Source: Streptomyces sp. CA-278952 (GTDB lineage Bacteria > Actinomycetota > Actinomycetes > Streptomycetales > Streptomycetaceae). From it: DNA of 64,000 nucleotides. The notes under the pieces were generated by a model that did not search any database, was not told where the DNA came from, and saw only the letters and a program-made list of their open reading frames with translations. Shown here in pieces: positions 1 through 64,000 of this stretch (its first letter is position 1; each line of letters opens with the position of its first letter). A program made the translations under genes and the position numbers. The stretch is from positions 5,084,001-5,148,000 of the forward strand of contig NZ_CP112880.1 of assembly GCF_028747205.1 (NCBI RefSeq), written 5' to 3'.

Positions 1-1
1 G

Positions 2-322
2 CTCCTGCTGCACCTCAGCCCCACCTGGACCGCGTGGCCGAAGCGGCTGCGCGCCTTCGACCGGCCCATCACCCTGCTCAACTCGCGGGCGGTGACCGTC
101 TACCTCTGGCACAACGTCTGCATCCTGACGGCCGCCACGCTCTACGACCGGCTCTGGTCGGTGGACGCCCTCAGCGAGAACGTGCCCTGGCTGCTGGAGA
201 GCTGGGTGCCCGTGCTGCTGATCGCCTGGGCCCTCATCGCGCTCTGCGTCCTCGCCTTCGGCTGGGCCGAGGACGTCGCCGCCAAGCGCCGGCCGCGGCT
301 CTGGCCGGACGGCAGGCGGTAG
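2..322 (+). CDS. Acyltransferase-3-like membrane protein, C-terminal part
   Basis: Only the last 106 residues are inside the window; the reading frame is open from the first base and ends with TAG. The visible part has two hydrophobic helices, one around TVYLWHNVCILTAATLYDRL and one around VPVLLIAWALIALCVLAF, followed by a short basic tail ending KRRPRLWPDGRR. The YLWHN segment near the end resembles the last membrane segments of acyltransferase-3 (OafA/YrhL-like) O-acyltransferases, which acylate sugars or cell-envelope polymers. The catalytic N-terminal half is not in the window, so the assignment is an inference from the tail only. A strong hairpin follows the stop codon. Confidence 0.5.
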   Translation, partial: LLLHLSPTWTAWPKRLRAFDRPITLLNSRAVTVYLWHNVCILTAATLYDRLWSVDALSENVPWLLESWVPVLLIAWALIALCVLAFGWAEDVAAKRRPRLWPDGRR

Positions 323-333
323 CGGACACCTCA

Positions 334-363
334 TCTCACCGGGCCGGGAGGGGCCCGGTGAGA
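334..363. terminator. Hairpin after the acyltransferase gene
   Basis: Perfect 12-bp inverted repeat (334-345 with 352-363) and a 6-nt loop, 12 bases after the stop codon. There is no U-rich tail, which is usual for Streptomyces. It probably separates the acyltransferase from the narK-like gene. Confidence 0.65.
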
Positions 364-478
364 GCAAGGTTGCCCACCGGTCACCTCACGGCACCACGCC
401 GAAACGCGGGCTCCCTAGCGTCGGGACGACACCCCGAAGCGACGGGGACACCACCCCGACCCCCTGTGGAGGCGCGTG

Positions 479-1810
479 ATGGCAGGCCGTTGGATCGAGA
501 CCTGGGAGCCGGAGGACGAGACGTTCTGGCGGGAGAAGGGCGAACGCGTCGCCCGCCGCAACCTGTGGTTCTCCGTGCTCTCCGAGCACATCGGATTCTC
601 CATCTGGACCCTGTGGTCGGTGATGGTCCTGTTCATGGGACCGGAGTACGGCATCGATCCGGCCGGGAAGTTCTTCCTCATCTCGACCGCCACCCTCGTC
701 GGCGCGCTGGTGCGGGTGCCGTACACCTTCGCCGTCGCCCGGTTCGGCGGCCGCAACTGGACGATCTTCAGCGCGGTGAGCCTGCTCGTCCCGGCCCTGG
801 CCGCGTTCTGGGTGATGGAGCCCGGCACCTCGTACGCCACCTTCGTCGCGGTCGCGGCGCTCACCGGGATCGGCGGCGGCAACTTCGCCTCGTCGATGAC
901 CAACATCAACGCCTTCTTCCCGCTGCGCGAGAAGGGCTGGGCGCTCGGCCTGAACGCGGGCGGCGGCAACATCGGCGTCCCCGTCGTCCAGCTCGTCGGC
1001 CTGCTCGTCATCGGCACGCTGGGGGCCTCGCACCCCCGCATCGTCCTCGGGGTGTACATCCCGCTGATCGTCCTGGCCGGCGTCTGCGCCGCCCTGTACA
1101 TGGACAACCTCCGGCCCGTGAAGAACGACACCGGGGCCGCGCTGGAAGCCGTCCGCGACCCGCACACCTGGATCATGGCGGTCCTCTACATCGGCACCTT
1201 CGGCTCGTTCATCGGCTACAGCTTCGCCTTCGGCCTGGTGCTCCAGACCCAGTTCGGCCGGACCCCGCTCCAGGCCGCCTCGCTCACCTTCATCGGCCCG
1301 CTGCTGGGCTCCCTGATCCGGCCCGTCGGCGGCCGGCTCGCCGACCGGTACGGCGGCGCGCGCATCACCCTGGCCACCTTCGCCGCGATGGCCGCCGCTA
1401 CCGGCGTCGTCATCCAGGCCTCGGGGAACGCCTCGCTGCCCGTCTTCCTCACCGGCTTCACCGCCCTGTTCGTCCTGACGGGCCTCGGCAACGGATCGAC
1501 GTACAAGATGATTCCCGGCATCTTCCACGCCAAGGCCCTCGCCCGGGGGCTCGACGCGGAGTCCGCCGCCGCCCACGGACGACGGCTCTCCGGCGCGGCC
1601 ATGGGCCTCATCGGGGCCGTCGGCGCGCTCGGCGGTCTGGCCATCAACCTCGCCTTCCGCCAGTCCTTCCAGGCCTCCGGCGCCGGAACCGCGGCCTTCT
1701 GGTCCTTCCTCGCCTTCTACGGGGTGTGTTTCACCCTCACCTGGGCGGTATACCTTCGCCGTCCCGCGCCCGTGCCCACACGGGGCCGGCTCGGCTACGC
1801 GAAGGTGTAG
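479..1810 (+). CDS. narK: Nitrate/nitrite MFS transporter (NarK type)
   Basis: A 443-residue, twelve-helix major facilitator protein. The glycine-rich stretches GIGGGNFASSMTNINAFFP and GLNAGGGNIGVPVVQL are the paired nitrate-signature motifs of the NarK/NasA family in helices 5 and 11, so nitrate uptake or nitrite export across the cytoplasmic membrane is the likely role. GTG (476) and ATG (479) are adjacent; I choose ATG because GGAG at 468-471 is then 7 nt away. The next gene is a uroporphyrinogen-III-synthase-like regulator, the same pairing as narK3 and Rv0260c in mycobacteria, which suggests a link to nitrogen or siroheme metabolism. Transport direction cannot be told from sequence. Confidence 0.85.
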   Translation: MAGRWIETWEPEDETFWREKGERVARRNLWFSVLSEHIGFSIWTLWSVMVLFMGPEYGIDPAGKFFLISTATLVGALVRVPYTFAVARFGGRNWTIFSAVSLLVPALAAFWVMEPGTSYATFVAVAALTGIGGGNFASSMTNINAFFPLREKGWALGLNAGGGNIGVPVVQLVGLLVIGTLGASHPRIVLGVYIPLIVLAGVCAALYMDNLRPVKNDTGAALEAVRDPHTWIMAVLYIGTFGSFIGYSFAFGLVLQTQFGRTPLQAASLTFIGPLLGSLIRPVGGRLADRYGGARITLATFAAMAAATGVVIQASGNASLPVFLTGFTALFVLTGLGNGSTYKMIPGIFHAKALARGLDAESAAAHGRRLSGAAMGLIGAVGALGGLAINLAFRQSFQASGAGTAAFWSFLAFYGVCFTLTWAVYLRRPAPVPTRGRLGYAKV

Positions 1811-1833
1811 AGGGTCACCGAACCACACCCCGG

Positions 1834-1845
1834 CGTCGTACGACG
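1834..1845. promoter_or_regulatory. 12-bp perfect palindrome upstream of the HemD-like regulator
   Basis: CGTCGTACGACG is a perfect 12-bp palindrome 105 bases before the start of the HemD-like/winged-helix gene and 24 bases after narK. It may be an operator for that protein or another regulator. A second imperfect inverted repeat lies at 1870-1901 (CCGAG-c-CTGTCA pairing with TGACAG-t-CTCGG) and could form a hairpin in the leader. Confidence 0.35.
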
Positions 1846-1949
1846 TAACGGCCGGGAAATACGGGGGAACCGAGCCTGTCACGCATCGTTGACAGTCTCG
1901 GGCCTTCGCACCTCGCGTACCAGCGGAACCACGGGAGCCGGGACACGCC

Positions 1950-3092
1950 ATGCAGGACGACGACACAACGCACGGCCCCCTCGCGGGCTTCACCGTCGGG
2001 GTGACCGCCGCCCGCCGCGCCGAGGAGCTCGCCACCCTCCTCAAACGCCGCGGGGCCGCAGTCCTGCACGCCCCCGCCCTGCGGATCGTGCAGCTCGCCG
2101 ACGACAGCGAACTCCTCGCCGCCACCAAGCAGCTGATCGGTCACGCCCCCGACGTGGCGGTCGCCACCACCGCCATCGGTTTCCGCGGCTGGATCGAGGC
2201 GGCCGACGGCTGGGGCGTCGGCGACGCCCTGCTGAAGACGTTGAGCGGGGTCGAACTCCTCGCCCGGGGCCCCAAGGTCAAGGGCGCCATCCGGGCCGCC
2301 GGGCTGACCGAGGCCTGGTCGCCCGGGTCCGAATCGATGGCCGAGGTCCTCGACCGGCTCCTCGCCGAAGGCGTCGCCGGGCGCCGGATCGCCCTCCAGC
2401 TGCACGGCGAACCGCTGCCCGGCTTCGTCGAGTCACTCAACGCCGCGGGCGCCGACGTCGTCGTCGTCCCCGTCTACCGCTGGATGCCCCCGCAGGACAT
2501 CGCCCCGCTCGACCGGATGCTCGACGTCACGGCCGCCCGGGGCCTGGACGCGATCACCTTCACCAGCGCGCCCGCCGCCGCCTCGTTCCTGGGCCGCGCC
2601 GAGACCCGCGGAGTGCTCCCGGAGGTCCTCGGCGCCCTGCGCGACGACGTGCTGGTGGCCTGCGTCGGACCGGTCACCGCCCTCCCGCTCCAGGCCCGGG
2701 GCATCGACACCCTCCAGCCGGAACGCTTCCGGCTCGGCCCCCTCGTCCAGCTGATGTGCGCCAGGCTCCCGCTCGCAGCCCGCACCCTGCCCGTCGCCGG
2801 CCACCGGGTCGAGATCAGGGGCCACGCCGTCCTCGTCGACGACGAGCTGTGCGCGGTGCCGCCCGCGGGCATGGCCCTCCTGCACGCGCTGGCCCGCCGC
2901 CCCGGCTGGGTGGTGGCCCGCGCCGACCTGCTGCGGGTCCTGCCCGGCAGCGGCACCGACGAGCACGCGGTGGAGACCGCGATGGCCCGGCTGCGCACGG
3001 CGCTGGGCGTGCCCCGGCTGATCCAGACGGTCGTCAAGCGCGGCTACCGGCTGGCGCTGGACCCGTCGGCGGACACGAAGTACGACCGCTGA
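1950..3092 (+). CDS. Uroporphyrinogen-III-synthase-like protein with C-terminal winged-helix domain
   Basis: A 380-residue two-domain protein. Residues of about 8-250 match the HEM4 fold (GFTVGVTAARRAEELATLL at the start; DAITFTSAPAAASFL in the second lobe), the enzyme that closes hydroxymethylbilane to uroporphyrinogen III. Residues of about 275-375 form an OmpR/PhoB-type winged helix ending VKRGYRLAL, so the protein can probably bind DNA. Mycobacterial Rv0260c has the same fusion and also lies by a nitrate transporter. A regulator of nitrate or siroheme genes that senses a tetrapyrrole, or a degenerate synthase, is an inference. The stop codon starts a 22-bp direct repeat. Confidence 0.75.
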   Translation: MQDDDTTHGPLAGFTVGVTAARRAEELATLLKRRGAAVLHAPALRIVQLADDSELLAATKQLIGHAPDVAVATTAIGFRGWIEAADGWGVGDALLKTLSGVELLARGPKVKGAIRAAGLTEAWSPGSESMAEVLDRLLAEGVAGRRIALQLHGEPLPGFVESLNAAGADVVVVPVYRWMPPQDIAPLDRMLDVTAARGLDAITFTSAPAAASFLGRAETRGVLPEVLGALRDDVLVACVGPVTALPLQARGIDTLQPERFRLGPLVQLMCARLPLAARTLPVAGHRVEIRGHAVLVDDELCAVPPAGMALLHALARRPGWVVARADLLRVLPGSGTDEHAVETAMARLRTALGVPRLIQTVVKRGYRLALDPSADTKYDR

Positions 3093-3143
3093 GCGGCCCG
3101 GAGCGTCACCGTACGGTCACCGAGCGGACCGGAGCGCCACCGT
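3091..3143. repeat. 22-bp direct repeat starting in the stop codon (2 copies)
   Basis: Copies at 3091-3112 and 3122-3143 match at 20 of 22 bases with a 31-bp period. The first copy starts with the last two bases of the TGA stop of the HemD-like gene. Confidence 0.75.
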
Positions 3144-3192
3144 GGGCAGGGTCAGCCCATGCGGGCGTCTCGTCGGGCCTTAACGTGACCGG

Positions 3193-3756
3193 ATGACCGA
3201 TCACCTCCGCCGGATCGCCCCGGACGTGGCCTTCCGCCCCGTCGCGATCACCGACGCGCCCGCCTTCGCCGCGGCCCTCACCCGCAACCGCGCGTACATG
3301 CGCCGCTGGGAACCCGTACGCCCCGAGACCTTCTACACCGTCGAGGGCCAGACCGCCCGGCTCACCGCCCTGCTCGCCGACCGGGACGCCGGGCGGTCCA
3401 TGCCCTGGGCGCTCGCGGACGACGACGGCCGGGTGATCGGCGGCTTCACGCTCTCCGGAGTCGAGCGAGGCCCCTACCGCAACGCCCGCCTCGGCTACTG
3501 GGTCGACGCGGACCACGCCGGACGCGGTCTCGCCACCGCAGCCGTCGGCGCGGTCTGCGACGCCGCCCGCGACCGGCTAGGCCTGCACCGCGTCGAGGCG
3601 GCGACCGTCACCGACAACGGTCCATCCCAACGGGTGCTCGCCAAGGCCGGGTTCGAGCGGATCGGCACCGCGCCGGGCTATCTGCACATCAACGGCGGCT
3701 GGCGCGACCACCACCTGTTCCAGCGGCTTCTGCACGACGACCCGCCGGCCGGCTGA
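3193..3756 (+). CDS. GNAT acetyltransferase, RimJ/RimL type
   Basis: A 187-residue GNAT protein. The acetyl-CoA loop region is LGYWVDADHAGRGLATAAV and the distal segment is VLAKAGFERIGTAPGYL, both typical of the RimJ/RimL branch that acetylates protein N-termini or small amines. There is no clear ribosome binding site before ATG 3193, but TAACGT lies at 3181-3186, 6 nt upstream, so transcription may start at the ATG. The 3' end overlaps the convergent acetyltransferase by 68 bp. The substrate is unknown. Confidence 0.8.
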   Translation: MTDHLRRIAPDVAFRPVAITDAPAFAAALTRNRAYMRRWEPVRPETFYTVEGQTARLTALLADRDAGRSMPWALADDDGRVIGGFTLSGVERGPYRNARLGYWVDADHAGRGLATAAVGAVCDAARDRLGLHRVEAATVTDNGPSQRVLAKAGFERIGTAPGYLHINGGWRDHHLFQRLLHDDPPAG

Positions 3757-4309
3757 GCGCCGCCGAGGGGGCCTCGCGCGCATGCACATGGCCGTCCAGC
3801 GGATAGGAGGGCGGCAGTGCCGGGATCACCCGCGCCAGCGCGTAACCGCACTTCTCCGCCACCCGGCACGAAGCCTCGTTGTCCACCTGGTGAAGCAACT
3901 CCAGCCTGGACAGGCCCTGTTCGGCGAACTCCGTGAACGCCCAGTCGGTCAGCGCCGTCAGCGCCCGTGACGCCACGCCCCGGCCGCGCGCCGCGGCCGT
4001 CGTCCAGTAGCCCACCTCCGCACAGTCGTTGCCCGGGTCCGGCCGCTTCAGCACGATGTTGCCGAGCGGTTCGCCGTCCCGCCCGCCGTCGGTCACGGCG
4101 AAGGCGAAGCGGGTGCCCGTCGCCCACCCCGTGCGCTGCGCCTCCAGCCAGTCGGCCGCCCCGTCCGCCCCGGAGACCTGGGTGGCCAGCCACCGCCGCA
4201 TCGCCGGATCCTCGTACGCCTCCAGCAGCGCCGACAGGTCGTCCTCGCGCCACCGGCGCAGCCGCAGGCCGCCGGGGCCGGGCACGGTGTCCCCGTCCCG
4301 GTGGTCCAT
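3689..4309 (-). CDS. GNAT acetyltransferase
   Basis: A 206-residue GNAT protein on the minus strand. It starts LRLRRWREDDLSALLEAYED and carries the acetyl-CoA-binding region EVGYWTTAAARGRGVASRAL and the late segment LLHQVDNEASCRVAEKCGY, as in RimJ/RimL-type enzymes. Start chosen at 4309 because a GGTGAGAG sequence lies upstream; the in-frame ATG at 4333 lacks one. The last 23 codons, a basic low-complexity tail (RPAGRRAEAAGTGGGRASRR), read through the end of the convergent gene, so the natural end may be an accidental extension. The substrate is unknown. Confidence 0.75.
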   Translation of the reverse strand: MDHRDGDTVPGPGGLRLRRWREDDLSALLEAYEDPAMRRWLATQVSGADGAADWLEAQRTGWATGTRFAFAVTDGGRDGEPLGNIVLKRPDPGNDCAEVGYWTTAAARGRGVASRALTALTDWAFTEFAEQGLSRLELLHQVDNEASCRVAEKCGYALARVIPALPPSYPLDGHVHAREAPSAALSRPAGRRAEAAGTGGGRASRR

Positions 4310-4454
4310 GGGTCTCTCACCCTCGTGATCCATGGCCGCCACGGTACGGGGGAGGGTCCCGGCACCGGGACGGCGGCGGGGGTTCCGGCCGGGCCCCGGC
4401 CGGGGCACTCTGGGGGTGGCCGTTCGACCGGTGACCCAAGGTGGTGACAGGAGC

Positions 4455-5093
4455 ATGGCAACGGGCAGGGGTGCGCGGATGTGGCGGTTCGACACGGGCC
4501 GGATCTGCCTCGATCTGGTGGCCACGGAGCCCGCGGGCGGGGCGCCCGGGGCCTGCGAACAGCTCGACGGGCCCAGATGTCTGGCCCGATGGCTGACCGA
4601 CGCCCGGCTCGTCCCGCCGGGCACCGTGCTGACGGCGCTGGACGACGCCTGGGTGGCCCGCTTCCACGAACTTCGCTCCGTGGTCGGGCGCCTGATGACA
4701 GCTCAGCTCGGGGGTCCCGAGGCCGACGGGGCGCTGGAGCAGGTCAATTCCCTGGCCTCCGAGGCGCCTCCGGGGCCCCGCGCGGTGCGCTGCGCGGACG
4801 GCGGCCTGGTGCGGGCCCTGAGCGCGGCACCCGACTGCGCGGGGCTCCTCGCCGTCGTCGCCCGGGACGCGGTGGACCTGCTCACCGACCCGGCCGCACG
4901 GGCGGCCCTGCGCCGCTGCCAGGGCGAGGACTGCCACCGCCTCTACCTGGACACCTCGCGCGGCGGGCGGCGCCGCTGGTGCTCCGGCGAGGTCTGCGGC
5001 AACCGCGAACGGGTCGCCCGGCACCGGCGCCGGGCCCTGCGGGCGGCCGACGGGCGCGGACCGGAGAGAGAAATTCCGCCCGGCGTCGAGTGA
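4455..5093 (+). CDS. CGNR zinc-finger (ABATE domain) protein, probable regulator
   Basis: A 212-residue protein with an N-terminal ABATE-type stress-antibiotic domain (FDTGRICLDLVAT...LARWL) and a C-terminal CGNR zinc finger at about 150-200: C-x4-C (CQGEDC), then WCSGEVCGNRERVARHR with the family's CGNR motif. Such proteins are small actinobacterial DNA-binding regulators, mostly uncharacterised. AGGAG sits only 1 nt before ATG 4455, so ATG 4479 (preceded by AGGGG at a better distance) may be the real start. It is divergent from the acetyltransferase at 3689-4309, and the two share a 145-bp promoter region. Confidence 0.75.
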   Translation: MATGRGARMWRFDTGRICLDLVATEPAGGAPGACEQLDGPRCLARWLTDARLVPPGTVLTALDDAWVARFHELRSVVGRLMTAQLGGPEADGALEQVNSLASEAPPGPRAVRCADGGLVRALSAAPDCAGLLAVVARDAVDLLTDPAARAALRRCQGEDCHRLYLDTSRGGRRRWCSGEVCGNRERVARHRRRALRAADGRGPEREIPPGVE

Positions 5094-5204
5094 ACCGGGC
5101 CCCCGCCCGACGCGACGCGCGATCGCCCCCGGTCGACAGGTGCGCTCGGGCCCCCCTTCGCATAGGGTTGACGGCTGCCCAGTGCACGTCAGAAGGGGGC
5201 CTCG

Positions 5205-7586
5205 GTGGCCGCGCAGGATGCCGCTGTCGAATCGCTGCGGGACCGGGAAATCGGTGTCGAGCAGGAGCATCTCGACCGTGTTTATCACCGCCTCGAAGAG
5301 AAGATCGACGAGGCGGAATTTCTTATGAACGACGCCGTCAAACGCGGCCAGGTCGGTACCCCCGGCGCGCTCGCGGAGCGGGACGCCCAGGTGTTCCGGG
5401 CGGGGATCCACCTCAACCGGCTGAACAGCGAGTTCGAGGACTTCCTCTTCGGGAGGATCGACCTGCTGCTCGGCAAGGACGGGGAGCGCGGCCCGGACGG
5501 CGCGTACACCTCCGTCGAGCCGGCCGACGACACCGTGCGGGAGGACGCCACCGCCGACATCGCGGAGACGCTCCACATCGGCCGGATCGGGGTCCTGGAC
5601 TCCGACTACGCGCCGCTGGTGATCGACTGGCGGGCCCCGGCGGCCGCGCCGTTCTACCGCTCCACCCCGAAGGAGCCGGGCCGCGTCGTACGCCGCCGGG
5701 TCATCCGCTCCAAGGGCCGCAAGGTCCTCGGGGTCGAGGACGACCTGATGCGCCCGGAGCTGACGGCGTTCCTGGACGGCGAGAAGCTGCCGGTGATCGG
5801 GGACGGCGCGCTGATGGCGGCGCTCGGCCAGGCCCGCAGCCACACCATGCGGGACATCGTCTCCTCCATCCAGGCCGAACAGGACCTGGTCATCCGGGCC
5901 CCCGCCGCCTCCGTCACCGAGGTCACCGGAGGCCCCGGCACCGGCAAGACAGCGGTCGCCCTGCACCGGGCGGCGTATCTGCTCTACCAGGACCGGCGGC
6001 GGTACGCGGGCGGCATCCTGATCGTCTCGCCCACCCCGCTCCTGGTCGCGTACACCGAAGGGGTGCTGCCCTCACTCGGTGAGGAGGGCCAGGTCGCGAT
6101 CCGCGCGGTCGGCTCGCTCTCCGACGACGCGGCGGGCCTCCAGGGCGCGACCACCTACGACGAACCGGCGGTGGCCCGGATCAAGGGCTCCTCCCGGATG
6201 CTCCACGTGCTGCGCAAGGCCGCCCGGGGTGCGCTGGAACAGGGCCGGCCCGCGGCCCCGCGGGAGGAGGCGGGCCAGCTCTCCTTCGGCGAGGAGCCCG
6301 AGCAGCGCGGCGCCGCGACGACCCCGGACCGGCTGCGCGTCGTCGCCTTCGGGGGCCGGGTCGAGCTGGCGGCCGACGAGCTCCAGCGCATCCGGCACAA
6401 CGTCCTGGGCGGCACGGCCCCGGTCAATCTGCTGCGCCCGCGCGCCCGCAAGCTGCTGTTGGACGCCCTGTGGAGCAAGTCCTCCGGACGCGGCCGGTAC
6501 ACCGACCCCCAGCTGGTGGCGGAGCTGCGCTCGTCGTTCGACGAGGACGTCTCCACCGAGACCCCGTTCCTGGAGTTCCTCGACGCCTGGTGGCCCGAGC
6601 TGACGCCGCGCCGGGTGCTGGCCGCGATGGCCGACGAGCGACGCCTCGGCCGCTGGTCCCGGCGCATCCTCAACCAGGGCGAGGTGCGCCGCCTGGCCCG
6701 GTCGCTGAAGCGTCTCGACGCGGACGGCAGCGGGCCTCTCTCCGTCCACGACGTGGCGCTCCTGGACGAGCTCCAGGCGCTGCTCGGCACCCCGAACCGG
6801 CCCCGCCGGAAGCGCGAGGCGGACCCTCTGGACCAGCTCACCGGTCTCGAGGAGCTGATGCCGCAGCGCGAGGAGACCCAGTGGGAGCGGGCCGAGCGGC
6901 TCGCGGCGGAGCGCACCGAGTACGCGCACGTCATCGTCGACGAGGCGCAGGACCTCACGCCGATGCAGTGGCGCATGGTCGGCCGCCGGGGCCGGCACGC
7001 CACCTGGACGATCGTCGGCGACCCGGCCCAGTCCTCCTGGTCCGACCCGGACGAGGCGGGCGCCGCCCGGGACGAGGCGCTCGGCTCCCGGCCGCGCCGC
7101 CGCTTCACCCTCACCGTGAACTACCGCAACCCGGCGGAGATCGCGGAGCTGGCCGCGAAGGTGCTGGCGCTGGCGATGCCCGGCATGGAGTCGCCGGCGG
7201 CGGTCCGCTCGACCGGCGTGGTGCCCCGCTTCGAGCCGGTACGCGCGGGCGACCTGGCCGCCACGGTCCGCGAGGAGGCCGCGCGGCTGCTCGCGGAGGT
7301 GGACGGCACGGTCGGCGTGGTCGTCGCGATGAACCGGCGCGCCCAGGCGCGCGAGTGGCTCGCGGAGCTGGGGGAGCGGGTGGTGGCGCTGGGCAGCCTG
7401 GAGGCCAAGGGGCTGGAGTACGACGCCACGGTGGTCGTCTCGCCCGCGGAGATCGCGGACGAGTCCCCGGCCGGTCTGCGGGTGCTGTACGTGGCGCTGA
7501 CCCGGGCGACCCAGCAGCTCACGGTGGTCTCGGGGGAGCGGGACCTGCCGGACGAGGACGGGGTGCCGGACCTGCTGAGGGACTGA
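5205..7586 (+). CDS. helD: HelD-like UvrD/Rep-family ATPase (RNA polymerase recycling factor)
   Basis: A 793-residue superfamily 1 ATPase. An N-terminal helical arm (about 1-100, rich in EE/RL heptads) precedes the Walker A motif GGPGTGKTAVALHRAAYLLY at about residue 242. Walker B is HVIVDEAQDLTPMQW, and later helicase motifs include VNYRNPAEIAELA and LEAKGLEYDATVVV; it ends with VALTRATQQLTVVSG. This layout matches actinobacterial HelD, which binds RNA polymerase and dislodges it from DNA; some homologues (HelR) protect against rifamycins. GTG start is set by AGAAGGGGG at 5191-5199. I see no rifamycin-associated element upstream. Role inferred from family. Confidence 0.85.
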   Translation: MAAQDAAVESLRDREIGVEQEHLDRVYHRLEEKIDEAEFLMNDAVKRGQVGTPGALAERDAQVFRAGIHLNRLNSEFEDFLFGRIDLLLGKDGERGPDGAYTSVEPADDTVREDATADIAETLHIGRIGVLDSDYAPLVIDWRAPAAAPFYRSTPKEPGRVVRRRVIRSKGRKVLGVEDDLMRPELTAFLDGEKLPVIGDGALMAALGQARSHTMRDIVSSIQAEQDLVIRAPAASVTEVTGGPGTGKTAVALHRAAYLLYQDRRRYAGGILIVSPTPLLVAYTEGVLPSLGEEGQVAIRAVGSLSDDAAGLQGATTYDEPAVARIKGSSRMLHVLRKAARGALEQGRPAAPREEAGQLSFGEEPEQRGAATTPDRLRVVAFGGRVELAADELQRIRHNVLGGTAPVNLLRPRARKLLLDALWSKSSGRGRYTDPQLVAELRSSFDEDVSTETPFLEFLDAWWPELTPRRVLAAMADERRLGRWSRRILNQGEVRRLARSLKRLDADGSGPLSVHDVALLDELQALLGTPNRPRRKREADPLDQLTGLEELMPQREETQWERAERLAAERTEYAHVIVDEAQDLTPMQWRMVGRRGRHATWTIVGDPAQSSWSDPDEAGAARDEALGSRPRRRFTLTVNYRNPAEIAELAAKVLALAMPGMESPAAVRSTGVVPRFEPVRAGDLAATVREEAARLLAEVDGTVGVVVAMNRRAQAREWLAELGERVVALGSLEAKGLEYDATVVVSPAEIADESPAGLRVLYVALTRATQQLTVVSGERDLPDEDGVPDLLRD

Positions 7587-7646
7587 CGCCGAAGGGGCTC
7601 GGCGAGTCAACCCGGCGCGCGGGAATCACTTCTCGGGGGTCTTTGT

Positions 7647-7806
7647 TACCTTGGTAGTGGCACCGGCTCGATCCAAGCCCCCGGGCCCAACCTTCGTCGC
7701 TTCGAGCGACCACTTGCCGCGAGGCGAGCATGGCGGGTCGGTGCCACCCAACCGAAGAAGACAGACCCGCGTCACCTGCTGGTGGCGCGGGTCTGTTCTT
7801 GTTTTC
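7647..7806 (+). ncRNA. Candidate structured RNA with intrinsic terminator, unassigned
   Basis: A 9-bp exact stem (7657-7665 with 7739-7747) closes a multibranch domain; at DNA level TTGG/CCAA (7651-7654, 7748-7751) would add 4 bp across a 2-nt bulge. Inside are a hairpin GTCGCT-TCG-AGCGAC (7695-7709) and a hairpin CTTGCC-GCGA-GGCGAG with a GNRA tetraloop (about 7713-7728), plus a C/G-rich single strand. A 16-bp terminator stem (7761-7776 with 7781-7796, one G-T pair, loop TGCT) is followed by TTCTTGTTTTC. A TACCTT hexamer at 7647-7652 would place the transcript start near 7657. About 145 nt, either a free small RNA or a terminated malic-enzyme leader. I do not recognise the family. Confidence 0.6.
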
Positions 7807-7900
7807 CCGGGCTCCGCTCCCGTCTCCCGGGCTCTGTCTCGCTGTTTCCCGGGCTCTCTTCGCTGTCGCACGGGCTCTGTTTCCTGTTTGCCGGGCCGCC
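7805..7900. repeat. Five degenerate 20-22-bp repeats in the malic enzyme leader
   Basis: The core TCCCGGGCTC recurs at 7805, 7825 and 7847, and in weaker form near 7869 and 7889, each followed by a pyrimidine-rich stretch such as TGTCTCGCTGT. It lies between the RNA terminator and the operator-like inverted repeat before the malic enzyme gene. Confidence 0.65.
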
Positions 7901-7938
7901 CGGCCGGTTCGGGTCCCGTTGGGGGTTCCGCCGAACGG

Positions 7939-7964
7939 GTAGTTTCTCGTATGGTGGAAACTAC
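7939..7964. promoter_or_regulatory. Operator-like inverted repeat upstream of malic enzyme
   Basis: GTAGTTTC (7939-7946) and GAAACTAC (7957-7964) are exact 8-bp arms around a 10-nt spacer that itself contains TATGGT (7950-7955), a possible -10 hexamer. A repressor dimer bound here would cover the promoter. The regulator is unknown. The malic enzyme start is 121 bp downstream. Confidence 0.5.
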
Positions 7965-8084
7965 TTTCCGAAAGACGGCAGTCATTACCGGCTACCAGCC
8001 AGTAGGTGCGACGATCGGGAAGCGTGTCCGGAGCGAAGGTTCCGGATGTGCGGCAATGAAGCTCAGGAAGCGAAGGACTCGGCC

Positions 8085-9521
8085 ATGGCAACGGCGCCCA
8101 GCGTCTCGTACTCGATGACGGTCAGGCTGGAGGTGCCCGCGAGCGGCACCGCGGTCTCCCAGCTCACCACGGCCGTGGAGTCCTCCGGCGGCTCGGTCAC
8201 CGGCCTCGACGTGACCGCCTCAGGTCACGAGATGCTGCGGATCGACGTCACCATCGCCGCGACCTCCACCTCGCACGCGGACGAGATCGTCGAAGGTCTG
8301 CGCGGCATCGAGGGGGTCACGCTGGGCAAGGTCTCCGACCGTACCTTCCTCATGCACCTCGGCGGCAAGATCGAGATGGCGTCCAAGCACCCCATCCGCA
8401 ACCGTGACGACCTGTCGATGATCTACACCCCCGGCGTCGCCCGGGTCTGCATGGCCATCGCCGAGAACCCCGAGGACGCGCGCCGCCTCACCATCAAGCG
8501 CAACTCCGTCGCAGTCGTGACGGACGGCTCCGCGGTGCTCGGCCTCGGCAACATCGGCCCGATGGCCGCGCTGCCCGTCATGGAGGGCAAGGCGGCCCTC
8601 TTCAAGCGCTTCGCCGGCATCGACGCCTGGCCGATCTGCCTGGACACGCAGGACACCGACGAGATCGTCGCGATCGTCAAGGCCATCGCCCCCGGCTTCG
8701 CCGGCATCAACCTGGAGGACATCTCCGCGCCGCGCTGCTTCGAGATCGAGGCCCGGCTGCGCGAGGCCCTCGACATCCCCGTCTTCCACGACGACCAGCA
8801 CGGCACCGCGATCGTCGTGCTGGCCGCCCTCACCAACGCCCTGCGCGTGGTGGGCAAGAACATCGGGGACGTACGGGTCGTCATGTCCGGTGCGGGAGCG
8901 GCCGGTACGGCCATCCTGAAGCTGCTCATCGCCGCCGGCGTCAAGCACGCCGTCGTCGCCGACATCCACGGTGTGGTGCACGCCGGACGCGAGGACCTGG
9001 TCGCGGCCGACCCCGACTCCCCGCTGCGCTGGATCGCCGACAACACCAACCCGGAGGGCGTCACCGGCACCCTCAAGGAGGCCGTCGTCGGCGCCGACGT
9101 CTTCATCGGCGTCTCCGCCCCGAACGTGCTGAACGGCGACGACGTCGCCGCGATGGCGGACGGCGCGATCGTGTTCGCGCTCGCGAACCCGGACCCCGAG
9201 GTCGACCCCGCGATCGCCCGTCAGACGGCGGCGGTCGTCGCCACCGGCCGCTCGGACTTCCCCAACCAGATCAACAACGTGCTGGTCTTCCCGGGTGTTT
9301 TCCGCGGCCTGCTGGACGCTCAGTCCCGCACCGTCAACACGGAGATGATGCTCGCCGCGGCCGGCGCGCTCGCCGACGTGGTCGCCGAGGACGAGGTCAA
9401 CGCGAACTACATCATCCCCTCGGTCTTCAACGACAAGGTGGCGGGCGCGGTCGCCGGAGCCGTCCGGGCCGCCGCGAAGGCCGCCACGGACACCGGAACG
9501 GCCCCTTCCGTATCCGTCTGA
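8085..9521 (+). CDS. ACT-domain malic enzyme (malate to pyruvate)
   Basis: A 478-residue enzyme. An N-terminal ACT-like regulatory domain (about 1-85, VSYSMTVRLEVPASGTAVSQ) precedes the catalytic part: MIYTPGVARVCMAIAENPED with the catalytic Tyr, VVTDGSAVLGLGNIGP, VFHDDQHGTAIVVLAALTNA (metal-binding Asp pair), and the nucleotide-binding motif VVMSGAGAAGTAILKLL. It decarboxylates malate to pyruvate using NAD or NADP. As I recall, the S. coelicolor orthologue SCO2951 favours NAD. Start set by GAAGGA at 8072-8077. The 500-bp leader holds the structured RNA, repeats and an operator, unusually elaborate for this gene. Confidence 0.9.
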   Translation: MATAPSVSYSMTVRLEVPASGTAVSQLTTAVESSGGSVTGLDVTASGHEMLRIDVTIAATSTSHADEIVEGLRGIEGVTLGKVSDRTFLMHLGGKIEMASKHPIRNRDDLSMIYTPGVARVCMAIAENPEDARRLTIKRNSVAVVTDGSAVLGLGNIGPMAALPVMEGKAALFKRFAGIDAWPICLDTQDTDEIVAIVKAIAPGFAGINLEDISAPRCFEIEARLREALDIPVFHDDQHGTAIVVLAALTNALRVVGKNIGDVRVVMSGAGAAGTAILKLLIAAGVKHAVVADIHGVVHAGREDLVAADPDSPLRWIADNTNPEGVTGTLKEAVVGADVFIGVSAPNVLNGDDVAAMADGAIVFALANPDPEVDPAIARQTAAVVATGRSDFPNQINNVLVFPGVFRGLLDAQSRTVNTEMMLAAAGALADVVAEDEVNANYIIPSVFNDKVAGAVAGAVRAAAKAATDTGTAPSVSV

Positions 9522-9897
9522 TCCCACAGTTTCGGGGGCCTCTGACGGGGCACTCGCAGGACACCCCGGGTCGCACCCGCCCGTGCCGTACGGCGCGTCG
9601 CGGGTCGCGGCGCCCCAAACGCCCCTTTAGGGTGGGCGGGCAGTGGGCCCTGCGGGGCCCGGCATCCGCTGCGGTCCGCTCGGCCAAGTCGACGGAGCGT
9701 CACCACGAGCGAACCGTGGCGCTTTTCATTGACCCCGAAGGGTTCCGGATTGGCTTTCCCGCCGCTGGTGGGGGCAGGATGCGTAATCGGGCGAGAGGGT
9801 CTGACATCAGACCCGGGTCCGGGGACTGTCAGAGGGCCCTGGCAGCATCGGCTTCGATCTCACGCCTCACAGGCAAGAAGAACACGGGAGTAACAAC
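9522..9897. other. Intergenic region before hupA
   Basis: 376 bp without a convincing gene. It contains an 18-bp hyphenated perfect palindrome at 9797-9814 (GGGTCTGA-CA-TCAGACCC). The ribosome binding site GGGAG (9886-9890) lies 7 nt before the hupA start. No confident -35/-10 pair was found. Confidence 0.5.
9797..9814. promoter_or_regulatory. 18-bp hyphenated palindrome upstream of hupA
   Basis: GGGTCTGA and TCAGACCC are perfect arms separated by CA, centred about 92 bp before the hupA ATG. It could be a repressor operator or a leader hairpin. Confidence 0.5.
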
Positions 9898-10179
9898 ATG
9901 AACCGCAGTGAGCTGGTGGCCGCCCTGGCCGACCGCGCCGAGGTGACTCGCAAGGACGCCGACGCCGTGCTGGCCGCGCTCGCCGAGACCGTCGGTGAGA
10001 TTGTCGCCAAGGGCGACGAGAAGGTCACCATCCCCGGCTTCCTGACCTTCGAGCGCACCCACCGTGCCGCTCGCACCGCTCGCAACCCGCAGACCGGCGA
10101 CCCGATCAACATCCCCGCCGGCTACAGCGTGAAGGTCTCCGCGGGCTCGAAGCTCAAGGAAGCCGCCAAGGGCAAGTAA
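9898..10179 (+). CDS. hupA: HU-type nucleoid-associated DNA-binding protein
   Basis: A 93-residue HU protein, full length. It has the alpha-helical dimer part MNRSELVAALADRAEVTRKD, the IPGFLTFERTHRAARTARNP arm segment, and PAGYSVKVSAGSKLKEAAKG at the end. There is no lysine-rich tail, so it is the vegetative HupA (SCO2950 type), not the sporulation HupS. It bends and compacts DNA as a dimer. GGGAG lies 7 nt upstream of the ATG. It is monocistronic, with a 14-bp perfect terminator hairpin just downstream. Confidence 0.97.
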   Translation: MNRSELVAALADRAEVTRKDADAVLAALAETVGEIVAKGDEKVTIPGFLTFERTHRAARTARNPQTGDPINIPAGYSVKVSAGSKLKEAAKGK

Positions 10180-10196
10180 CCCTCAACGGCGCAACA

Positions 10197-10232
10197 GAGG
10201 GCGGCCACTCCCGACCAGGAGTGGCCGCCCTC
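10197..10232 (+). terminator. hupA terminator
   Basis: Perfect 14-bp stem (10197-10210 with 10219-10232) and 8-nt loop, 17 bases after the hupA stop. There is no U tract. Confidence 0.85.
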
Positions 10233-10253
10233 GCGCATGCCGTAGGCACATGC

Positions 10254-10296
10254 GCCCCGCAGGAGCCCCCGCACAGTGCCGGGGGCATTGCGGGGC
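10254..10296. terminator. Nested hairpin between hupA and the DUF2000 gene
   Basis: Outer stem GCCCCGCA/TGCGGGGC (10254-10261 with 10289-10296) and inner stem GCCCCCG/CGGGGGC (10265-10271 with 10280-10286). It lies 22 bp beyond the stop of the minus-strand DUF2000 gene, so it probably terminates that transcript. Confidence 0.65.
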
Positions 10297-10318
10297 CTCC
10301 CGGGGGCGAGCGGAGGGC

Positions 10319-10843
10319 TCAGGGGTGCATCCGCGCTCCCTTGAGGACCTTGTCGACGGCGTTGCGTGGCCCGTACACGGCCAGGCCCACCAGATCCAGG
10401 GCGTCCCGCCCCACCGCCCGTACGGCCGCCCGGTTGTCCCGGTCGTTCCCCGTGCCGAAGAGGTCCGCGGTGAACACGGCCGTCGCCAGCGACCGGGACA
10501 GCGCCCTGGCGTGCGCGGCGGTCACCGTCTCCTTCGCCCCCTCGAAGACCAGCACGGGCTGCCGGAGCATCGGCAGATACGCGGTGGAGTCGGCGTCCTC
10601 GTAGGGTTCGCCGATCACCTCGGGCACCGCCGTACCCAGGCCGCTGACCAGAAAGGCGGTCACGTTCAGGCGCTGCCAGGACTCCAGGTCGTCACGGAGC
10701 AGCACCGCGACCTTCGTGTCGAAGCGGACGGGAACGCTCCCCGCCACCGCGGTCCCGCTCCCGCTCCCCGCCACCGCGGTCCCGCTCCCGGCCACCGTGG
10801 TCTCGGTCTCGCTCCCGCTCTCGGTCTCGTTCGTGTTTCTCAT
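10319..10843 (-). CDS. DUF2000 family protein
   Basis: 174 residues. From about residue 38 it matches the DUF2000 fold (FDTKVAVLLRDDLESWQRLN, then LPMLRQPVLVFEGAKETV and ATAVFTADLFGTGND). The biochemical role of the family is not known to me. The first 35 residues are a Gly/Ser/Thr/Ala low-complexity segment encoded by two exact 22-bp repeats (10741-10762, 10768-10789), so an internal start near residue 35 is possible. It is divergent from an AraC-type regulator with only 49 bp between starts, which is the common arrangement in Streptomyces and suggests that the regulator controls this gene. Confidence 0.75.
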   Translation of the reverse strand: MRNTNETESGSETETTVAGSGTAVAGSGSGTAVAGSVPVRFDTKVAVLLRDDLESWQRLNVTAFLVSGLGTAVPEVIGEPYEDADSTAYLPMLRQPVLVFEGAKETVTAAHARALSRSLATAVFTADLFGTGNDRDNRAAVRAVGRDALDLVGLAVYGPRNAVDKVLKGARMHP

Positions 10844-10892
10844 GGTTCGAGACTGGCCGGTGGACCCGGGCGCGGTCTTGTACGTTCTTGGC

Positions 10893-11723
10893 GTGGCGCC
10901 ACGGCAGGAGATCCAGTCCGTCGCGGCCTGGCGTCCGGCCGTCGCCGGCGTCGTGGAGGTCTTCCACGCCCGCTTCACCGAGCACGCCTACCCCATGCAC
11001 GTCCACGACGCCTGGACGCTCCTGATCGTCGACGACGGCGCCGTCCGCTACGACCTGGACCGCCACGAGCGCTCCACCCCGGACGGCACGGTGAGCCTGC
11101 TGCCGCCCGGCGTCCCGCACAACGGCTCGCCCGCGACCTCCGACGGCTTCCGCAAACGGGTGCTCTACCTGGACATGACGCAGCTCGACGCGGGCCTCGT
11201 CGGACCCGCCGTGGACACCCCCGACCTCGCCGACCCGCTGCTGCGCACCCGCGTCGGCCGGCTGCACACCGCCCTCGTGGACCCGGGCGACGCGTTCGAG
11301 GCGGAGAGCCGCCTGGCCTTCATCGGCGAGCGGCTGCGGGCACACCTGCGCCCCGCGGACCTCCCCGCGGACCCGCCGCCCGGCCGGGGCGTCGCACGGG
11401 ATCTGCGCGAGCTCCTCGACGAGCGGCTGCGCGAGGGCGTCACCCTGGACGGGGCCGCCCGGCTGCTCCACGCGCACCCCACCCATCTTGTACGGGCCTT
11501 CAGCGCTGCGTACGCCATCGCGCCGCACCAGTACGTGACGTCCCGCCGCGTCGACCGGGCCCGCCGCCTGCTGCTCGACGGGATGCCGCCGGGCGAGGCG
11601 GCCGCCGCCGTCGGCTTCCACGACCAGTCCCACCTCACCCGGCACTTCAAGCGCATCGCGGGCACCACCCCGGGCCGCTATGCCCGCCATGCCCGCTCAC
11701 GCGGCCTTCAGGGGCCCTTCTGA
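10893..11723 (+). CDS. AraC-family transcriptional regulator
   Basis: 276 residues. The N-terminal cupin-like sensor (about 15-110) has FTEHAYPMHVHDAWTLLIVD and LLPPGVPHNGSPATSDGF. The C-terminal double helix-turn-helix (about 175-270) has GVTLDGAARLLHAHPTHLVR and the family signature VGFHDQSHLTRHFKRIAGTT. The reading frame is open further upstream through the divergent DUF2000 gene, but similarity starts at GTG 10893, and TACGTT at 10881-10886 lies 6 nt before it, consistent with a leaderless message. It probably regulates the divergent DUF2000 gene. The ligand is unknown. Confidence 0.85.
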   Translation: MAPRQEIQSVAAWRPAVAGVVEVFHARFTEHAYPMHVHDAWTLLIVDDGAVRYDLDRHERSTPDGTVSLLPPGVPHNGSPATSDGFRKRVLYLDMTQLDAGLVGPAVDTPDLADPLLRTRVGRLHTALVDPGDAFEAESRLAFIGERLRAHLRPADLPADPPPGRGVARDLRELLDERLREGVTLDGAARLLHAHPTHLVRAFSAAYAIAPHQYVTSRRVDRARRLLLDGMPPGEAAAAVGFHDQSHLTRHFKRIAGTTPGRYARHARSRGLQGPF

Positions 11724-11850
11724 CGCCCGACAGCCCGCCGCCCCGGCTCCGAGTCCGGAACCGGGGCGGCGGGCCGCTCACGCGGGAACCGTGCGGTGCG
11801 CAGCGCTGTGTGCGGCAGCACTGTGCGGCCTTCACGGCGCGTCGGGGGGA

Positions 11851-13191
11851 TCAGACGAGCGAACCGCCCGGCAGTTCGACCTTCGCGCCGAGCTTCTCCA
11901 GCTTCTCCATGAAGTTCTCGTAACCGCGGTTGATCAGGTCGATGCCGTGCACCCGGGAGGTGCCCTGCGCCGCCAGTGCCGCGATCAGGTACGAGAAGCC
12001 GCCCCGGAGGTCCGGGATGACCAGGTCGGCGCCCTGGAGCTTGGTCGGTCCGGAGACGACCGCCGAGTGCAGGAAGTTGCGCTGGCCGAAGCGGCAGTCC
12101 GAGCCGCCGAGGCACTCGCGGTACAGCTGGATGTGCGCGCCCATCTGGTTGAGCGCGGAGGTGAAGCCGAGCCGCGACTCGTACACCGTCTCGTGGACGA
12201 TCGACAGGCCGGCGGCCTGCGTCAGCGCGACCACCAGGGGCTGCTGCCAGTCCGTCTGGAAGCCGGGGTGCACGTCCGTCTCCAGCGCGATGGCGTTCAG
12301 CGCGCCGCCCGGGTGCCAGAAGCGGATGCCCTCGTCGTCGATCTCGAAGGCCCCGCCGACCCGGCGGAAGGTGTTCAGGAAGGTCATCATCGAGCGCTGC
12401 TGGGCGCCGCGCACATAGATGTTGCCCTCGGTCGCCAGCGCCGCCGACGCCCAGGAGGCCGCCTCCAGGCGGTCCGGGATCGCCCGGTGGGTGTAACCGT
12501 CGAGCTTGTCGACACCGGTGATCCGGATGGTCCGGTCGGTGTCCACGGAGATGATCGCGCCCATCTTCTGCAGTACGCAGATGAGGTCCTCGATCTCCGG
12601 CTCGACGGCCGCGTTGGACAGCTCGGTGACGCCCTCGGCGAGGACGGCGGTGAGCAGCACCTGCTCGGTGGAGCCCACCGAGGGGTACGGCAGCCGGATC
12701 TTGGTGCCGCGCAGCCGCTGCGGGGCCTCCAGGTACTGGCCGTCCGCCCGCTTCTCGATGGTCGCGCCGAACTGGCGGAGCACCTCGAAGTGGAAGTCGA
12801 TCGGCCGGCCGCCGATGTCGCAGCCGCCCAGGCCCGGGATGAAGGCGTGGCCGAGGCGGTGCAGCAGCGGGCCGCAGAACAGGATCGGGATGCGCGACGA
12901 CCCCGCGTGGGCGTCGATGTCGGCGACGTTCGCCGACTCGACGTGCGAGGGGTCGAGGATCAGTTCGCCGGGCTCGTCGCCGGGGCGGACGGTGACGCCG
13001 TGGAGCTGGAGGAGCCCCCGGACCACCCGTACGTCACGGATGTCGGGAACGTTGCGGAGGCGGCTGGGCCCGCTGCCGAGCAGCGCGGCGACCATGGCCT
13101 TCGGCACCAGGTTCTTGGCGCCTCGGACGCGGATCTCGCCCTCCAGCGGGGTTCCGCCGTGGACAAGCAGGACATCGTCTGTGCCGGTCAT
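11851..13191 (-). CDS. murA: UDP-N-acetylglucosamine 1-carboxyvinyltransferase (MurA)
   Basis: A 446-residue enolpyruvyl transferase for the first committed step of peptidoglycan synthesis (UDP-GlcNAc plus phosphoenolpyruvate). Visible are EIRVRGAKNLVPKAMVAALL at the start, the active-site loop GLGGCDIGGRPIDFHFEVLR with the catalytic cysteine retained (the fosfomycin target that is Asp in mycobacteria), and VHETVYESRLGFTSALNQMG. The in-frame upstream extension to 13638 has no similarity, so ATG 13191 is taken. It is divergent from yqgE across a region with two perfect 10-bp hairpins. Confidence 0.95.
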   Translation of the reverse strand: MTGTDDVLLVHGGTPLEGEIRVRGAKNLVPKAMVAALLGSGPSRLRNVPDIRDVRVVRGLLQLHGVTVRPGDEPGELILDPSHVESANVADIDAHAGSSRIPILFCGPLLHRLGHAFIPGLGGCDIGGRPIDFHFEVLRQFGATIEKRADGQYLEAPQRLRGTKIRLPYPSVGSTEQVLLTAVLAEGVTELSNAAVEPEIEDLICVLQKMGAIISVDTDRTIRITGVDKLDGYTHRAIPDRLEAASWASAALATEGNIYVRGAQQRSMMTFLNTFRRVGGAFEIDDEGIRFWHPGGALNAIALETDVHPGFQTDWQQPLVVALTQAAGLSIVHETVYESRLGFTSALNQMGAHIQLYRECLGGSDCRFGQRNFLHSAVVSGPTKLQGADLVIPDLRGGFSYLIAALAAQGTSRVHGIDLINRGYENFMEKLEKLGAKVELPGGSLV

Positions 13192-13249
13192 GTATCTCGC
13201 GTTCCGGAGTGGTCGGGCAGGGGGCCAACGAAAAGGGTAATGGCCTCCT

Positions 13250-13277
13250 ACCCCCCTTCCGTAAGACGAAGGGGGGT
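13250..13277. promoter_or_regulatory. 10-bp perfect inverted repeat between murA and yqgE
   Basis: ACCCCCCTTC (13250-13259) and GAAGGGGGGT (13268-13277) surround an 8-nt loop, 59 bp upstream of the murA start. Because this is a divergent promoter region, it is more likely an operator or leader hairpin than a terminator. Confidence 0.5.
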
Positions 13278-13304
13278 GTACGAACGTCATGAATCCGCCA
13301 CAAC

Positions 13305-13334
13305 ACCCTCCGCACACCCGATCTTGCGGAGGGT
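13305..13334. promoter_or_regulatory. Second 10-bp perfect inverted repeat between murA and yqgE
   Basis: ACCCTCCGCA (13305-13314) and TGCGGAGGGT (13325-13334) with a 10-nt loop. It is 27 bp from the first inverted repeat and 144 bp before yqgE. Confidence 0.5.
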
Positions 13335-13477
13335 TACCGTCCGGATGGCCCACCGCGCCTCCCCCCGGCGGTGCGCTCCCCGTGCCTCCGTGCGCCCTGA
13401 GCTGCGCTCGCTCTCCTGAGGGCGGGATCACGGACACTCGCCCCCGTGGAGGGTGAAGATGCGGGATCATTCCTGCC

Positions 13478-14038
13478 ATGACGGAGGTGTCCTCGCTCAC
13501 AGGGCGGCTGCTCGTGGCCGCGCCCGCCCTCACGGACCCGAATTTCGACCGGGCGGTGGTGCTGCTCCTCGACCACGACGAGGAGGGCTCGCTCGGCGTG
13601 GTCCTCAACCGCCCGACCCCGGTCGGCGTTGGCGACATCCTCGCGTCCTGGGCGAGCCTGACCGGCGAGCCGGACGTCGTCTTCCAGGGCGGCCCGGTCT
13701 CGCTCGACTCCGCGCTCGGCGTGGCGGTGATCCCCGGCGACGAGGGCCCGCTGGGCTGGCGGCGGGTGCACGGGGCGATCGGCCTGGTCGATCTGGAGAC
13801 CCCGCCCGAGCTGCTCGGCCCCGCCCTCGGTTCGCTGCGGATCTTCGCCGGATACGCGGGCTGGGGCCCCGGTCAACTGGAAGGCGAGCGGGACGAGGGC
13901 GCGTGGTACGTGGTCGAGTCGGAGCCCGGCGACGTCTCCTCCCCGCGCCCCGAACGGCTCTGGCGCGCGGTGCTCCGCCGCCAGCGCAGCGAGCTGGCGA
14001 TGATCGCCACGTATCCGGACGACCCTTCGCTCAACTGA
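13478..14038 (+). CDS. yqgE: YqgE/AlgH (DUF179) family protein
   Basis: 186 residues covering the whole family: SLTGRLLVAAPALTDPNFDR at the start, VVLLLDHDEEGSLGVVLNRP, the QGGPVSLDSALGV motif, and the FAGYAGWGPGQLEGERDEGA segment. The molecular function is not established; AlgH was first linked to alginate regulation in Pseudomonas. It is followed by the DUF3039 gene, a conserved pairing in actinobacteria. The stop codon lies in the first of five 23-bp imperfect repeats. Confidence 0.9.
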   Translation: MTEVSSLTGRLLVAAPALTDPNFDRAVVLLLDHDEEGSLGVVLNRPTPVGVGDILASWASLTGEPDVVFQGGPVSLDSALGVAVIPGDEGPLGWRRVHGAIGLVDLETPPELLGPALGSLRIFAGYAGWGPGQLEGERDEGAWYVVESEPGDVSSPRPERLWRAVLRRQRSELAMIATYPDDPSLN

Positions 14039-14136
14039 GCGACGAACCGTCGCTCGGCCGAGGGACGCCCGGTCGTTCAACTGGGGGGCGAACCTCCGCT
14101 CGACCGGGGGTGACCCTTCCCTCAACCGGAGGCCGC
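14022..14136. repeat. Five imperfect 23-bp tandem repeats spanning the yqgE stop
   Basis: Units start at 14022, 14045, 14068, 14091 and 14114. They share the pattern CCnTCGnTCaACnGgGGGnCG with drift between copies. The yqgE TGA (14036-14038) is inside unit 1; the array ends 23 bp before the DUF3039 start. Confidence 0.8.
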
Positions 14137-14159
14137 CTCTTTCAGTACCCTTGGCGGTT

Positions 14160-14456
14160 ATGAGCACTCTTGAGCCCGATCGCGGGGCAGGTACGGGGAC
14201 CCTCGTCGAGCCGGCACCGCAGGTGTCGAGGGGCGACGGCGACCACGAGCGCTACGCCCATTACGTCCAGAAGGACAAGATCATGGCGAGTGCCCTGGAG
14301 GGCACTCCCGTGGTCGCACTGTGCGGGAAGGTCTGGGTGCCGGGGCGCGACCCCAAGAAGTACCCGGTCTGTCCCATGTGCAAGGAGATCTACGAGTCCA
14401 TGGGCGCCGGTGGCGACAAGGACAAGGGCAAGGGCGGCGGCAAGGACAAGAAGTAG
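14160..14456 (+). CDS. DUF3039 family protein
   Basis: 98 residues. The core is HERYAHYVQKDKIMASALEG, then VVALCGKVWVPGRDPKKYPV and CPMCKEIYE. Cys from ALCGK and the CPMC pair, with a His, could bind zinc. The C-terminus is a Lys/Gly/Asp-rich tail (GDKDKGKGGGKDKK). It is a conserved actinobacterial protein of unknown function, always small and usually next to yqgE. An 18-bp terminator follows. Confidence 0.85.
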   Translation: MSTLEPDRGAGTGTLVEPAPQVSRGDGDHERYAHYVQKDKIMASALEGTPVVALCGKVWVPGRDPKKYPVCPMCKEIYESMGAGGDKDKGKGGGKDKK

Positions 14457-14477
14457 GTCCGGACCCAGCTTGCTGTC

Positions 14478-14517
14478 AGGCCCCCGGGGCGTGCGACACC
14501 GCACGCCCCGGGGGCCT
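14478..14517 (+). terminator. Strong terminator after DUF3039
   Basis: Perfect 18-bp stem (14478-14495 with 14500-14517), loop ACAC, 22 bases after the stop. Confidence 0.9.
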
Positions 14518-14584
14518 TCCGCTTGTCCGGTCACCCTCGGTGACCGAACGGTCGCGTTGCACGGGCTGCATCCGCTGGTCACAG

Positions 14585-14628
14585 AGTGGTCGAGACCACT
14601 TGTCGTCACCGGAACGCGGATCTACTCT
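14585..14628 (+). promoter_or_regulatory. DasR-like operator overlapping a sigma-70 type promoter
   Basis: AGTGGTCGAGACCACT (14585-14600) differs at one position from the DasR responsive element AGTGGTCTAGACCACT. Its last base begins a -35 hexamer TTGTCG (14600-14605), with a 17-nt spacer and -10 TACTCT (14623-14628). A GntR-family DasR bound here would block the promoter until glucosamine-6-phosphate releases it. Confidence 0.75.
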
Positions 14629-14656
14629 CCTGCCAGTTGTGCAGAACGAAACGCAC

Positions 14657-14673
14657 GTTGCACATGATGCAAC
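14657..14673. promoter_or_regulatory. Second operator-like repeat in the sugar importer leader
   Basis: GTTGCA and TGCAAC arms separated by CATGA, 22 bp before the start codon and downstream of the predicted transcript start. A LacI- or ROK-type repressor roadblock is a plausible reading. Confidence 0.45.
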
Positions 14674-14695
14674 GCATGACCGGTAGGGGTTCCGG

Positions 14696-16000
14696 ATGAA
14701 GCTTTCTGCCCGAATTGCCGCCCCGGCTGCGGCGCTTGTGCTGGCCGGCCTCACCGCCACCGCCTGCGCGCCGCAGACCTCCGACACCAGTGCGAAGGGT
14801 GACGAGAAGAGCGGCACGCTCCGTGTCTGGCTCTTCCAGGAGGTCGGCAACAAGCCCAAGGAGAAGGTCGTCGACACGGCCGTCGCCGCGTTCGAGAAGG
14901 CCCACAAGGGTGCGAAGGTCGAGGTCGAGTACATACCGGTCGACACCCGCGCACAGCGGATCAAGGCCGCGTTCAACGACCCCAAGAGCGCCCCGGACCT
15001 CATCGAGTACGGCAACTCCGACACCGCCGGATACGTCAAGGACGGCGGACTCGCGGACATCACCGAGGAGTTCGGCGCCTGGGACGAGGCCAAGGACACC
15101 GACCCGATCGCCAAGCAGTCGGTCACCGTCGGCGACAAGGTCTACGGCGCGCCCTTCTTCGTCGGCGTCCGGGCCCTCTACTACCGCACCGACGTCTTCG
15201 AGGACCTCGGCATCGAGGCCCCCAAGTCGCAGGCCGAGCTGATCTCCACCGCCAAGAAGATCCGCAAGGCCAAGCCCGATCTCTACGGCCTCGCGGTCGG
15301 CGGCGCGTACACCTACGGCGCGATGCCCTTCATCTGGGCCAACGGCGGCGAACTCGCGGGCGAGACCGGCGGGACGTACAAGTCGGGCATCAACAGCGAG
15401 AAGTCCCGCAAGGGCATCGAGGCCTACACCTCCCTGTTCGGCGACGACAACTGCCCGGCCGCCAAGTGCGCCTCGATGGGCGGCAACGCCGTCGTGACCG
15501 CCTTCGCCTCCGGCAAGGCCGCCATGGCCATCGGCGGCGACTTCAGCCACGCGGCCGTCGAGGCGGGCGCGGTCAAGGGCAAGTACGCCGTCGTCCCGCT
15601 GCCCGGCGTCGCCAAGAACTCCATCGCCCCCGCCTTCGCCGGCGGCAACAACCTCGGCGTCCTCAAGAGCAGTTCGCACCGCACCCTCGCCGTCGACCTG
15701 ATGAAGTCGCTCAGCGGCAAGAAGACCCAGGCCGAGATGTTCGACGCGATGGGCTTCCTGCCCACCTACACCGACGTCCTGGACAACGCCGCGAAGAAGG
15801 AACCCTTCGTCGCCCCGTTCGTCGCGACCCTGGGCGCGGGCGCCAAGTTCGTCCCCGCCTCACCCGCCTGGGGCCAGATCGACGCCTCGCTGGTCCTGCC
15901 GACGATGTTCCAGGAGATCGTCTCCGGCCGTAAGGACGTGGCCGAGGCCTCGGACGACGCGGCGAAGAAGATGGACACGGCCTTCACCGACGCGGGCTGA
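14696..16000 (+). CDS. Sugar ABC transporter substrate-binding lipoprotein
   Basis: 434 residues. A lipoprotein signal peptide ends at LAGLTATAC (lipobox), then GTLRVWLFQEVGNKPKEKVV opens a family-1 carbohydrate-binding fold with PDLIEYGNSDTAGYVKDGGL and MPFIWANGGELAGETGGTYK. It should sit on the outer face of the membrane and capture an oligosaccharide. It is followed 2 bp later by two permease genes and then a GH20 hexosaminidase, and preceded by a DasR-like operator. N,N'-diacetylchitobiose or another GlcNAc oligomer is therefore the likely ligand (inference). Confidence 0.85.
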   Translation: MKLSARIAAPAAALVLAGLTATACAPQTSDTSAKGDEKSGTLRVWLFQEVGNKPKEKVVDTAVAAFEKAHKGAKVEVEYIPVDTRAQRIKAAFNDPKSAPDLIEYGNSDTAGYVKDGGLADITEEFGAWDEAKDTDPIAKQSVTVGDKVYGAPFFVGVRALYYRTDVFEDLGIEAPKSQAELISTAKKIRKAKPDLYGLAVGGAYTYGAMPFIWANGGELAGETGGTYKSGINSEKSRKGIEAYTSLFGDDNCPAAKCASMGGNAVVTAFASGKAAMAIGGDFSHAAVEAGAVKGKYAVVPLPGVAKNSIAPAFAGGNNLGVLKSSSHRTLAVDLMKSLSGKKTQAEMFDAMGFLPTYTDVLDNAAKKEPFVAPFVATLGAGAKFVPASPAWGQIDASLVLPTMFQEIVSGRKDVAEASDDAAKKMDTAFTDAG

Positions 16001-16002
16001 CG

Positions 16003-16983
16003 ATGACCACGCACACCACCTCGCTCAAGGCGCCGCCCGCGGCCGGGAAGGGCGGCGGCACCCCGGCCGCCCGCCCGCCCCGGCGCGGCCGGTCCGTCTC
16101 TCCCGCTAACCGCGCCGGCTGGACCCCGTGGCTCTACCTCCTGCCGGCGCTCGTCCTGCTCGCCGGGCTGCTGGTCTACCCGATCTACCAACTTGGCCTG
16201 ATCTCGTTCCTGGAGTACACCCAGGCCCAGGTCAGCGGCGGCGAACCCACCACCTTCCAGGGCTTCGGCAACTACGCCACCCTCTTCAACGACAGCCAGT
16301 TCTGGCAGGTCCTCCTCGCCACCGTGCTCTTCGCCGCGGCCTGCGTGGTGTCCACCCTGATCGTCGGCTGCGCGCTGGCCGTCCTGCTCACCCGCATCCG
16401 CGCCGTGCCCCGGCTCGCGCTGATGATGGCCGCGCTCGGCGCCTGGGCCACCCCCGCGATCACCGGCTCCACCGTCTGGGTCTTCCTCTTCGACCCCGAC
16501 TTCGGGCCGGTCAACAAGATGCTGGGACTCGGCGACTTCTCCTGGATGTACGGGCGCTACAGCGCCTTCGCCGTGGTGCTCTTCGCGGTCCTGTGGTGCT
16601 CGTTCCCGTTCGTGATGATCACCGTGTACGCGGGCATCCGGGCCATCCCGACCGAAGTGCTGGAGGCCGCCTCGCTGGACGGCGCGTCCCAGTGGCGGAT
16701 CTGGCGCACCATCATGGCGCCGATGCTCAAGCCCATCCTGATCGTCGTCACCATCCAGTCGATCATCTGGGACTTCAAGGTCTTCACCCAGATCTACGTC
16801 ATGACCAGCGGCGGCGGCATCGCCGGCCAGAACCTGGTGCTCAACGTGTACGCGTACCAGAAGGCGTTCGCGTCCTCGCAGTACAGCCTCGGATCCGCGA
16901 TCGGCGTCGTGATGCTGGTGATCCTGCTGGCCGTCACGCTGGTCTATCTGCGCCTGGTGAGGCGCCAGGGGGAGGAACTGTGA
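16003..16983 (+). CDS. Sugar ABC transporter permease (MalF type)
   Basis: 326 residues with about six membrane segments after a Pro/Arg-rich cytoplasmic start. The loop that contacts the ATPase is EVLEAASLDGASQWRIWRTI (the EAA motif). LYLLPALVLLAGLLVYPIYQ is helix 1. It pairs with the next permease, overlapping it by 4 bp. No ATPase gene is in the operon. In Streptomyces a shared ATPase (MsiK) serves such importers, so MsiK is the expected partner. Confidence 0.9.
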   Translation: MTTHTTSLKAPPAAGKGGGTPAARPPRRGRSVSPANRAGWTPWLYLLPALVLLAGLLVYPIYQLGLISFLEYTQAQVSGGEPTTFQGFGNYATLFNDSQFWQVLLATVLFAAACVVSTLIVGCALAVLLTRIRAVPRLALMMAALGAWATPAITGSTVWVFLFDPDFGPVNKMLGLGDFSWMYGRYSAFAVVLFAVLWCSFPFVMITVYAGIRAIPTEVLEAASLDGASQWRIWRTIMAPMLKPILIVVTIQSIIWDFKVFTQIYVMTSGGGIAGQNLVLNVYAYQKAFASSQYSLGSAIGVVMLVILLAVTLVYLRLVRRQGEEL

Positions 16984-17882
16984 GCGCGACGACCGACAGT
17001 CCCGTACGCGATCCCGCGAAGGGCACGCGCGGCGGCGGCATCGCCAAGCTGCTGCGCGTCAAGCGGCCCCGCAGGCTGGCCGCGGAGGCCGCCGCCCTGC
17101 TGATCGCCGTCGCGGTCGCCTTCCCTCTCTACTGGATGGTGCTCTCCGCCTTCAAACCGGCCGGGGAGATCCAGTCCACCGAAGCCCGCCCCTGGACGCT
17201 GTCCCCCTCGCTCGACTCGTTCCGCCGGGTCTTCGAACAGCAGGACTTCGGCCGCTACTTCCTCAACAGCCTGCTGGTGGCGGGCACGGTCGTCATCCTC
17301 TCCGCGCTGATCGCCTTCCTCGCCGCCACCGCGGTGACCCGGTTCCGCTTCAAGTTCCGCACCACGCTGCTGATCATGTTCCTGGTCGCGCAGATGGTGC
17401 CGGTGGAGGCGCTGACCATCCCGCTGTTCTTCCTGATGCGGGACTTCGGGCAGCTGAACACGCTCGGCTCGCTGATCCTGCCGCACCTCGCCTTCTCGCT
17501 GCCGTTCGCCATCTGGATGCTGCGCGGCTTCGTCAAGGCCGTCCCCGAAGCCCTGGAGGAGGCCGCCTACATCGACGGGGCGAGCCGCACCCGCTTCCTC
17601 TGGCAGATCCTCTTCCCGCTGGTCTTCCCGGGCCTCGTGGCGACCAGCGTCTTCTCCTTCATCACCACCTGGAACGACTTCCTGTTCGCGAAGTCGTTCA
17701 TCATCAGCGACACCTCCCAGTCGACGCTGCCCATGGCGCTGCTGGTCTTCTTCAAACCGGACGAGAACGACTGGGGAGGGATCATGGCGGCCTCGACGGT
17801 GATGACCATCCCCGTACTGGTCTTCTTCGTACTCGTACAGCGACGCCTCGTCTCCGGACTGGGCGGAGCGGTAAAGGACTGA
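16980..17882 (+). CDS. Sugar ABC transporter permease (MalG type)
   Basis: 300 residues with six membrane segments. FPLYWMVLSAFKPAGEI is the typical MalG-type first loop, and EALEEAAYIDGASRTRFLWQ is the ATPase-contact motif. The GTG start overlaps the preceding TGA (GTGA). The partner permease and binding protein are directly upstream; a hexosaminidase follows after 4 bp. Confidence 0.9.
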   Translation: MSATTDSPVRDPAKGTRGGGIAKLLRVKRPRRLAAEAAALLIAVAVAFPLYWMVLSAFKPAGEIQSTEARPWTLSPSLDSFRRVFEQQDFGRYFLNSLLVAGTVVILSALIAFLAATAVTRFRFKFRTTLLIMFLVAQMVPVEALTIPLFFLMRDFGQLNTLGSLILPHLAFSLPFAIWMLRGFVKAVPEALEEAAYIDGASRTRFLWQILFPLVFPGLVATSVFSFITTWNDFLFAKSFIISDTSQSTLPMALLVFFKPDENDWGGIMAASTVMTIPVLVFFVLVQRRLVSGLGGAVKD

Positions 17883-17886
17883 TGGC

Positions 17887-19557
17887 ATGACACCCGAGGA
17901 CTCCCTCTCCACGGGCGCCGTGGACACCGCGGCTCTCGGCCTGATCCCGGCCCCGCGCACCCTGAGGGCGGCCCCCTCCGGGCAGCCGTACCCGCTGGGC
18001 CACGACACCCCGCTGAGCGCCGCCCCGGGCACGGAGGGCGTCGCCCGCTGGCTGCGCACCACGCTCGGCGCGGCCACCGGACTGTCGCTGGCCGAGGGCG
18101 CCGGCGACCGCGGCATCCTGCTCGCCCTCGACGGGGAACTGGCCCCCGAGGCCTACCGCCTCGCCGTCGGAATCGATGCCGTACGCCTCACGGGCGGCAG
18201 CGCCGCAGGCGTCTTCCGGGGTGCGCAGACCCTCCGTCAACTCCTCGGCCCGGACGCCTTCCGGCGCGCGCCCCTCGCCGCGAGCCGCCCCTGGGAGGTC
18301 CCGGCGGTCGTCGTCGAGGACGCACCCCGCTTCGGCTGGCGCGGCATGATGCTCGACGTCTCCCGGCACTTCCTGCCCAAGGACGACGTCCTGCGCTACC
18401 TGGACCTCCTGGCCGCCCACAAGCTGAACGTCTTCCACTTCCACCTCACCGACGACCAGGGCTGGCGCATCGAGATCAAGCGCTACCCGCGGCTGACCGA
18501 GGTCGGCTCCTGGCGCTCGCGCACCAAATACGGCCACCGGGCCTCCGAGCTGTGGGACGAGACCCCCTACGGCGGCTTCTACACCCAGGACGACATCCGC
18601 GAGATCGTCGCCTACGCCGCAGAACGGCACATCCGGGTCGTCCCCGAGATCGACATCCCGGGCCACTCGCAGGCGGCCATCAGCGCCTACCCCGAGCTGG
18701 GCAACACCGACGTCGTCGACACCACCGCCCTGACCGTCTGGGACACCTGGGGCGTCAACCCGAACGTACTCGCCCCCACCGACGACACCCTGCGCTTCTT
18801 CGAGGGCGTCCTGGAGGAGGTGCTCGAACTCTTCCCGCCCGAGACCTCCCCCTTCGTCCACATGGGCGGCGACGAGTGCCCCAAGGACCAGTGGAAGGAG
18901 TCCCCGCTCGCCCAGGCCCGGATCGCCGAACTCGGCGTGAAGGACGAGGACGGACTCCAGTCCTGGTTCATCCGGCACTTCGACGCCTGGCTCACCGAGC
19001 GGGGGCGCCGCCTCATCGGCTGGGACGAGATCCTCGAAGGAGGCCTCGCCGAAGGGGCCGCGGTCTCCTCCTGGCGAGGCTACGGCGGCGGCATCGCGGC
19101 CGCCGAGGCCGGGCACGACGTCGTCATGTGCCCCGAGCAGCAGGTGTACCTGGACCACCGTCAGGACGGCGGCCCCGACGAGCCGATGCCCATCGGGTAC
19201 GTCCGCAGCCTGGAGGACGTCTACCGCTTCGAGCCCGTCCCGCCGGGCCTGAGCGAGGAGGCGGCCCGTCACATCCTGGGCACCCAGGCCAACGTCTGGA
19301 CCGAGGTCATGCAGAACCGGGCCCGCGTCGACTACCAGGTCTTCCCGCGCCTCGCCGCCTTCGCCGAGGTCGCCTGGTCCGCCCTGCCCGCCCCGGCCGA
19401 CCGGGACTTCGCCGCGTTCGACGCCCGCATGACGGTCCATTACGCCCGGCTCGACGCCCTCGGCGTGGACTACCGCCCGCCGGCCGGCCCGTACCCCCGG
19501 CAGCAGCGCCCCGGCATCCTCGGCTTCCCGCGCGAGGGAGCGCCGCCCGTGGTGTGA
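17887..19557 (+). CDS. GH20 beta-N-acetylhexosaminidase
   Basis: A 556-residue family-20 glycosidase. An N-terminal GH20b domain (about 20-140) precedes the catalytic barrel: LDVSRHFLPKDDVLRYLDLL, NVFHFHLTDDQGWRIEIKRY, and HMGGDECPKDQW at about 325, with the Asp-Glu catalytic pair (329, 330). It removes terminal GlcNAc or GalNAc with substrate-assisted catalysis. There is no signal peptide, so it probably acts in the cytoplasm on oligomers brought in by the adjacent importer. It is the last gene of the DasR-like regulated operon. Confidence 0.9.
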   Translation: MTPEDSLSTGAVDTAALGLIPAPRTLRAAPSGQPYPLGHDTPLSAAPGTEGVARWLRTTLGAATGLSLAEGAGDRGILLALDGELAPEAYRLAVGIDAVRLTGGSAAGVFRGAQTLRQLLGPDAFRRAPLAASRPWEVPAVVVEDAPRFGWRGMMLDVSRHFLPKDDVLRYLDLLAAHKLNVFHFHLTDDQGWRIEIKRYPRLTEVGSWRSRTKYGHRASELWDETPYGGFYTQDDIREIVAYAAERHIRVVPEIDIPGHSQAAISAYPELGNTDVVDTTALTVWDTWGVNPNVLAPTDDTLRFFEGVLEEVLELFPPETSPFVHMGGDECPKDQWKESPLAQARIAELGVKDEDGLQSWFIRHFDAWLTERGRRLIGWDEILEGGLAEGAAVSSWRGYGGGIAAAEAGHDVVMCPEQQVYLDHRQDGGPDEPMPIGYVRSLEDVYRFEPVPPGLSEEAARHILGTQANVWTEVMQNRARVDYQVFPRLAAFAEVAWSALPAPADRDFAAFDARMTVHYARLDALGVDYRPPAGPYPRQQRPGILGFPREGAPPVV

Positions 19558-19908
19558 CCCCCGCACCGCACCGCCCGGCCGCGGCCGTCCCCCGGGACCG
19601 CCGCGGCCGGCGCGCGTCCGGGGCCAACAGCCCTGACGGCACGCGCCCAAGACCCCGCCCCACGCGCCGGAGCGAGGCCGCGAACCGCAATAAGTCGTAC
19701 AAGCCTCGCTGAAGAGTGGCAATTCACCCTCCCCGCCGAAGAAGGACGAAACCCGGCCATCTCGCAGGTCAGGGACGGATCCACCCTTCGCGGACCCTCG
19801 CGACGGTCCGATCCGAAGATGTGCCAGAGTTGCCACGTCCGGGCTGTGAACACGTACCGTACGGCGGAACAGGCGGGACAGCCGGGAGACCGGGAAGGGG
19901 CAGCTGGG
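19558..19908. other. Intergenic region before the molybdenum-hydroxylase genes
   Basis: 351 bp without a convincing gene. GC-rich inverted arms CGGCCGCGG/CCGCGGCCG (about 19577-19611) may terminate the GH20 operon. CGGACC (19791-19796) and GGTCCG (19805-19810) form a short inverted repeat. TTGCCA (19830-19835) could be a -35 element, but its -10 is unclear. Confidence 0.4.
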
Positions 19909-20805
19909 TTGACCACGCACGCACCGCAGACGATGCAGTCGGTGACGCTGCCGGCCTCGTTGGACGAGGCCGTGGCGGCACTCGGCGCCATGCCCGCGGC
20001 CGTTCCGGTCGCGGGGGGCACGGACCTGATGGCGGCCGTCAACAAGGGGCTCCTGCGCCCCTCGGGGCTCGTCGGCCTCGGCCGGATCAGCGAGCTGCGC
20101 GGCTGGCACTACCAGGACGGCCACGCGCTGCTGGGCGCCGGCCTCACCCACGCCCGCATGGGGCGGCCCGACTTCGCCGCCCTGATCCCCGCCCTCGCCG
20201 CCTCCGCCCGCGCCGCGGGACCGCCGCAGATCCGCAACGCCGGCACGCTCGGCGGCAACATCGTCACCTCCGCGCCCACCGGCGACGCCCTGCCGGTGCT
20301 GGCCGCGCTGGAGGCCGAGCTGGTCATCGCGGGCCCCGGCGGAGCCCGCCGCGAGATTCCCGTCTCCCATCTGCTGGCCGGCCGTGAACTGCTGGAGCCC
20401 GCGGAGCTGATCGGCTTCGTCCGCGTACCGCTGCTGCACGCCCCGCAGGTGTTCCTGAAGGCCACCGGCCGCACCGGCCCGGGCCGCGCCACCGCCTCGG
20501 TCGCCATCGTCCTGGACCCGGCCCGCCGGGGCGTGCGCTGCGCGGTCGGCGCCATCGCCCCGATGCCGCTGCGCCCGCTGGAGGCGGAGCGCTGGATCGC
20601 CTCGCTGATCGACTGGGACGGCGAGCGGGGCCTGGCCCCGGACGCGCTGGCCGCCTTCGGCGAGTACGTCGCCGCGGCCTGCATCCCCGACCACGCACCA
20701 CCGGCCGACGGAACAGAGGCCCCGCCGCTGTCCCCGGCCGTACTGCACCTGCGGCGCACCGTCGCCGCGCTCGCCCGACGCGCGCTGGGGAGGGCACTGT
20801 CGTGA
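19909..20805 (+). CDS. FAD-binding subunit of a xanthine-dehydrogenase-like complex
   Basis: 298 residues. FAD contacts are PVAGGTDLMAAVNKG and RNAGTLGGNIVTSAPTGDAL, as in CoxM/XdhB subunits, which pass electrons from the 2Fe-2S centres to FAD. I take TTG 19909 (GAAGGGG 8 nt upstream) as the start because the sequence TTHAPQTMQSVTLPASLDEA matches related Streptomyces proteins as I recall them. An ATG lies 8 codons later. The stop overlaps the GTG of the next subunit by 4 bp, so translation is coupled. Confidence 0.85.
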   Translation: MTTHAPQTMQSVTLPASLDEAVAALGAMPAAVPVAGGTDLMAAVNKGLLRPSGLVGLGRISELRGWHYQDGHALLGAGLTHARMGRPDFAALIPALAASARAAGPPQIRNAGTLGGNIVTSAPTGDALPVLAALEAELVIAGPGGARREIPVSHLLAGRELLEPAELIGFVRVPLLHAPQVFLKATGRTGPGRATASVAIVLDPARRGVRCAVGAIAPMPLRPLEAERWIASLIDWDGERGLAPDALAAFGEYVAAACIPDHAPPADGTEAPPLSPAVLHLRRTVAALARRALGRALS

Positions 20806-22535
20806 GCAATGAGGAATTCCCCGACCAGCACGGACGGCAGGGCCACTCGGAGGGCCCGGACCCCCGTTACGGCGGCTGGGAGCCGACGCCGCAGGGCGAC
20901 GGGTTCGACGCCGACGCCACCGCGTTCGTCCACCTCCCGCCGGAGGACCTGGCGAACATTCCGCTGGCCGCTCCCGGCCAGGGGTACGTCCCCCCGATGA
21001 TCCTGCCGCTGACCCCGGCCGCCGGGCTCGACCCGGCGGCGACGGGCAGCTGGGTGCTCCAGACGCAGACCCAGCAGGCACAGGCCGAGCAGCGCGCCCA
21101 GGAGGCCGCCGCCCAGGAGTCCAGCGCCCAGGAGTCCGGCGCGGTCCACTGGCCGGACCCGAACCAGCAGGGCGGGCAGGGCGGCTACCAGGGCCCGTAC
21201 CAGGACACGTCGCACGCCACGGCCCAGTGGAACTTCACCGAGGCGTTCGGCGGGATGCCGGCCCCGGAGACGGCGGCGGCCCCGGAGGGCGGACACCCCG
21301 GCCACGCGAACCACTCGGGCGACGCGAACGACTCCGGCCACGTGAACCACTCGGGCCATGCGAACGCCTCCGGCCACACCGGCCAGTGGACGATTCCGGT
21401 GGCGGACGGGGACCTCCCGGACGAATCGGGCGAGTTCCTGGCCTCGGCGCAGACGCCTCAGTGGTACGCGGACAGCGCCCGCCCGGCCACGCTCCCCGGC
21501 GGCGCCCCCGCCCCCTGGGCCACCCCGGAGCCGGAGCCGGTGGCCGACCCCGTACCCGTGGCGGAGCAGACCCCGGAAGCGGAACCGGCGCAGGACGAAC
21601 GGGCCCAGGACGAACGGGCCCAGGACGAACCGGCGCTCGACGAACCGGCAGAGCCGACAGCCCAGGCGGTGGACGCGGAGCCCGCCACCACCGCCGACAT
21701 CGGGGGCCCCGCCGCCGACGAGCCCGAGGCTGCACCCGCTCCGGAGGCCGAAGCGGACCCGGCACCGGACGAAGCCCCCGAAGCAGCCCACGAGACGCCA
21801 CCGGACACGGCACCTGAGGGAGCCCCGCAAGCGGCCCCGGAAACGGCACCTGACGGAGCCCCGGACGCGACACCGGAAGCAGCCCCGGATGCGGGTGCCC
21901 TCCCCGCCGCAGCCCCCGTCCCCGCCCTCCTCGACGCACCGAGCGAGCACCCGTCCGCGTCCTACCTGCTCCATGTGAACGGCGTGGACCGCCCGGTGAG
22001 CGACGCCTGGATCGGCGAGTCCCTGCTCTACGTGCTCCGCGAGCGCCTCGGTCTCGCCGGGGCCAAGGACGGCTGCTCGCAGGGCGAGTGCGGCGCCTGC
22101 AACGTCCAGGTCGACGGCCGGCTGGTCGCCTCCTGCCTGGTCCCCGCGGCCACGGCGGCGGGCAGCGAGGTGCGTACGGTCGAGGGCCTCGCCGTGGACG
22201 GCGAGCCGTCCGACGTCCAGCGCGCCCTGTCCGCCTGCGGAGCCGTCCAGTGCGGCTTCTGCATCCCCGGCATGGCGATGACCGTCCACGACCTCCTGGA
22301 GGGCAACCACGCCCCCAGCGAGCTGGAGACCCGCCAGGCACTCTGCGGCAACCTCTGCCGCTGTTCCGGCTACCGGGGCGTGCTCGACGCCGTCGCGGAC
22401 GTCGTCGCGGCCCGCGAGACGAGCGCAGAGGCGGCCACCGTGGCCCACGGCGAGGCCCGCATCCCGCACCAGGCCGAACCGGGCGCCGGCGGCATGCAGC
22501 AGGGACCCCACCCGCACGAGGGAGAGGCCCTGTGA
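20802..22535 (+). CDS. 2Fe-2S subunit of a xanthine-dehydrogenase-like complex, with long acidic extension
   Basis: 577 residues, whereas the catalytic-family unit needs only about 160. The C-terminal part (about 385-550) is a normal CoxS/XdhA ferredoxin: CSQGECGACNVQVDGRLVAS, CGAVQCGFCIPGMAM and LCGNLCRCSGYRG hold all eight cluster cysteines. The first roughly 385 residues are disordered-looking, rich in Ala, Pro, Glu, Asp, Gln and His-Ser-Gly, with internal repeats such as NHSGHANASGH, AQDERAQDERAQDE and TAPEGAPQAAPE. There is no transmembrane segment or signal peptide. The extension may tether the complex to a partner or scaffold; this is inference. GTG start, overlapping the upstream gene. 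Confidence 0.85.
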   Translation: MSNEEFPDQHGRQGHSEGPDPRYGGWEPTPQGDGFDADATAFVHLPPEDLANIPLAAPGQGYVPPMILPLTPAAGLDPAATGSWVLQTQTQQAQAEQRAQEAAAQESSAQESGAVHWPDPNQQGGQGGYQGPYQDTSHATAQWNFTEAFGGMPAPETAAAPEGGHPGHANHSGDANDSGHVNHSGHANASGHTGQWTIPVADGDLPDESGEFLASAQTPQWYADSARPATLPGGAPAPWATPEPEPVADPVPVAEQTPEAEPAQDERAQDERAQDEPALDEPAEPTAQAVDAEPATTADIGGPAADEPEAAPAPEAEADPAPDEAPEAAHETPPDTAPEGAPQAAPETAPDGAPDATPEAAPDAGALPAAAPVPALLDAPSEHPSASYLLHVNGVDRPVSDAWIGESLLYVLRERLGLAGAKDGCSQGECGACNVQVDGRLVASCLVPAATAAGSEVRTVEGLAVDGEPSDVQRALSACGAVQCGFCIPGMAMTVHDLLEGNHAPSELETRQALCGNLCRCSGYRGVLDAVADVVAARETSAEAATVAHGEARIPHQAEPGAGGMQQGPHPHEGEAL

Positions 22536-22608
22536 GGCACGCCCGCGGCCCCGCCGTACAGCAGCGGCACACGCGACACCAGCACCACGTGATCGACAAG
22601 GAGGCGGC

Positions 22609-24957
22609 GTGAGCAGCGACGCGGCCAACGCGACCAGCACGAGCCTGCCCAGGATCGACGCGCTGAGCGGCGGGCCCGGAGGCGGAGCGGACCAGGAGCT
22701 GCCCCGGATGGGCCTGGGGGCGTCGCTCCCCGCCACCGACTCCCGTGCGAAGACCGAGGGCACCTTCCCGTACGCGGCGGACCTCTGGGCCGAGGGCCTG
22801 CTGTGGGCGGCCGTGCTGCGCTCCCCGCACCCGCACGCGCGGATCCTGTCCATCGACATCTCGGGGGCCGAGGAGATGCCCGGGGTGCGCGCGGTCGTCA
22901 CGCACGAGGACGTGCCGGGGGACAGCAACTACGGCCGCCACGTCGTGGACCGCCCGGTGTTCGCCTCTGACCTGGTCCGCCACCACGGCGAGCCGATCGC
23001 CGCCGTCGCCGCCGACCACCCGGACACCGCACGGCTGGCCGCCGCCGCCATCGCCGTACGGTACGAGGTGCTGGAGCCGGTCACGGACCCGGAGAAGGCG
23101 TTCGCGGCGGAGCCCCTGCACCCCGACGGCAACCTGATCCGCCACATCCCGCTGCGCTACGGCGACGCGGAGGCGACGGGCGAGGTCGTGGTGGAGGGCC
23201 TGTACCGCATCGGCCGCCAGGACCCGGCCCCGATCGGCGCGGAGGCCGGGCTCGCCGTGCCCCGCCCGGACGGCGGCGTGGAGATCTACACCGCCTCCAC
23301 CGACCCGCACACCGACCGCGACCTGATCGCCGCCTGCTTCGGCCTGGAACCGGACCGGGTCAAGGTCGTCGTGACCGGGGTGCCGGGCGCGACCGGCGAC
23401 CGCGAGGACCCGGGCTTCCAGATCCCCCTCGGGCTGCTCGCGCTGCGCACCGGCTGCCCGGTGAAGCTCGCCGCGAGCCGCGAGGAGTCCTTCCTCGGCC
23501 ACACCCACCGCCACCCCACGCTCCTGCGCTACCGCCACCACGCGGACGCGGAGGGCCGGCTGGTCAAGGTGGAGGCCCAGATCCTCCTGGACGCGGGCGC
23601 GTACGCCGACGCCTCATCGGAGTCCCTGGCGGCCGCCGTGGCCTTCGCCTGCGGCCCGTACGTCGTCCCGCACGCCTTCATCGAGGGCTGGGCGGTCCGG
23701 ACGAACAACCCGCCGTCGGGGCACGTGCGCGGCGAGGGCGCGATGCAGGTCTGCGCGGCGTACGAGGGCCAGATGGACAAGCTGGCCGCCAAACTGGGCA
23801 TCGATGCGGCCGAACTGCGCCTGCGCAACACCCTGTCGACGGGCGACATCCTCCCCACGGGCCAGACGGTGACCTGCCCGGCCCCGGTGGCCGAACTGCT
23901 CCAGGCCGTACGCGACTACCCCCTCCCCGCTCTCCCCAAGGACGCCCCGGAGGACGACTGGCTGCTGCCGGGCGGACCCGAGGGCGCGGGGGAGCCCGGG
24001 GCGGTGCGCCGGGGCGTGGGCTACGGCCTGGGCATGGTCCACATGCTGGGGGCCGAGGGCGCGGACGAGGTCTCGACCGCCACGGTCCGGGTCCACGACG
24101 GCGTGGCCACGGTGATCTGCGCGGCCGTGGAGACGGGCCAGGGCTTCACCACGCTGGCCCGGCAGATCGTCCAGGAGACCCTGGGCATCGAAGAGGTCCA
24201 CGTGGCCGCCGTCGACACCGACCAGCCCCCGGCGGGCCCGGCGACGCACGGCCGCCACACCTGGGTGTCGGGCGGGGCGGTGGAGCGCGCGGCGAAGATG
24301 GTCCGCACCCAGCTCCTCCAGCCGCTGGCCCACAAGTTCGGCATGTCCACGGAGCTGCTCCAGATCGCCGACGGCAAGATCACCTCGTACGACGGGGTGC
24401 TGTCCACGACGGTCACCGAGGAGCTGGACGGCAAGGAACTCTGGGCCACCGCCCAGTGCCGCCCCCACCCCACGGAACCGCTGGACGAGTCCGGCCAGGG
24501 CGACGCGTTCGTCGGCCTGGCGTTCTGCGCGGTACGTGCGGTGGTCGACGTCGACATCGAACTCGGCTCCGTCCGCGTGGTGGAGATGGCGGTCGCCCAG
24601 GACGTCGGCCGCGTCCTGAACCCCGCCCAGTTGGCGATCCGCATCGAGGCGGGGATCACCCAGGGCATCGGCGCGGCCCTCACGGAGAACCTCCGCACCG
24701 CGAGAGGCATCATCCGCCACCCCGACCTGACCGGCTACGCGCTCCCGACCTCGCTGGACGCGCCGGACATCCGCATCGTGAAGTTGGTCGAGGAACGCGA
24801 CGTGGTGGCCCCCTTCGGCGCGAAGCCGGCCTCGGCCGTCCCGGTCGTCACGGCCCCCGCGGCGGTCGCCTCGGCGGTCCGCTCGGCGACCGGTCGCCCG
24901 GTGAACCGCCTGCCGATCAGGCCGCAGGCGGCGGTGGCAGCGCCTCCCAAGGGCTGA
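22609..24957 (+). CDS. Molybdopterin-binding large subunit, divergent xanthine-dehydrogenase family
   Basis: 782 residues with the family's two large domains: RAKTEGTFPYAADLWAEGLL at the start of the a/b-hammerhead domain and GDAFVGLAFCAVRAVVDVDI and DVGRVLNPAQLAIRIEAGIT near the end. Two active-site signatures are altered: the usual RGFGxPQ reads RGEGAMQ, and the GExP motif with the catalytic base Glu reads GAKPASAVPVV (about residue 737). Either the chemistry differs or the subunit is not a hydroxylase. Substrate unknown; purine oxidation should not be assumed. GTG start, 73 bp after the 2Fe-2S gene. Confidence 0.8.
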   Translation: MSSDAANATSTSLPRIDALSGGPGGGADQELPRMGLGASLPATDSRAKTEGTFPYAADLWAEGLLWAAVLRSPHPHARILSIDISGAEEMPGVRAVVTHEDVPGDSNYGRHVVDRPVFASDLVRHHGEPIAAVAADHPDTARLAAAAIAVRYEVLEPVTDPEKAFAAEPLHPDGNLIRHIPLRYGDAEATGEVVVEGLYRIGRQDPAPIGAEAGLAVPRPDGGVEIYTASTDPHTDRDLIAACFGLEPDRVKVVVTGVPGATGDREDPGFQIPLGLLALRTGCPVKLAASREESFLGHTHRHPTLLRYRHHADAEGRLVKVEAQILLDAGAYADASSESLAAAVAFACGPYVVPHAFIEGWAVRTNNPPSGHVRGEGAMQVCAAYEGQMDKLAAKLGIDAAELRLRNTLSTGDILPTGQTVTCPAPVAELLQAVRDYPLPALPKDAPEDDWLLPGGPEGAGEPGAVRRGVGYGLGMVHMLGAEGADEVSTATVRVHDGVATVICAAVETGQGFTTLARQIVQETLGIEEVHVAAVDTDQPPAGPATHGRHTWVSGGAVERAAKMVRTQLLQPLAHKFGMSTELLQIADGKITSYDGVLSTTVTEELDGKELWATAQCRPHPTEPLDESGQGDAFVGLAFCAVRAVVDVDIELGSVRVVEMAVAQDVGRVLNPAQLAIRIEAGITQGIGAALTENLRTARGIIRHPDLTGYALPTSLDAPDIRIVKLVEERDVVAPFGAKPASAVPVVTAPAAVASAVRSATGRPVNRLPIRPQAAVAAPPKG

Positions 24958-25194
24958 CGCGTACCCCGGCGCGCTCCCGCTCCGCAGGCGCCGTCACCGA
25001 CGGTGGCGGTGAGGTCGTACCCCGGGGGCCGAAGAGAGCGACGAACATGATGCCTGCGCGGCCGTAGCCCGGGAGGAATAAGCCCCTCCCCGGTAATTCC
25101 TGGCTAGTTCGGGCCTCACTCCGGCACCCCCTGTGGCCGCTACATTCACCTCTGTTCGGTCCCGGCCGTCACGACCAGGGGGAAACGGAAACTT

Positions 25195-26553
25195 ATGCGT
25201 CCCATAGGAACCAGGAGCCTCACCGGCAGATCATTCATGGCGGTGACCGCCCCCGCGGTCGCCGTGGCGGTCGCCGCCATGGGCCTCGCCGCCTCACCGG
25301 CCGCCGCCTCACCCGCTGCCGCGGTACCCACCGCCACGGCGGCACCCCAGCTCGGCGGCGCCTGCACCGCGGCCGACCTCGGCACCCGCCACCCGTACAT
25401 CAAGAACACCGAAGTGTCGCCGACGATCACCCACTTCAAGGGCTGGTACGTCACCGAGGGCACCACCGGCAACCACACCGTCGTCACCAGCACCGAGACG
25501 GTCATCACGGTCTCCGTCGGGCTCACCGGCGGCGTCGAGGGCAGTTTCGCCGTCGCGACCCTCGAAGCGGCCAAAGCGAGCCTCGGTCTGGAGGTGAAGG
25601 TCGGCTACGCCTCCACCAGCAGCGAGTCGAACACGGTTGTGTGGAGCTTCAACCAGCCCGGCTACTACGGCGTCTACAAGGGCACGAAGAAGGTCACCGG
25701 TACCTACGGAAGCCTCAACTGCAACCGCTCCCAGCAGAGCGACGGAAGCTGGGCGCTGAAGTGGGCCGAGGGGCCCGGCGGTGGCAGCTTCACCACCTAC
25801 ACCACCCTCGAGGAAGGCGCGGTGCGCTGCCAGGACACGGTGCCCGCGGGCAGCATCATGGCCAAGGCGCAGGGGCTCCTCGACTGCGGCTCACCCGCCG
25901 CGAAGGCCGAGCACCCGGCGGGTGCGGTGGCACCGACGGCGAAGCAGGAGCAGGAGCAGGACCGGAAGCAGGGCCAGGAGCAGGACGAGAAGCAGGGCCA
26001 GGAGCAGGACAAGGAGCAGGACCGCCTCGCACAGCCCCCCGCCCGCACCAGCGGTACGTCCGCCGCACAGCCCGGGGCCACCGGGCGCGGCGCGCGGGCC
26101 GCTCTCGACTGCCAGACCCAGGTCTACAAGATCGCCGTGCCCGGAAAGCCCCTGTCCTGGGGCGCGCCGCTCCTGGCGGACGACGGTGTCCGCCTGCGGC
26201 CCTCGACGATCTTCAGCGCCCACCTGGACCACTGGCGCCTGTGCAACGTGACGGAGAGCAACGGGGTCATCGAGGCGACCCTGTGGAACTGGGGCAACGG
26301 CGGGTGCGCGACCATCGCCGCGCCGGACGCGGCCACCGACCGGGCGGTCCTGAGGACGGCCGCCTGCGCGGAGGACGACCTCCAGCGGTTCTACGTCTAC
26401 CGCGACGTACCCGGCAGTTCGAAGATCGGCGTGCAGAACAAGTACACCGGATCCATGATGGGTCACGACCGGTACGCGGACGGGGAGTTCATCCGCCAGT
26501 ACTCCAGCGGCAGGCAGGACGGTACGGGGACGTACTCCCTGACCGGCGTCTGA
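25195..26553 (+). CDS. Secreted two-domain protein of unknown function
   Basis: 452 residues. A signal peptide (hydrophobic VAVAVAAMGLAASPAAA) leads to an N-terminal domain (about 50-235) rich in Thr/Ser/Val beta strands (HTVVTSTETVITVSVGLTGG, SSESNTVVWSFNQPGYYG) with paired cysteines. A charged repeat linker follows (KQEQEQDRKQGQEQDEKQGQ, about 243-275), then a C-terminal domain (from about 305) with CQTQVYKIAVPGKPLSWGAP and DLQRFYVYRDVPG. The beta pattern with long amphipathic strands recalls beta-pore-forming or adhesion domains, and the C-terminal domain has a lectin-like look. Neither is proven. No neighbour gives a clue. Confidence 0.7.
   Translation: MRPIGTRSLTGRSFMAVTAPAVAVAVAAMGLAASPAAASPAAAVPTATAAPQLGGACTAADLGTRHPYIKNTEVSPTITHFKGWYVTEGTTGNHTVVTSTETVITVSVGLTGGVEGSFAVATLEAAKASLGLEVKVGYASTSSESNTVVWSFNQPGYYGVYKGTKKVTGTYGSLNCNRSQQSDGSWALKWAEGPGGGSFTTYTTLEEGAVRCQDTVPAGSIMAKAQGLLDCGSPAAKAEHPAGAVAPTAKQEQEQDRKQGQEQDEKQGQEQDKEQDRLAQPPARTSGTSAAQPGATGRGARAALDCQTQVYKIAVPGKPLSWGAPLLADDGVRLRPSTIFSAHLDHWRLCNVTESNGVIEATLWNWGNGGCATIAAPDAATDRAVLRTAACAEDDLQRFYVYRDVPGSSKIGVQNKYTGSMMGHDRYADGEFIRQYSSGRQDGTGTYSLTGV
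25942..26022. repeat. In-frame 24-bp tandem repeat in the secreted protein
   Basis: The unit AAGCAGGGCCAGGAGCAGGA plus four bases occurs twice with partial copies on both sides, encoding the KQGQEQDE linker. Repeat number could vary between strains without breaking the frame. Confidence 0.7.
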
Positions 26554-26767
26554 CGGCCCGAGCCCGGTGAGCGGCCCCGCGCGTGAACCTCTTGCTTCCG
26601 GTTCCGTGCGGGGCCCCTCGCGTCTCCTGCCGGAGCGAGAGGTTCCCCGGAGTGACGGGACAGCCCCGCAGACACTTCCGGGCCGGCCCGAACAGCCGGA
26701 GAATGCCGCGAAGGGCCGAACCCGGCCGAAGGTTCGTAGCGTTGCCCGATCAGGGGAGAGCCAGCAC

Positions 26768-27541
26768 GTGATCACTGAACCGGAGCTGGTGGGCGAACCC
26801 GGACCGGATACGCCCGCGGACGTGGTGAGCGGGTTCGACCCGGGGCAGGGGCTCCCGACCGGTGGCCGGCGCCGGGCCCGGCGGCTGCTGTGGGCCGCCG
26901 CCGGAGCGGTGGTCGCGTCGGCGGTGTGGGCGTCGGCGGTCTTCGCGTACGGGATCGGCGGCGACCGGAAGCCCGACCCGCGCGGCTACCGCGTGGAGTC
27001 CGACTCCTGCGCGGCGGTGGAGCTGAGGGCGCTCGCCAGGGCGGTGGGGGAGCCGAGGGCCGAGCCGTCGACCGAACTGGACGGCATCGAGCACCCCGCC
27101 CTCCACCGCATCCGCTGCACCGTCGACTTCACGGTGGCGGCGGCCCGGGCGCCGGACGGCGAGGAGGCCTCGGGCTGGTCAACCGGCTATCAGGCGTCCC
27201 TCACGGCCGAGTTGCACAAGGAGACCGACCCGCGCCCCGAGTTCGAGGCGAGCAGCACGCTGACGGAGATCGACGGCACGGGCGTGGACCGGGTGGAGCG
27301 CGTACCGGACCTCGGCGACCTGGCATATCTGCTGATCATGGAGGACGCATCCATGCGCGTGCAGGTGGTGGAAGGCGGTTTCGTCGTGACGCTCGCCCTG
27401 TCCTCCTGGATGTCTCCTCCGGACATCGACAACGGAACGGACGGTCTGCCGGACGTGGTGGACCAGCCCGAGATGCTCGCCTACCGGGCCGATCTGATCA
27501 GCGATACGCGCGAGGTGATGAAAGCCCTGAAGACCGGCTGA
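26768..27541 (+). CDS. Single-pass membrane-anchored hypothetical protein
   Basis: 257 residues. A roughly 35-residue cytoplasmic start and RRRARR precede one membrane helix (LLWAAAGAVVASAVWASAVF), followed by an extracytoplasmic domain of about 185 residues with two cysteines (SDSCAAVEL, RIRCTVDF). I do not recognise the domain. The frame is open from 26567, but GTG 26768 with GGGAGA upstream gives a sensible start next to the anchor. The next gene is tRNA-Cys on the other strand. Function unknown. Confidence 0.6.
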   Translation: MITEPELVGEPGPDTPADVVSGFDPGQGLPTGGRRRARRLLWAAAGAVVASAVWASAVFAYGIGGDRKPDPRGYRVESDSCAAVELRALARAVGEPRAEPSTELDGIEHPALHRIRCTVDFTVAAARAPDGEEASGWSTGYQASLTAELHKETDPRPEFEASSTLTEIDGTGVDRVERVPDLGDLAYLLIMEDASMRVQVVEGGFVVTLALSSWMSPPDIDNGTDGLPDVVDQPEMLAYRADLISDTREVMKALKTG

Positions 27542-27555
27542 CCGGCCGCGAACGA

Positions 27556-27589
27556 GAGTGGCCGCCCCCTGTCGTGAGGACGGCCACTC
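27556..27589. terminator. Hairpin between tRNA-Cys and the hypothetical gene
   Basis: GAGTGGCCG (27556-27564) pairs with CGGCCACTC (27581-27589), loop 16 nt. It lies 5 bp beyond the tRNA 3' end and 14 bp beyond the plus-strand gene, so it probably terminates both. Confidence 0.7.
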
Positions 27590-27594
27590 CGCGA

Positions 27595-27669
27595 TGGAGA
27601 CCGTGACCGGATTCGAACCGGTGTAACTCGAGTTGCAGTCGAGCCCCTGAGCCTCTCGGGCACACGGTC
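27595..27669 (-). tRNA. tRNA-Cys (GCA)
   Basis: 75 nt including an encoded CCA. The acceptor stem GACCGTG pairs with CACGGTC, and the discriminator is U, the cysteine identity base. The anticodon stem CTCGA/TCGAG has loop CTGCAAC with anticodon GCA. The T arm is ACCGG-TTCGAAT-CCGGT. It is complete and the only tRNA in the window. Confidence 0.95.
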
Positions 27670-27895
27670 GGGTGTGGCGCTGTGGTGCTGTGGTGCGCTG
27701 CTCTGTTCCCTTGCTGTCCATGACGCTAAGGGTCTCCGCCCGCCGCCTCAAGGCATCCGGCGGGCCCGCAACGCGACTGCCATACGCCGTTCACACCCGG
27801 TCCGGTGCCGGGGCTCGGGACCTACGACCAAGGGCCGAGTGCGGTGCCGCACTTGGACAGGGTTCAAACCGCTCCATGCCTCTTACGCTGGGCCC

Positions 27896-29401
27896 ATGAC
27901 CGCCCTCGAACCGCGTGACGGCACCGATGCCGCACACCTCGCGCCGCCCGCGACCGACGATCACTCCTCGGACCCGCTGTCCGCCATCCCCCTCGCAGCC
28001 GTCGAAGGGGTCCTCGGGCGCACCTACCGGGCGCTCAGCATCGGCATCGTCTCCGTGGTGTTCCTCATCGCGTTCGAGGCCACGGCGGTCGGCACGGCCA
28101 TGCCGGTCGCCGCGCGTGAGCTGAACGGGATCCCGCTCTACGCCTTCGCCTTCTCCGCGTACTTCACCACCAGCCTGTTCGCCATGGTCCTCTCCGGGCA
28201 GTGGGCCGACCGGCGCGGGCCGCTCCAGCCGCTCGCCACCGGGATCACCGCGTTCGGCGTCGGCCTGCTGCTCTCCGGGGCGGCCACCAGCATGTGGGTC
28301 TTCATCGCGGGCCGGGCGGTCCAGGGACTCGGCGGCGGGATGGTGATCGTCGCCCTGTACGTGGTCATCGGGCGGGCCTACCCCGAGCACATCCGGCCCG
28401 CGATCCTGGCGGCCTTCGCCGCGAGCTGGGTGATCCCCTCCGTCGTCGGGCCGCTCGCCTCCGGGACGGTGACCGAGCACCTCGGCTGGCGCTGGGTCTT
28501 CGTCGGCATCCCGGCCCTCATAGTGATCCCGCTGGTCCTGGCCCTCCCGGCGATCCGGCGGACGGCCTCCGGGCCCGCCGACCCGGCCGCCGCCACCGAG
28601 CCGTACGACCGCCGCCGGATCCGGCTCGCGCTGGGGATCTCGGCCGGGGCGGGGCTGCTCCAGTACGCGGGGCAGGAGCTGAACTGGCTCGCCCTCCTGC
28701 CGGCCGCCCTCGGCACCGCCCTGCTGGTGCCCGCCGTACGCGGCCTGCTGCCCACCGGGACCGTACGGGCGGGGCGCGGGCTGCCCTCGGTGGTCCTGCT
28801 GCGCGGGGTCGCCGCCGGGTCGTTCATCGCCGCCGAGTCGTTCGTACCGCTGATGCTGGTCACCCAGCGCGGGCTCTCCCCGACGATGGCCGGGCTCTCG
28901 CTGGCCGTGGGCGGGGCGACCTGGGCTCTCGGTTCGTTCGTACAGTCCCGGCCGCGCATGGAGCCCCACCGTGAGCGGCTGATGGTCAGCGGAATGGTCC
29001 TGGTCGCCGCCTCGATCGCTGTCGCGCCCTCCGTGCTGATCGAGGGGGTCCCGGTCTGGACCGTCGCCGTCGCGTGGGCCTTCGGCTGCTTCGGGATGGG
29101 CATGGTGATCGCCTCCACCAGCGTGCTGCTGCTGAAGCTGTCGGCCCCGGAGGAGGCGGGCTCCAACTCCGCCGCCCTCCAGATATCCGACGGGCTCTCC
29201 AACGTGCTGCTCCTGGCCGGCGGCGGCGCGGCCTTCGCCGCGCTCGGCGGCGGGGCGGTGGGCGCGGCCGCGCACGGGGCGGCGGAGGCCGGAGCCGCCG
29301 GCTCGCACCCGGGCGCGTTCGCCGCGGTGTTCCTGCCGATGGCGGGGGTGGCGCTGGCGGGGGCCTGGGTGGCGACCCGGGTCGTCGTGCGGGAGAAGTA
29401 G
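27896..29401 (+). CDS. MFS transporter, multidrug-efflux type
   Basis: 501 residues with 12 to 14 membrane helices after a 40-residue cytoplasmic start. Signatures: FEATAVGTAMPVAARELNG, the loop 2-3 motif GQWADRRGP, and WVIPSVVGPLASGTVTEHLG (motif C of drug-proton antiporters). Such proteins export drugs or metabolites; the substrate is unknown. TACGCT at 27884-27889 lies 6 nt before the ATG and no ribosome binding site is seen, so the message may be leaderless. The last helices are Gly/Ala-rich (GGGAVGAAAHGAAEAGAAG). Confidence 0.85.
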   Translation: MTALEPRDGTDAAHLAPPATDDHSSDPLSAIPLAAVEGVLGRTYRALSIGIVSVVFLIAFEATAVGTAMPVAARELNGIPLYAFAFSAYFTTSLFAMVLSGQWADRRGPLQPLATGITAFGVGLLLSGAATSMWVFIAGRAVQGLGGGMVIVALYVVIGRAYPEHIRPAILAAFAASWVIPSVVGPLASGTVTEHLGWRWVFVGIPALIVIPLVLALPAIRRTASGPADPAAATEPYDRRRIRLALGISAGAGLLQYAGQELNWLALLPAALGTALLVPAVRGLLPTGTVRAGRGLPSVVLLRGVAAGSFIAAESFVPLMLVTQRGLSPTMAGLSLAVGGATWALGSFVQSRPRMEPHRERLMVSGMVLVAASIAVAPSVLIEGVPVWTVAVAWAFGCFGMGMVIASTSVLLLKLSAPEEAGSNSAALQISDGLSNVLLLAGGGAAFAALGGGAVGAAAHGAAEAGAAGSHPGAFAAVFLPMAGVALAGAWVATRVVVREK

Positions 29402-29439
29402 CGGTACCGCTCTGGCCCCACGAGTGGTACCTTTTTGGT
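29400..29439. promoter_or_regulatory. Palindromic operator-promoter of the RHH-Doc module
   Basis: AGCGGTACCGCT (29400-29411) is a perfect 12-bp palindrome, and GGTACC recurs at 29426-29431 with a GGTA half at 29437. TACCTT (29428-29433) lies 6 nt before the antitoxin ATG, suggesting a leaderless promoter inside the operator, as expected for autoregulation. Confidence 0.6.
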
Positions 29440-29643
29440 ATGGCGATGAACCTGCGTATACGCGAGGACCAGCAAGAGGCGCTGAAGCTCCGTGCCGAGC
29501 AAGAGGGGCGGAGTATGCACGCCATAGTGCTTCAGGCCATCGACCGCTATCTGGAGGTCGAGGTCGACCGGGAGTCGGTCCGCCGACTCGGCGCGAAGTA
29601 CGCCGTGCGCCACGCCGATCTGCTGCGGAGGCTGGGGGAGTAG
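29440..29643 (+). CDS. Ribbon-helix-helix antitoxin
   Basis: 67 residues. The start NLRIREDQQEALKLRAEQEG followed by SMHAIVLQAIDRYLEVEVDR is an Arc/MetJ-type ribbon-helix-helix DNA-binding domain; the C-terminal tail (RLGAKYAVRHADLLRRLGE) is the likely toxin-neutralising part. The TAG stop shares its G with the GTG of the downstream Doc gene, so the two are translationally coupled. It probably represses its own promoter at the GGTACC palindromes. Confidence 0.8.
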   Translation: MAMNLRIREDQQEALKLRAEQEGRSMHAIVLQAIDRYLEVEVDRESVRRLGAKYAVRHADLLRRLGE

Positions 29644-30026
29644 TGAAGTACCTGACGGTCCAGGAAGTCCTGGACCTGGCGGAGCTCGCCTGCGGGGGGC
29701 AGCAGGTCGCGGTGCGCGACCTCGGATTGCTCAGCTCGGCCGTTCACCGTCCCCAGTCCCAGATGTTCGGTGTCGAGGCGTACACGGACCTGTTCCAGAA
29801 GGCCGCCGGGCTGTTGCAGTCTCTGGCCGTGAACCACCCGCTCGTCGACGGCAACAAGCGTATGGCGTGGATGTCCACGGTCGTGTTTCTCGACATCAAC
29901 GGGACCGACATGGTCGAGGTCGACCAAGACGAGGCGTACAAGCTGGTCATCGAAGTGGCCATGGGCAGCGTCGAGGATGTGGACCGGATCGCGGAGCGGC
30001 TGAGAGCGCTGCACGACGCGATGTGA
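29643..30026 (+). CDS. doc: Doc/Fic-family toxin
   Basis: 127 residues. The Fic core reads HPLVDGNKRMAWMSTVVFLD, matching the Doc version (H-x-x-x-D-G-N-K-R), whose members phosphorylate EF-Tu and stop translation. The flanking helices YLTVQEVLDLAELACGG and LLSSAVHRPQSQMFGVEAYT are typical of Doc. All core residues are kept, so it should be active. It follows the antitoxin with a 1-bp overlap. Confidence 0.88.
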   Translation: MKYLTVQEVLDLAELACGGQQVAVRDLGLLSSAVHRPQSQMFGVEAYTDLFQKAAGLLQSLAVNHPLVDGNKRMAWMSTVVFLDINGTDMVEVDQDEAYKLVIEVAMGSVEDVDRIAERLRALHDAM

Positions 30027-30184
30027 GCACGGTCTCGTCGACCCCCGGTACGGCTCGTCCGTACCGGGTTTCAACCGGGCCCCCGGTAGGGTGGCCCGGT
30101 TGTCGTATCGCGGGCCGGGCCGATCAAGGGCCGGGTCCGGTGCGGACAGCGCCCCACGTACCCGAGAGCCCCGAACCGGAGACC

Positions 30185-31969
30185 GTGACTACTACCACCG
30201 CCTCCCACCACCTCTCACCCGCCTTTCCCGGCCGCGCCCCTTGGGGCACCGCCGGCAAGCTGCGAGCCTGGCAGCAGGGCGCCATGGAGAGGTACGTCCA
30301 GGAGCAGCCGCGCGACTTCCTCGCCGTCGCGACGCCCGGCGCCGGCAAGACCACGTTCGCGCTGACCCTCGCGTCGTGGCTGCTGCACCACCATGTCGTG
30401 CAGCAGATCACCGTCGTCGCCCCGACCGAGCACCTCAAGAAGCAGTGGGCGGAGGCGGCCGCCCGGATAGGGATCAAGCTCGACCCCGATTACAGCGCCG
30501 GCCCGCTGAGCAAGGAGTACCACGGGGTCGCCGTGACGTACGCCGGTGTCGGCGTCCGTCCGATGCTGCACCGCAACCGCTGCGAGCAGCGCAAGACGCT
30601 CGTGATCCTCGACGAGATCCACCACGCCGGTGACTCGAAGTCCTGGGGCGAGGCCTGCCAGGAGGCGTTCGACCCGGCGACCCGGCGGCTCGCGCTGACC
30701 GGTACGCCGTTCCGGTCGGACACCAACCCGATCCCGTTCGTGGCGTACGAGGAGGGCAACGACGGCATCCGCCGCTCCTCCGCCGACTACACCTACGGTT
30801 ACGGCAACGCGCTCGCCGACGGTGTCGTCCGCCCGGTCATCTTCCTCAGCTACAGCGGCAACATGCGCTGGCGCACCAAGGCCGGCGACGAGATCGCCGC
30901 GCGGCTCGGCGAGCCGATGACCAAGGACGCCATCGGGCAGGCCTGGCGCACCGCGCTGGCGCCCACCGGCGAGTGGATCCCCAACGTGCTCACCGCCGCC
31001 GACAAGCGGCTCACCGAGGTCCGCAAGGGCATCCCCGACGCGGGTGGCCTCGTCATCGCGACCGACCAGGAGTCGGCGCGCGCGTACGCCAAGATCCTCA
31101 AGAAGGTCACCGGCGAGACGCCGACCGTGGTCCTCTCCGACGAGAAGGCCGCGTCCAAGAAGATCGACCAGTTCAGCGGCGACGAGTCGCGCTGGATGGT
31201 CGCGGTCCGCATGGTGTCCGAGGGCGTCGACGTGCCACGTCTCGCCGTCGGCGTCTACGCGACGACGATCTCCACGCCCCTCTTCTTCGCCCAGGCCGTC
31301 GGGCGCTTCGTGCGGTCCCGCAGGCGCGGCGAGACGGCCTCCGTCTTCGTCCCGACCATCCCGATGCTCCTCGACTTCGCCAACGAGATGGAGGTCGAGC
31401 GCGACCACGTGCTCGACAAGCCGAAGAAGGGCAGCGACGAGGAGAACCCGTTCTCGGAGGAGGACAAGCTCCTCGCCGACGCGGAGAGGCTGGAGGACGA
31501 GGAGACCGAGGAGCAGCTGCCCTTCGAGGCGCTGGAGTCCGACGCCGTCTTCGACCGGGTGCTGTACGACGGGGCCGAGTTCGGCATGCAGGCCCACCCC
31601 GGTTCCGAGGAGGAGCAGGACTACCTCGGCATCCCCGGGCTCCTGGAGCCGGACCAGGTCCAGCTCCTCCTCCAGAAGCGGCAGACCCGGCAGATCGCGC
31701 ACAGCCGCCAGAAGCCGGCCGAGGAGGCCGACCTCCTGGAGAAGCCGGCCGACGCCCGGCCCGTGGTCACCCACAAGCAGCTGCTGAGCCTGCGCAAGCA
31801 GCTCAACACCACGGTCTCCGCCTACACGCACCAGAGCGGCAAGCCCCACGGTGTGATCCACAACGAACTGCGCCGCGTCTGCGGCGGCCCGCCGAGCGCG
31901 GAGGCCACGGCGCACCAGATCCAGCAGCGGATCGCGAAGGTCCAGGAGTGGGCGACGCGGATGACGTGA
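30185..31969 (+). CDS. Superfamily 2 DEAD/DEAH-type helicase
   Basis: 594 residues. Walker A is ATPGAGKTTFALTLASWLLH at about 49, the DExH box is VILDEIHHAGD at about 139, motif III is LALTGTPFRSD, and the C-terminal RecA lobe has RMVSEGVDVPRLAVGVYATT and FAQAVGRFVRSRRRGE (motif VI). An acidic stretch follows (EENPFSEEDKLLADAERLED), then a basic C-terminal region. It resembles the SSL2/RAD25-like helicases common in actinobacteria; the substrate is unknown. GTG 30185 has GGAG 3 nt upstream. A strong terminator follows. The nearby toxin pair is probably incidental. Confidence 0.85.
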   Translation: MTTTTASHHLSPAFPGRAPWGTAGKLRAWQQGAMERYVQEQPRDFLAVATPGAGKTTFALTLASWLLHHHVVQQITVVAPTEHLKKQWAEAAARIGIKLDPDYSAGPLSKEYHGVAVTYAGVGVRPMLHRNRCEQRKTLVILDEIHHAGDSKSWGEACQEAFDPATRRLALTGTPFRSDTNPIPFVAYEEGNDGIRRSSADYTYGYGNALADGVVRPVIFLSYSGNMRWRTKAGDEIAARLGEPMTKDAIGQAWRTALAPTGEWIPNVLTAADKRLTEVRKGIPDAGGLVIATDQESARAYAKILKKVTGETPTVVLSDEKAASKKIDQFSGDESRWMVAVRMVSEGVDVPRLAVGVYATTISTPLFFAQAVGRFVRSRRRGETASVFVPTIPMLLDFANEMEVERDHVLDKPKKGSDEENPFSEEDKLLADAERLEDEETEEQLPFEALESDAVFDRVLYDGAEFGMQAHPGSEEEQDYLGIPGLLEPDQVQLLLQKRQTRQIAHSRQKPAEEADLLEKPADARPVVTHKQLLSLRKQLNTTVSAYTHQSGKPHGVIHNELRRVCGGPPSAEATAHQIQQRIAKVQEWATRMT

Positions 31970-31989
31970 CCGGGAGAACGGGCCCGAGG

Positions 31990-32032
31990 AAGGAGGGCGG
32001 GACGCGTATCCGTACGCGTCCCGCCCTCCTTT
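31990..32032. terminator. Strong bidirectional terminator
   Basis: Perfect 19-bp stem (31990-32008 with 32013-32031), loop TCCG, then TT. It sits between convergent genes, the helicase and the lipoprotein gene. Confidence 0.9.
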
Positions 32033-32050
32033 GCGTCCTCGTCGAGGCCG

Positions 32051-32734
32051 TCAGCCGTTCACGGGCTCGGGGACCTGGTCGGGCAGCGCGGCCTCGTCGG
32101 CGCAGCCGAGCTGCTCGGCCAGGGCGCGGGACACGTCGTTGAGGATGGCCATGCGGTCCTTGGCGGTGGAGGCGGGGTCCACACCGGCGACGGTGAACAT
32201 GCTGGCCTTCACGTACGACGCCTTCCCCTGCTTGCCCTCTGTGGAGCAGGAGAAGTACAGGTAAGCGCCGCCGTCACCCTTCACGTAGGCGTGCACGCCG
32301 AGGGCGAACGGGAGGTGCTCGTCGTCCTTGCTCATGTCAGGGCGGTCCGCTCGCGGTTCGAATTCGACTTCCAGCTGGGGATGCCCGCTGTCGTCGTCAG
32401 CACGGTAGACGTTGCAGTCCAGGCGCTCACCGATTTTCCCGTGCAGGTGCTTCGCAGCGAGCTCGAGAGAGAACGTGCCCGGTTCACCCGATGCGTCTCG
32501 CCCGGTCAGTTCGGTGAACCGGTCCGTCCCGCTGACCCGCCGCAGCGCCTGCTGCGCCGATGCTCGGAGCGTCCCGTCGCACACCTGCTCGGCGGAAATC
32601 ACGTCCTGCTTGCCGGTGTCCTCGTCCCCGCCGCAGGCGGTCGCCGCCGCGAGCAGCAGCACCCCGTAAGCGGCGCGGAGCCAGGCTGTCGCGGCCCGTT
32701 TCTGTCGGGAGGTTCGGTCCGATGGCCATGGCAT
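32051..32734 (-). CDS. Lipoprotein of an ESX-like operon
   Basis: 227 residues. The lipoprotein signal is AAYGVLLLAAATACGGDEDT (lipobox AAATAC). The mature part has cysteines (EQVCDGTLR, RLDCNVYRADD, LYFSCSTEG, EQLGCADEA) suggesting disulfides and an extracytoplasmic domain I do not recognise. Start 32734 has AAGGA at the right distance. It begins 2 bp after the end of the large WXG100-like gene, so it belongs to that operon; an accessory or immunity-type role is possible but only inferred from context. Confidence 0.65.
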   Translation of the reverse strand: MPWPSDRTSRQKRAATAWLRAAYGVLLLAAATACGGDEDTGKQDVISAEQVCDGTLRASAQQALRRVSGTDRFTELTGRDASGEPGTFSLELAAKHLHGKIGERLDCNVYRADDDSGHPQLEVEFEPRADRPDMSKDDEHLPFALGVHAYVKGDGGAYLYFSCSTEGKQGKASYVKASMFTVAGVDPASTAKDRMAILNDVSRALAEQLGCADEAALPDQVPEPVNG

Positions 32735-32736
32735 GT

Positions 32737-35037
32737 TCAGTCCTTGTGCGGAGCGCGTCCGCGATAGTCGTTCTGTCCGGAGCCTGTGCCGAGGTAACTC
32801 TCCTTGATTTCCTGGTTCCACTCCTGGTCATCACCGATCCCGGCGACCTCTGGATTGTCCTTCACATAGGCGAGATAGGCCTTGCCGAGATCGTCCACCC
32901 CCTGGTCGTAGAATTCCTGACTGGTCATCTGGGCCTGCTGCAAGGGGTCTTTCTGGGCACCGTCGATCCCCTTGTCGATCTCGTGCCCGATGAACGTGTT
33001 GACCGCGTTGCCGACCGTCTCCGCGGCCAGTGGTGCCACCACCAGCGCCGCCGCCGTGGAACCGGGCACCGGAATCGCGGCGATACCGCCTCCCACCACG
33101 ACTCCGGCACCCAGCTTGGCCCAGTCGCCGGAACGGCCGAGCGACTTGTTCTGTTGCTCCGCCTCGTCCTCGTACGTCTTCTCCGCCTGCTGTACGCGGG
33201 AGTGGTCGAGGATGCCGCGCGCTTCGGCACCTGTCGTCAGAGCATCGTGCGCGTTGTCGATGTTCGCTTTGCTCGTTGCGGGGTTGGCGTCGAGCACGCT
33301 CAGTGTGTACAGGTGCTCTGCCGCCGTGACGACACCGTGCGAGGTCTCATTCTGGCCGAGCACGCTCAGGAAGCTGACGGCACCCTGGTTGCCGAGGTCC
33401 GCACGACCGGCGTACTTCGCCGGAAAGGCCCCCTCGTCCTTCATATGGTCCCCAACCCCCGTCAGGCTGTAGTTGATGTCGTCGATGTACGCCGCCCCCA
33501 TCTTGCCGAGACTATCGGCCAACTGGGACTGCTCATGGAGCATCTTCGGCCCGTCCTCGCTCCCGTACAGGAACGCGACCTGTTCCATGACCCCCGCCGT
33601 CTCCGCGGTGCGCAGATCGCGGTTGCCGGGGATCAGCGGATCCTTGGCGGTCATCGGGTCGCCGTCGTAGACGTATCCGGTGGTGGCGGCCTCCAGCGCG
33701 TGGCCGAGGGAGTCGTGACCCGCGATGACCTTGTTGTCACCGCCCATGATGGAGGCGTCGGACAGCCAGATGCGTTCCTTCGTCAGGTACGTGAGGTTCT
33801 CGTTCACCTCGGATTCCTTGTCGACCCCCGCTCCAGCGCCTTCCGGCTGGGCGAAGAACTGCGTCGCGGCACCGGGGTTGTGGCCGAGGGCCTCCAGGAA
33901 GCCGGTCATCGGGTCGCGGCCCCGGTCGTCCTTGCTGTAAAAGTTCAGGTCGCCGTTGTTCCAGTTGTTGATCCACGGACTCATGTGCTCGACGTTGCGT
34001 TCCTTGTCGAACGCCACGAGCTTCTCGCCGTAGTCGTTGAGGAACTGGTCGTCGTAGTCGCCGAACCGCATGAGATTGCTCATGACGGCGAATCCACGGG
34101 GATTGTTCGCGTGGTCGGTGCCGAGTTCCTCCGGGCCCAGCTGGACCATCTTCTGCTCCCAGGACCGCATGGCCGCGCTGTCGGAGAGCGTGGCGGTGCC
34201 CAGCGCGACACCCAGATTCTTCTGGAGGAGTTTGGCCTGTTCCAGCCGCTTCGGGTCGGCCCCATAGCCCTGGTACGGGTCGGCGATGCCGGCGTAGAAC
34301 TTCAGCAGCCCGTCGGGCGTCGTGGAGGTGGCGAGCTTCTCCGCGAACAAGGGGTCCTTGCCGTACTTGGCGAGTGCGGCGTTGACCGTGTTCAGCTCGG
34401 TCGTCGTGAGGTCGGTCGGGTCTTTCTTGAGGGTCTTGGCGAGCGCCGCTGCCTCGGCGACGGCCTTGGCCGCGGAGTCCCGGTCCGTGTAGTCGGCGCC
34501 GGAGAACCCGTGCTCGGCCTGGTTCACGATGAGCCGCAGCGCCTCGGACGCGGTGGTGTCGCTGCGCGTGGCCTTCTGCAAAATTGCCTGGACCCGGTCG
34601 CGCAGGCCGTCCACGTCGCTCTGGCTGTGCTCGGGAAGCGTGGTGCCCTGGGCGGCGCGGTCCGGGTGGATGTTCATCGTGACGGTGAACGACCCGTCGC
34701 CCGTGTCCCTGACCGTCAGGTTCTTCTTCCCGCTCTGCGAGATCACCTCGTTGAGCTCGTCGCGGAAGGCGACCAGCTCGTCCCGGGTGTCTCCGAGGAT
34801 GCGGGCGACCGTGCGGGCCTGGGTGTGGGCGTCGGCGAACTCGCCTGCGGTCTTGTCCACGAAGGACCGGGTGACGGTGGCGTTCTCCCCGGCCCACCGG
34901 GCCTTCGCCGCCTTGCCGCCCAGGTTGTCCTTGGCGTCGCTCTTGAGGGTCGCCAACTTCTTGACCATCTGCTCCCAGTCGGTGATCGCCTCACCGAGCT
35001 GCGAGAAGTTGCCGAAGCGGAGGGCGTCGAGGTCCAT
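32737..35037 (-). CDS. Large WXG100-like protein (ESX/type VII-associated, DUF6571-like)
   Basis: 766 residues. The first roughly 100 form a WXG100-like helical hairpin (FSQLGEAITDWEQMVKKL ... AKARWAGENATVTRSFVDKT). The middle is alpha-helical with GFAVMSNLMRFGDYDDQFLN and the NPGAATQFFAQPEG motif seen in Streptomyces DUF6571 proteins. Near the C-terminus is a hydrophobic Gly/Ala segment (AGVVVGGGIAAIPVPGSTAA), then a polar tail. There is no signal peptide, as for type VII substrates. The start ATG overlaps the TGA of the upstream 150-aa gene. Function unknown; a secreted effector or structural protein is possible. Confidence 0.7.
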   Translation of the reverse strand: MDLDALRFGNFSQLGEAITDWEQMVKKLATLKSDAKDNLGGKAAKARWAGENATVTRSFVDKTAGEFADAHTQARTVARILGDTRDELVAFRDELNEVISQSGKKNLTVRDTGDGSFTVTMNIHPDRAAQGTTLPEHSQSDVDGLRDRVQAILQKATRSDTTASEALRLIVNQAEHGFSGADYTDRDSAAKAVAEAAALAKTLKKDPTDLTTTELNTVNAALAKYGKDPLFAEKLATSTTPDGLLKFYAGIADPYQGYGADPKRLEQAKLLQKNLGVALGTATLSDSAAMRSWEQKMVQLGPEELGTDHANNPRGFAVMSNLMRFGDYDDQFLNDYGEKLVAFDKERNVEHMSPWINNWNNGDLNFYSKDDRGRDPMTGFLEALGHNPGAATQFFAQPEGAGAGVDKESEVNENLTYLTKERIWLSDASIMGGDNKVIAGHDSLGHALEAATTGYVYDGDPMTAKDPLIPGNRDLRTAETAGVMEQVAFLYGSEDGPKMLHEQSQLADSLGKMGAAYIDDINYSLTGVGDHMKDEGAFPAKYAGRADLGNQGAVSFLSVLGQNETSHGVVTAAEHLYTLSVLDANPATSKANIDNAHDALTTGAEARGILDHSRVQQAEKTYEDEAEQQNKSLGRSGDWAKLGAGVVVGGGIAAIPVPGSTAAALVVAPLAAETVGNAVNTFIGHEIDKGIDGAQKDPLQQAQMTSQEFYDQGVDDLGKAYLAYVKDNPEVAGIGDDQEWNQEIKESYLGTGSGQNDYRGRAPHKD

Positions 35038-35489
35038 CAGGCGCCCTTCCTCTCGTTGAAGCCCGCGTCGAGCGTGGCGATGCTGCTGACGGTTCCCGCG
35101 ATGTGGACCTCGTCGCCCGCGTGGGCGCCCTTGGTGAAGTCGAGGTGGTTGGAGATGTGCGCGGTGGCGTCCAACAACGACCTGGACTGGTCGATCCAGC
35201 GCGATGCCACGTCGTCCAGCGCGCCGCCGAGTGCGAACCCCTGCGTCTTCAGCCCTCCGGCCGCCTTCTGAGAAGCGGCGCGGGCGTGTTCGCTCACCCG
35301 GCCGAAGTTCTGATGCAGTTCGAAAGCCGCGTCCCCGATCGCGGCCAGGTCCGTCTGGTTGACCGCGAGGTCCCCTTGCCGGCTGCCGCCCCCACCACTC
35401 GGTTCCGGCGGTAACTGGTTCAACTGCATCCGCTGCGACCGCTGGTCGGCCGCGTCGGCCTTCAGCTGCTCCCACTCGTCCCACACCAT
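35037..35489 (-). CDS. Small WXG100-like ESX partner protein
   Basis: 150 residues. After a 40-residue polar start with PEPSGGGGSRQGDLA comes a helix-turn-helix pair (LAAIGDAAFELHQNFGRVSE ... LDDVASRWIDQSRSLLDATA), with W at the position of the WXG hairpin, as in ESX secreted partners. It is the first gene of a three-gene operon and its stop overlaps the start of the 766-aa WXG100-like protein, which suggests that they pair. No secretion ATPase (EccC) is in the window. Confidence 0.65.
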   Translation of the reverse strand: MVWDEWEQLKADAADQRSQRMQLNQLPPEPSGGGGSRQGDLAVNQTDLAAIGDAAFELHQNFGRVSEHARAASQKAAGGLKTQGFALGGALDDVASRWIDQSRSLLDATAHISNHLDFTKGAHAGDEVHIAGTVSSIATLDAGFNERKGA

Positions 35490-36019
35490 GGATCTGAACG
35501 CCTCCCGCGAGCCCGGCCGCCCGTTGCCGGCGGCTGTGTGTCAGGGAAGCTACCCATCAGGCGCGTCGCGCGGCCGGTCGTTCCGTTGTTCGTCACACAT
35601 TCCGAACAGACGGTGCTTCCGGCATGCGGTGATCAAGGGAGAGGCACAAGGAATCGTGTACCAATACTTTACGCAGTGTTAACGCCTGTTCACCCCTGAG
35701 TGTGCTCTGTCACGCACCAGTCGTGACACGTGAACGCGCGTAGATGTTCGCTTTCCGGACGCCGCCCCGCTGACCGGCCCTTATGCGCGGGCCGTTGCGG
35801 AGCTCCGTGTCCGGAGACCGGATTCTGGACGAGGACTTCCGCTGAGCGGACTGGATCGCTACTGTCCCCGCCATATGAACGCCCCGTGGCAACGCCGCCG
35901 CGGAGCGCAGCCGGTGCCTTGCCAGGCCGGCGGCCTCTCCGTGCGTCGCCGCTGGGACCGGCGTCGCAACCCCGCCGGAGCAGGACCGTCGTCGCTCACC
36001 CCGAAGAGGAGAGGGCGTC
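35490..36019. other. 530-bp intergenic region between the ESX-like operon and the IclR gene
   Basis: No supported gene. The segment 35636-35720 is unusually A+T-rich for this genome (ACCAATACTTTACGCAGTGT, then GTTAAC). It probably holds the minus-strand promoter of the ESX-like operon and possibly a regulator site. Open frames in the right half have no recognisable content. Confidence 0.4.
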
Positions 36020-36664
36020 GTGACAGCGGAGACCTCCCAGACGCTCGACCGAGGACTGCGCGTCCTCAAACTGCTCGCCGACACCGATCACGGCCTGACC
36101 GTCACGGAGTTGTCCAACAAGCTCGGTGTCAACCGGACCGTCGTCTACCGATTGCTCGCCACCCTGGAACAGCACGCCCTGGTCCGCCGTGACCTGGGCG
36201 GCCGCGCCCGGGTCGGTCTCGGTGTGCTGCGGCTCGGCCGCCAGGTGCATCCGCTCGTCCGGGAAGCCGCGCTGCCCGCGCTGCGCTCCCTGGCCGAGGA
36301 CATAGGGGCCACCGCCCATCTCACACTCGTCGACGGCAGCGACGCCCTCGCGGTCGCCGTCGTCGAGCCCACCTGGACCGACTACCACGTCGCCTACCGG
36401 GCCGGCTTCCGGCATCCGCTGGACCGGGGCGCGGCGGGCCGGGCCATCCTGTCCGCCCGGCATACCACGGAGGCCGGGCACCCCGGGTACACCCTCACCC
36501 ACGGCGAGCTCGAGGCCGGGGCCAGCGGGGCGGCCGCGCCCCTGGTCGGGGTCTCGGGCGTGGAGGGCAGCGTCGGTGTCGTCATGCTCGCCGACGCCGT
36601 ACCGGAACGGGTCGGGCCCCGCGTGCTCGACGCCGCCCGGGAGGTGGCCGACGCGCTGCGGTAG
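36020..36664 (+). CDS. IclR-family transcriptional regulator
   Basis: 214 residues, slightly short for the family. The winged helix at the N-terminus is LDRGLRVLKLLADTDHGLTV ... GVNRTVVYRLLATLEQHALV. The effector domain contains AHLTLVDGSDALAVAVVEPT and HPLDRGAAGRAILS. The ligand is unknown. GTG start. The last codons VADALR and the TAG are part of a 39-bp unit that is repeated twice more downstream with TTG in place of TAG, so the gene may have been longer or the repeat arose from its end. Confidence 0.85.
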   Translation: MTAETSQTLDRGLRVLKLLADTDHGLTVTELSNKLGVNRTVVYRLLATLEQHALVRRDLGGRARVGLGVLRLGRQVHPLVREAALPALRSLAEDIGATAHLTLVDGSDALAVAVVEPTWTDYHVAYRAGFRHPLDRGAAGRAILSARHTTEAGHPGYTLTHGELEAGASGAAAPLVGVSGVEGSVGVVMLADAVPERVGPRVLDAAREVADALR

Positions 36665-36758
36665 GCGCGTACGGGCGGGGGAGTGGCCGACGCGCTGCGG
36701 TTGGCCCGTACCGGCCGGGGGTGGCCGACGCGCTGCGGTTGGCCCGTACCGGCCGGGG
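36644..36758. repeat. 38/39-bp tandem repeat (3 copies) from the iclR stop
   Basis: Copy 1 (36644-36682) covers the last codons and stop of the IclR gene. Copies 2 (36683-36720) and 3 (36721-36758) are identical to each other; copy 1 has diverged a little and carries TAG where they have TTG. Confidence 0.9.
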
Positions 36759-36844
36759 AACGCCCGGGTCCGCCCTCGCGGAGACGTCGGGGGCGGCGTA
36801 CGCCTGGCGCGTTCCGGCCGGGGGGCGGCGGTTAGATTGGGTGC

Positions 36845-37633
36845 GTGCTCACTCGTCTCACGCGCCCCCGCGTTCTCGCCCTCTGCGCGCTGCCCGTCCT
36901 CGCCCTCTTCGGTACGGCGGCCCTCGCACCGCTGCCGTTCACCCTGGCCCGGCCCGGGCTGACCGCGGACGTGCTCGGCGAGGACGACGGGCGGCCGGTG
37001 ATCACCATCACCGGCACCGAGACCCGGCCCACCGACGGGCAGCTGAGGATGACGACGATCCTCGCCACCGGGCCGAAGACGGACGTCCGTATCGGCGAGG
37101 TGATCGACGGCTGGTTCCGGACCGACCGGGCGGTCATGCCGCGCGACTCCGTCTACCCCACCGGCGGCTCCGAGAAGGAGATCGAGAAGCACAACCTCGA
37201 CGACATGAAGCAGTCGCAGAACGTCGCCGTCGACGCCGCCCTGAACTACCTGGACCGCGAGCCCGGTTCGATGCGCGTGGAGGTGGACCTCGGCGACGTC
37301 GGCGGCCCGAGCGCCGGTCTCTTCCTCTCCCTCGGCATCATCGACAAGCTCGACGGCAACGGCTCCGGCGGCGACCTCACCGGCGGCCGCACCATCGCCG
37401 GTACGGGGACGATCGACGCGGACGGCACGGTCGGCGCGGTCGGCGGCGTGTCGATGAAGGCCCAGGGCGCCCACCGCGACGGGGCGAGCGTCTTCCTCGT
37501 GCCGAAGGCCGAGTGCGCTCAGGCGGAGGCCGAGGCGCCCGACGGGTTGCGGATCGTGCCCGTCTCCACGCTGAAGGACGCGGTCGGCTCGCTCAGGGCC
37601 CTGGAGTCGGGCGGGAAGGTGCCGAGCTGCTGA
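36845..37633 (+). CDS. Secreted or anchored Lon-like (S16) serine protease
   Basis: 262 residues. The N-terminal hydrophobic segment VLALCALPVLALFGTAALAP is a signal peptide or anchor. The S16 fold carries the Ser-Lys dyad: VGGPSAGLFLSLGIIDKL (Ser at about 156) and GVSMKAQGAHRDGASVFLVP (Lys at about 205). It lacks the PDZ domain usual in the YlbL-type members, being about 80 residues shorter. GTG start. The 3' end overlaps the convergent MFS gene by 41 bp. Likely an extracytoplasmic protease; the substrate is unknown. Confidence 0.8.
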   Translation: MLTRLTRPRVLALCALPVLALFGTAALAPLPFTLARPGLTADVLGEDDGRPVITITGTETRPTDGQLRMTTILATGPKTDVRIGEVIDGWFRTDRAVMPRDSVYPTGGSEKEIEKHNLDDMKQSQNVAVDAALNYLDREPGSMRVEVDLGDVGGPSAGLFLSLGIIDKLDGNGSGGDLTGGRTIAGTGTIDADGTVGAVGGVSMKAQGAHRDGASVFLVPKAECAQAEAEAPDGLRIVPVSTLKDAVGSLRALESGGKVPSC

Positions 37634-38933
37634 CCTGCACCGACGGCACCGACGGCACCGACGGTACGACGGGTGGCGCCGGCTGTACGGGCTCCGTCAC
37701 CGGCCCGTCGTCCAGCGTCCGCCAGGACGGGAACACCAGCGGGCTCAGCGTGGCCAGGAAGTAGACCCCGCCCATCAGCAGCAGCGCCCCCGTCGCCCCC
37801 GCGCCCTCCACCAGCAGCCCGGCCGCCAGCCCGCCCAGCGGCATCGCGAACTCGCAACCCGCCGTCAGCGCCCCCGACACCCGGCTGCGCAGCCGGTCCG
37901 GCACCCGTTCGTAGGTCACCGTCGTCAGGATCGGGTTCAGCACGCCGCCCGCGATCCCGCCGAGCAGCATCGTCACCGCGAGGGGCAGCGTCGTCCCGGT
38001 CACCGCGGCGACCAGGAACCTCGGCGCCCCGCACAGGATCACGCACACCGTGAACACCGTCCGCCGTGAGAACCGGTGCCCCACCGCCCCGTACAGCAGG
38101 GCCCCCGCCAGCCCGCCCGCCCCGAACAGCGCGGTGAGCAGGCCGATGGCGGTCGCGCCGCCCAGCTCGGCCTCGGCGTGCACCGGGAGCAGCACGGCAT
38201 ACCAGCCCTGGTCGGTGCCGTTCATGAACATCACCATGACCACGATCGCCAGCAGCAGCCGGTTACCCAGCACGTGGGTGTATCCCTCGCGGAGTTCGGA
38301 GCCGTACGTGCGCAGCGATACCGGGGCTTCGGCCTTCCTCGGTTCGGCCGCGCGCATTCCGCGTACCCCCGTGGCGATCAGCAGGGCGGACAGGCCGAAC
38401 GTCGCCGCGTCCAGCAGCAGGACCGTCTCCGCGCCGGCGAAGGCGATGAGGACTCCGGCGAGCGCCGCGCCGACCATCCGGGCCCCGCGCGTGACCGCGT
38501 CGAAGAGGCTGGCGGCCCGGGGGAGCGTGGTGCCGGCGTGCTCGGCCAGGTCCGGGATCAGGACGTAGCGCGCGGTGTTGCCCGGGGTGTGGGCGAACCC
38601 GTTGACCGCCATCAGCGCGCACAGCATCCAGAAGTCGAGGACGCCGGCGAAGTGCAGCAGCGGGATCGTCGCGATGGCCGCAGCACACACCGCGTCGGAG
38701 GCGATGGCGACCCGGCGGCGGCCGATCCGGTCGATGACCGGTCCGCCGATCAGTGCGGCGACGACGATCGGCAGGGTGGCGCAGAAGGCGACGAACCCGG
38801 CCCGGCCGGCGCTGCCGGTGGTCTCCAGGACGAACCAGGGGACGCCGATCAGGGTCAGTGAAGTACCTGCGGTGGAAATGGCGTTGGCCGCGAGCGTGGC
38901 GGCGAGCGGTGTGCGGTTTCCGCGATGCCCCAT
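37593..38933 (-). CDS. MFS transporter with ArsR-type partner regulator
   Basis: 446 residues, twelve helices of the DHA3-like branch (NAISTAGTSLTLIGVPWFVL, then GGPVIDRIGRRRVAIASDAV as loop 2-3 motif, GFAHTPGNTARYVLIPDLAE). GGGGGAG lies 8 nt before the ATG. The C-terminus is a Pro/Val/Ser tail (PSVPSVPSVQV) encoded by three 9-bp repeats. A small gene and an ArsR/HTH-20-type regulator gene lie upstream on the same strand, which suggests regulated export of a toxic compound. Confidence 0.85.
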   Translation of the reverse strand: MGHRGNRTPLAATLAANAISTAGTSLTLIGVPWFVLETTGSAGRAGFVAFCATLPIVVAALIGGPVIDRIGRRRVAIASDAVCAAAIATIPLLHFAGVLDFWMLCALMAVNGFAHTPGNTARYVLIPDLAEHAGTTLPRAASLFDAVTRGARMVGAALAGVLIAFAGAETVLLLDAATFGLSALLIATGVRGMRAAEPRKAEAPVSLRTYGSELREGYTHVLGNRLLLAIVVMVMFMNGTDQGWYAVLLPVHAEAELGGATAIGLLTALFGAGGLAGALLYGAVGHRFSRRTVFTVCVILCGAPRFLVAAVTGTTLPLAVTMLLGGIAGGVLNPILTTVTYERVPDRLRSRVSGALTAGCEFAMPLGGLAAGLLVEGAGATGALLLMGGVYFLATLSPLVFPSWRTLDDGPVTEPVQPAPPVVPSVPSVPSVQVSSSAPSRPTPGP

Positions 38934-38958
38934 GGTGCTGTCTCCCCCGAGTCGATGG

Positions 38959-39153
38959 TCAGGCCGGATGGAAGGCGGCGGTGCGGGGCGCGGTCGCCTC
39001 CCGGCTCCGGGTCGTCAGGCGCAGTCCCACCTCGACCAGGGTCCAGCCGACCCGGGTGCGCAGGCTGGTGCGGGGGAGGCGGAACGCCGTGGCCGTGTGG
39101 TGCAGTTCGGCGGCTCGGGTGGTGTGCAGGAGGTGGTGGACGTCGGCGTGCAT
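38959..39153 (-). CDS. Small hypothetical protein between MFS and ArsR genes
   Basis: 64 residues, MHADVHHLLHTTRAAELHHT at the start, His- and Arg-rich, no hydrophobic segment. AAGGGA lies 8-9 nt upstream. It sits in a gap of 266 bp between two co-directional genes, which supports reality, but similarity was not recognised. Confidence 0.45.
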   Translation of the reverse strand: MHADVHHLLHTTRAAELHHTATAFRLPRTSLRTRVGWTLVEVGLRLTTRSREATAPRTAAFHPA

Positions 39154-39199
39154 AACGGGATTCCCTTCAGATGGTGGGGAGTTGCGGTGTGCGGTGGCT

Positions 39200-39814
39200 T
39201 CATTCGGAGGCGCGCGGGAAGGTGTGCAGGTGCGTCCGGACGACGGCCGATCCCTCGGTGTCGTCGGGGACGCGGCCCCGGTAGCTCTCCACAAGCTCCT
39301 GGGCCTTCTGGGACAGCTCCAGAGCGAGCTCCGGGGTGAGGCGGATCGTGAAGTCGCTCATGTCCCAGCTCCGCTGCCACTCGTCCGGCCAGTCGTCCAT
39401 CGTGCCCAGCCAGGTGTTCAGCTCCTGGGCGTGACCGGTGGCCGTCTCGTGGAGGACGAAGTCGATGGCCCCGCGTACCTCCGGGTCGGCGTGCGTCCGG
39501 AACTCGGCGCTCTCGACGGTCGAGCCGTCGTGGGCCGCCCGCCACCAGCGTTCGCGGCCCTTGCCCAGCTCCGGGGCGTCCTCGACCATGCCGGACTCGG
39601 CCAGCTGGCGCAGGTGGTAGCTGGTCGCGCCGCTGGACTCGCCCAGCCGCTCGCCGAGCTGGGAGGCGGTGGCGGGGCCGAAATCGCGCAGCGCCTTCAG
39701 CAGTCGCATCCGGAGGGGGTGCGCGATGGCCCGCAAGGTGCGGGCGTCGACGTTGTGGATCTTCCGGTCGGTGCCGTCGTAGCGGTAGGGGCGGACGTCC
39801 TCGTTCTCTGCCAT
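39200..39814 (-). CDS. ArsR/HTH-20-type transcriptional regulator
   Basis: 204 residues. The winged-helix part is RTLRAIAHPLRMRLLKALRD ... GPATASQLGERLGESSGATSYHLRQL; a C-terminal helical half follows (LSQKAQELVESYRGRVPDD). Such regulators pair with MFS pumps and respond to drugs or solvents. The start ATG 39814 is set by the upstream promoter: TACCTT six bases upstream leaves no leader. It probably controls the two downstream genes and itself. Confidence 0.8.
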   Translation of the reverse strand: MAENEDVRPYRYDGTDRKIHNVDARTLRAIAHPLRMRLLKALRDFGPATASQLGERLGESSGATSYHLRQLAESGMVEDAPELGKGRERWWRAAHDGSTVESAEFRTHADPEVRGAIDFVLHETATGHAQELNTWLGTMDDWPDEWQRSWDMSDFTIRLTPELALELSQKAQELVESYRGRVPDDTEGSAVVRTHLHTFPRASE

Positions 39815-39820
39815 GGTTCG

Positions 39821-39886
39821 AAGGTAGAGATGCAAAGCAACCTTTGCAAGCCTTTTTTGCAAGGAAATGTTTGCAACGGTCCTCTG
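39821..39886 (-). promoter_or_regulatory. Promoter and TTTGCAA operators of the ArsR gene
   Basis: On the minus strand, -35 TTGCAA (39849-39844), 17-nt spacer, and -10 TACCTT (39826-39821) lie right before the ATG. TTTGCAA or TTGCAA elements recur three more times between 39831 and 39876, including an inverted pair CTTTGCAAG and CTTGCAAAAAAGG. This looks like an autoregulatory operator. Confidence 0.65.
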
Positions 39887-39890
39887 TAAC

Positions 39891-40883
39891 TCACCCCTCC
39901 TCGATGAACCCCTCCGCCACCAGCCAGTCCTTCGCCACCTCGTGCGGGTCCTCGCCCTCCACGTCCACCTTGGCGTTCAGCGTCTGCGCCACCTCGGTCG
40001 TCAGCTTCCTCGCCAGCGGGTCCAGCAGTTCCGCGATCACCGGGTACTTCTCGAAGGTCGCCTCGTGGATCACCGGGGAGGCGTTGTAGTTGGGGAAGAA
40101 GTTCTCGTCGTCCTCCAGGACGTCCAGGTTCATGGCCTTGATCCGGCCGTCGGTGGTGAACACCTCGCCCAGCAGGCAGGAGTCGGACTCGGAGACCTGG
40201 GTGTAGATGATCCCGGCGTCCATCTTCCGGATGTTGCCTGCCGGGATGTTCATCCCGTATTTCTTCTCCATGCCGGGCAGCCCGTCGTCGCGGGAGGCGA
40301 ACTCGTTCTCCACGCAGATCGTCACCGCACCCGGGTCCTTCTTCGACAGGGCCGCCACGTCCGAGAGGGTCTCCAGCTGGTACCTGGCGTTGTTCTTCTT
40401 GCTGACAGCGAGCGCGTACGTGTTGTCGAGCGGCGCCGGCGGCAGCCAGACCACCCCGTTGCCCCGGTCCTCGTCCCGCACCGCCTCGTACTGCTTCTCC
40501 GGGTCGACGATGGGGTCCGCGTGGCCGAGGAAGGTGATCCAGCCCGTGCCGGTGTAGTCCCACATCGCGTCGGCGTCGCCGTTGATGATGGCCTCGCGCG
40601 CGCTGATCGAACCCGGCAGGTTCGTCCGGTCCAGGACCTCCGCCCCGGCCGCCTTGAACACCAGGCCGGTCATCTGGCCCAGGATGATGTTCTCGCTGAA
40701 GTTCTTCGACGTCACGGTCAGCGTCGCGCCCTTGAGCGGCTCGCCCTGCCCGACCGACCCCGGCGACACGTCGTCCACCATCGGCGAACCGCTCTTGAGC
40801 CCGCAGCCGCCCAGCGCCACCGCCAGGGCCAGGCCACCGATCGCCACGGCCCCGCGCCGGGGAACGTACGCCGTCCTCCTCAT
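39891..40883 (-). CDS. Osmoprotectant/glycine betaine ABC substrate-binding lipoprotein
   Basis: 330 residues. Lipobox ALGGC, then TLTVTSKNFSENIILGQMTG, REAIINGDADAMWDYTGTGW and YGMNIPAGNIRKMDAGIIYT, typical of the OpuAC/OpuCC-like quaternary-amine binders (aromatic cage residues W, Y). It is the last gene of a four-gene operon with a 4-bp overlap to the permease. It should bring glycine betaine, choline or similar solutes to the importer under salt stress. Confidence 0.88.
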   Translation of the reverse strand: MRRTAYVPRRGAVAIGGLALAVALGGCGLKSGSPMVDDVSPGSVGQGEPLKGATLTVTSKNFSENIILGQMTGLVFKAAGAEVLDRTNLPGSISAREAIINGDADAMWDYTGTGWITFLGHADPIVDPEKQYEAVRDEDRGNGVVWLPPAPLDNTYALAVSKKNNARYQLETLSDVAALSKKDPGAVTICVENEFASRDDGLPGMEKKYGMNIPAGNIRKMDAGIIYTQVSESDSCLLGEVFTTDGRIKAMNLDVLEDDENFFPNYNASPVIHEATFEKYPVIAELLDPLARKLTTEVAQTLNAKVDVEGEDPHEVAKDWLVAEGFIEEG

Positions 40884-41755
40884 CGCTCCTCCAACCCGCG
40901 CGGCGTCAGCGCCAACTCGGCCAGCGAGGCCAGCCAGTCCACCAGCAGGGCCAGCACCACCGTCAGCACCGAGCCGATGACCAGCACCGGCATCCGCTGC
41001 GTCTGGATCCCCGACGTGATCAGGTCGCCCAGTCCGCCGCCCCCGCCGAACGTCGCCAGCGTCGCCGTGCCGACGTTCAGGACGAGTGCCGTACGCACCC
41101 CGGCCAGGATCAGCGGGACCGCGAGCGGCAGCTCCACCTTCATCAGGACGCCCCGGCCGGACATCCCCATCCCGCGCGCCGCCTCGATCATGTTCGGCTC
41201 GATCCCCCGCAGGCCCGCCACCGTGTTGGAGAGCACCGGCAGCACCGCATAGATCACGATGCCGATGATCGCGGTCCGCGGGCCGATGCCCAGCCAGATC
41301 ACCAGCAGCGCCAGCAGACCGATCGCGGGCGTCGCCTGCCCGATGTTGGCCAGGGCGGTGAACGCCGGGGCCGCCTTCCGCAGCCGCCGCCGGGTCAGGG
41401 CGATGCCCAGCGGGATCGCGATGATCAGCACCCAGAACGTGGAGATCGCCGTCAACCGCACGTGCTGCCACCAGCGCAGCTGCACATTGCCGCCGGTCAG
41501 CGAGTTCTCCGCGATCGAGTCCAGGTGGATGTTGGTGATCCAGACGTAGGTGACGACCAGGACGACCACCAGCACCACCGGCAGGACCACCAGCTTCCGC
41601 CAGGTGAACCGGCGCTCCGGCACGGCCGGGGCGGGGGAGGGGGAGGGGTCGCTCTCCTCGTCGTGGAACGCGTGGCCCTTGACGTCGTGCTCACCCGGCG
41701 GACGGGTGGGGGCGGCCGGGTTCTTGCCGGAGCCGGACGGATGGCTGGGACTCAT
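40880..41755 (-). CDS. Osmoprotectant ABC permease
   Basis: 291 residues. A Pro/Ser-rich cytoplasmic extension of about 50 residues precedes the membrane core (VVLPVVLVVVLVVTYVWI, then QHVRLTAISTFWVLIIAIPL). The ATPase-contact motif is EPNMIEAARGMGMSGRGVLM. Overlaps the ATPase gene by 4 bp (ATGA) and the binding-protein gene by 4 bp. Together with the other permease it forms an OpuC-type channel. Confidence 0.88.
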   Translation of the reverse strand: MSPSHPSGSGKNPAAPTRPPGEHDVKGHAFHDEESDPSPSPAPAVPERRFTWRKLVVLPVVLVVVLVVTYVWITNIHLDSIAENSLTGGNVQLRWWQHVRLTAISTFWVLIIAIPLGIALTRRRLRKAAPAFTALANIGQATPAIGLLALLVIWLGIGPRTAIIGIVIYAVLPVLSNTVAGLRGIEPNMIEAARGMGMSGRGVLMKVELPLAVPLILAGVRTALVLNVGTATLATFGGGGGLGDLITSGIQTQRMPVLVIGSVLTVVLALLVDWLASLAELALTPRGLEER

Positions 41756-43020
41756 CGGCCGCCGCCACCCCCCTCCAGCTCCTGCTCCGTCTGGTGGACC
41801 CGCAGCTCCTCCAGCTCGTGCTGGTGCTCCATCGCGGTCAGCCGGTCGGCCTCCAGCAGCTCCTGCACGTTGTCCATCAGCGTCTTCATGTCGACGACCC
41901 CGATGAACTCGCCGCGCCGCCCGGTCACCGCGACCCGGCCCCCGCTGTCGGTGAGGACCGCCTCCAGCGCGTCGTGCAGCGTGGCGTCCCGGGTCACCGT
42001 GTCGTGCACCAGCTGCCCGGCCCGCGCCAGCGAACCGCGCGCCCGCATCAGATCGCCGCGCCGCAGCCACTTGTACGGGCGGTTGCGGCGGTCCAGCATC
42101 AGCAGTTCGTTGTACGGGCCGCTGCGCAGCTTGTTGAAGATCGACTGGAGCGGGTCCTCGACCGTCACCGTCGGGAAGTCCGCGATGCCCACATCCCGTA
42201 CGCGGGTCAGATTCAGCCGCTTCAGGGCCGCGCCCGCGCCGACGAAGCCGGAGACGAAGTCATCCGTCGGGTTGGTCAGGATGGCCTCGGGGGTGTCGAA
42301 CTGCGCGATGTGCGAGCGCTCCCGCAGCACCGCGATCCGGTCGCCGAGCTTGATCGCCTCGTCGAAGTCGTGGGTGACGAACACGATCGTCTTGTGCAGC
42401 TCGTGCTGGAGCCGGATCAGCTCGTCCTGGAGGTGGTCGCGGGTGATCGGGTCGACCGCCCCGAACGGCTCGTCCATCAGCAGTACGGGAGGGTCGGCGG
42501 CCAGCGCCCGCGCCACCCCCACCCGCTGCTGCTGCCCGCCGGAGAGCTGGCGCGGATAGCGGCCGTGGAACTCGCGCGGGTCCAGGCCCACCAGGTCGAG
42601 CATCTCCTCCACCCGGTCCCGGACCCGCGACTTGGACCAGCCGACCATCTTCGGGACCAGGGCGATGTTGTCCGCCACCGTCATGTGCGGGAAGAGGCCG
42701 GAGGACTGGATCGCGTAGCCGATCTTGCGGCGCAGCTTCACCGGGTCGATGTCGGTGACGTCCTCGTCGTCGATCCGGATCCGGCCCGACGTCGGCTCGA
42801 TCAGCCGGTTGATCATCTTCAGGGTGGTGGACTTCCCGCAGCCGGACGGCCCGACGAAGACCACCGTCTCACCCGCCCTGATCTCCATCGAGACGTTCTC
42901 GACGGCCGGGTTCGGGGTGCCCGGGTAGCTCTTGGTGAGGTTCTCCAGCTGGATGGTGGCCCCGGAGGTGGCGGTGGTCCCCTCCTCCGGGGCGACAGCG
43001 CCGGTCTCGGTCTCAGGCAC
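41752..43020 (-). CDS. Osmoprotectant ABC ATPase with CBS domains
   Basis: 422 residues. The nucleotide-binding part has VFVGPSGCGKSTTLKMINRL (Walker A), RQLSGGQQQRVGVARALAAD (signature) and LLMDEPFGAVDPI (Walker B); the Q-loop is IQSSGLFP. The C-terminal half has a tandem CBS pair (about 280-390, GGRVAVTGRRGEFIGVVDMK), which in OpuA/OpuC proteins senses ionic strength. It overlaps the preceding permease by 8 bp and the next by 4 bp. Confidence 0.93.
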   Translation of the reverse strand: MPETETGAVAPEEGTTATSGATIQLENLTKSYPGTPNPAVENVSMEIRAGETVVFVGPSGCGKSTTLKMINRLIEPTSGRIRIDDEDVTDIDPVKLRRKIGYAIQSSGLFPHMTVADNIALVPKMVGWSKSRVRDRVEEMLDLVGLDPREFHGRYPRQLSGGQQQRVGVARALAADPPVLLMDEPFGAVDPITRDHLQDELIRLQHELHKTIVFVTHDFDEAIKLGDRIAVLRERSHIAQFDTPEAILTNPTDDFVSGFVGAGAALKRLNLTRVRDVGIADFPTVTVEDPLQSIFNKLRSGPYNELLMLDRRNRPYKWLRRGDLMRARGSLARAGQLVHDTVTRDATLHDALEAVLTDSGGRVAVTGRRGEFIGVVDMKTLMDNVQELLEADRLTAMEHQHELEELRVHQTEQELEGGGGGR

Positions 43021-43660
43021 GGATCCCCCTCGGGATGGTCAGCCGCCCCAGCAGGACGTACGCGGCGTCGAAGAGCAGGGCGAGGACGACGATGCCGAGC
43101 GTGCCCGCGAGGACCTGGTTGATCGCGTTGGCGCTGCCCAGCGAGGCGATGCCCCGGAAGATCTCGTTGCCGAGGCCCGGCCCGGAGGCGTACGCGGCGA
43201 TGGCGGCGATGCCCATCAGCATCTGGGTGGAGACCCGGATCCCGGTCAGGATCGGCGGCCAGGCGAGCGGCAGCTCCACCCGGCACAGCCGGGCCGGCCG
43301 CGACATCCCGATGCCCGTCGCCGCGTCGACCAGCGACGGATCGACCCCCCGCAGCCCGACGATGGCGTTCCGGACGATCGGCAGCAGCCCGTACAGCGTC
43401 AGGGTGATCACGGTCGGCGCGACGCCGAGGCCGACCAGCGGGATCAGCAGACCGATCGCGGCGAGCGAGGGGATGGTGAGGATCGTGGACGTGGAGGTGA
43501 CGGCGAGGGAGCCGCCCCAGCCGCTGCGGTAGCTCACCACGCCGATGACCACGCCCAGCACGGTCGCGATCACCATGCACTGGAAGACCGCGCTGACGTG
43601 CTGGAACGCGTCCGTGAGGAGCTGCTGGTGGCGGGTGTTCAGATACTCCCAGAAGCTCAC
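43013..43660 (-). CDS. Osmoprotectant ABC permease (first gene of the operon)
   Basis: 215 residues with six membrane segments: MSFWEYLNTRHQQLLTDAFQ at the start and DPSLVDAATGIGMSRPARLC as the ATPase-contact motif. GTG start. It begins the operon permease-ATPase-permease-binding protein, all overlapping by 4 to 8 bp. The operon has two different permeases, so the complex is a heterodimeric importer. Confidence 0.9.
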   Translation of the reverse strand: MSFWEYLNTRHQQLLTDAFQHVSAVFQCMVIATVLGVVIGVVSYRSGWGGSLAVTSTSTILTIPSLAAIGLLIPLVGLGVAPTVITLTLYGLLPIVRNAIVGLRGVDPSLVDAATGIGMSRPARLCRVELPLAWPPILTGIRVSTQMLMGIAAIAAYASGPGLGNEIFRGIASLGSANAINQVLAGTLGIVVLALLFDAAYVLLGRLTIPRGIRA

Positions 43661-43701
43661 ACGGCGCTCCTTCGGATCGGGTGGCCTCCCGAGCCCTTGG
43701 C

Positions 43702-44175
43702 TCAGTCGGTGTCCTCGGCCGCCTGTTCCACCAGCGGGATGATCCGCAGCGGAACCGGATTCTCCATGACGATCGCCGTGGAGGCCCGGACAATGCCATC
43801 AAATCCGACAACCCGGTCGATCACCCGCTGGAGATCGGCGTTGGAACGGGCGACCAGGCGGCAGAACATGTCGCCGTGCCCGGTCGTGGTGTGCAGCTCC
43901 AGCACTTCCGGCACCCCGCCCAAATGGGCGCGTACGTCGGCCCCTTGGCCCTGCTTGATCTCCAGCGTGGCGAACGCGGTGACCGGGTAGCCGAGCGCCG
44001 CCGGATCCACGTCGGGACCGAATCCCCGGATGACGCCGTTCGACTGAAGGCGGTCCAGCCGCGCCTGCACGGTCCCGCGCGCCACCCCGAGCCGCCGGGA
44101 TGCTTCGAGGACACCGATCCGCGGTTCGCGCGCCAGGAGCACGATGAGCCGCCCGTCCAGATGATCGATCGCCAT
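43702..44175 (-). CDS. hpdR: Lrp/AsnC-family regulator, HpdR-like
   Basis: 157 residues. The helix-turn-helix is IDHLDGRLIVLLAREPRIGV ... VARGTVQARLDRLQSNGVIR; the C-terminal RAM domain follows (PVTAFATLEIKQGQGADVRA ... EVLELHTTTGHGDMFCRL). It is divergent from hpd; in S. coelicolor an Lrp-type HpdR in the same place controls hpd. ATG 44175 fits the usual family start; an in-frame ATG at 44196 with AGGGT is an alternative. Confidence 0.85.
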   Translation of the reverse strand: MAIDHLDGRLIVLLAREPRIGVLEASRRLGVARGTVQARLDRLQSNGVIRGFGPDVDPAALGYPVTAFATLEIKQGQGADVRAHLGGVPEVLELHTTTGHGDMFCRLVARSNADLQRVIDRVVGFDGIVRASTAIVMENPVPLRIIPLVEQAAEDTD

Positions 44176-45443
<1,268 letters not shown>

Positions 45444-45464
45444 GCCGTGCCCTGCGCACATGGC

Positions 45465-45503
45465 GCCGCCGCGGTCCGGGGCAGTACCCCGGACCGCGGC
45501 GGC
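45465..45503 (+). terminator. hpd terminator
   Basis: Perfect 17-bp stem (45465-45481 with 45487-45503) and loop CAGTA, between convergent hpd and the TPR gene; it may serve both. Confidence 0.9.
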
Positions 45504-45530
45504 CACGTCGTTCACGGCGTCCTGTTGAGG

Positions 45531-47264
45531 TCAGGGGCTCTTCGACGCCTCGGCCGCCGTTTCCGGCTTCCCGGCCGCCGCGCTGCTCGCCGCGGCGTTC
45601 GACGGTGACGGGGACGGGGACGGGGACGGGGCTGCTTTCGAGGGGGCCGGAGCCTCAGGCCTCGTCTCCGGCGCCGTCTCCCGTCCTGTCTCCCGCTTCG
45701 GCTCCGGTTTCGGCTCCGGGGCGGGCGGCGGCGGGGGCGGCCGCATGTCACCCGGCCCGCCCGGCGGCGGCTCGCCCAGCGCGTCCAGCGCCTGACGGGC
45801 CAGCGGCGCGGCGAGCGGCGAGAAGGCCGGGTCGGTGCGCACGGCCTGCTCCAGATTCCGGCGCGCCGGACCGTAGTCCTCCAGCTCCCGCTGGATCACG
45901 CCCAGGTGGTACGCGTACGAGGCGTTCCGCACGCCCGTGTCCGCGGCCCGCCGCGCGTACTCCAGGCCCTCCTCCGACTCGCCCGCCCGGTGCAGCGCCC
46001 AGCCCAGCGCGTCCGCCACCGCCGCACTGCGGTGCTGCTTCGCCCACTGGCCGCGCAGCAGCTCCACCGCCGCGTCCGGGTCCCCGTGGTCGGCCTCGAA
46101 ACGGGCCAGCACCAGGGACTCGTCGACCCCTGCCTTCTTCGCCCCCGCCACCATCTTCCGCAGCCGGGCGTACTGGGTGCGGGCGTCCCCGTCCAGCCCC
46201 AGCGACTCGTACAGCTCGCCCAGCTCCAGGGCGTACTCCGGGCGCGGGAACTTCTCCAGCGCGCTCTGGTACGCGGCCAGCGCCTCGTCGGTGCGCTCCA
46301 GCGCCACCAGGGCCCGGGCCCGGCCCGCCAGCGAGGCGTGGTGACCGTCGTCCGTGCGCAGCGCCGCGTCGAACTGCGCCACCGCCTCCTCCGGTTCGCC
46401 CCGCTCCCGGGCCAGCTCGCCCAGCCGGTGCAGCGCCTCGGCCTTCTCGGCGGGCTGCGTCGCCCGGTCCGCCGCCTCCCTGGCGGTGGCCAGCGCGTCC
46501 TCGCGCCAGCCCTGGCCCCGGTACAGCTCGGCGGTGCGGGCCAGCGCCGGAACGCCCTTGCGCAGCTCGCCGAACTTCTCCGTCGCCGCGGTCGCCGCCT
46601 TCTGGTCGCCGAGCCCGGTGTACGCGTCGATGAGGACCGGGTACACGCTCCAGGCCTTCGGCTGCTGCCTCTTCACGGTCTCGCCCCACCGCTTCGCCGC
46701 GAGGAAGTCGTGCCGGGCGTTGGCCAGGGCCGCCAGGCCCACCCACGCCTCCTCGTTCCCGCGCTCGCCCGCCCGTGCCTCCAGCGAACGCTTCAGGGTC
46801 TTCTCGGCGCGTGCGTAGTACGTCGTGTCCGCCGAACGCCGCGCCCACTCCACGTACGCCGTGCCGAGCGTCGCCAGGGACGGGGCGTCCTGGGGGTGGG
46901 ACTCCACCCACTTCTGCCGGTCCCCGATCAGCGCGGTGAGGTCCGACAGCGAGGCGGGGGAGCCCGCCGTCACCGCCGCCTCGGCCCGCTCGACCGGCCC
47001 CGGCTCCTTCGGCCCGTCGCCCTCCCCGTCCTCCACCGCCACCAGCGCCCCGGCCAGCAGCACCCCGGCGGCGACCGCGCCGAACGCGGCCCGGCGCAAC
47101 GTCGTCCGGAGGGTGGGCGGCGGCGGGGGTACGGCGGTGGCGCCTTCGGCGGGCAGCACGTAAGGGTCCTGCGGGGCCTTCGGGGCCTGCGGGGCCTGCC
47201 GGGACGGCTCGGGCGGCTGGCGGGACTCCGGATCCTGCTGCGGCATGACATCCATGGCCATCAC
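45531..47264 (-). CDS. Membrane-anchored tetratricopeptide-repeat protein
   Basis: 577 residues. A proline-rich cytoplasmic start (about 1-50) and one membrane helix (RAAFGAVAAGVLLAGALVAV) precede at least six TPR-like units (about 95-490), e.g. EEAVAQFDAALRTDDGHHAS, DEALAAYQSALEKFPRPEY and ARRNLEQAVRTDPAFSPLAA. The tail is Pro/Ser/Ala/Glu-rich and contains PSPSPSPS. TPR arrays mediate protein contacts, here outside the membrane. Partner unknown. Start codon near 47264 (Met-Met-Ala) is uncertain within a few codons. Confidence 0.75.
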   Translation of the reverse strand: MMAMDVMPQQDPESRQPPEPSRQAPQAPKAPQDPYVLPAEGATAVPPPPPTLRTTLRRAAFGAVAAGVLLAGALVAVEDGEGDGPKEPGPVERAEAAVTAGSPASLSDLTALIGDRQKWVESHPQDAPSLATLGTAYVEWARRSADTTYYARAEKTLKRSLEARAGERGNEEAWVGLAALANARHDFLAAKRWGETVKRQQPKAWSVYPVLIDAYTGLGDQKAATAATEKFGELRKGVPALARTAELYRGQGWREDALATAREAADRATQPAEKAEALHRLGELARERGEPEEAVAQFDAALRTDDGHHASLAGRARALVALERTDEALAAYQSALEKFPRPEYALELGELYESLGLDGDARTQYARLRKMVAGAKKAGVDESLVLARFEADHGDPDAAVELLRGQWAKQHRSAAVADALGWALHRAGESEEGLEYARRAADTGVRNASYAYHLGVIQRELEDYGPARRNLEQAVRTDPAFSPLAAPLARQALDALGEPPPGGPGDMRPPPPPPAPEPKPEPKRETGRETAPETRPEAPAPSKAAPSPSPSPSPSNAAASSAAAGKPETAAEASKSP

Positions 47265-47352
47265 TGTGCGTCAGTCATACGAGCACACCGCTCCTTCGGA
47301 TCGCCGCCGCCCACGGGTTCACACCATTGGCCCCGGGTGTCACGCTTGGATC

Positions 47353-48720
47353 ATGAGCGATCTCCTCGAACGGCTGCGCGCGGGACTGCCCCCCGAGGCG
47401 CTGATCACCGATCCGGACGTCACCGCGTCCTACGCCCACGACATGGCGAGCTTCTGCGAGGCCGGCACCCCGGCCGTCGTGGTGCTCCCGCGCACGGTCG
47501 AGCAGGTCCAGCACGTCATGCGCACCGCCACCGCGCTGCGCGTCCCGGTCGTCCCGCAGGGCGCCCGTACCGGCCTGTCCGGCGCGGCCAACGCCTCGGA
47601 CGGCTGCATCGTGCTGTCCCTGGTGAAGATGGACCGGATCCTGGAGATCAGCCCGGTCGACCGGATCGCCGTCGTCGAACCGGGCGTCGTCAACGCGGTG
47701 CTGTCACGCGCGGTGAACGAACACGGTCTGTACTACCCGCCGGACCCCTCCAGCTGGGAGACGTGCACCATCGGCGGCAACATCGGCACCGCGTCCGGCG
47801 GCCTGTGCTGCGTGAAGTACGGGGTCACCGCCGAGTACGTCCTGGGCCTGGACGTCGTCCTCGCCGACGGACGGCTCCTGACCACCGGCCGCCGCACCGC
47901 CAAGGGCGTCGCCGGTTACGACCTGACCCGGCTCTTCGTCGGCTCCGAGGGCAGCCTCGGAGTCGTCGTCAAGGCCGTCCTCGCGCTGCGACCGCAGCCG
48001 CCCCAGCAGCTCGTCCTCGCCGCCGAGTTCCCCTCGGCAGCCGCCGCCTGTGACGCTGTGTGCCGGATCATGGAGCGTGGTCACACCCCGTCACTCCTCG
48101 AACTGATGGACCGTACGACCGTGCGTGCCGTCAACGCGATGGCCTCCATGGGCCTGCCCGAGACCACCGAGGCCCTGCTGCTCTGCGCCTTCGACACCCC
48201 CGACCCATCGGCCGACCTCGCCGCCGTCGGAGCCCTGTGCACCGCCGCCGGGGCCACCGAGGTGGTCCCCGCCGACAATCCCGCCGAGTCCGAACTCCTC
48301 CTCCAGGCCCGCCGGATGTCGCTCACCGCCCTGGAGACCGTCAAGCCCGCCACGATGATCGACGACGTCTGCGTACCGCGCTCGCAGCTCGGCGCGATGC
48401 TCGCGGGCACGGCGGCCATCGCCGAGGAGTACGGCCTCACCATCGGCGTCTGCGCCCACGCGGGCGACGGCAACACCCACCCCGTCGTCTGCTTCGACCA
48501 CCACGACCCCGACGAGTCCCGCCGGGCCCGCGAGTCCTTCGACGCGATCATGGCGCTCGGCCTCGAACTGGGCGGGACCATCACCGGCGAACACGGCGTG
48601 GGCGTCCTCAAGAAGGAGTGGCTCGCCCGCGAACTGGGTGAGACCGGCATCGCACTGCAACGCTCCATCAAGGCGGCCTTCGACCCGCTGGGCCTCCTCA
48701 ACCCCGGCAAGCTCTTCTGA
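47353..48720 (+). CDS. FAD-linked 2-hydroxyacid oxidase (GlcD-like)
   Basis: 455 residues. The FAD-binding-4 domain has VPVVPQGARTGLSGAANASD and YPPDPSSWETCTIGGNIGTA; the FAD-oxidase C-terminal domain has ICVCAHAGDGNTHPVVCF-like CAHAGDGNTHP and TITGEHGVGVLKKEWLAREL. It belongs with glycolate/D-lactate dehydrogenases, oxidising a 2-hydroxyacid; the substrate is not set. ATG 47353 is the natural start. The last codons and stop are in a 25-bp direct repeat. Confidence 0.85.
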   Translation: MSDLLERLRAGLPPEALITDPDVTASYAHDMASFCEAGTPAVVVLPRTVEQVQHVMRTATALRVPVVPQGARTGLSGAANASDGCIVLSLVKMDRILEISPVDRIAVVEPGVVNAVLSRAVNEHGLYYPPDPSSWETCTIGGNIGTASGGLCCVKYGVTAEYVLGLDVVLADGRLLTTGRRTAKGVAGYDLTRLFVGSEGSLGVVVKAVLALRPQPPQQLVLAAEFPSAAAACDAVCRIMERGHTPSLLELMDRTTVRAVNAMASMGLPETTEALLLCAFDTPDPSADLAAVGALCTAAGATEVVPADNPAESELLLQARRMSLTALETVKPATMIDDVCVPRSQLGAMLAGTAAIAEEYGLTIGVCAHAGDGNTHPVVCFDHHDPDESRRARESFDAIMALGLELGGTITGEHGVGVLKKEWLARELGETGIALQRSIKAAFDPLGLLNPGKLF

Positions 48721-48750
48721 CAGCGGCCCCGGCGAGCTCTCCTGACAGCG
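48702..48750. repeat. 25-bp-period direct repeat spanning the GlcD-like stop
   Basis: Copies at 48702-48725 and 48727-48750 match at 22 of 24 bases. Copy 1 contains the last codons and TGA of the oxidase; copy 2 contains another TGA. Confidence 0.85.
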
Positions 48751-48769
48751 CCCTCCTGTCCGGCCGCCC

Positions 48770-49252
48770 TCACGCCTCGCCGTCCTGGGACGGCGCGTCG
48801 TCCGCCGCCCACGGGTCGCTCAGCCACAGGTCGTCGGCCGGCAGCGGGGCCAGCAGCTCCGCCAGCGCCTCGTCGATGCCGAGCCGGTCGCTCTCCGAAC
48901 CCGGCGGCACCACCCGCAGGGTCCGCTCCACCCAGGCGGCCACGGCCGCCGAGTTCACTTCGAGCAGGGCGTCGCCGTCGGGGGAGGTGAGGGCCACACA
49001 GATGACGCCGCGACCCGCGACCTTCGTCGGCCAGATCCGTACGTCCCCGTGCCCGCACGGCCGGAACACGCCCTCCACCAGCAACTCCCGGGCGAACGTC
49101 CAGTGCACGGGCGACTCGGAGCCGATGTGGAAGGCGATGTGCACGGCGTACGGGTCGTCGGTGCGATACGTCAGCCGGGCGGGTACCGGAATGGACCGCT
49201 CGGGGGACAGGACCAGCTTCAGTTCCAGCTCACGTTCCACGATGCTCATCAT
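48770..49252 (-). CDS. ssgG: SsgA-like sporulation protein (SsgG type)
   Basis: 160 residues. The SsgA-like fold is seen in RELELKLVLSPERSIPVPAR, YRTDDPYAVHIAFHIGSESP, WTFARELLVEGVFRPCGHGD and VRIWPTKVAGRGVICVALTS. SALPs are found only in sporulating actinomycetes and steer septum placement or peptidoglycan work in aerial hyphae. Gene order (TPR protein, GlcD-like oxidase, RDD protein) matches SCO2924, which is SsgG as I recall. The start is one of two adjacent ATGs (49252, 49249). Confidence 0.85.
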   Translation of the reverse strand: MMSIVERELELKLVLSPERSIPVPARLTYRTDDPYAVHIAFHIGSESPVHWTFARELLVEGVFRPCGHGDVRIWPTKVAGRGVICVALTSPDGDALLEVNSAAVAAWVERTLRVVPPGSESDRLGIDEALAELLAPLPADDLWLSDPWAADDAPSQDGEA

Positions 49253-49499
49253 GGGAATGCACAACCTTCCGGTGCTCGTGGGCCGGCCCCGTGACCGCCC
49301 CGCACAAGGAGAGAGCGCCCTCCCCGCCACCTATTACGCGACTTCTCCAAAAAACTTCACGCAGTCCCGAAAGTGGTCCCAAACAGGTGGACCGGCCCGG
49401 GGGTGGCCGGCGGTCTGATAGATGTGGACCCTTGTATTGAGGCCGTCCGCCCGCCCGGCGGGGACGGCCTGAGGCCTCGAAGAGATACGGGACCCGCTG

Positions 49500-51179
49500 A
49501 TGAGCGCGCCAACTCCGGCACCCGGTGACGAAAGCCCCCGCGAGGGCTACTACCCCGACCCCTCCATCCCCGGCTACGTCCGGTACTGGAACGGCGCGTC
49601 CTGGGTTCCCGGCACGAGCCGCCCCGCGCCCCGTCAGGCGGGTCCGTCCGCCGCTCCCGCCGCCGGTGAGCAGGCCGCGCCGGTGGAGGAGACCGGGCCG
49701 ATCTTCTTCGACGAGGAGGACGACGGTCCCCAGGAGGGCGTCCAGAACGGACTCCGGGCCGGCCCGGTGGCCCCGGCCGGATCCGGTGAACCCATCGCGG
49801 ACCACGGGGGCTCCGCGTCCGTCTGGCAGGCGGACACCGCACGCCAGAACGGGTTCGGCGGCGAACGGGACCGCCGGGTCGACTGGGGCGGGCCGGCCCA
49901 GGAGCCCGCCGGCCATCCCTCGGCGTCGGCCGACCCGAGGGCGCCGCTGGCCCAGGACCCGGTCGGCGGCGCGCTGCCGGGGACGCGGGAGGGCGGCCGG
50001 TCCGCCGAGGAGGCCGGGGCGCGTCCGCCGACCGACGGGACGGTCACGATCCGCCCGGTGGGACCGCGCGCCGCGGGGCCCAGCGCCGCACAGTCCAACG
50101 CCGTTCAGCCGGCCGCCCCGGCACCGTCGAACGCCGGTACGCAGCAGGGGCCGCAGAACGTGGGCGCGGCACGGAACAGCCTCGCACCGGCTCCGGCGCC
50201 CCGGGCACTGCCGGCGCAGGCACAGCACGCGCAGCCACCACAGCAACCACAGCACTCACAGCACTCACAGCGGCCACTGGGACAGAACGCGCAGCCACAG
50301 CAGGCAGCGGTACAGCAGGCATCGGTACAGCAGGCACCGCTGCCGACTCCAGCGCCGGCCGCCCCGGCCCCGGCTCCCGCTCCCGCTCCCGTACCGCAGG
50401 AAGTGCGGCAGGGGCCGGTCCAGGCCCCCGCTCCCGTGCCCACGCCGTCCCCCGCCCCCGTGCAGCCGGCGGCCCCGCAGACGCCGCTGAGGCCGGGCCT
50501 CGGCGGCGGTTCGGCCTCCTGGGCGCAGCAGGTCCACCAACTGGCCCAGCCCGAACCGCAACAGCGGCAACCGAACCAGCAGCAGCAACCGCACCAGCTC
50601 CAGCACGAGCACCAGGGGCCGGGCGCGGACCAGCCCGTCGTGCCCTGGAAGCCGCCGGTCGACGACCCCTTCCAGCAACTCGCCCGCAACCAGGCCTCCG
50701 CCCGGCCAGCGGGGCTCGGCAAGCGGCTCGCCGCCCGGCTGGTCGACAGCCTCGTGCTCGGCGCGGCCGTCGGGGCCGCGGCCGTCCCGCTGGCGACCCG
50801 GGCGCTCGACCACATCGACCGGAAGATCACCGCGGCGAAGGAGACGGGGGAGACGGTCACCGTCTGGCTGCTGGACTCCACCACCGGGGCGCTGCTGGGG
50901 ACGCTGCTCGCCGCCTTCCTCCTCATCGGCTTCCTCCTGGAGGCGCTGCCGACGGCCAAGTGGGGCCGGACGCTGGGCAAGAAGCTCTGCGGGCTCGACG
51001 TACGGGACATCGAGTCCCACGACGCGCCCACCCTGGGCGCGGCCCTGCGCCGCTGGCTCGTCTACGGCGTGCTGGGGCTGCTCGTCATCGGCGTGGCCAA
51101 CGTCCTCTGGTGCCTGATCGACCGGCCCTGGCGCCAGTGCTGGCACGACAAGGCGGCCCGCACCTTCGTGGCGGGCTGA
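49500..51179 (+). CDS. DUF2510/RDD-domain membrane protein with long Pro/Gln linker
   Basis: 559 residues. At the N-terminus, YYPDPSIPGYVRYWNGASWV is a DUF2510 motif. A long low-complexity linker (about 45-400, Pro, Gln, Ala, Gly) includes QQPQHSQHSQRPLGQNAQPQ. The C-terminal RDD domain (about 400-559) has GLGKRLAARLVDSLVLGAAV, three membrane segments and DKAARTFVAG. Function unknown. The stop TGA lies in the first of about twelve 9-bp repeats. Confidence 0.8.
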   Translation: MSAPTPAPGDESPREGYYPDPSIPGYVRYWNGASWVPGTSRPAPRQAGPSAAPAAGEQAAPVEETGPIFFDEEDDGPQEGVQNGLRAGPVAPAGSGEPIADHGGSASVWQADTARQNGFGGERDRRVDWGGPAQEPAGHPSASADPRAPLAQDPVGGALPGTREGGRSAEEAGARPPTDGTVTIRPVGPRAAGPSAAQSNAVQPAAPAPSNAGTQQGPQNVGAARNSLAPAPAPRALPAQAQHAQPPQQPQHSQHSQRPLGQNAQPQQAAVQQASVQQAPLPTPAPAAPAPAPAPAPVPQEVRQGPVQAPAPVPTPSPAPVQPAAPQTPLRPGLGGGSASWAQQVHQLAQPEPQQRQPNQQQQPHQLQHEHQGPGADQPVVPWKPPVDDPFQQLARNQASARPAGLGKRLAARLVDSLVLGAAVGAAAVPLATRALDHIDRKITAAKETGETVTVWLLDSTTGALLGTLLAAFLLIGFLLEALPTAKWGRTLGKKLCGLDVRDIESHDAPTLGAALRRWLVYGVLGLLVIGVANVLWCLIDRPWRQCWHDKAARTFVAG

Positions 51180-51280
51180 GCGGGCTGAGCGGGCTGAGTG
51201 GGCTGAGCGGACTGAGACGGCTGACCGGGCTGAGTCGGCCGAGCGGGCTGAGTCGGCCGAGTGGGCTGAGCGGGCCCGGG
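51171..51280. repeat. 9-bp minisatellite (about 12 copies) starting at the RDD stop
   Basis: The unit GCGGGCTGA, with variants such as GTGGGCTGA, GCGGACTGA and GTCGGCCGA, runs from 51171 to about 51278. Each perfect unit carries an in-frame TGA for the RDD gene, the first being the actual stop. Confidence 0.9.
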
Positions 51281-51394
51281 GAACACGTGCCCGAGCGCCC
51301 GGCGACATGCCCGTTTAGACTCGGATGCCGCTCCGTGTCCCCCGAACGCACCTGAGCCGTTGCGGGGCCCGGTGGAGCGGGATGCACTGCCCCC

Positions 51395-52063
51395 ATGAGC
51401 AACGACCAGCCGACGCCCGGCCAGCCGCCCGAGGACGACGATCCGTTCCTCAAGAAGCCGCAGGAGCCCTCGCCGCCGTCCGAGGGTCAGCCGTACGGCA
51501 GTGCGCCGCCACCGCCGCCGCCTCCGCCCCCGCCGAACGATCCGTACGGCAGCGGCGGCGGCTTCGGAGCGCCCGATCCGCTGGCCGGCATGCCGCCGCT
51601 GGCCGAGCCGGGGAAGCGGATCCTGGCGCGGCTCATCGACTTCCTCGTCATCTCGATCCCGCTGTACCTGATCTCGCTGCCCTGGGGCGGCGCGGTCGAT
51701 GTCAACGGGGACGGCGACGACGGGTTCGGCGACGCCGTCGCCAACGGGTACGGCGGGAGCCAGCTGCTGTGGTCGATCATCGGCCTGGTGGTCTACGTCG
51801 CCTACGACACGTACTTCACCCACAAGGACGGCCGCACGCTGGGCAAGCGGCTGCTCAAGCTGCGCGTCGCGATGCTCAACGACGGGCGGGTGCCCGACAC
51901 CGGGGCCGCGCTGATGCGGGCCGTCGTGCTGTGGGCGCCGGCGCTGCTGTGCTGCCCGTGCCTGTGGTGGCTGATCAACATCGTGCTGATGTTCACCGAC
52001 AAGCCCTACCGGCAGGGGTTGCAGGACAAGGCGGCCAAGACGGTCGTGGTGGTCGCCCGCTAG
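51395..52063 (+). CDS. RDD-family membrane protein
   Basis: 222 residues. A Pro-rich start (GSAPPPPPPPPPPNDPYGSG) precedes an RDD domain: PGKRILARLIDFLVISIPLY, LLWSIIGLVVYVAYDTYFTH, HKDGRTLGKRLLKLRVAMLN and ALLCCPCLWWLINIVLMFTD. Four membrane helices. Paralogue of the upstream RDD gene. Function of RDD domains is unknown to me; proposed roles are in transport. Confidence 0.8.
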   Translation: MSNDQPTPGQPPEDDDPFLKKPQEPSPPSEGQPYGSAPPPPPPPPPPNDPYGSGGGFGAPDPLAGMPPLAEPGKRILARLIDFLVISIPLYLISLPWGGAVDVNGDGDDGFGDAVANGYGGSQLLWSIIGLVVYVAYDTYFTHKDGRTLGKRLLKLRVAMLNDGRVPDTGAALMRAVVLWAPALLCCPCLWWLINIVLMFTDKPYRQGLQDKAAKTVVVVAR

Positions 52064-52093
52064 CGGACGGCCACCCTCCGGTCCGTCACCCGC

Positions 52094-52408
52094 TCAGCGG
52101 CGCAGTGAGTGGTCGTTCGCCGGTGCCGACGAGCGGCCCGCCGCGACCCGCTCCCGGGCCCCGCCGTCCATCAGGGCGTGGTGGGTTCGGGCGGCGTCGG
52201 CGGTCGCCGTCCGTCCCGCCCCCTCCGCGGCGCGGTGACGGGGGAGTGGCAGGCGCACGGCGACCAGGAGGCCGAGGGCCAGCGCGGTCGTCCCGACGGC
52301 GGCGACGCCGATGCCGGACTCCGTGCGGAACAGCAGCAGCAGGGCGAGCGTCGTGACGACGACGGTGGCCGAACCGTAGGCGAACTGTGCGGCAGTCGGA
52401 CGCGGCAT
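52094..52408 (-). CDS. Small membrane hypothetical protein
   Basis: 104 residues. Two hydrophobic helices (AYGSATVVVTTLALLLLF and GIGVAAVGTTALALGLLVAV), then a polar Arg/Ala/His-rich tail. ATG 52408 is the start that removes a non-hydrophobic leader. Convergent with the RDD gene. Function unknown. Confidence 0.6.
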   Translation of the reverse strand: MPRPTAAQFAYGSATVVVTTLALLLLFRTESGIGVAAVGTTALALGLLVAVRLPLPRHRAAEGAGRTATADAARTHHALMDGGARERVAAGRSSAPANDHSLRR

Positions 52409-52835
52409 GGCGGTTTCCGTCCTTGGGACGTCGGATGGGCGGGTGGCGGTCGGCACGGTCGTGCGCGCCGAACGACCCTACGACGGTGAATGCCCGAGCC
52501 GGACCGGTAGTAAGCGTGACCTAACACACGGTACCGGTGCACAGGGGGCGCACGGAGTCACGCCTCTTACCAACCGGACAGGGGGACGCGCCTGTTGGGG
52601 TGTGGCGAACGGCCTGGTCCGGGCCACCGACGTTCTTTTACCGTTCCCATGCCCTCCCCATACCGTCCGCATACCGGAAGGGCACTCCGCATAGTGCACT
52701 TGGTCTGTTCAAGTCAAGGTCTGTCTTTTCTCTCACAACTCCGATCGAATGTCGTCACTTGTGACGCGTTTACGCGCGCGGCCCGCTTTCTACCCCCCTG
52801 GTCGCTGCGCGGACGCCCGGGGAGGACTGCATCAA
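52409..52835. other. Intergenic region before the M6 protease
   Basis: 427 bp with no supported gene. CGTCAC-TT-GTGACG (52753-52766) is a hyphenated perfect palindrome 70 bp before the protease start. CCGCATAC/CCGCATAG-type short repeats lie at about 52667-52695. A stretch near 52700-52760 is A+T-rich for this genome, as expected for a promoter. Confidence 0.4.
52753..52766. promoter_or_regulatory. Palindrome upstream of the M6 protease
   Basis: Perfect 6-bp arms CGTCAC and GTGACG around TT, a candidate operator for a repressor of the secreted protease. Confidence 0.45.
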
Positions 52836-55238
52836 GTGACCAATCAGAGACAGGCGCTTCGCGCCGCCGCCGTTGTCGTGGCCATGGCCGCGACCGCCGC
52901 GACGGCGTCGACCTTCGCCACCGCCCAGGCGCATGACGGCTCATCAGCTTCCGGTGTCTCCACCGTCGACCGCCGTGACCCGGCGCCGGCCAAGGGGCAC
53001 GTGGAGCACAACCTGGAGGGCCCCTTCAGCGAGCAGCAGGCCGCTCAGCGCGAAGCCGCGCTGGAGCAGGTGCTGTCCGGGGACAAGAAGGTGGCGAACC
53101 GGAACGGCTCCAAGGTCGTCAAGCTCGGCGACAAGAAGTACGTGGAGCTCGGCCGGGAGAAGACCGACAAGATCTTCACCATCCTGCTGGAGTTCGGCGA
53201 CCAGGTCGACGACGCCACGATGTTCGACCCGGACGGCGACGGCCCCAAGCCGCCCGTCAAGAAGTTCGGGGGCGCCCCGGGCCCGGCGCACAACAAGATC
53301 GCCGAGCCGGACCCGAAGAAGGACAACAGCACCGCCTGGAAGGCCGACTACAACCGGGCGCACTTCCAGGAGCTGTACTTCGGCGAGGGCAAGGGCGTCC
53401 ACTCGCTCAAGACCTACTACGAGAAGACCTCCTCGGGTCGCTACTCGGTCGAGGGAGAGGTCTCCGACTGGGTCAAGGTCCCCTACAACGAGGCCCGTTA
53501 CGGATCCAACTACTGCGGCCAGACCAACTGTGCCAACGTGTGGGACGCGGTGCGCGACGGCGTGAACGCCTGGGTCGCCGACCAGCAGGCCAAGGGCCGC
53601 ACCGACGCGGAGATCAAGGCGAACCTCGCCGAGTACGACGAGTGGGACCGCTACGACTTCGACGGTGACGGCAACTTCAACGAGCCCGACGGCTACATCG
53701 ACCACTTCCAGCTGGTGCACGCCGGTGAGGACGAGTCGGCCGGCGGCGGCGCCGAGGGCACCAACGCCATCTGGGCGCACCGCTGGTACGCGTACGGCAC
53801 CAACGCCGGTGCGACCGGCCCCGCGGACAACAAGGCCGGTGGTGCCCAGATCGGCGACACGGGCATCTGGGTCGGCGACTACACCGTCCAGCCCGAGAAC
53901 GGCGGCCTGGGCGTCTTCGCCCACGAGTACGCCCACGACCTCGGCCTCCCGGACCTGTACGACACCTCCGGCGGTGGCGAGAACTCGGTCGGCTTCTGGT
54001 CCCTGATGTCGGCGGGCTCCTGGCTCGGCACCGGCACCGGCGAGATCGGCAACCTGCCGGGCGACATGACCTCGTGGGACAAGCTCCAGCTGGGCTGGCT
54101 CGACTACGACAAGGCCAAGGCCGGCAAGACCTCGCTGCACAAGCTGGGCGTCTCGGAGTACAACACCAAGAACCCGCAGGCGCTCGTTGTCGAGCTGCCG
54201 AAGAAGGCCGTCACCACCACCGTCGTCAAGCCCGCCGAGGGCGCGAAGCAGTGGTGGAGCGACATGGGCGACGACCTGTCGAACACCCTGACCCGCTCGG
54301 TCGACCTGACCGGCAAGTCCAAGGCCACGCTGGACCTTTCGGGCTGGTACGACATCGAGGCCGACTACGACTACCTCTACACCGAGGTGTCCGACAACGG
54401 TGGCGCCAACTGGACCGCGCTCGACGGCACCGCCGACGGCAAGGCCATTCCGCGCGACGCCAGTGACAAGCCGGCCCTGACCGACGTCTCGGGCGCGTAC
54501 AAGAAGCTGTCCTTCTCCCTGGACGCCTACGCGGGCAAGAAGGTCGACCTCCGCTTCCGCTACCAGACGGACGGCGGCGCGGGCGGCAAGGGCTTCGCGG
54601 CCGACGCCATCACCGTCACGGCCGACGGCGCCGCGCTCTTCTCGGACAACGCCGAGGGCGACGACAACGGCTGGACCGCGAAGGGCTTCTCGCGCATCGG
54701 CGAGTCCTTCACCCAGGACTACCCGCAGTACTACATCGCGGAGAACCGCCAGTACGTGTCGTACGACGAGACCCTCAAGGTCGGCCCGTACAACTTCGGC
54801 TTCTCCGGCACCCGTCCGGACTGGGTCGAGCACTACGCGTACCAGAACGGTCTGCTGGTCTGGCTCTGGGACACCTCCCAGAAGGACAACAACACCTCCG
54901 TCCACCCGGGCCAGGGTCTGATCCTGCCGATCGACGCGCACGCCAAGCCGCTGAAGTGGAAGGACGGCTCGCTCCTGCGCAACAAGATCCAGCCGTTCGA
55001 CGCGCCGTTCAGCTGGTACCCGAACGAGGGCTTCACGCTCCACAACGCGGACGTCCCGCTGCACATCAAGCCCGCCCTGGGCAACCCGGTCTTCGACGAC
55101 CGCAAGGGCACCTACTGGTACAAGGAGAACCCCACGGGCAGTGTCAAGGTTTCTGACACGAACACCCGCATCTCCATCGTCCACGAGCCCCGCAACGGCT
55201 CGACGATGAGCGTGCTGGTCAGCCCCTCGGGCCGCTGA
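52836..55238 (+). CDS. Secreted M6-family metalloprotease (immune inhibitor A type)
   Basis: 800 residues. A signal peptide (ALRAAAVVVAMAATAATAST) and pro-region of about 130 residues precede the catalytic domain. The zinc motif HEYAHDLGLPD at about 363 is HExxH with a following Asp. SVGFWSLMSAGSWLGTGTGE is the Met-turn area. A calcium-site-like DFDGDGNFNEPDGYID segment lies at about 272-287. The remainder (about 480-800) is the C-terminal region typical of the family. GTG 52836 with GGAGGA upstream. Released to degrade proteins; such enzymes are produced late in growth. Confidence 0.92.
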   Translation: MTNQRQALRAAAVVVAMAATAATASTFATAQAHDGSSASGVSTVDRRDPAPAKGHVEHNLEGPFSEQQAAQREAALEQVLSGDKKVANRNGSKVVKLGDKKYVELGREKTDKIFTILLEFGDQVDDATMFDPDGDGPKPPVKKFGGAPGPAHNKIAEPDPKKDNSTAWKADYNRAHFQELYFGEGKGVHSLKTYYEKTSSGRYSVEGEVSDWVKVPYNEARYGSNYCGQTNCANVWDAVRDGVNAWVADQQAKGRTDAEIKANLAEYDEWDRYDFDGDGNFNEPDGYIDHFQLVHAGEDESAGGGAEGTNAIWAHRWYAYGTNAGATGPADNKAGGAQIGDTGIWVGDYTVQPENGGLGVFAHEYAHDLGLPDLYDTSGGGENSVGFWSLMSAGSWLGTGTGEIGNLPGDMTSWDKLQLGWLDYDKAKAGKTSLHKLGVSEYNTKNPQALVVELPKKAVTTTVVKPAEGAKQWWSDMGDDLSNTLTRSVDLTGKSKATLDLSGWYDIEADYDYLYTEVSDNGGANWTALDGTADGKAIPRDASDKPALTDVSGAYKKLSFSLDAYAGKKVDLRFRYQTDGGAGGKGFAADAITVTADGAALFSDNAEGDDNGWTAKGFSRIGESFTQDYPQYYIAENRQYVSYDETLKVGPYNFGFSGTRPDWVEHYAYQNGLLVWLWDTSQKDNNTSVHPGQGLILPIDAHAKPLKWKDGSLLRNKIQPFDAPFSWYPNEGFTLHNADVPLHIKPALGNPVFDDRKGTYWYKENPTGSVKVSDTNTRISIVHEPRNGSTMSVLVSPSGR

Positions 55239-55264
55239 TCAAGTAAAGCCGCAGGTCACGCCAT

Positions 55265-55300
55265 GATCGGCCGTCGCCCCCTAGCGGGCGGCGGCCGATC
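55265..55300 (+). terminator. M6 protease terminator
   Basis: 15-bp stem (55265-55279 with 55286-55300, one G-T pair), loop CCTAGC, followed by GTGTTTAGG. Confidence 0.85.
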
Positions 55301-55362
55301 GTGTTTAGGTGCGTCTTGTTCACATCCTTATTGACACGACGTCTCACGGGGGAGCGCGGAGC

Positions 55363-55794
55363 ATGGCAGGCGGAGGTTTCTGCAGGTTGCCGAACGGCAC
55401 GGTGGTGGTCGCACTGACCCTGACCAGACCGGCCGACGGAACAGGCCCTTACGGGGGTACGGGAGCGGGGCCCGGGGGCCCGGTGCGGGTGCTGGTGCAC
55501 GCGGCGAACCGGGCGCGCGCCCTGACCAGGCTGCGCAACCTGGGGCTGCGGGCGGTCTACCTGCGCGGCAACGACCGGCCGCCCACGCCGGACGAGGTCA
55601 CGGCCGTGCTGCACCATCCGGACGGTCTGCTGTGGCGGGCCGCCCCGCAGGCGGACCCGGCGGGCCTGTCGGGCCTCGCACCCCCGTCGCCCTCGTCTTC
55701 CCAGTCATCCCAGTCGTGCCAGGAGCTGTGGCACCCGATCAGGGCCCTGCTGGGCCCCGCCGGGTACGCCGGACCGGCCCGCCCGGCCGCGTAG
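55363..55794 (+). CDS. Hypothetical protein
   Basis: 143 residues, start chosen at ATG 55363 (GGGGGAG 8 nt upstream). It begins MAGGGFCRLPNGTVVVALTL and has a central helical part (NRARALTRLRNLGLRAVYLR, then PTPDEVTAVLHHPDGLLWRA) and a Ser/Gln tail (PPSPSSSQSSQSCQ). A conserved Streptomyces hypothetical in this place, as I recall; no known domain. Confidence 0.55.
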   Translation: MAGGGFCRLPNGTVVVALTLTRPADGTGPYGGTGAGPGGPVRVLVHAANRARALTRLRNLGLRAVYLRGNDRPPTPDEVTAVLHHPDGLLWRAAPQADPAGLSGLAPPSPSSSQSSQSCQELWHPIRALLGPAGYAGPARPAA

Positions 55795-55825
55795 GCGGGC
55801 GAGGCCTGATCCGGGCGCGGTGGGG

Positions 55826-56416
55826 TTACGGCGTGACGACCGGCGTTCCGGAGAGCTTCACGCCCGCCGTGCGCATCTGGGTCAGGGCCCGTTCCGTGGT
55901 CGCCCCGGACACGCCCGCGGTCAGGTCGAGCAGCACCTGCGTGACGAAGCCCTCGCGGGCCGCGTCCAGCGCGGTGGCCCGCACGCAGTGATCGGTGGCG
56001 ATGCCGACGACGTCGACCTCGGTGACGTCCCGGTCGCGCAGCCACTGGGCGAGTCCGATGCCGTTCTCGTCGGAGCCCTCGAACCCGCTGTACGCGGCCG
56101 CGTACGCCCCCTTGTCGAACACCGTGTCGATCGCGCCGGAGGCGACGGCGGGCGCGAAGTTCGGGTGGAAGCCGACCCCCTCCGTACCGGCGACGCAGTG
56201 CACCGGCCAGGAGTGCTCGAAGTCCGGGCTGGGCGAGAAGTGGTCGCCCGGGTCGATGTGGTGGTCGCGGGTGGCCACCACGTGGCGGTAGCCGGGCTGG
56301 GCGTCGCCGATCAGGTCGGTGATGGCGGCGGCGACGTCGGCACCGCCCGCCACCGCGAGGCTGCCGCCCTCGCAGAAGTCGTTCTGAACGTCCACGACGA
56401 TCAATGCGCGGTGCAT
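55826..56416 (-). CDS. pncA: Nicotinamidase
   Basis: 196 residues. The Asp-Lys-Cys triad is DVQNDFCEGGSLAV, DKGAYAAAYSGFEG and GIATDHCVRATALDA; the metal site is DHHIDPGDHFSP. Converts nicotinamide to nicotinate in NAD salvage. AAGGA lies 8 nt before the ATG. The nicotinate phosphoribosyltransferase gene is upstream on the same strand, 241 bp away, separated by a terminator-like hairpin, so the two share the pathway but perhaps not the transcript. Confidence 0.95.
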   Translation of the reverse strand: MHRALIVVDVQNDFCEGGSLAVAGGADVAAAITDLIGDAQPGYRHVVATRDHHIDPGDHFSPSPDFEHSWPVHCVAGTEGVGFHPNFAPAVASGAIDTVFDKGAYAAAYSGFEGSDENGIGLAQWLRDRDVTEVDVVGIATDHCVRATALDAAREGFVTQVLLDLTAGVSGATTERALTQMRTAGVKLSGTPVVTP

Positions 56417-56613
56417 GGCGGGTGTCCTTCGGTGGGGGCGGGAGCGGATGGGCGGCGGGGCGGTAGCTCGTGGGGCCGGAGCGGGGTGGCGCCGAGCGGA
56501 GGGGGATGCCGGGGTGTCCGGGTGTGTCCGCGGGTTCGAGCCTAGGCACTGGACCGTCACAATCAAGCCCGTCCGCCAAACCCCCGGTTCCGGATCCGGC
56601 CGGTCCGGACGGC

Positions 56614-56650
56614 CGGGGCGGCCCCCGCGGGCCGCCCCGAGCCGCCCCGA
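56614..56650 (-). terminator. pncB terminator with 10-bp repeat
   Basis: 11-bp stem (56614-56624 with 56629-56639), loop CCGC. The right arm includes GCCGCCCCGA at 56631-56640, which is repeated exactly at 56641-56650, 7 nt from the pncB stop. Confidence 0.75.
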
Positions 56651-56657
56651 GCCGTTC

Positions 56658-57986
56658 TCAGGCGTACTCGGTCGGGATCACCGGCTCGCCCCGGGACAGC
56701 TGGATCGCCGACATCGGCAGCCCCCCGCGCGCGGCCACGTGCCGCTCCCGAATGGCCTCCAGGGGCTCCCGCGCAAGCACCTCGCCACCGCGCACCAGCT
56801 CCACCAGCAGCTGCCGGCCGGCCAGCTCCTCGGGGACCGGACCGGTGCCGATCACCTCGGCCTCGGCGACGCCGTTCGCGTCGGTCCGGCGGGCGGCCCA
56901 CTTGCGACCGCCCTTCGACGACTTCGCCCCGAGCGACTTCTTCGCCACCGGCACCAGCGGAGCGTCCGGCTCCGCCGAGCCGGCGCGGGCCACCAGCTTG
57001 TAGACCATGGAGCAGGTGGGATGCCCGCTCCCGGTGACCAGCTGGGTGCCGACCCCGTACGCGTCCACCGGCGCGGCGGCCAGCGAGGCGATGGCGTACT
57101 CGTCCAGGTCCGAGGTCACCACGATCTTCGTCTCCGTCGCCCCCAGCTCGTCCAGCTGCTGCCGCACCCGGTGCGCGACCAGGAGCAGGTCCCCGGAGTC
57201 GATCCGTACGGCGCCCAGCTCGGGCCCCGCGATCTCGACGGCCGCCCGGACCGCCTCGTTCACGTCGTACGTGTCGACCAGCAGCGTCGTCCCCCGTCCC
57301 AGCGAGTCCACCTGCGCCCGGAACGCGTCGCGCTCGGTGTCGTGCAGCAGGGTGAAGGAGTGCGCGCTCGTGCCGACGGTCGGGATCGCCCAGCGGAAGC
57401 CGGCCGCCAGGTCGGAGGTGGCGTCGAAGCCGCCGACGTACGCGGCGCGGGCCGAGGCGACCGCGGAGAGCTCGTGGGTGCGGCGCGCGCCCATCTCGAT
57501 CAGCCGGCGGCCCCCGGCGGCGGCCGACATCCGTGAGGCGGCGGCGGCGATGGCGGAGTCGTGGTTGAGGATGGAGAGGATCACCGTCTCCAGCAGCACG
57601 CACTCGGCGAAGGAGCCCTCCACCCGCAGGATCGGGGAGCCGGGGAAGTAGACCTCGCCCTCCGGGTAGCCCCAGATGTCGCCGTTGAAGCGGTAGCCGG
57701 CCAGCCATTCGAGGGTGGGCTCGTCGACGATCTTCCGCTGCCGCAGGAAGCCGATCATCTCGTCGTCGAAGTGGAAGTTCTCCACCGCGTCCAGCACCCG
57801 GCCGGTGCCCGCGACGACTCCGTAGCGCCGCCCCTCGGGCAGCCGGCGGGTGAACGCCTCGAAGACCGAGTGCCGGTCGGCGGTGCCGGCCTTGAGGGCC
57901 GCCTGCACCATGGTCAGCTCGTACTGGTCGGTGAAGAGCGCGGTCGACGGAACGCCGACCCGTCGCCCGAGGTCCGCTGAGTTCAT
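56658..57986 (-). CDS. pncB: Nicotinate phosphoribosyltransferase
   Basis: 442 residues. [20 protein letters not shown] is the family start; the catalytic His is in [29 protein letters not shown] and [20 protein letters not shown] are the phosphoribosyl-binding parts. Forms nicotinate mononucleotide with ATP. TAGCAT (minus strand, 57999-57994) lies 7 nt before the ATG, so the message may be leaderless. A palindrome overlaps the expected -35 region. Divergent from clpS. Confidence 0.95.
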
Positions 57987-58007
57987 GGCTGGGATGCTAC
58001 CCCCTAT

Positions 58008-58022
58008 TCGTCAAACTGACGA
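58008..58022. promoter_or_regulatory. Palindrome in the pncB-clpS divergent region
   Basis: TCGTCA (58008-58013) and TGACGA (58017-58022) around AAC. It covers the place of a -35 element for pncB (17 nt before TAGCAT), so a repressor bound here would block pncB. The regulator is unknown; NAD-responsive repressors such as NrtR or NadQ are candidates to test. Confidence 0.55.
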
Positions 58023-58065
58023 GATGTGGGGTCCGTTTATGCGTGGGACCCGCCCGGGTGGCAGC

Positions 58066-58383
58066 ATGGGACAGGTGAGCGTTGCTACCCCGCTAGAGAT
58101 CGAACGTCCCGATTCGGCCGAGGAGACCTTCGCGGTCCCCGAGCCGGACGTCCCGTGGGTGACGCTCGTCCACAATGACCCGGTCAACCTGATGAGCTAC
58201 GTGACCTACGTCTTCCAGGCCTACTTCGGCTACCCGAAGGACAAGGCCCACCGGCTCATGATGGACGTGCACCAGAAGGGCCGCGCCGTCGTCTCCAGCG
58301 GGAGCCGCGAGGAGATGGAACGCGACGTCCAGGCCATGCACGGATACGGACTGTGGGCCACCCTCACCCAGGACCGCAACTAG
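58066..58383 (+). CDS. clpS: ClpS, adaptor of the Clp protease
   Basis: 105 residues. The N-degron-binding core is [20 protein letters not shown] ... [20 protein letters not shown] ... [20 protein letters not shown]. It hands proteins with destabilising N-termini to ClpA/ClpC-ClpP. The start could be ATG 58066 or GTG 58075 (giving [11 protein letters not shown]), the second form being the one I recall from other Streptomyces. DUF2017 follows, as usual in actinobacteria. Confidence 0.9.
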
Positions 58384-58453
58384 AGCCGCCCGGGCCCGCC
58401 CGACCGCCCCGCCCTCCCCCCCCCGCCCCGTTCGACCCACCATCGGAGAATCC

Positions 58454-59444
<991 letters not shown>

Positions 59445-60890
59445 ATGACATCGGCGCAGGTCGACGAGGGACAGGCCGACAAGGGCCGGCCCGGCGGCGA
59501 CGCCGGGGATTCCGGGACCAGTGGCGAGGGATACCAGCGCGGGCTGGGCGCTCGTCAGATTCAGATGATCGCCATCGGCGGAGCCATCGGCACCGGGCTC
59601 TTCCTCGGCGCGGGCAAAGCCATCGACCGGGCCGGACCGAGCCTCATCCTGGCCTACGCCATCGCGGGCCTGGTCATCTTCTTCATCATGCGGGCCCTGG
59701 GCGAACTCCTCATGTACCGCCCGGTCTCCGGCTCCTTCTCGGAGTACGCCCGGGAATTCCTCGGCCCGTTCTTCGGATTCGTCACCGGCTGGACCTACTG
59801 GCTCTTCTGGGTCGTCACCGGAATCACCGAAGTCACCGCCGCCGCCACCTATATGACGTACTGGTGGAACATTCCGCAGTGGCTGTCCGCCCTGGTCTTC
59901 ACCGTCATTCTGTACGGCGCCAACCTGATCTCCGTGAAGCTCTTCGGTGAGCTGGAGTTCTGGTTCTCCATGGTCAAGGTCACCGCGATCATCGGCATGA
60001 TCCTGATCTGCGCGGGCGTCCTCACCGTCGGATTCTCCGACGCCGGCGACACCGCCACCGTCGCCAACCTCTGGAACGACGGCGGCTTCTTCCCCAGCGG
60101 CATCACCGGCACGCTCATGACGCTCCAGATCGTCATGTTCGCCTTCCTCGCCGTGGAACTCGTCGGTGTCACCGCAGGGGAGTCCAAGGACCCCGAGACC
60201 GTGCTGCCCAAGGCCATCAACACCGTGCCCTGGCGCATCGCCGTCTTCTACGTCGGCGCGCTGATCATGATCCTCTCGGTCGTGCCGTGGTCCACCTTCA
60301 AGCCCGGCGTCTCCCCGTTCGTGAAGGCCTTCGAGGAGATGGGGTTCAGCGTCGGCGCAGCCATCGTCAACTTCGTCGTCCTCACCGCCGCGCTCTCCTC
60401 CTGCAACTCCGGCATGTACTCCACCGGCCGCATGCTCCGCGACCTCGCCCTCAACGGCCAGGGCCCCCGCGCCTTCACCAAGCTGACGAAGAACGGCCTG
60501 CCGCTGGTCGGCACCACGTTCTCCGCCGCCCTGATGCTCGTCGGTGTGGGGATCAACTACCAGTGGCCGGGCGAGGCGTTCAACTACGTCGTCTCCTTCG
60601 CCACCATCTCCGGCATGTGGGCCTGGATCATGATCCTGTGCAGCCAGATCCGCTACCGCCGCATGGCCGACGCCGGTCTGCTCCCGCAGTCCTCGTTCAA
60701 GGCCCCCGGAGCCCCGTACACGAGCTGGTTCGCGCTCCTGTTCATCGGGATGGTCATCGTGATGATGGCGATCGACAAGGACGCCAGGATCTCGCTCTAC
60801 TGCGCACCGCTGTGGGCGCTCATCCTCTTCGTCTCCTACCGGGTGCTCCAGTCGCGCACCCCGGAGAGGACCACCGCCGGCACCCCCTGA
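59445..60890 (+). CDS. Amino-acid permease (AAT/APC family)
   Basis: 481 residues, twelve membrane helices. LGARQIQMIAIGGAIGTGLF is the substrate-binding GxG segment of helix 1 in APC transporters, and RALGELLMYRPVSGSFSEYA is helix 3. FAFLAVELVGVTAGESKDPE is typical of helix 6. The family (CycA, AnsP, GabP) imports amino acids with protons; specificity cannot be set by eye. It is placed between the ClpS/DUF2017 and the JAMM metallopeptidase genes. Confidence 0.9.
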   Translation: MTSAQVDEGQADKGRPGGDAGDSGTSGEGYQRGLGARQIQMIAIGGAIGTGLFLGAGKAIDRAGPSLILAYAIAGLVIFFIMRALGELLMYRPVSGSFSEYAREFLGPFFGFVTGWTYWLFWVVTGITEVTAAATYMTYWWNIPQWLSALVFTVILYGANLISVKLFGELEFWFSMVKVTAIIGMILICAGVLTVGFSDAGDTATVANLWNDGGFFPSGITGTLMTLQIVMFAFLAVELVGVTAGESKDPETVLPKAINTVPWRIAVFYVGALIMILSVVPWSTFKPGVSPFVKAFEEMGFSVGAAIVNFVVLTAALSSCNSGMYSTGRMLRDLALNGQGPRAFTKLTKNGLPLVGTTFSAALMLVGVGINYQWPGEAFNYVVSFATISGMWAWIMILCSQIRYRRMADAGLLPQSSFKAPGAPYTSWFALLFIGMVIVMMAIDKDARISLYCAPLWALILFVSYRVLQSRTPERTTAGTP

Positions 60891-60963
60891 CCCCGGGGGC
60901 GGGCCCCACACCGCCCCCCTCCCGGACCGCTCCGGCCGCCCCAACGGCCGACGTGTCCAGCAT

Positions 60964-61004
60964 GCGGCCCCTTCCGTACCACCCACCGGTACAGAAGGGG
61001 CCGC
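60964..61004 (+). terminator. Hairpin between permease and JAMM gene
   Basis: GCGGCCCCTT (60964-60973) pairs with AAGGGGCCGC (60995-61004); inner GTACC/GGTAC after a 2-nt mismatch; loop ACCCACC. It lies 74 bp after the permease and 18 bp before the JAMM gene, whose start follows a TATCCT (61010-61015). Confidence 0.75.
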
Positions 61005-61021
61005 CTGCATATCCTGGCGCC

Positions 61022-61444
61022 ATGCTGACCATCACCCAGACGCTCTACGACCAGATCGTCGCCCACTCCCGCGCCGACCACCCCGACGAGGCGTGCGGAG
61101 TGGTCGCGGGCCCGGCCGGGACGGACCGCCCCGAGCGCTTCATCCCGATGCTCAACGCCGCCCGCTCGCCCACGTTCTACGAGTTCGACTCGGCCGACCT
61201 CCTCAAGCTCTACCGCGAGATGGACGACCGCGACGAGGAGCCCGTGATCGTCTACCACTCGCACACGGCGACCGAGGCCTACCCCTCCCGCACCGACGTC
61301 ACCTACGCCAACGAACCCGGCGCCCACTACGTCCTGGTCTCCACCGCCGACACCGACGACGCCGGACCCTTCCAGTTCCGCTCGTACCGCATCGTGGACG
61401 GCGAGATCACCGAGGAAGACGTGCGGATCGTCGAGGCGTACTGA
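61022..61444 (+). CDS. M67/JAMM metallopeptidase (Mec-like)
   Basis: 140 residues. The JAMM zinc site is VYHSHTATEAYPSRTDVTYA, with the Glu in HPDEACGVVAG. In mycobacteria the homologue Mec (Rv1334) releases cysteine from the sulfur carrier CysO, and is followed by cysO and cysM. Here the next genes are B12 transport, so the partner genes are not adjacent in this window. TATCCT at 61010-61015 is 6 nt before the ATG, so the message may be leaderless. The TGA stop is part of a 10-11-bp repeat. Confidence 0.85.
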   Translation: MLTITQTLYDQIVAHSRADHPDEACGVVAGPAGTDRPERFIPMLNAARSPTFYEFDSADLLKLYREMDDRDEEPVIVYHSHTATEAYPSRTDVTYANEPGAHYVLVSTADTDDAGPFQFRSYRIVDGEITEEDVRIVEAY

Positions 61445-61494
61445 CCCACCAGGGACCCACCAGGACCCATCAAGCCCACCAGGGACCCACCAGG
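61443..61494. repeat. 10-11-bp tandem repeat from the JAMM stop
   Basis: Five units of GACCCACCAGG-like sequence (61443-61494). One variant, GACCCATCAAG (61464-61474), is exactly repeated at the 5' side of the B12 riboswitch (61539-61549). Confidence 0.85.
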
Positions 61495-61519
61495 GTGCCC
61501 CCGCAGGGCCCCCGCACGG

Positions 61520-61705
61520 GTCTGGCACACTGCCCCCAGACCCATCAAGGCAGCAGGAAACCAGGAAGCCGGTGCGAATCCGGCACGGTCCCGCCACTGT
61601 GACCGGGCCCCCTCCCACGCGGACGACTCCCCAGCGGACGACGTCGCACCGGAGGGCGGCCCGGAAGTCAGGAACTGGCCCGCCGCCTTCTCGCATCGAC
61701 CAGGG
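61520..61705 (+). promoter_or_regulatory. Cobalamin riboswitch
   Basis: The conserved core reads GAAGCCGGTGCGAATCCGGC, then GGTCCCGCCACTGTGACCGG (61565-61606), and the 3' part GGAAGTCAGGAACTGGCCCG (61662-61681); all fit the B12 box and AdoCbl aptamer consensus. Outer limits are approximate. GGGG (61703-61706) can pair with CCCC (61717-61720) next to the ribosome binding site GGAGAGG (61722-61728), so translational control of the downstream btuF gene is likely. High B12 should repress the importer. Confidence 0.93.
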
Positions 61706-61735
61706 GACGCGGAAATCCCCCGGAGAGGCCTCGCC

Positions 61736-62734
61736 ATGTCCCGGCGCACCCCCGCGCTCATAGCCGCCGCCGTGCTGCTCCCGCTCGCTCTCACCGCCTG
61801 CTCCACCACCCCGGACGGCGACGCCGCCACCGGGGACAAGGCCGCGGCCAAGAGCGACGGATTCCCGTACACCGTGAAGAACTGCGGTGTCACCACCACG
61901 TTCAAGGCCCCGCCGAAACGCGTCGTCACCATGAACCAGCACGTCACCGAGATCATGCTGGAACTGGGCCTGAAGAAGTCCCTCGTCGGCACCGCCTACC
62001 TCGACGACCAGGTCCTGCCGAAGTACAAAGAGGACTACGCGTCCGTCCCGGTCATCGCCAAGGAGTACCCCTCCTACGAGCAGGTCCTCGCCGCCAACCC
62101 CGACTTCGTCTACGGCGGCTACAGCAGCGCCTTCGCCGCCGGCGACGGCCGCAGCCGGCAGGCCCTGGAGAAGTCCGGCATCGAGAGCCGGCTCAACACC
62201 GAGAGCTGCACCAAGGGCGACCAGCCCATGGACACCCTCTACGAGGAGATCCGCCAGGTCGGCCGCACCTTCGGCGTCCCCGACCGCGCCGAGGCCTGGA
62301 TCAAGCAGGCCGAGGCCGACAACGCCGCCACCGCCGAGAAGCTCGCCGGCCTGAAGCCCCTCTCCGTCTTCGTCTACGACAGCGGCGACAAGACCGCCTT
62401 CACCGCGGGCGGCGAAGGCATCGGCAACGAACTGATCGAGCGGGCCGGCGGCACCAACGTCTTCGCCGACCTCGACAAGCCCTTCGGCGACGCCTCCTGG
62501 GAGAACGTCGTCGCCCGCAAGCCCGAAGCCATCGTGATCTACGACTACGGGGCCACCACCGTCGAACAGAAGAAGAAGCGACTCCTCACCGACCCGGCCC
62601 TCGCCGACGTCCCCGCCGTCAAGAACCAGCGCTTCGCCGTCATGCCGCTCTCCGACGCCGTCCTCGGCGTCCGCGCCCCCGCCGCCATCGACAAACTCGC
62701 CGCCCAGCTCCACCCGGGGGCCACCACCCCGTGA
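61736..62734 (+). CDS. btuF: Vitamin B12 ABC substrate-binding lipoprotein (BtuF-like)
   Basis: 332 residues. Lipobox LALTAC after a hydrophobic helix. The two-lobed binding fold has PPKRVVTMNQHVTEIMLELG, VLAANPDFVYGGYSS, VFVYDSGDKTAFTAGGEGIG and NVVARKPEAIVIYDYGATTV. The cobalamin riboswitch upstream identifies the ligand; siderophore is the alternative for this fold. The stop overlaps btuC by 4 bp. Confidence 0.88.
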   Translation: MSRRTPALIAAAVLLPLALTACSTTPDGDAATGDKAAAKSDGFPYTVKNCGVTTTFKAPPKRVVTMNQHVTEIMLELGLKKSLVGTAYLDDQVLPKYKEDYASVPVIAKEYPSYEQVLAANPDFVYGGYSSAFAAGDGRSRQALEKSGIESRLNTESCTKGDQPMDTLYEEIRQVGRTFGVPDRAEAWIKQAEADNAATAEKLAGLKPLSVFVYDSGDKTAFTAGGEGIGNELIERAGGTNVFADLDKPFGDASWENVVARKPEAIVIYDYGATTVEQKKKRLLTDPALADVPAVKNQRFAVMPLSDAVLGVRAPAAIDKLAAQLHPGATTP

Positions 62735-63771
62735 GCTGCCGCACCCCCGCACCGCGGCGGCTCCTCCGCTACACCCTGGTGCTCGGCGCCCTCGCCGCGC
62801 TCCTCGCCGCCGCCGTGCTCGCCGCACTCGCCCTCGGCTCCGTCCGCATCCCGCCCGGCCAGGTCCTCTCCATCCTGACCGGGCGGGCGGACGCGAGCCC
62901 CTTCCGCACGATCGTCCTGGACGTCCGGCTGCCCCGGGTCCTGCTCGGCATCGTCGTCGGCGCCGGACTCGCCGTCATCGGCACCGTCCTCCAGGCCCTC
63001 GTACGCAACCAACTCGCCGACCCGTTCCTCCTCGGCGTCTCCTCCGGAGCCTCCACCGGCGCCGTCCTCGTCATCGTCCTCGGCATCGGAGCCACCCTCA
63101 CCACCACCGTCACCATCCCCGCCGCGGCCTTCGCGGGCGCGCTGCTCTCGCTGCTCCTCGTCTACACCCTGGCGCGCGGAGGAGGCGGCCTCACCACCAA
63201 CCGGCTCGTCCTCGCCGGAGTCGCCGTCTCGTACGTCCTCTCCGCCCTGACCAGCCTGATCCTGGTCACCTCCGCCCGCGCCGACCACCTCCAGGAAGTC
63301 CTCTACTGGACCCTCGGCGGCCTCGGCGCGGCCCGCTGGGACATGCTCGCGCTCCCCACGGTCACCCTGGCCGCCGGCACCGCCGTACTCCTCACCCTGG
63401 CCCGCCCGCTCGACCTCCTCCTGATGGGCGAGGAGGGCGCGACCGTCCTCGGCCTCGACACCGCCCGCTTCCGGGCCGCCGTCTTCGTCCTCGCCTCCCT
63501 CATGACCGGGGCGCTCGTCGCGTACAGCGGAGCGATCGGCTTCGTCGGGCTGATGGTCCCGCACATGGCCCGGATGGCCGTCGGCGCCGCGCACCGCGCC
63601 CTGCTCCCGGTCGTCGCCCTCGGCGGGGCGGTGTTCCTGGTCCTCGCCGACCTGGCCGCCCGGACGCTCGCCGCCCCGCAGGACATCCCGGTCGGCGTCC
63701 TCACCGCGCTGACCGGCGGCCCGTTCTTCCTCTGGATGCTCCGCCGCCGCCCCGAAGCAGCGCCCGCATGA
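62731..63771 (+). CDS. btuC: Vitamin B12 ABC permease (BtuC/FecCD type)
   Basis: 346 residues, about ten membrane helices. VRLPRVLLGIVVGAGLAVIG, LGVSSGASTGAVLVIVLGIG and FVGLMVPHMARMAVGAAHRA are FecCD family signatures. GTG start overlapping btuF. Under the riboswitch. Forms the channel with the ATPase that follows. Confidence 0.92.
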   Translation: MSCRTPAPRRLLRYTLVLGALAALLAAAVLAALALGSVRIPPGQVLSILTGRADASPFRTIVLDVRLPRVLLGIVVGAGLAVIGTVLQALVRNQLADPFLLGVSSGASTGAVLVIVLGIGATLTTTVTIPAAAFAGALLSLLLVYTLARGGGGLTTNRLVLAGVAVSYVLSALTSLILVTSARADHLQEVLYWTLGGLGAARWDMLALPTVTLAAGTAVLLTLARPLDLLLMGEEGATVLGLDTARFRAAVFVLASLMTGALVAYSGAIGFVGLMVPHMARMAVGAAHRALLPVVALGGAVFLVLADLAARTLAAPQDIPVGVLTALTGGPFFLWMLRRRPEAAPA

Positions 63772-63786
63772 AGGCGTCACCTTCCG

Positions 63787-63829
63787 AGGAAGCCCGCCCG
63801 ACCACTCCGTACGCCCGAGGAGCCCGCCC
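63787..63829. repeat. Near-duplicate of the btuD ribosome binding site
   Basis: CCGAGGAAGCCCGCCCG and CCGAGGAGCCCGCCCG, about 30 bp apart, the second just before the btuD GTG. A small local duplication in the 58-bp gap. Confidence 0.6.
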
Positions 63830-64000
63830 GTGACCACCCTGCGCACCGAGGGCCTCTCGTACGGCGTCGGCGAGGGCCGCCACCTCGTCGACGCCGTCGA
63901 CCTCACCGCCGCCGACGGCGAGACCGTCGGCCTCGTCGGCCCCAACGGCAGCGGCAAGACCACCCTCCTGCGCTGCGTCTACGGCACCCTGCGCCCCACC
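63830..64000 (+). CDS. btuD: Vitamin B12 ABC ATPase, N-terminal part
   Basis: The first 57 residues before the window ends. LRTEGLSYGVGEGRHLVDAV is the first strand, and LVGPNGSGKTTLLRC is Walker A. GTG start 58 bp after btuC. Completes the riboswitch-controlled importer btuFCD. Confidence 0.85.
   Translation, partial: MTTLRTEGLSYGVGEGRHLVDAVDLTAADGETVGLVGPNGSGKTTLLRCVYGTLRPT

Follow-up and report, generated by a model that had tools for sequence, protein, structure and literature searches.

A conserved structured RNA of the Actinomycetes, often preceded by a SigR/SigH-type promoter motif

The CcsR 'cuckoo' RNAs, RybB and MicA are trans-acting small RNAs that depend on stress sigma factors. 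The RNA described here shares with them a stress-sigma promoter motif, a stand-alone gene and multiple copies in some genomes, and its CCCCGG motif recalls the C-rich exposed motif of CcsR. Sequence and architecture are unrelated, however, and the phylum is a different one, so the likeness lies in the mode of working only. 6C RNA (Rfam family RF01066) is likewise actinobacterial and also has a C-rich unpaired stretch. It is described as two stem-loops with at least six C each (PMC8388888, in the part available). The RNA here has no such pair of C-rich loops: its loops end in GA or are of the GNRA type, its C-rich part is a junction, and it has no Rfam match. Ms1/scr3559 and 6S RNA are structured, stand-alone RNAs as well, and Ms1 is reported to be widespread in actinobacteria (PMC9130861, available sections). 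Ms1/scr3559 occupies another locus, and the RNA here has no Rfam match; unlike scr3559, it is absent from the RNAs named as RNA polymerase-associated in S. coelicolor in the accessible part of PMC11077062.

The RNA was found in a 64,000-nucleotide stretch of DNA from Streptomyces sp. CA-278952 (hereafter the window). A transcript of this region may already have been seen in one species, as scr2952 of Streptomyces coelicolor, which was reportedly catalogued by Vockenhuber et al. in 2011. The available text of PMC8388888 describes the expression of scr2952 as confirmed, reports its conservation in over half of the Streptomyces examined and states that it is in Rfam, yet the RNA here matches no Rfam 15 model; neither a class-wide family nor a SigR promoter nor a structure is given for scr2952 in the same text. 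The scr naming habit (scr4677, scr0792) would place scr2952 between SCO2951 and SCO2952, a position like that of the RNA here. SCO2951 is an NADP malic enzyme (PMC7244524) and SCO2952 is listed as HelD (PMC8655204), each in the portion of the source available, so scr2952 probably lies in the same intergenic region and, going by gene names and position, may be the same RNA. No published description of a class-wide family, its structure or a SigR link was found in the article passages searched; within that literature these three elements may be new, although the RNA may be an unnamed entry in a published small RNA list.

Locus and structure of the RNA

The gene lies on the plus strand between a HelD/HelR-type gene and a malic enzyme gene (Table 1), with both ends predicted from the promoter and the terminator. 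The top NCBIfam matches of the upstream product are HelR/HelD models, with scores under their cut-offs. The two neighbours appear to be orthologous to SCO2952 and SCO2951, respectively.

Table 1. Features of the RNA locus in window coordinates.
Feature	Position	Strand	Basis or remark
Upstream neighbour, HelD/HelR-type RNA polymerase recycling motor	5205..7586	+	Pfam helicase domains; start codon uncertain
Promoter	7622..7652	+	direct reading; motif in Streptomycetaceae loci; published SigR/SigH consensus
Small RNA, ~147 nt	7657..7803	+	fold, conservation, covariation
P1, 5' side	7657..7675	+	7657-7670, AU bulge, CCA 7673-7675 paired with UGG 7731-7733
J1 junction, AGCCCCCGGGCCCAACCUUC	7676..7695	+	CCCCGG, putative seed or protein site
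P2 hairpin, GUCGCU-UCG-AGCGAC	7696..7710	+	fold, alignment of relatives
P3 hairpin, CUUGCC-GCGA-GGCGAG, GNRA loop	7713..7728	+	loop pattern in relatives
P1, 3' side	7731..7747	+	fold, alignment of relatives
Intrinsic terminator: 16-bp stem, TGCT loop, T-rich tail	7761..7806	+	sequence reading, fold
Downstream neighbour, malic enzyme	8085..9521	+	Pfam malic and Malic_M

The elements named in a preliminary description of this segment are all present. The 9-bp exact closing stem (GUGGCACCG/CGGUGCCAC) reaches 14 bp (7657-7670 with 7734-7747) once the adjoining G-U pairs are included; the two inner hairpins with GCGA and TCG loops are P3 and P2; the 16-bp terminator stem (7761-7776 with 7781-7796, one pair being G-U) is followed by the T-rich tail TCTTGTTTTC; and the predicted ends give an RNA close to the ~145 nt proposed. 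That description could assign the RNA to no class that it recognised, in agreement with Rfam 15, in which no family scores above its gathering threshold over the RNA. With E up to 10, nine and five matches were returned, all far below gathering (best E 0.51), and those over the RNA fell mainly on its terminator; in 27 distinct distant loci Rfam 15 reported only tRNAs at gathering. Elsewhere in the window lie a cobalamin riboswitch (RF00174, 61517-61682, plus strand, 38.1 bits) and a tRNA gene (RF00005, 27598-27669, minus strand).

The whole segment folds with -90.8 kcal/mol (z -7.1) and the core without the terminator with -49.3 kcal/mol (z -3.8); in neither case was any of 200 shuffles as low. 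Five relatives, folded likewise, gave z values of -2.6 to -3.7, and the minimum free energy folds of two of the six sequences (L073 and L184) differ from the consensus within the closing stem. Among 30 aligned Streptomyces loci, 76 of the 95 core columns are invariant. Across 46 diverse sequences (alignment A3), 93.4% of the pairing cells are paired and 181 cells carry double changes, versus a mean of 48 in shuffles and 19-40 with the partners slid. Both-sided changes occur at 22 of 30 pairs overall and, in the closing helix (helix 1), at every one of its 15 pairs; this helix covaries again at 15 of 15 pairs in 80 (A4) and 39 (A5) named loci among the matches listed. Most of P2 and P3 is prescribed by the pattern that retrieved the named loci, which leaves helix 1 as the only independent evidence there, and A3-A5 were aligned to the structure of the covariance model, towards which the alignment leans. 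The outermost pairs of helix 1 are frequently open, the first one in 25 of 78 A4 rows among the matches listed. Judged from the invariant core columns and from double changes far above shuffles, the structure is not chance.

The sequence of P2 and P3 is kept beyond the needs of pairing, and P1 varies freely. By a strict pattern, the P3 loop is GCGA, GAGA or GUGA in 44 of 46 A3 rows, and the P2 loop ends in GA in 44 of 46. CCCCGG in J1 is found in all 46 A3 sequences and, among the matches listed, in 78 of 80 A4 and 38 of 39 A5 loci, one A4 miss being a cut row. Its predicted unpaired probability is ~0.43-0.49, corresponding to a motif that is about half open in the ensembles. A tiny third hairpin, GCC/GGC (7677-7686), is predicted in J1 as well; it is doubtful and has no covariation support in the alignment, one of its three pairs being unpaired in 22 of 46 relatives. 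The covariance model R2, built from the 46 diverse sequences, omits this hairpin and two outer pairs of P3.

Distribution and genomic context

The RNA matches in all 61 sampled genomes of the genus (BLAST, query 7610-7810), with a 95-nt core. In the family, 149 of 150 genomes, from 16 of 17 genera, contain a core recognised by a covariance model (R1). In the class, R1 detects it in 165 of 345 genomes and R2 in 201 of 345, representing 69 of 126 genera; these 201 include 33 from the genus of the window itself, and some few matches score weakly (E 1e-6 to 1e-3). Sampling of the phylum (159 genomes) yielded 10 matches, all from the same class, Actinomycetes, of which at least three sampled genomes had no match. 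At least 119 stretches of named genomes match the P2-P3 pattern, and all 119 listed hold the core, one of them cut at the stretch end and another (L122) identical to L106, a row in the alignment behind R2. Genera among the named matches listed include Nocardia, Rhodococcus, Gordonia, Microbacterium, Cellulomonas, Nocardioides, Rothia, Geodermatophilus, Kribbella and Jiangella. By these sequence matches the RNA is present across much of the class Actinomycetes, a spread that the preliminary description overlooked together with the SigR-type promoter. With R2 in the class sample, the small-genome family f25 gave no match and family f17 three weak ones; in family f4 only some of the genomes have the RNA.

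Two or three matches each were counted in genomes G234, G282, G393 and G450 and in the genome of L092; three opposite-strand self-matches were dropped, at a stricter E-value. In L092 (3819-4094) two copies form a tandem pair, each preceded by GGAAY-N18-GTT. That the RNA belongs to a mobile element was considered and rejected: no phage match to it was found, and three Rhodococcus plasmids match it partially, with no annotated feature beneath the matches.

The preliminary description allowed for either an independent small RNA or a regulatory leader of malic enzyme. As a cis-regulatory leader or riboswitch, the RNA would use its terminator as an attenuator, and a closing stem that covaries while the parts inside it are conserved does resemble an aptamer. 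The order HelD-RNA-malic enzyme is moreover found in 55 of 69 Streptomycetaceae loci, in which malic enzyme lies 3' of the RNA on the same strand and its matched region starts 153-590 nt past the core. However, 13 of the 69 loci show neither HelD nor malic enzyme within flanks of ~1.5 kb or less, and neither gene is near the RNA in any of 41 distant matches (flanks mostly 4 kb). Neighbouring genes vary between lineages, and for 160 non-Streptomycetaceae matches a crude gene finder places the next downstream gene on the strand of the RNA 73 times (44 of them within 250 nt) and on the opposite strand 78 times, unlike the fixed place before related genes that marks a cis-acting leader. Since the downstream genes are not conserved, a malic enzyme leader or riboswitch is unsupported; it was rejected on gene context, and we consider it very improbable. 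The independent RNA is the option with support, from a promoter motif and a terminator of its own, from its occurrence at loci away from malic enzyme and from the 73/78 split of strands.

A separate terminator is present in the window and in 24 of 30 Streptomyces loci, versus 33 of 600 random sequences. In other genera the criterion used here seldom detects one (11 of 42, and 11 of 80 among the matches listed; random again 33 of 600). Among 160 non-Streptomycetaceae matches, 42 have P1 followed by a T-tract, with at least four T within 9 nt, versus 603 of 20,000 random cases, and this arrangement suggests a shorter RNA of ~95 nt at these loci.

Other features were noted around the RNA. In three non-Streptomyces loci (L083, L087 and L088) it lies within a few kb of phosphate-transport genes, identified as PstB by NCBIfam in L083 and L088 and by eye in L087. 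In L089, the RNA is followed after 70 nt by a tRNA gene (4163-4235, plus strand) in the same orientation. Just 5' of the malic enzyme start in the window, the stretch 7944-8084 is itself conserved among 30 aligned Streptomyces loci: GGTAGGTG and the GAC and ATCGG of TACNNGCNGGTAGGTGCGACGATCGG (~7993-8018) reach at least 90% conservation, and TCTCGTATGGTGGAA, further upstream in the stretch, is conserved in the majority. It has no Rfam match and may be a promoter/operator or else another structured leader.

The promoter motif and its link to SigR/SigH

TACCTT, proposed as the promoter in the preliminary description, is present at 7647-7652 but is only part of the site. It sits inside GTTACCTT (7645-7652), which also holds the GTT (7645-7647) of a SigR-type promoter; GGAAT (7622-7626) and the 18-base spacer that completes it had been missed. 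The -10 consensus of the housekeeping sigma factor is TANNNT, and TACCTT, overlapping GTT, could by its sequence be a site for that factor too. Published motifs are GGAAT-N18-19-GTT for SigR (PMC9205884) and GGAAYR-N17-GTT for SigH (PMC4803200), as given in the available parts of these sources. The form GGAAY-N17-19-GTT, taken as the mark of the SigR/SigH regulon, is present at 7622-7647 and in many, not all, of the relatives.

The Streptomycetaceae set comprises the best 72 matches (L001-L072, not a random sample), reduced to 69 distinct loci by removal of duplicates. GGAAT-N17-19-GTT lies 5' of the core in 54 of the 69, and in 51 of these 54 the GTT is 11 bases from the core. GGAAN-N17-19-GTT was found in 28 of 44 diverse matches, three of them from Streptomyces, versus a background of 159 in 40,000. 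Among the matches listed, the GGAAY version occurs in 40 of 118 named non-Streptomyces loci, versus 92 of 60,000 random windows; by the genus in the record title, again among the matches listed, it is found in Microbacterium (14 of 14), Mycobacterium or Mycolicibacterium (5 of 6), Nocardia (7 of 11), Rhodococcus (2 of 2) and Gordonia (1 of 1), but not in Arthrobacter (0 of 4). The organism's own genome (8.2 Mb) contains five sites of the form GGAATN18-19GTTAN2-3T, one of them at this RNA, and the backward control contains none.

Because the motif is absent from 15 of 69 Streptomycetaceae loci and from 78 of 118 named loci among the matches listed, SigR control is not universal. Motif-less loci often have sequences like housekeeping promoters, as judged by eye. 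The Streptomyces -10 element GTTAnnnT suits both kinds of sigma factor, so that dual or switched control of the promoter is likely; SigR dependence of the RNA is a prediction from the motif. An RsrA match is present in 337 of 345 class genomes (277 above the cut-off), and this near universality makes the co-occurrence of the RNA with RsrA uninformative. In family f18 (e.g., G244, G358 and G421), the RNA lies ~25-27 kb from an RsrA-matching gene.

Proposed function

On balance we favour the reading that this is a stand-alone, trans-acting regulatory RNA, often a member of the SigR/SigH regulon, which may act by base pairing through CCCCGG. Sequence comparison shows a conserved core with a covarying stem, an own terminator in most of the Streptomyces loci covered, and a SigR/SigH-type motif at a nearly constant distance, present in the majority of the Streptomycetaceae loci compared and in about one-third of the other named loci listed. 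Action in trans is inferred from the spread, the promoter motif, the terminator and the non-conserved downstream genes. Thiol-oxidative stress, and heat too where the sigma factor is SigH-like, would free SigR from RsrA, and SigR-RNA polymerase would then transcribe the RNA. As the cell recovers, the RNA would modulate many mRNAs, or else a single shared partner. CCCCGG, presented between P1, P2 and P3, may form a short duplex with G-rich parts of mRNAs, for example ribosome-binding sites. Synthesis would be basal or constitutive at loci whose GTTAnnnT suits the housekeeping sigma factor as well, or whose GGAA element is lost.

This regulatory reading has to be weighed against two others. The RNA might be a housekeeping RNA under the primary sigma factor, to which the SigR match would be incidental or accessory. 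Its -10 GTTAnnnT contains a TANNNT hexamer, the motif is missing from the loci counted above, and several of those have housekeeping-like promoter sequences by eye; but GGAA-N18-GTT is far above background in separate lineages with a near-fixed spacing, and we regard this explanation as unlikely. The other alternative, to which we give more credence while still holding it to be the less probable, is that the RNA binds a protein, RNA polymerase or the ribosome as a decoy or scaffold, with the CCCCGG junction, the GA-ending P2 loop and the GNRA loop of P3 forming one compact recognition surface. The loops and the P2 and P3 stems are near-invariant across very diverse genera while P1 changes freely, and J1 complements are without excess, both of which would fit such a surface. 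On the other hand, the neighbourhoods looked at hint at no protein partner, and published S. coelicolor RIP-seq speaks against RNA polymerase binding, the accessible part of the report naming only scr3559 and scr0792 (PMC11077062), under conditions that may not have induced the RNA. As to the mode of action, base pairing through CCCCGG is tentatively rated highest and protein binding nearly as likely; the prediction that CCCCGG is only about half open and the lack of excess J1 complements both count against base pairing.

A broader proposal, which we put forward as possible, is that an undescribed RNA class of the Actinomycetes, ranging from Streptomyces to Nocardia and Microbacterium, serves the SigR/SigH thiol-stress response as an RNA arm, its invariant junction and loops binding one conserved partner (e.g., the translation machinery), and that it is a global regulator with a reach like that of 6S or Ms1. 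In the available part of PMC4921905, this response is described as protein genes plus tmRNA. If the proposal is true, the response would gain an RNA arm common to antibiotic producers and to soil, plant and host-associated actinobacteria, with one testable regulator in laboratory Streptomyces, a covariance model ready for annotation, and a defined question, namely, what the CCCCGG junction contacts.

A long antisense target of J1 was also considered and rejected. Near-complements of J1 (19 nt, up to three mismatches) in 16 genomes showed no excess, with 117 sites versus 217 in the backward control, and 10 of the 117 are the RNA gene itself. One near-complement site sequence recurs in four of the five genomes of family f91.
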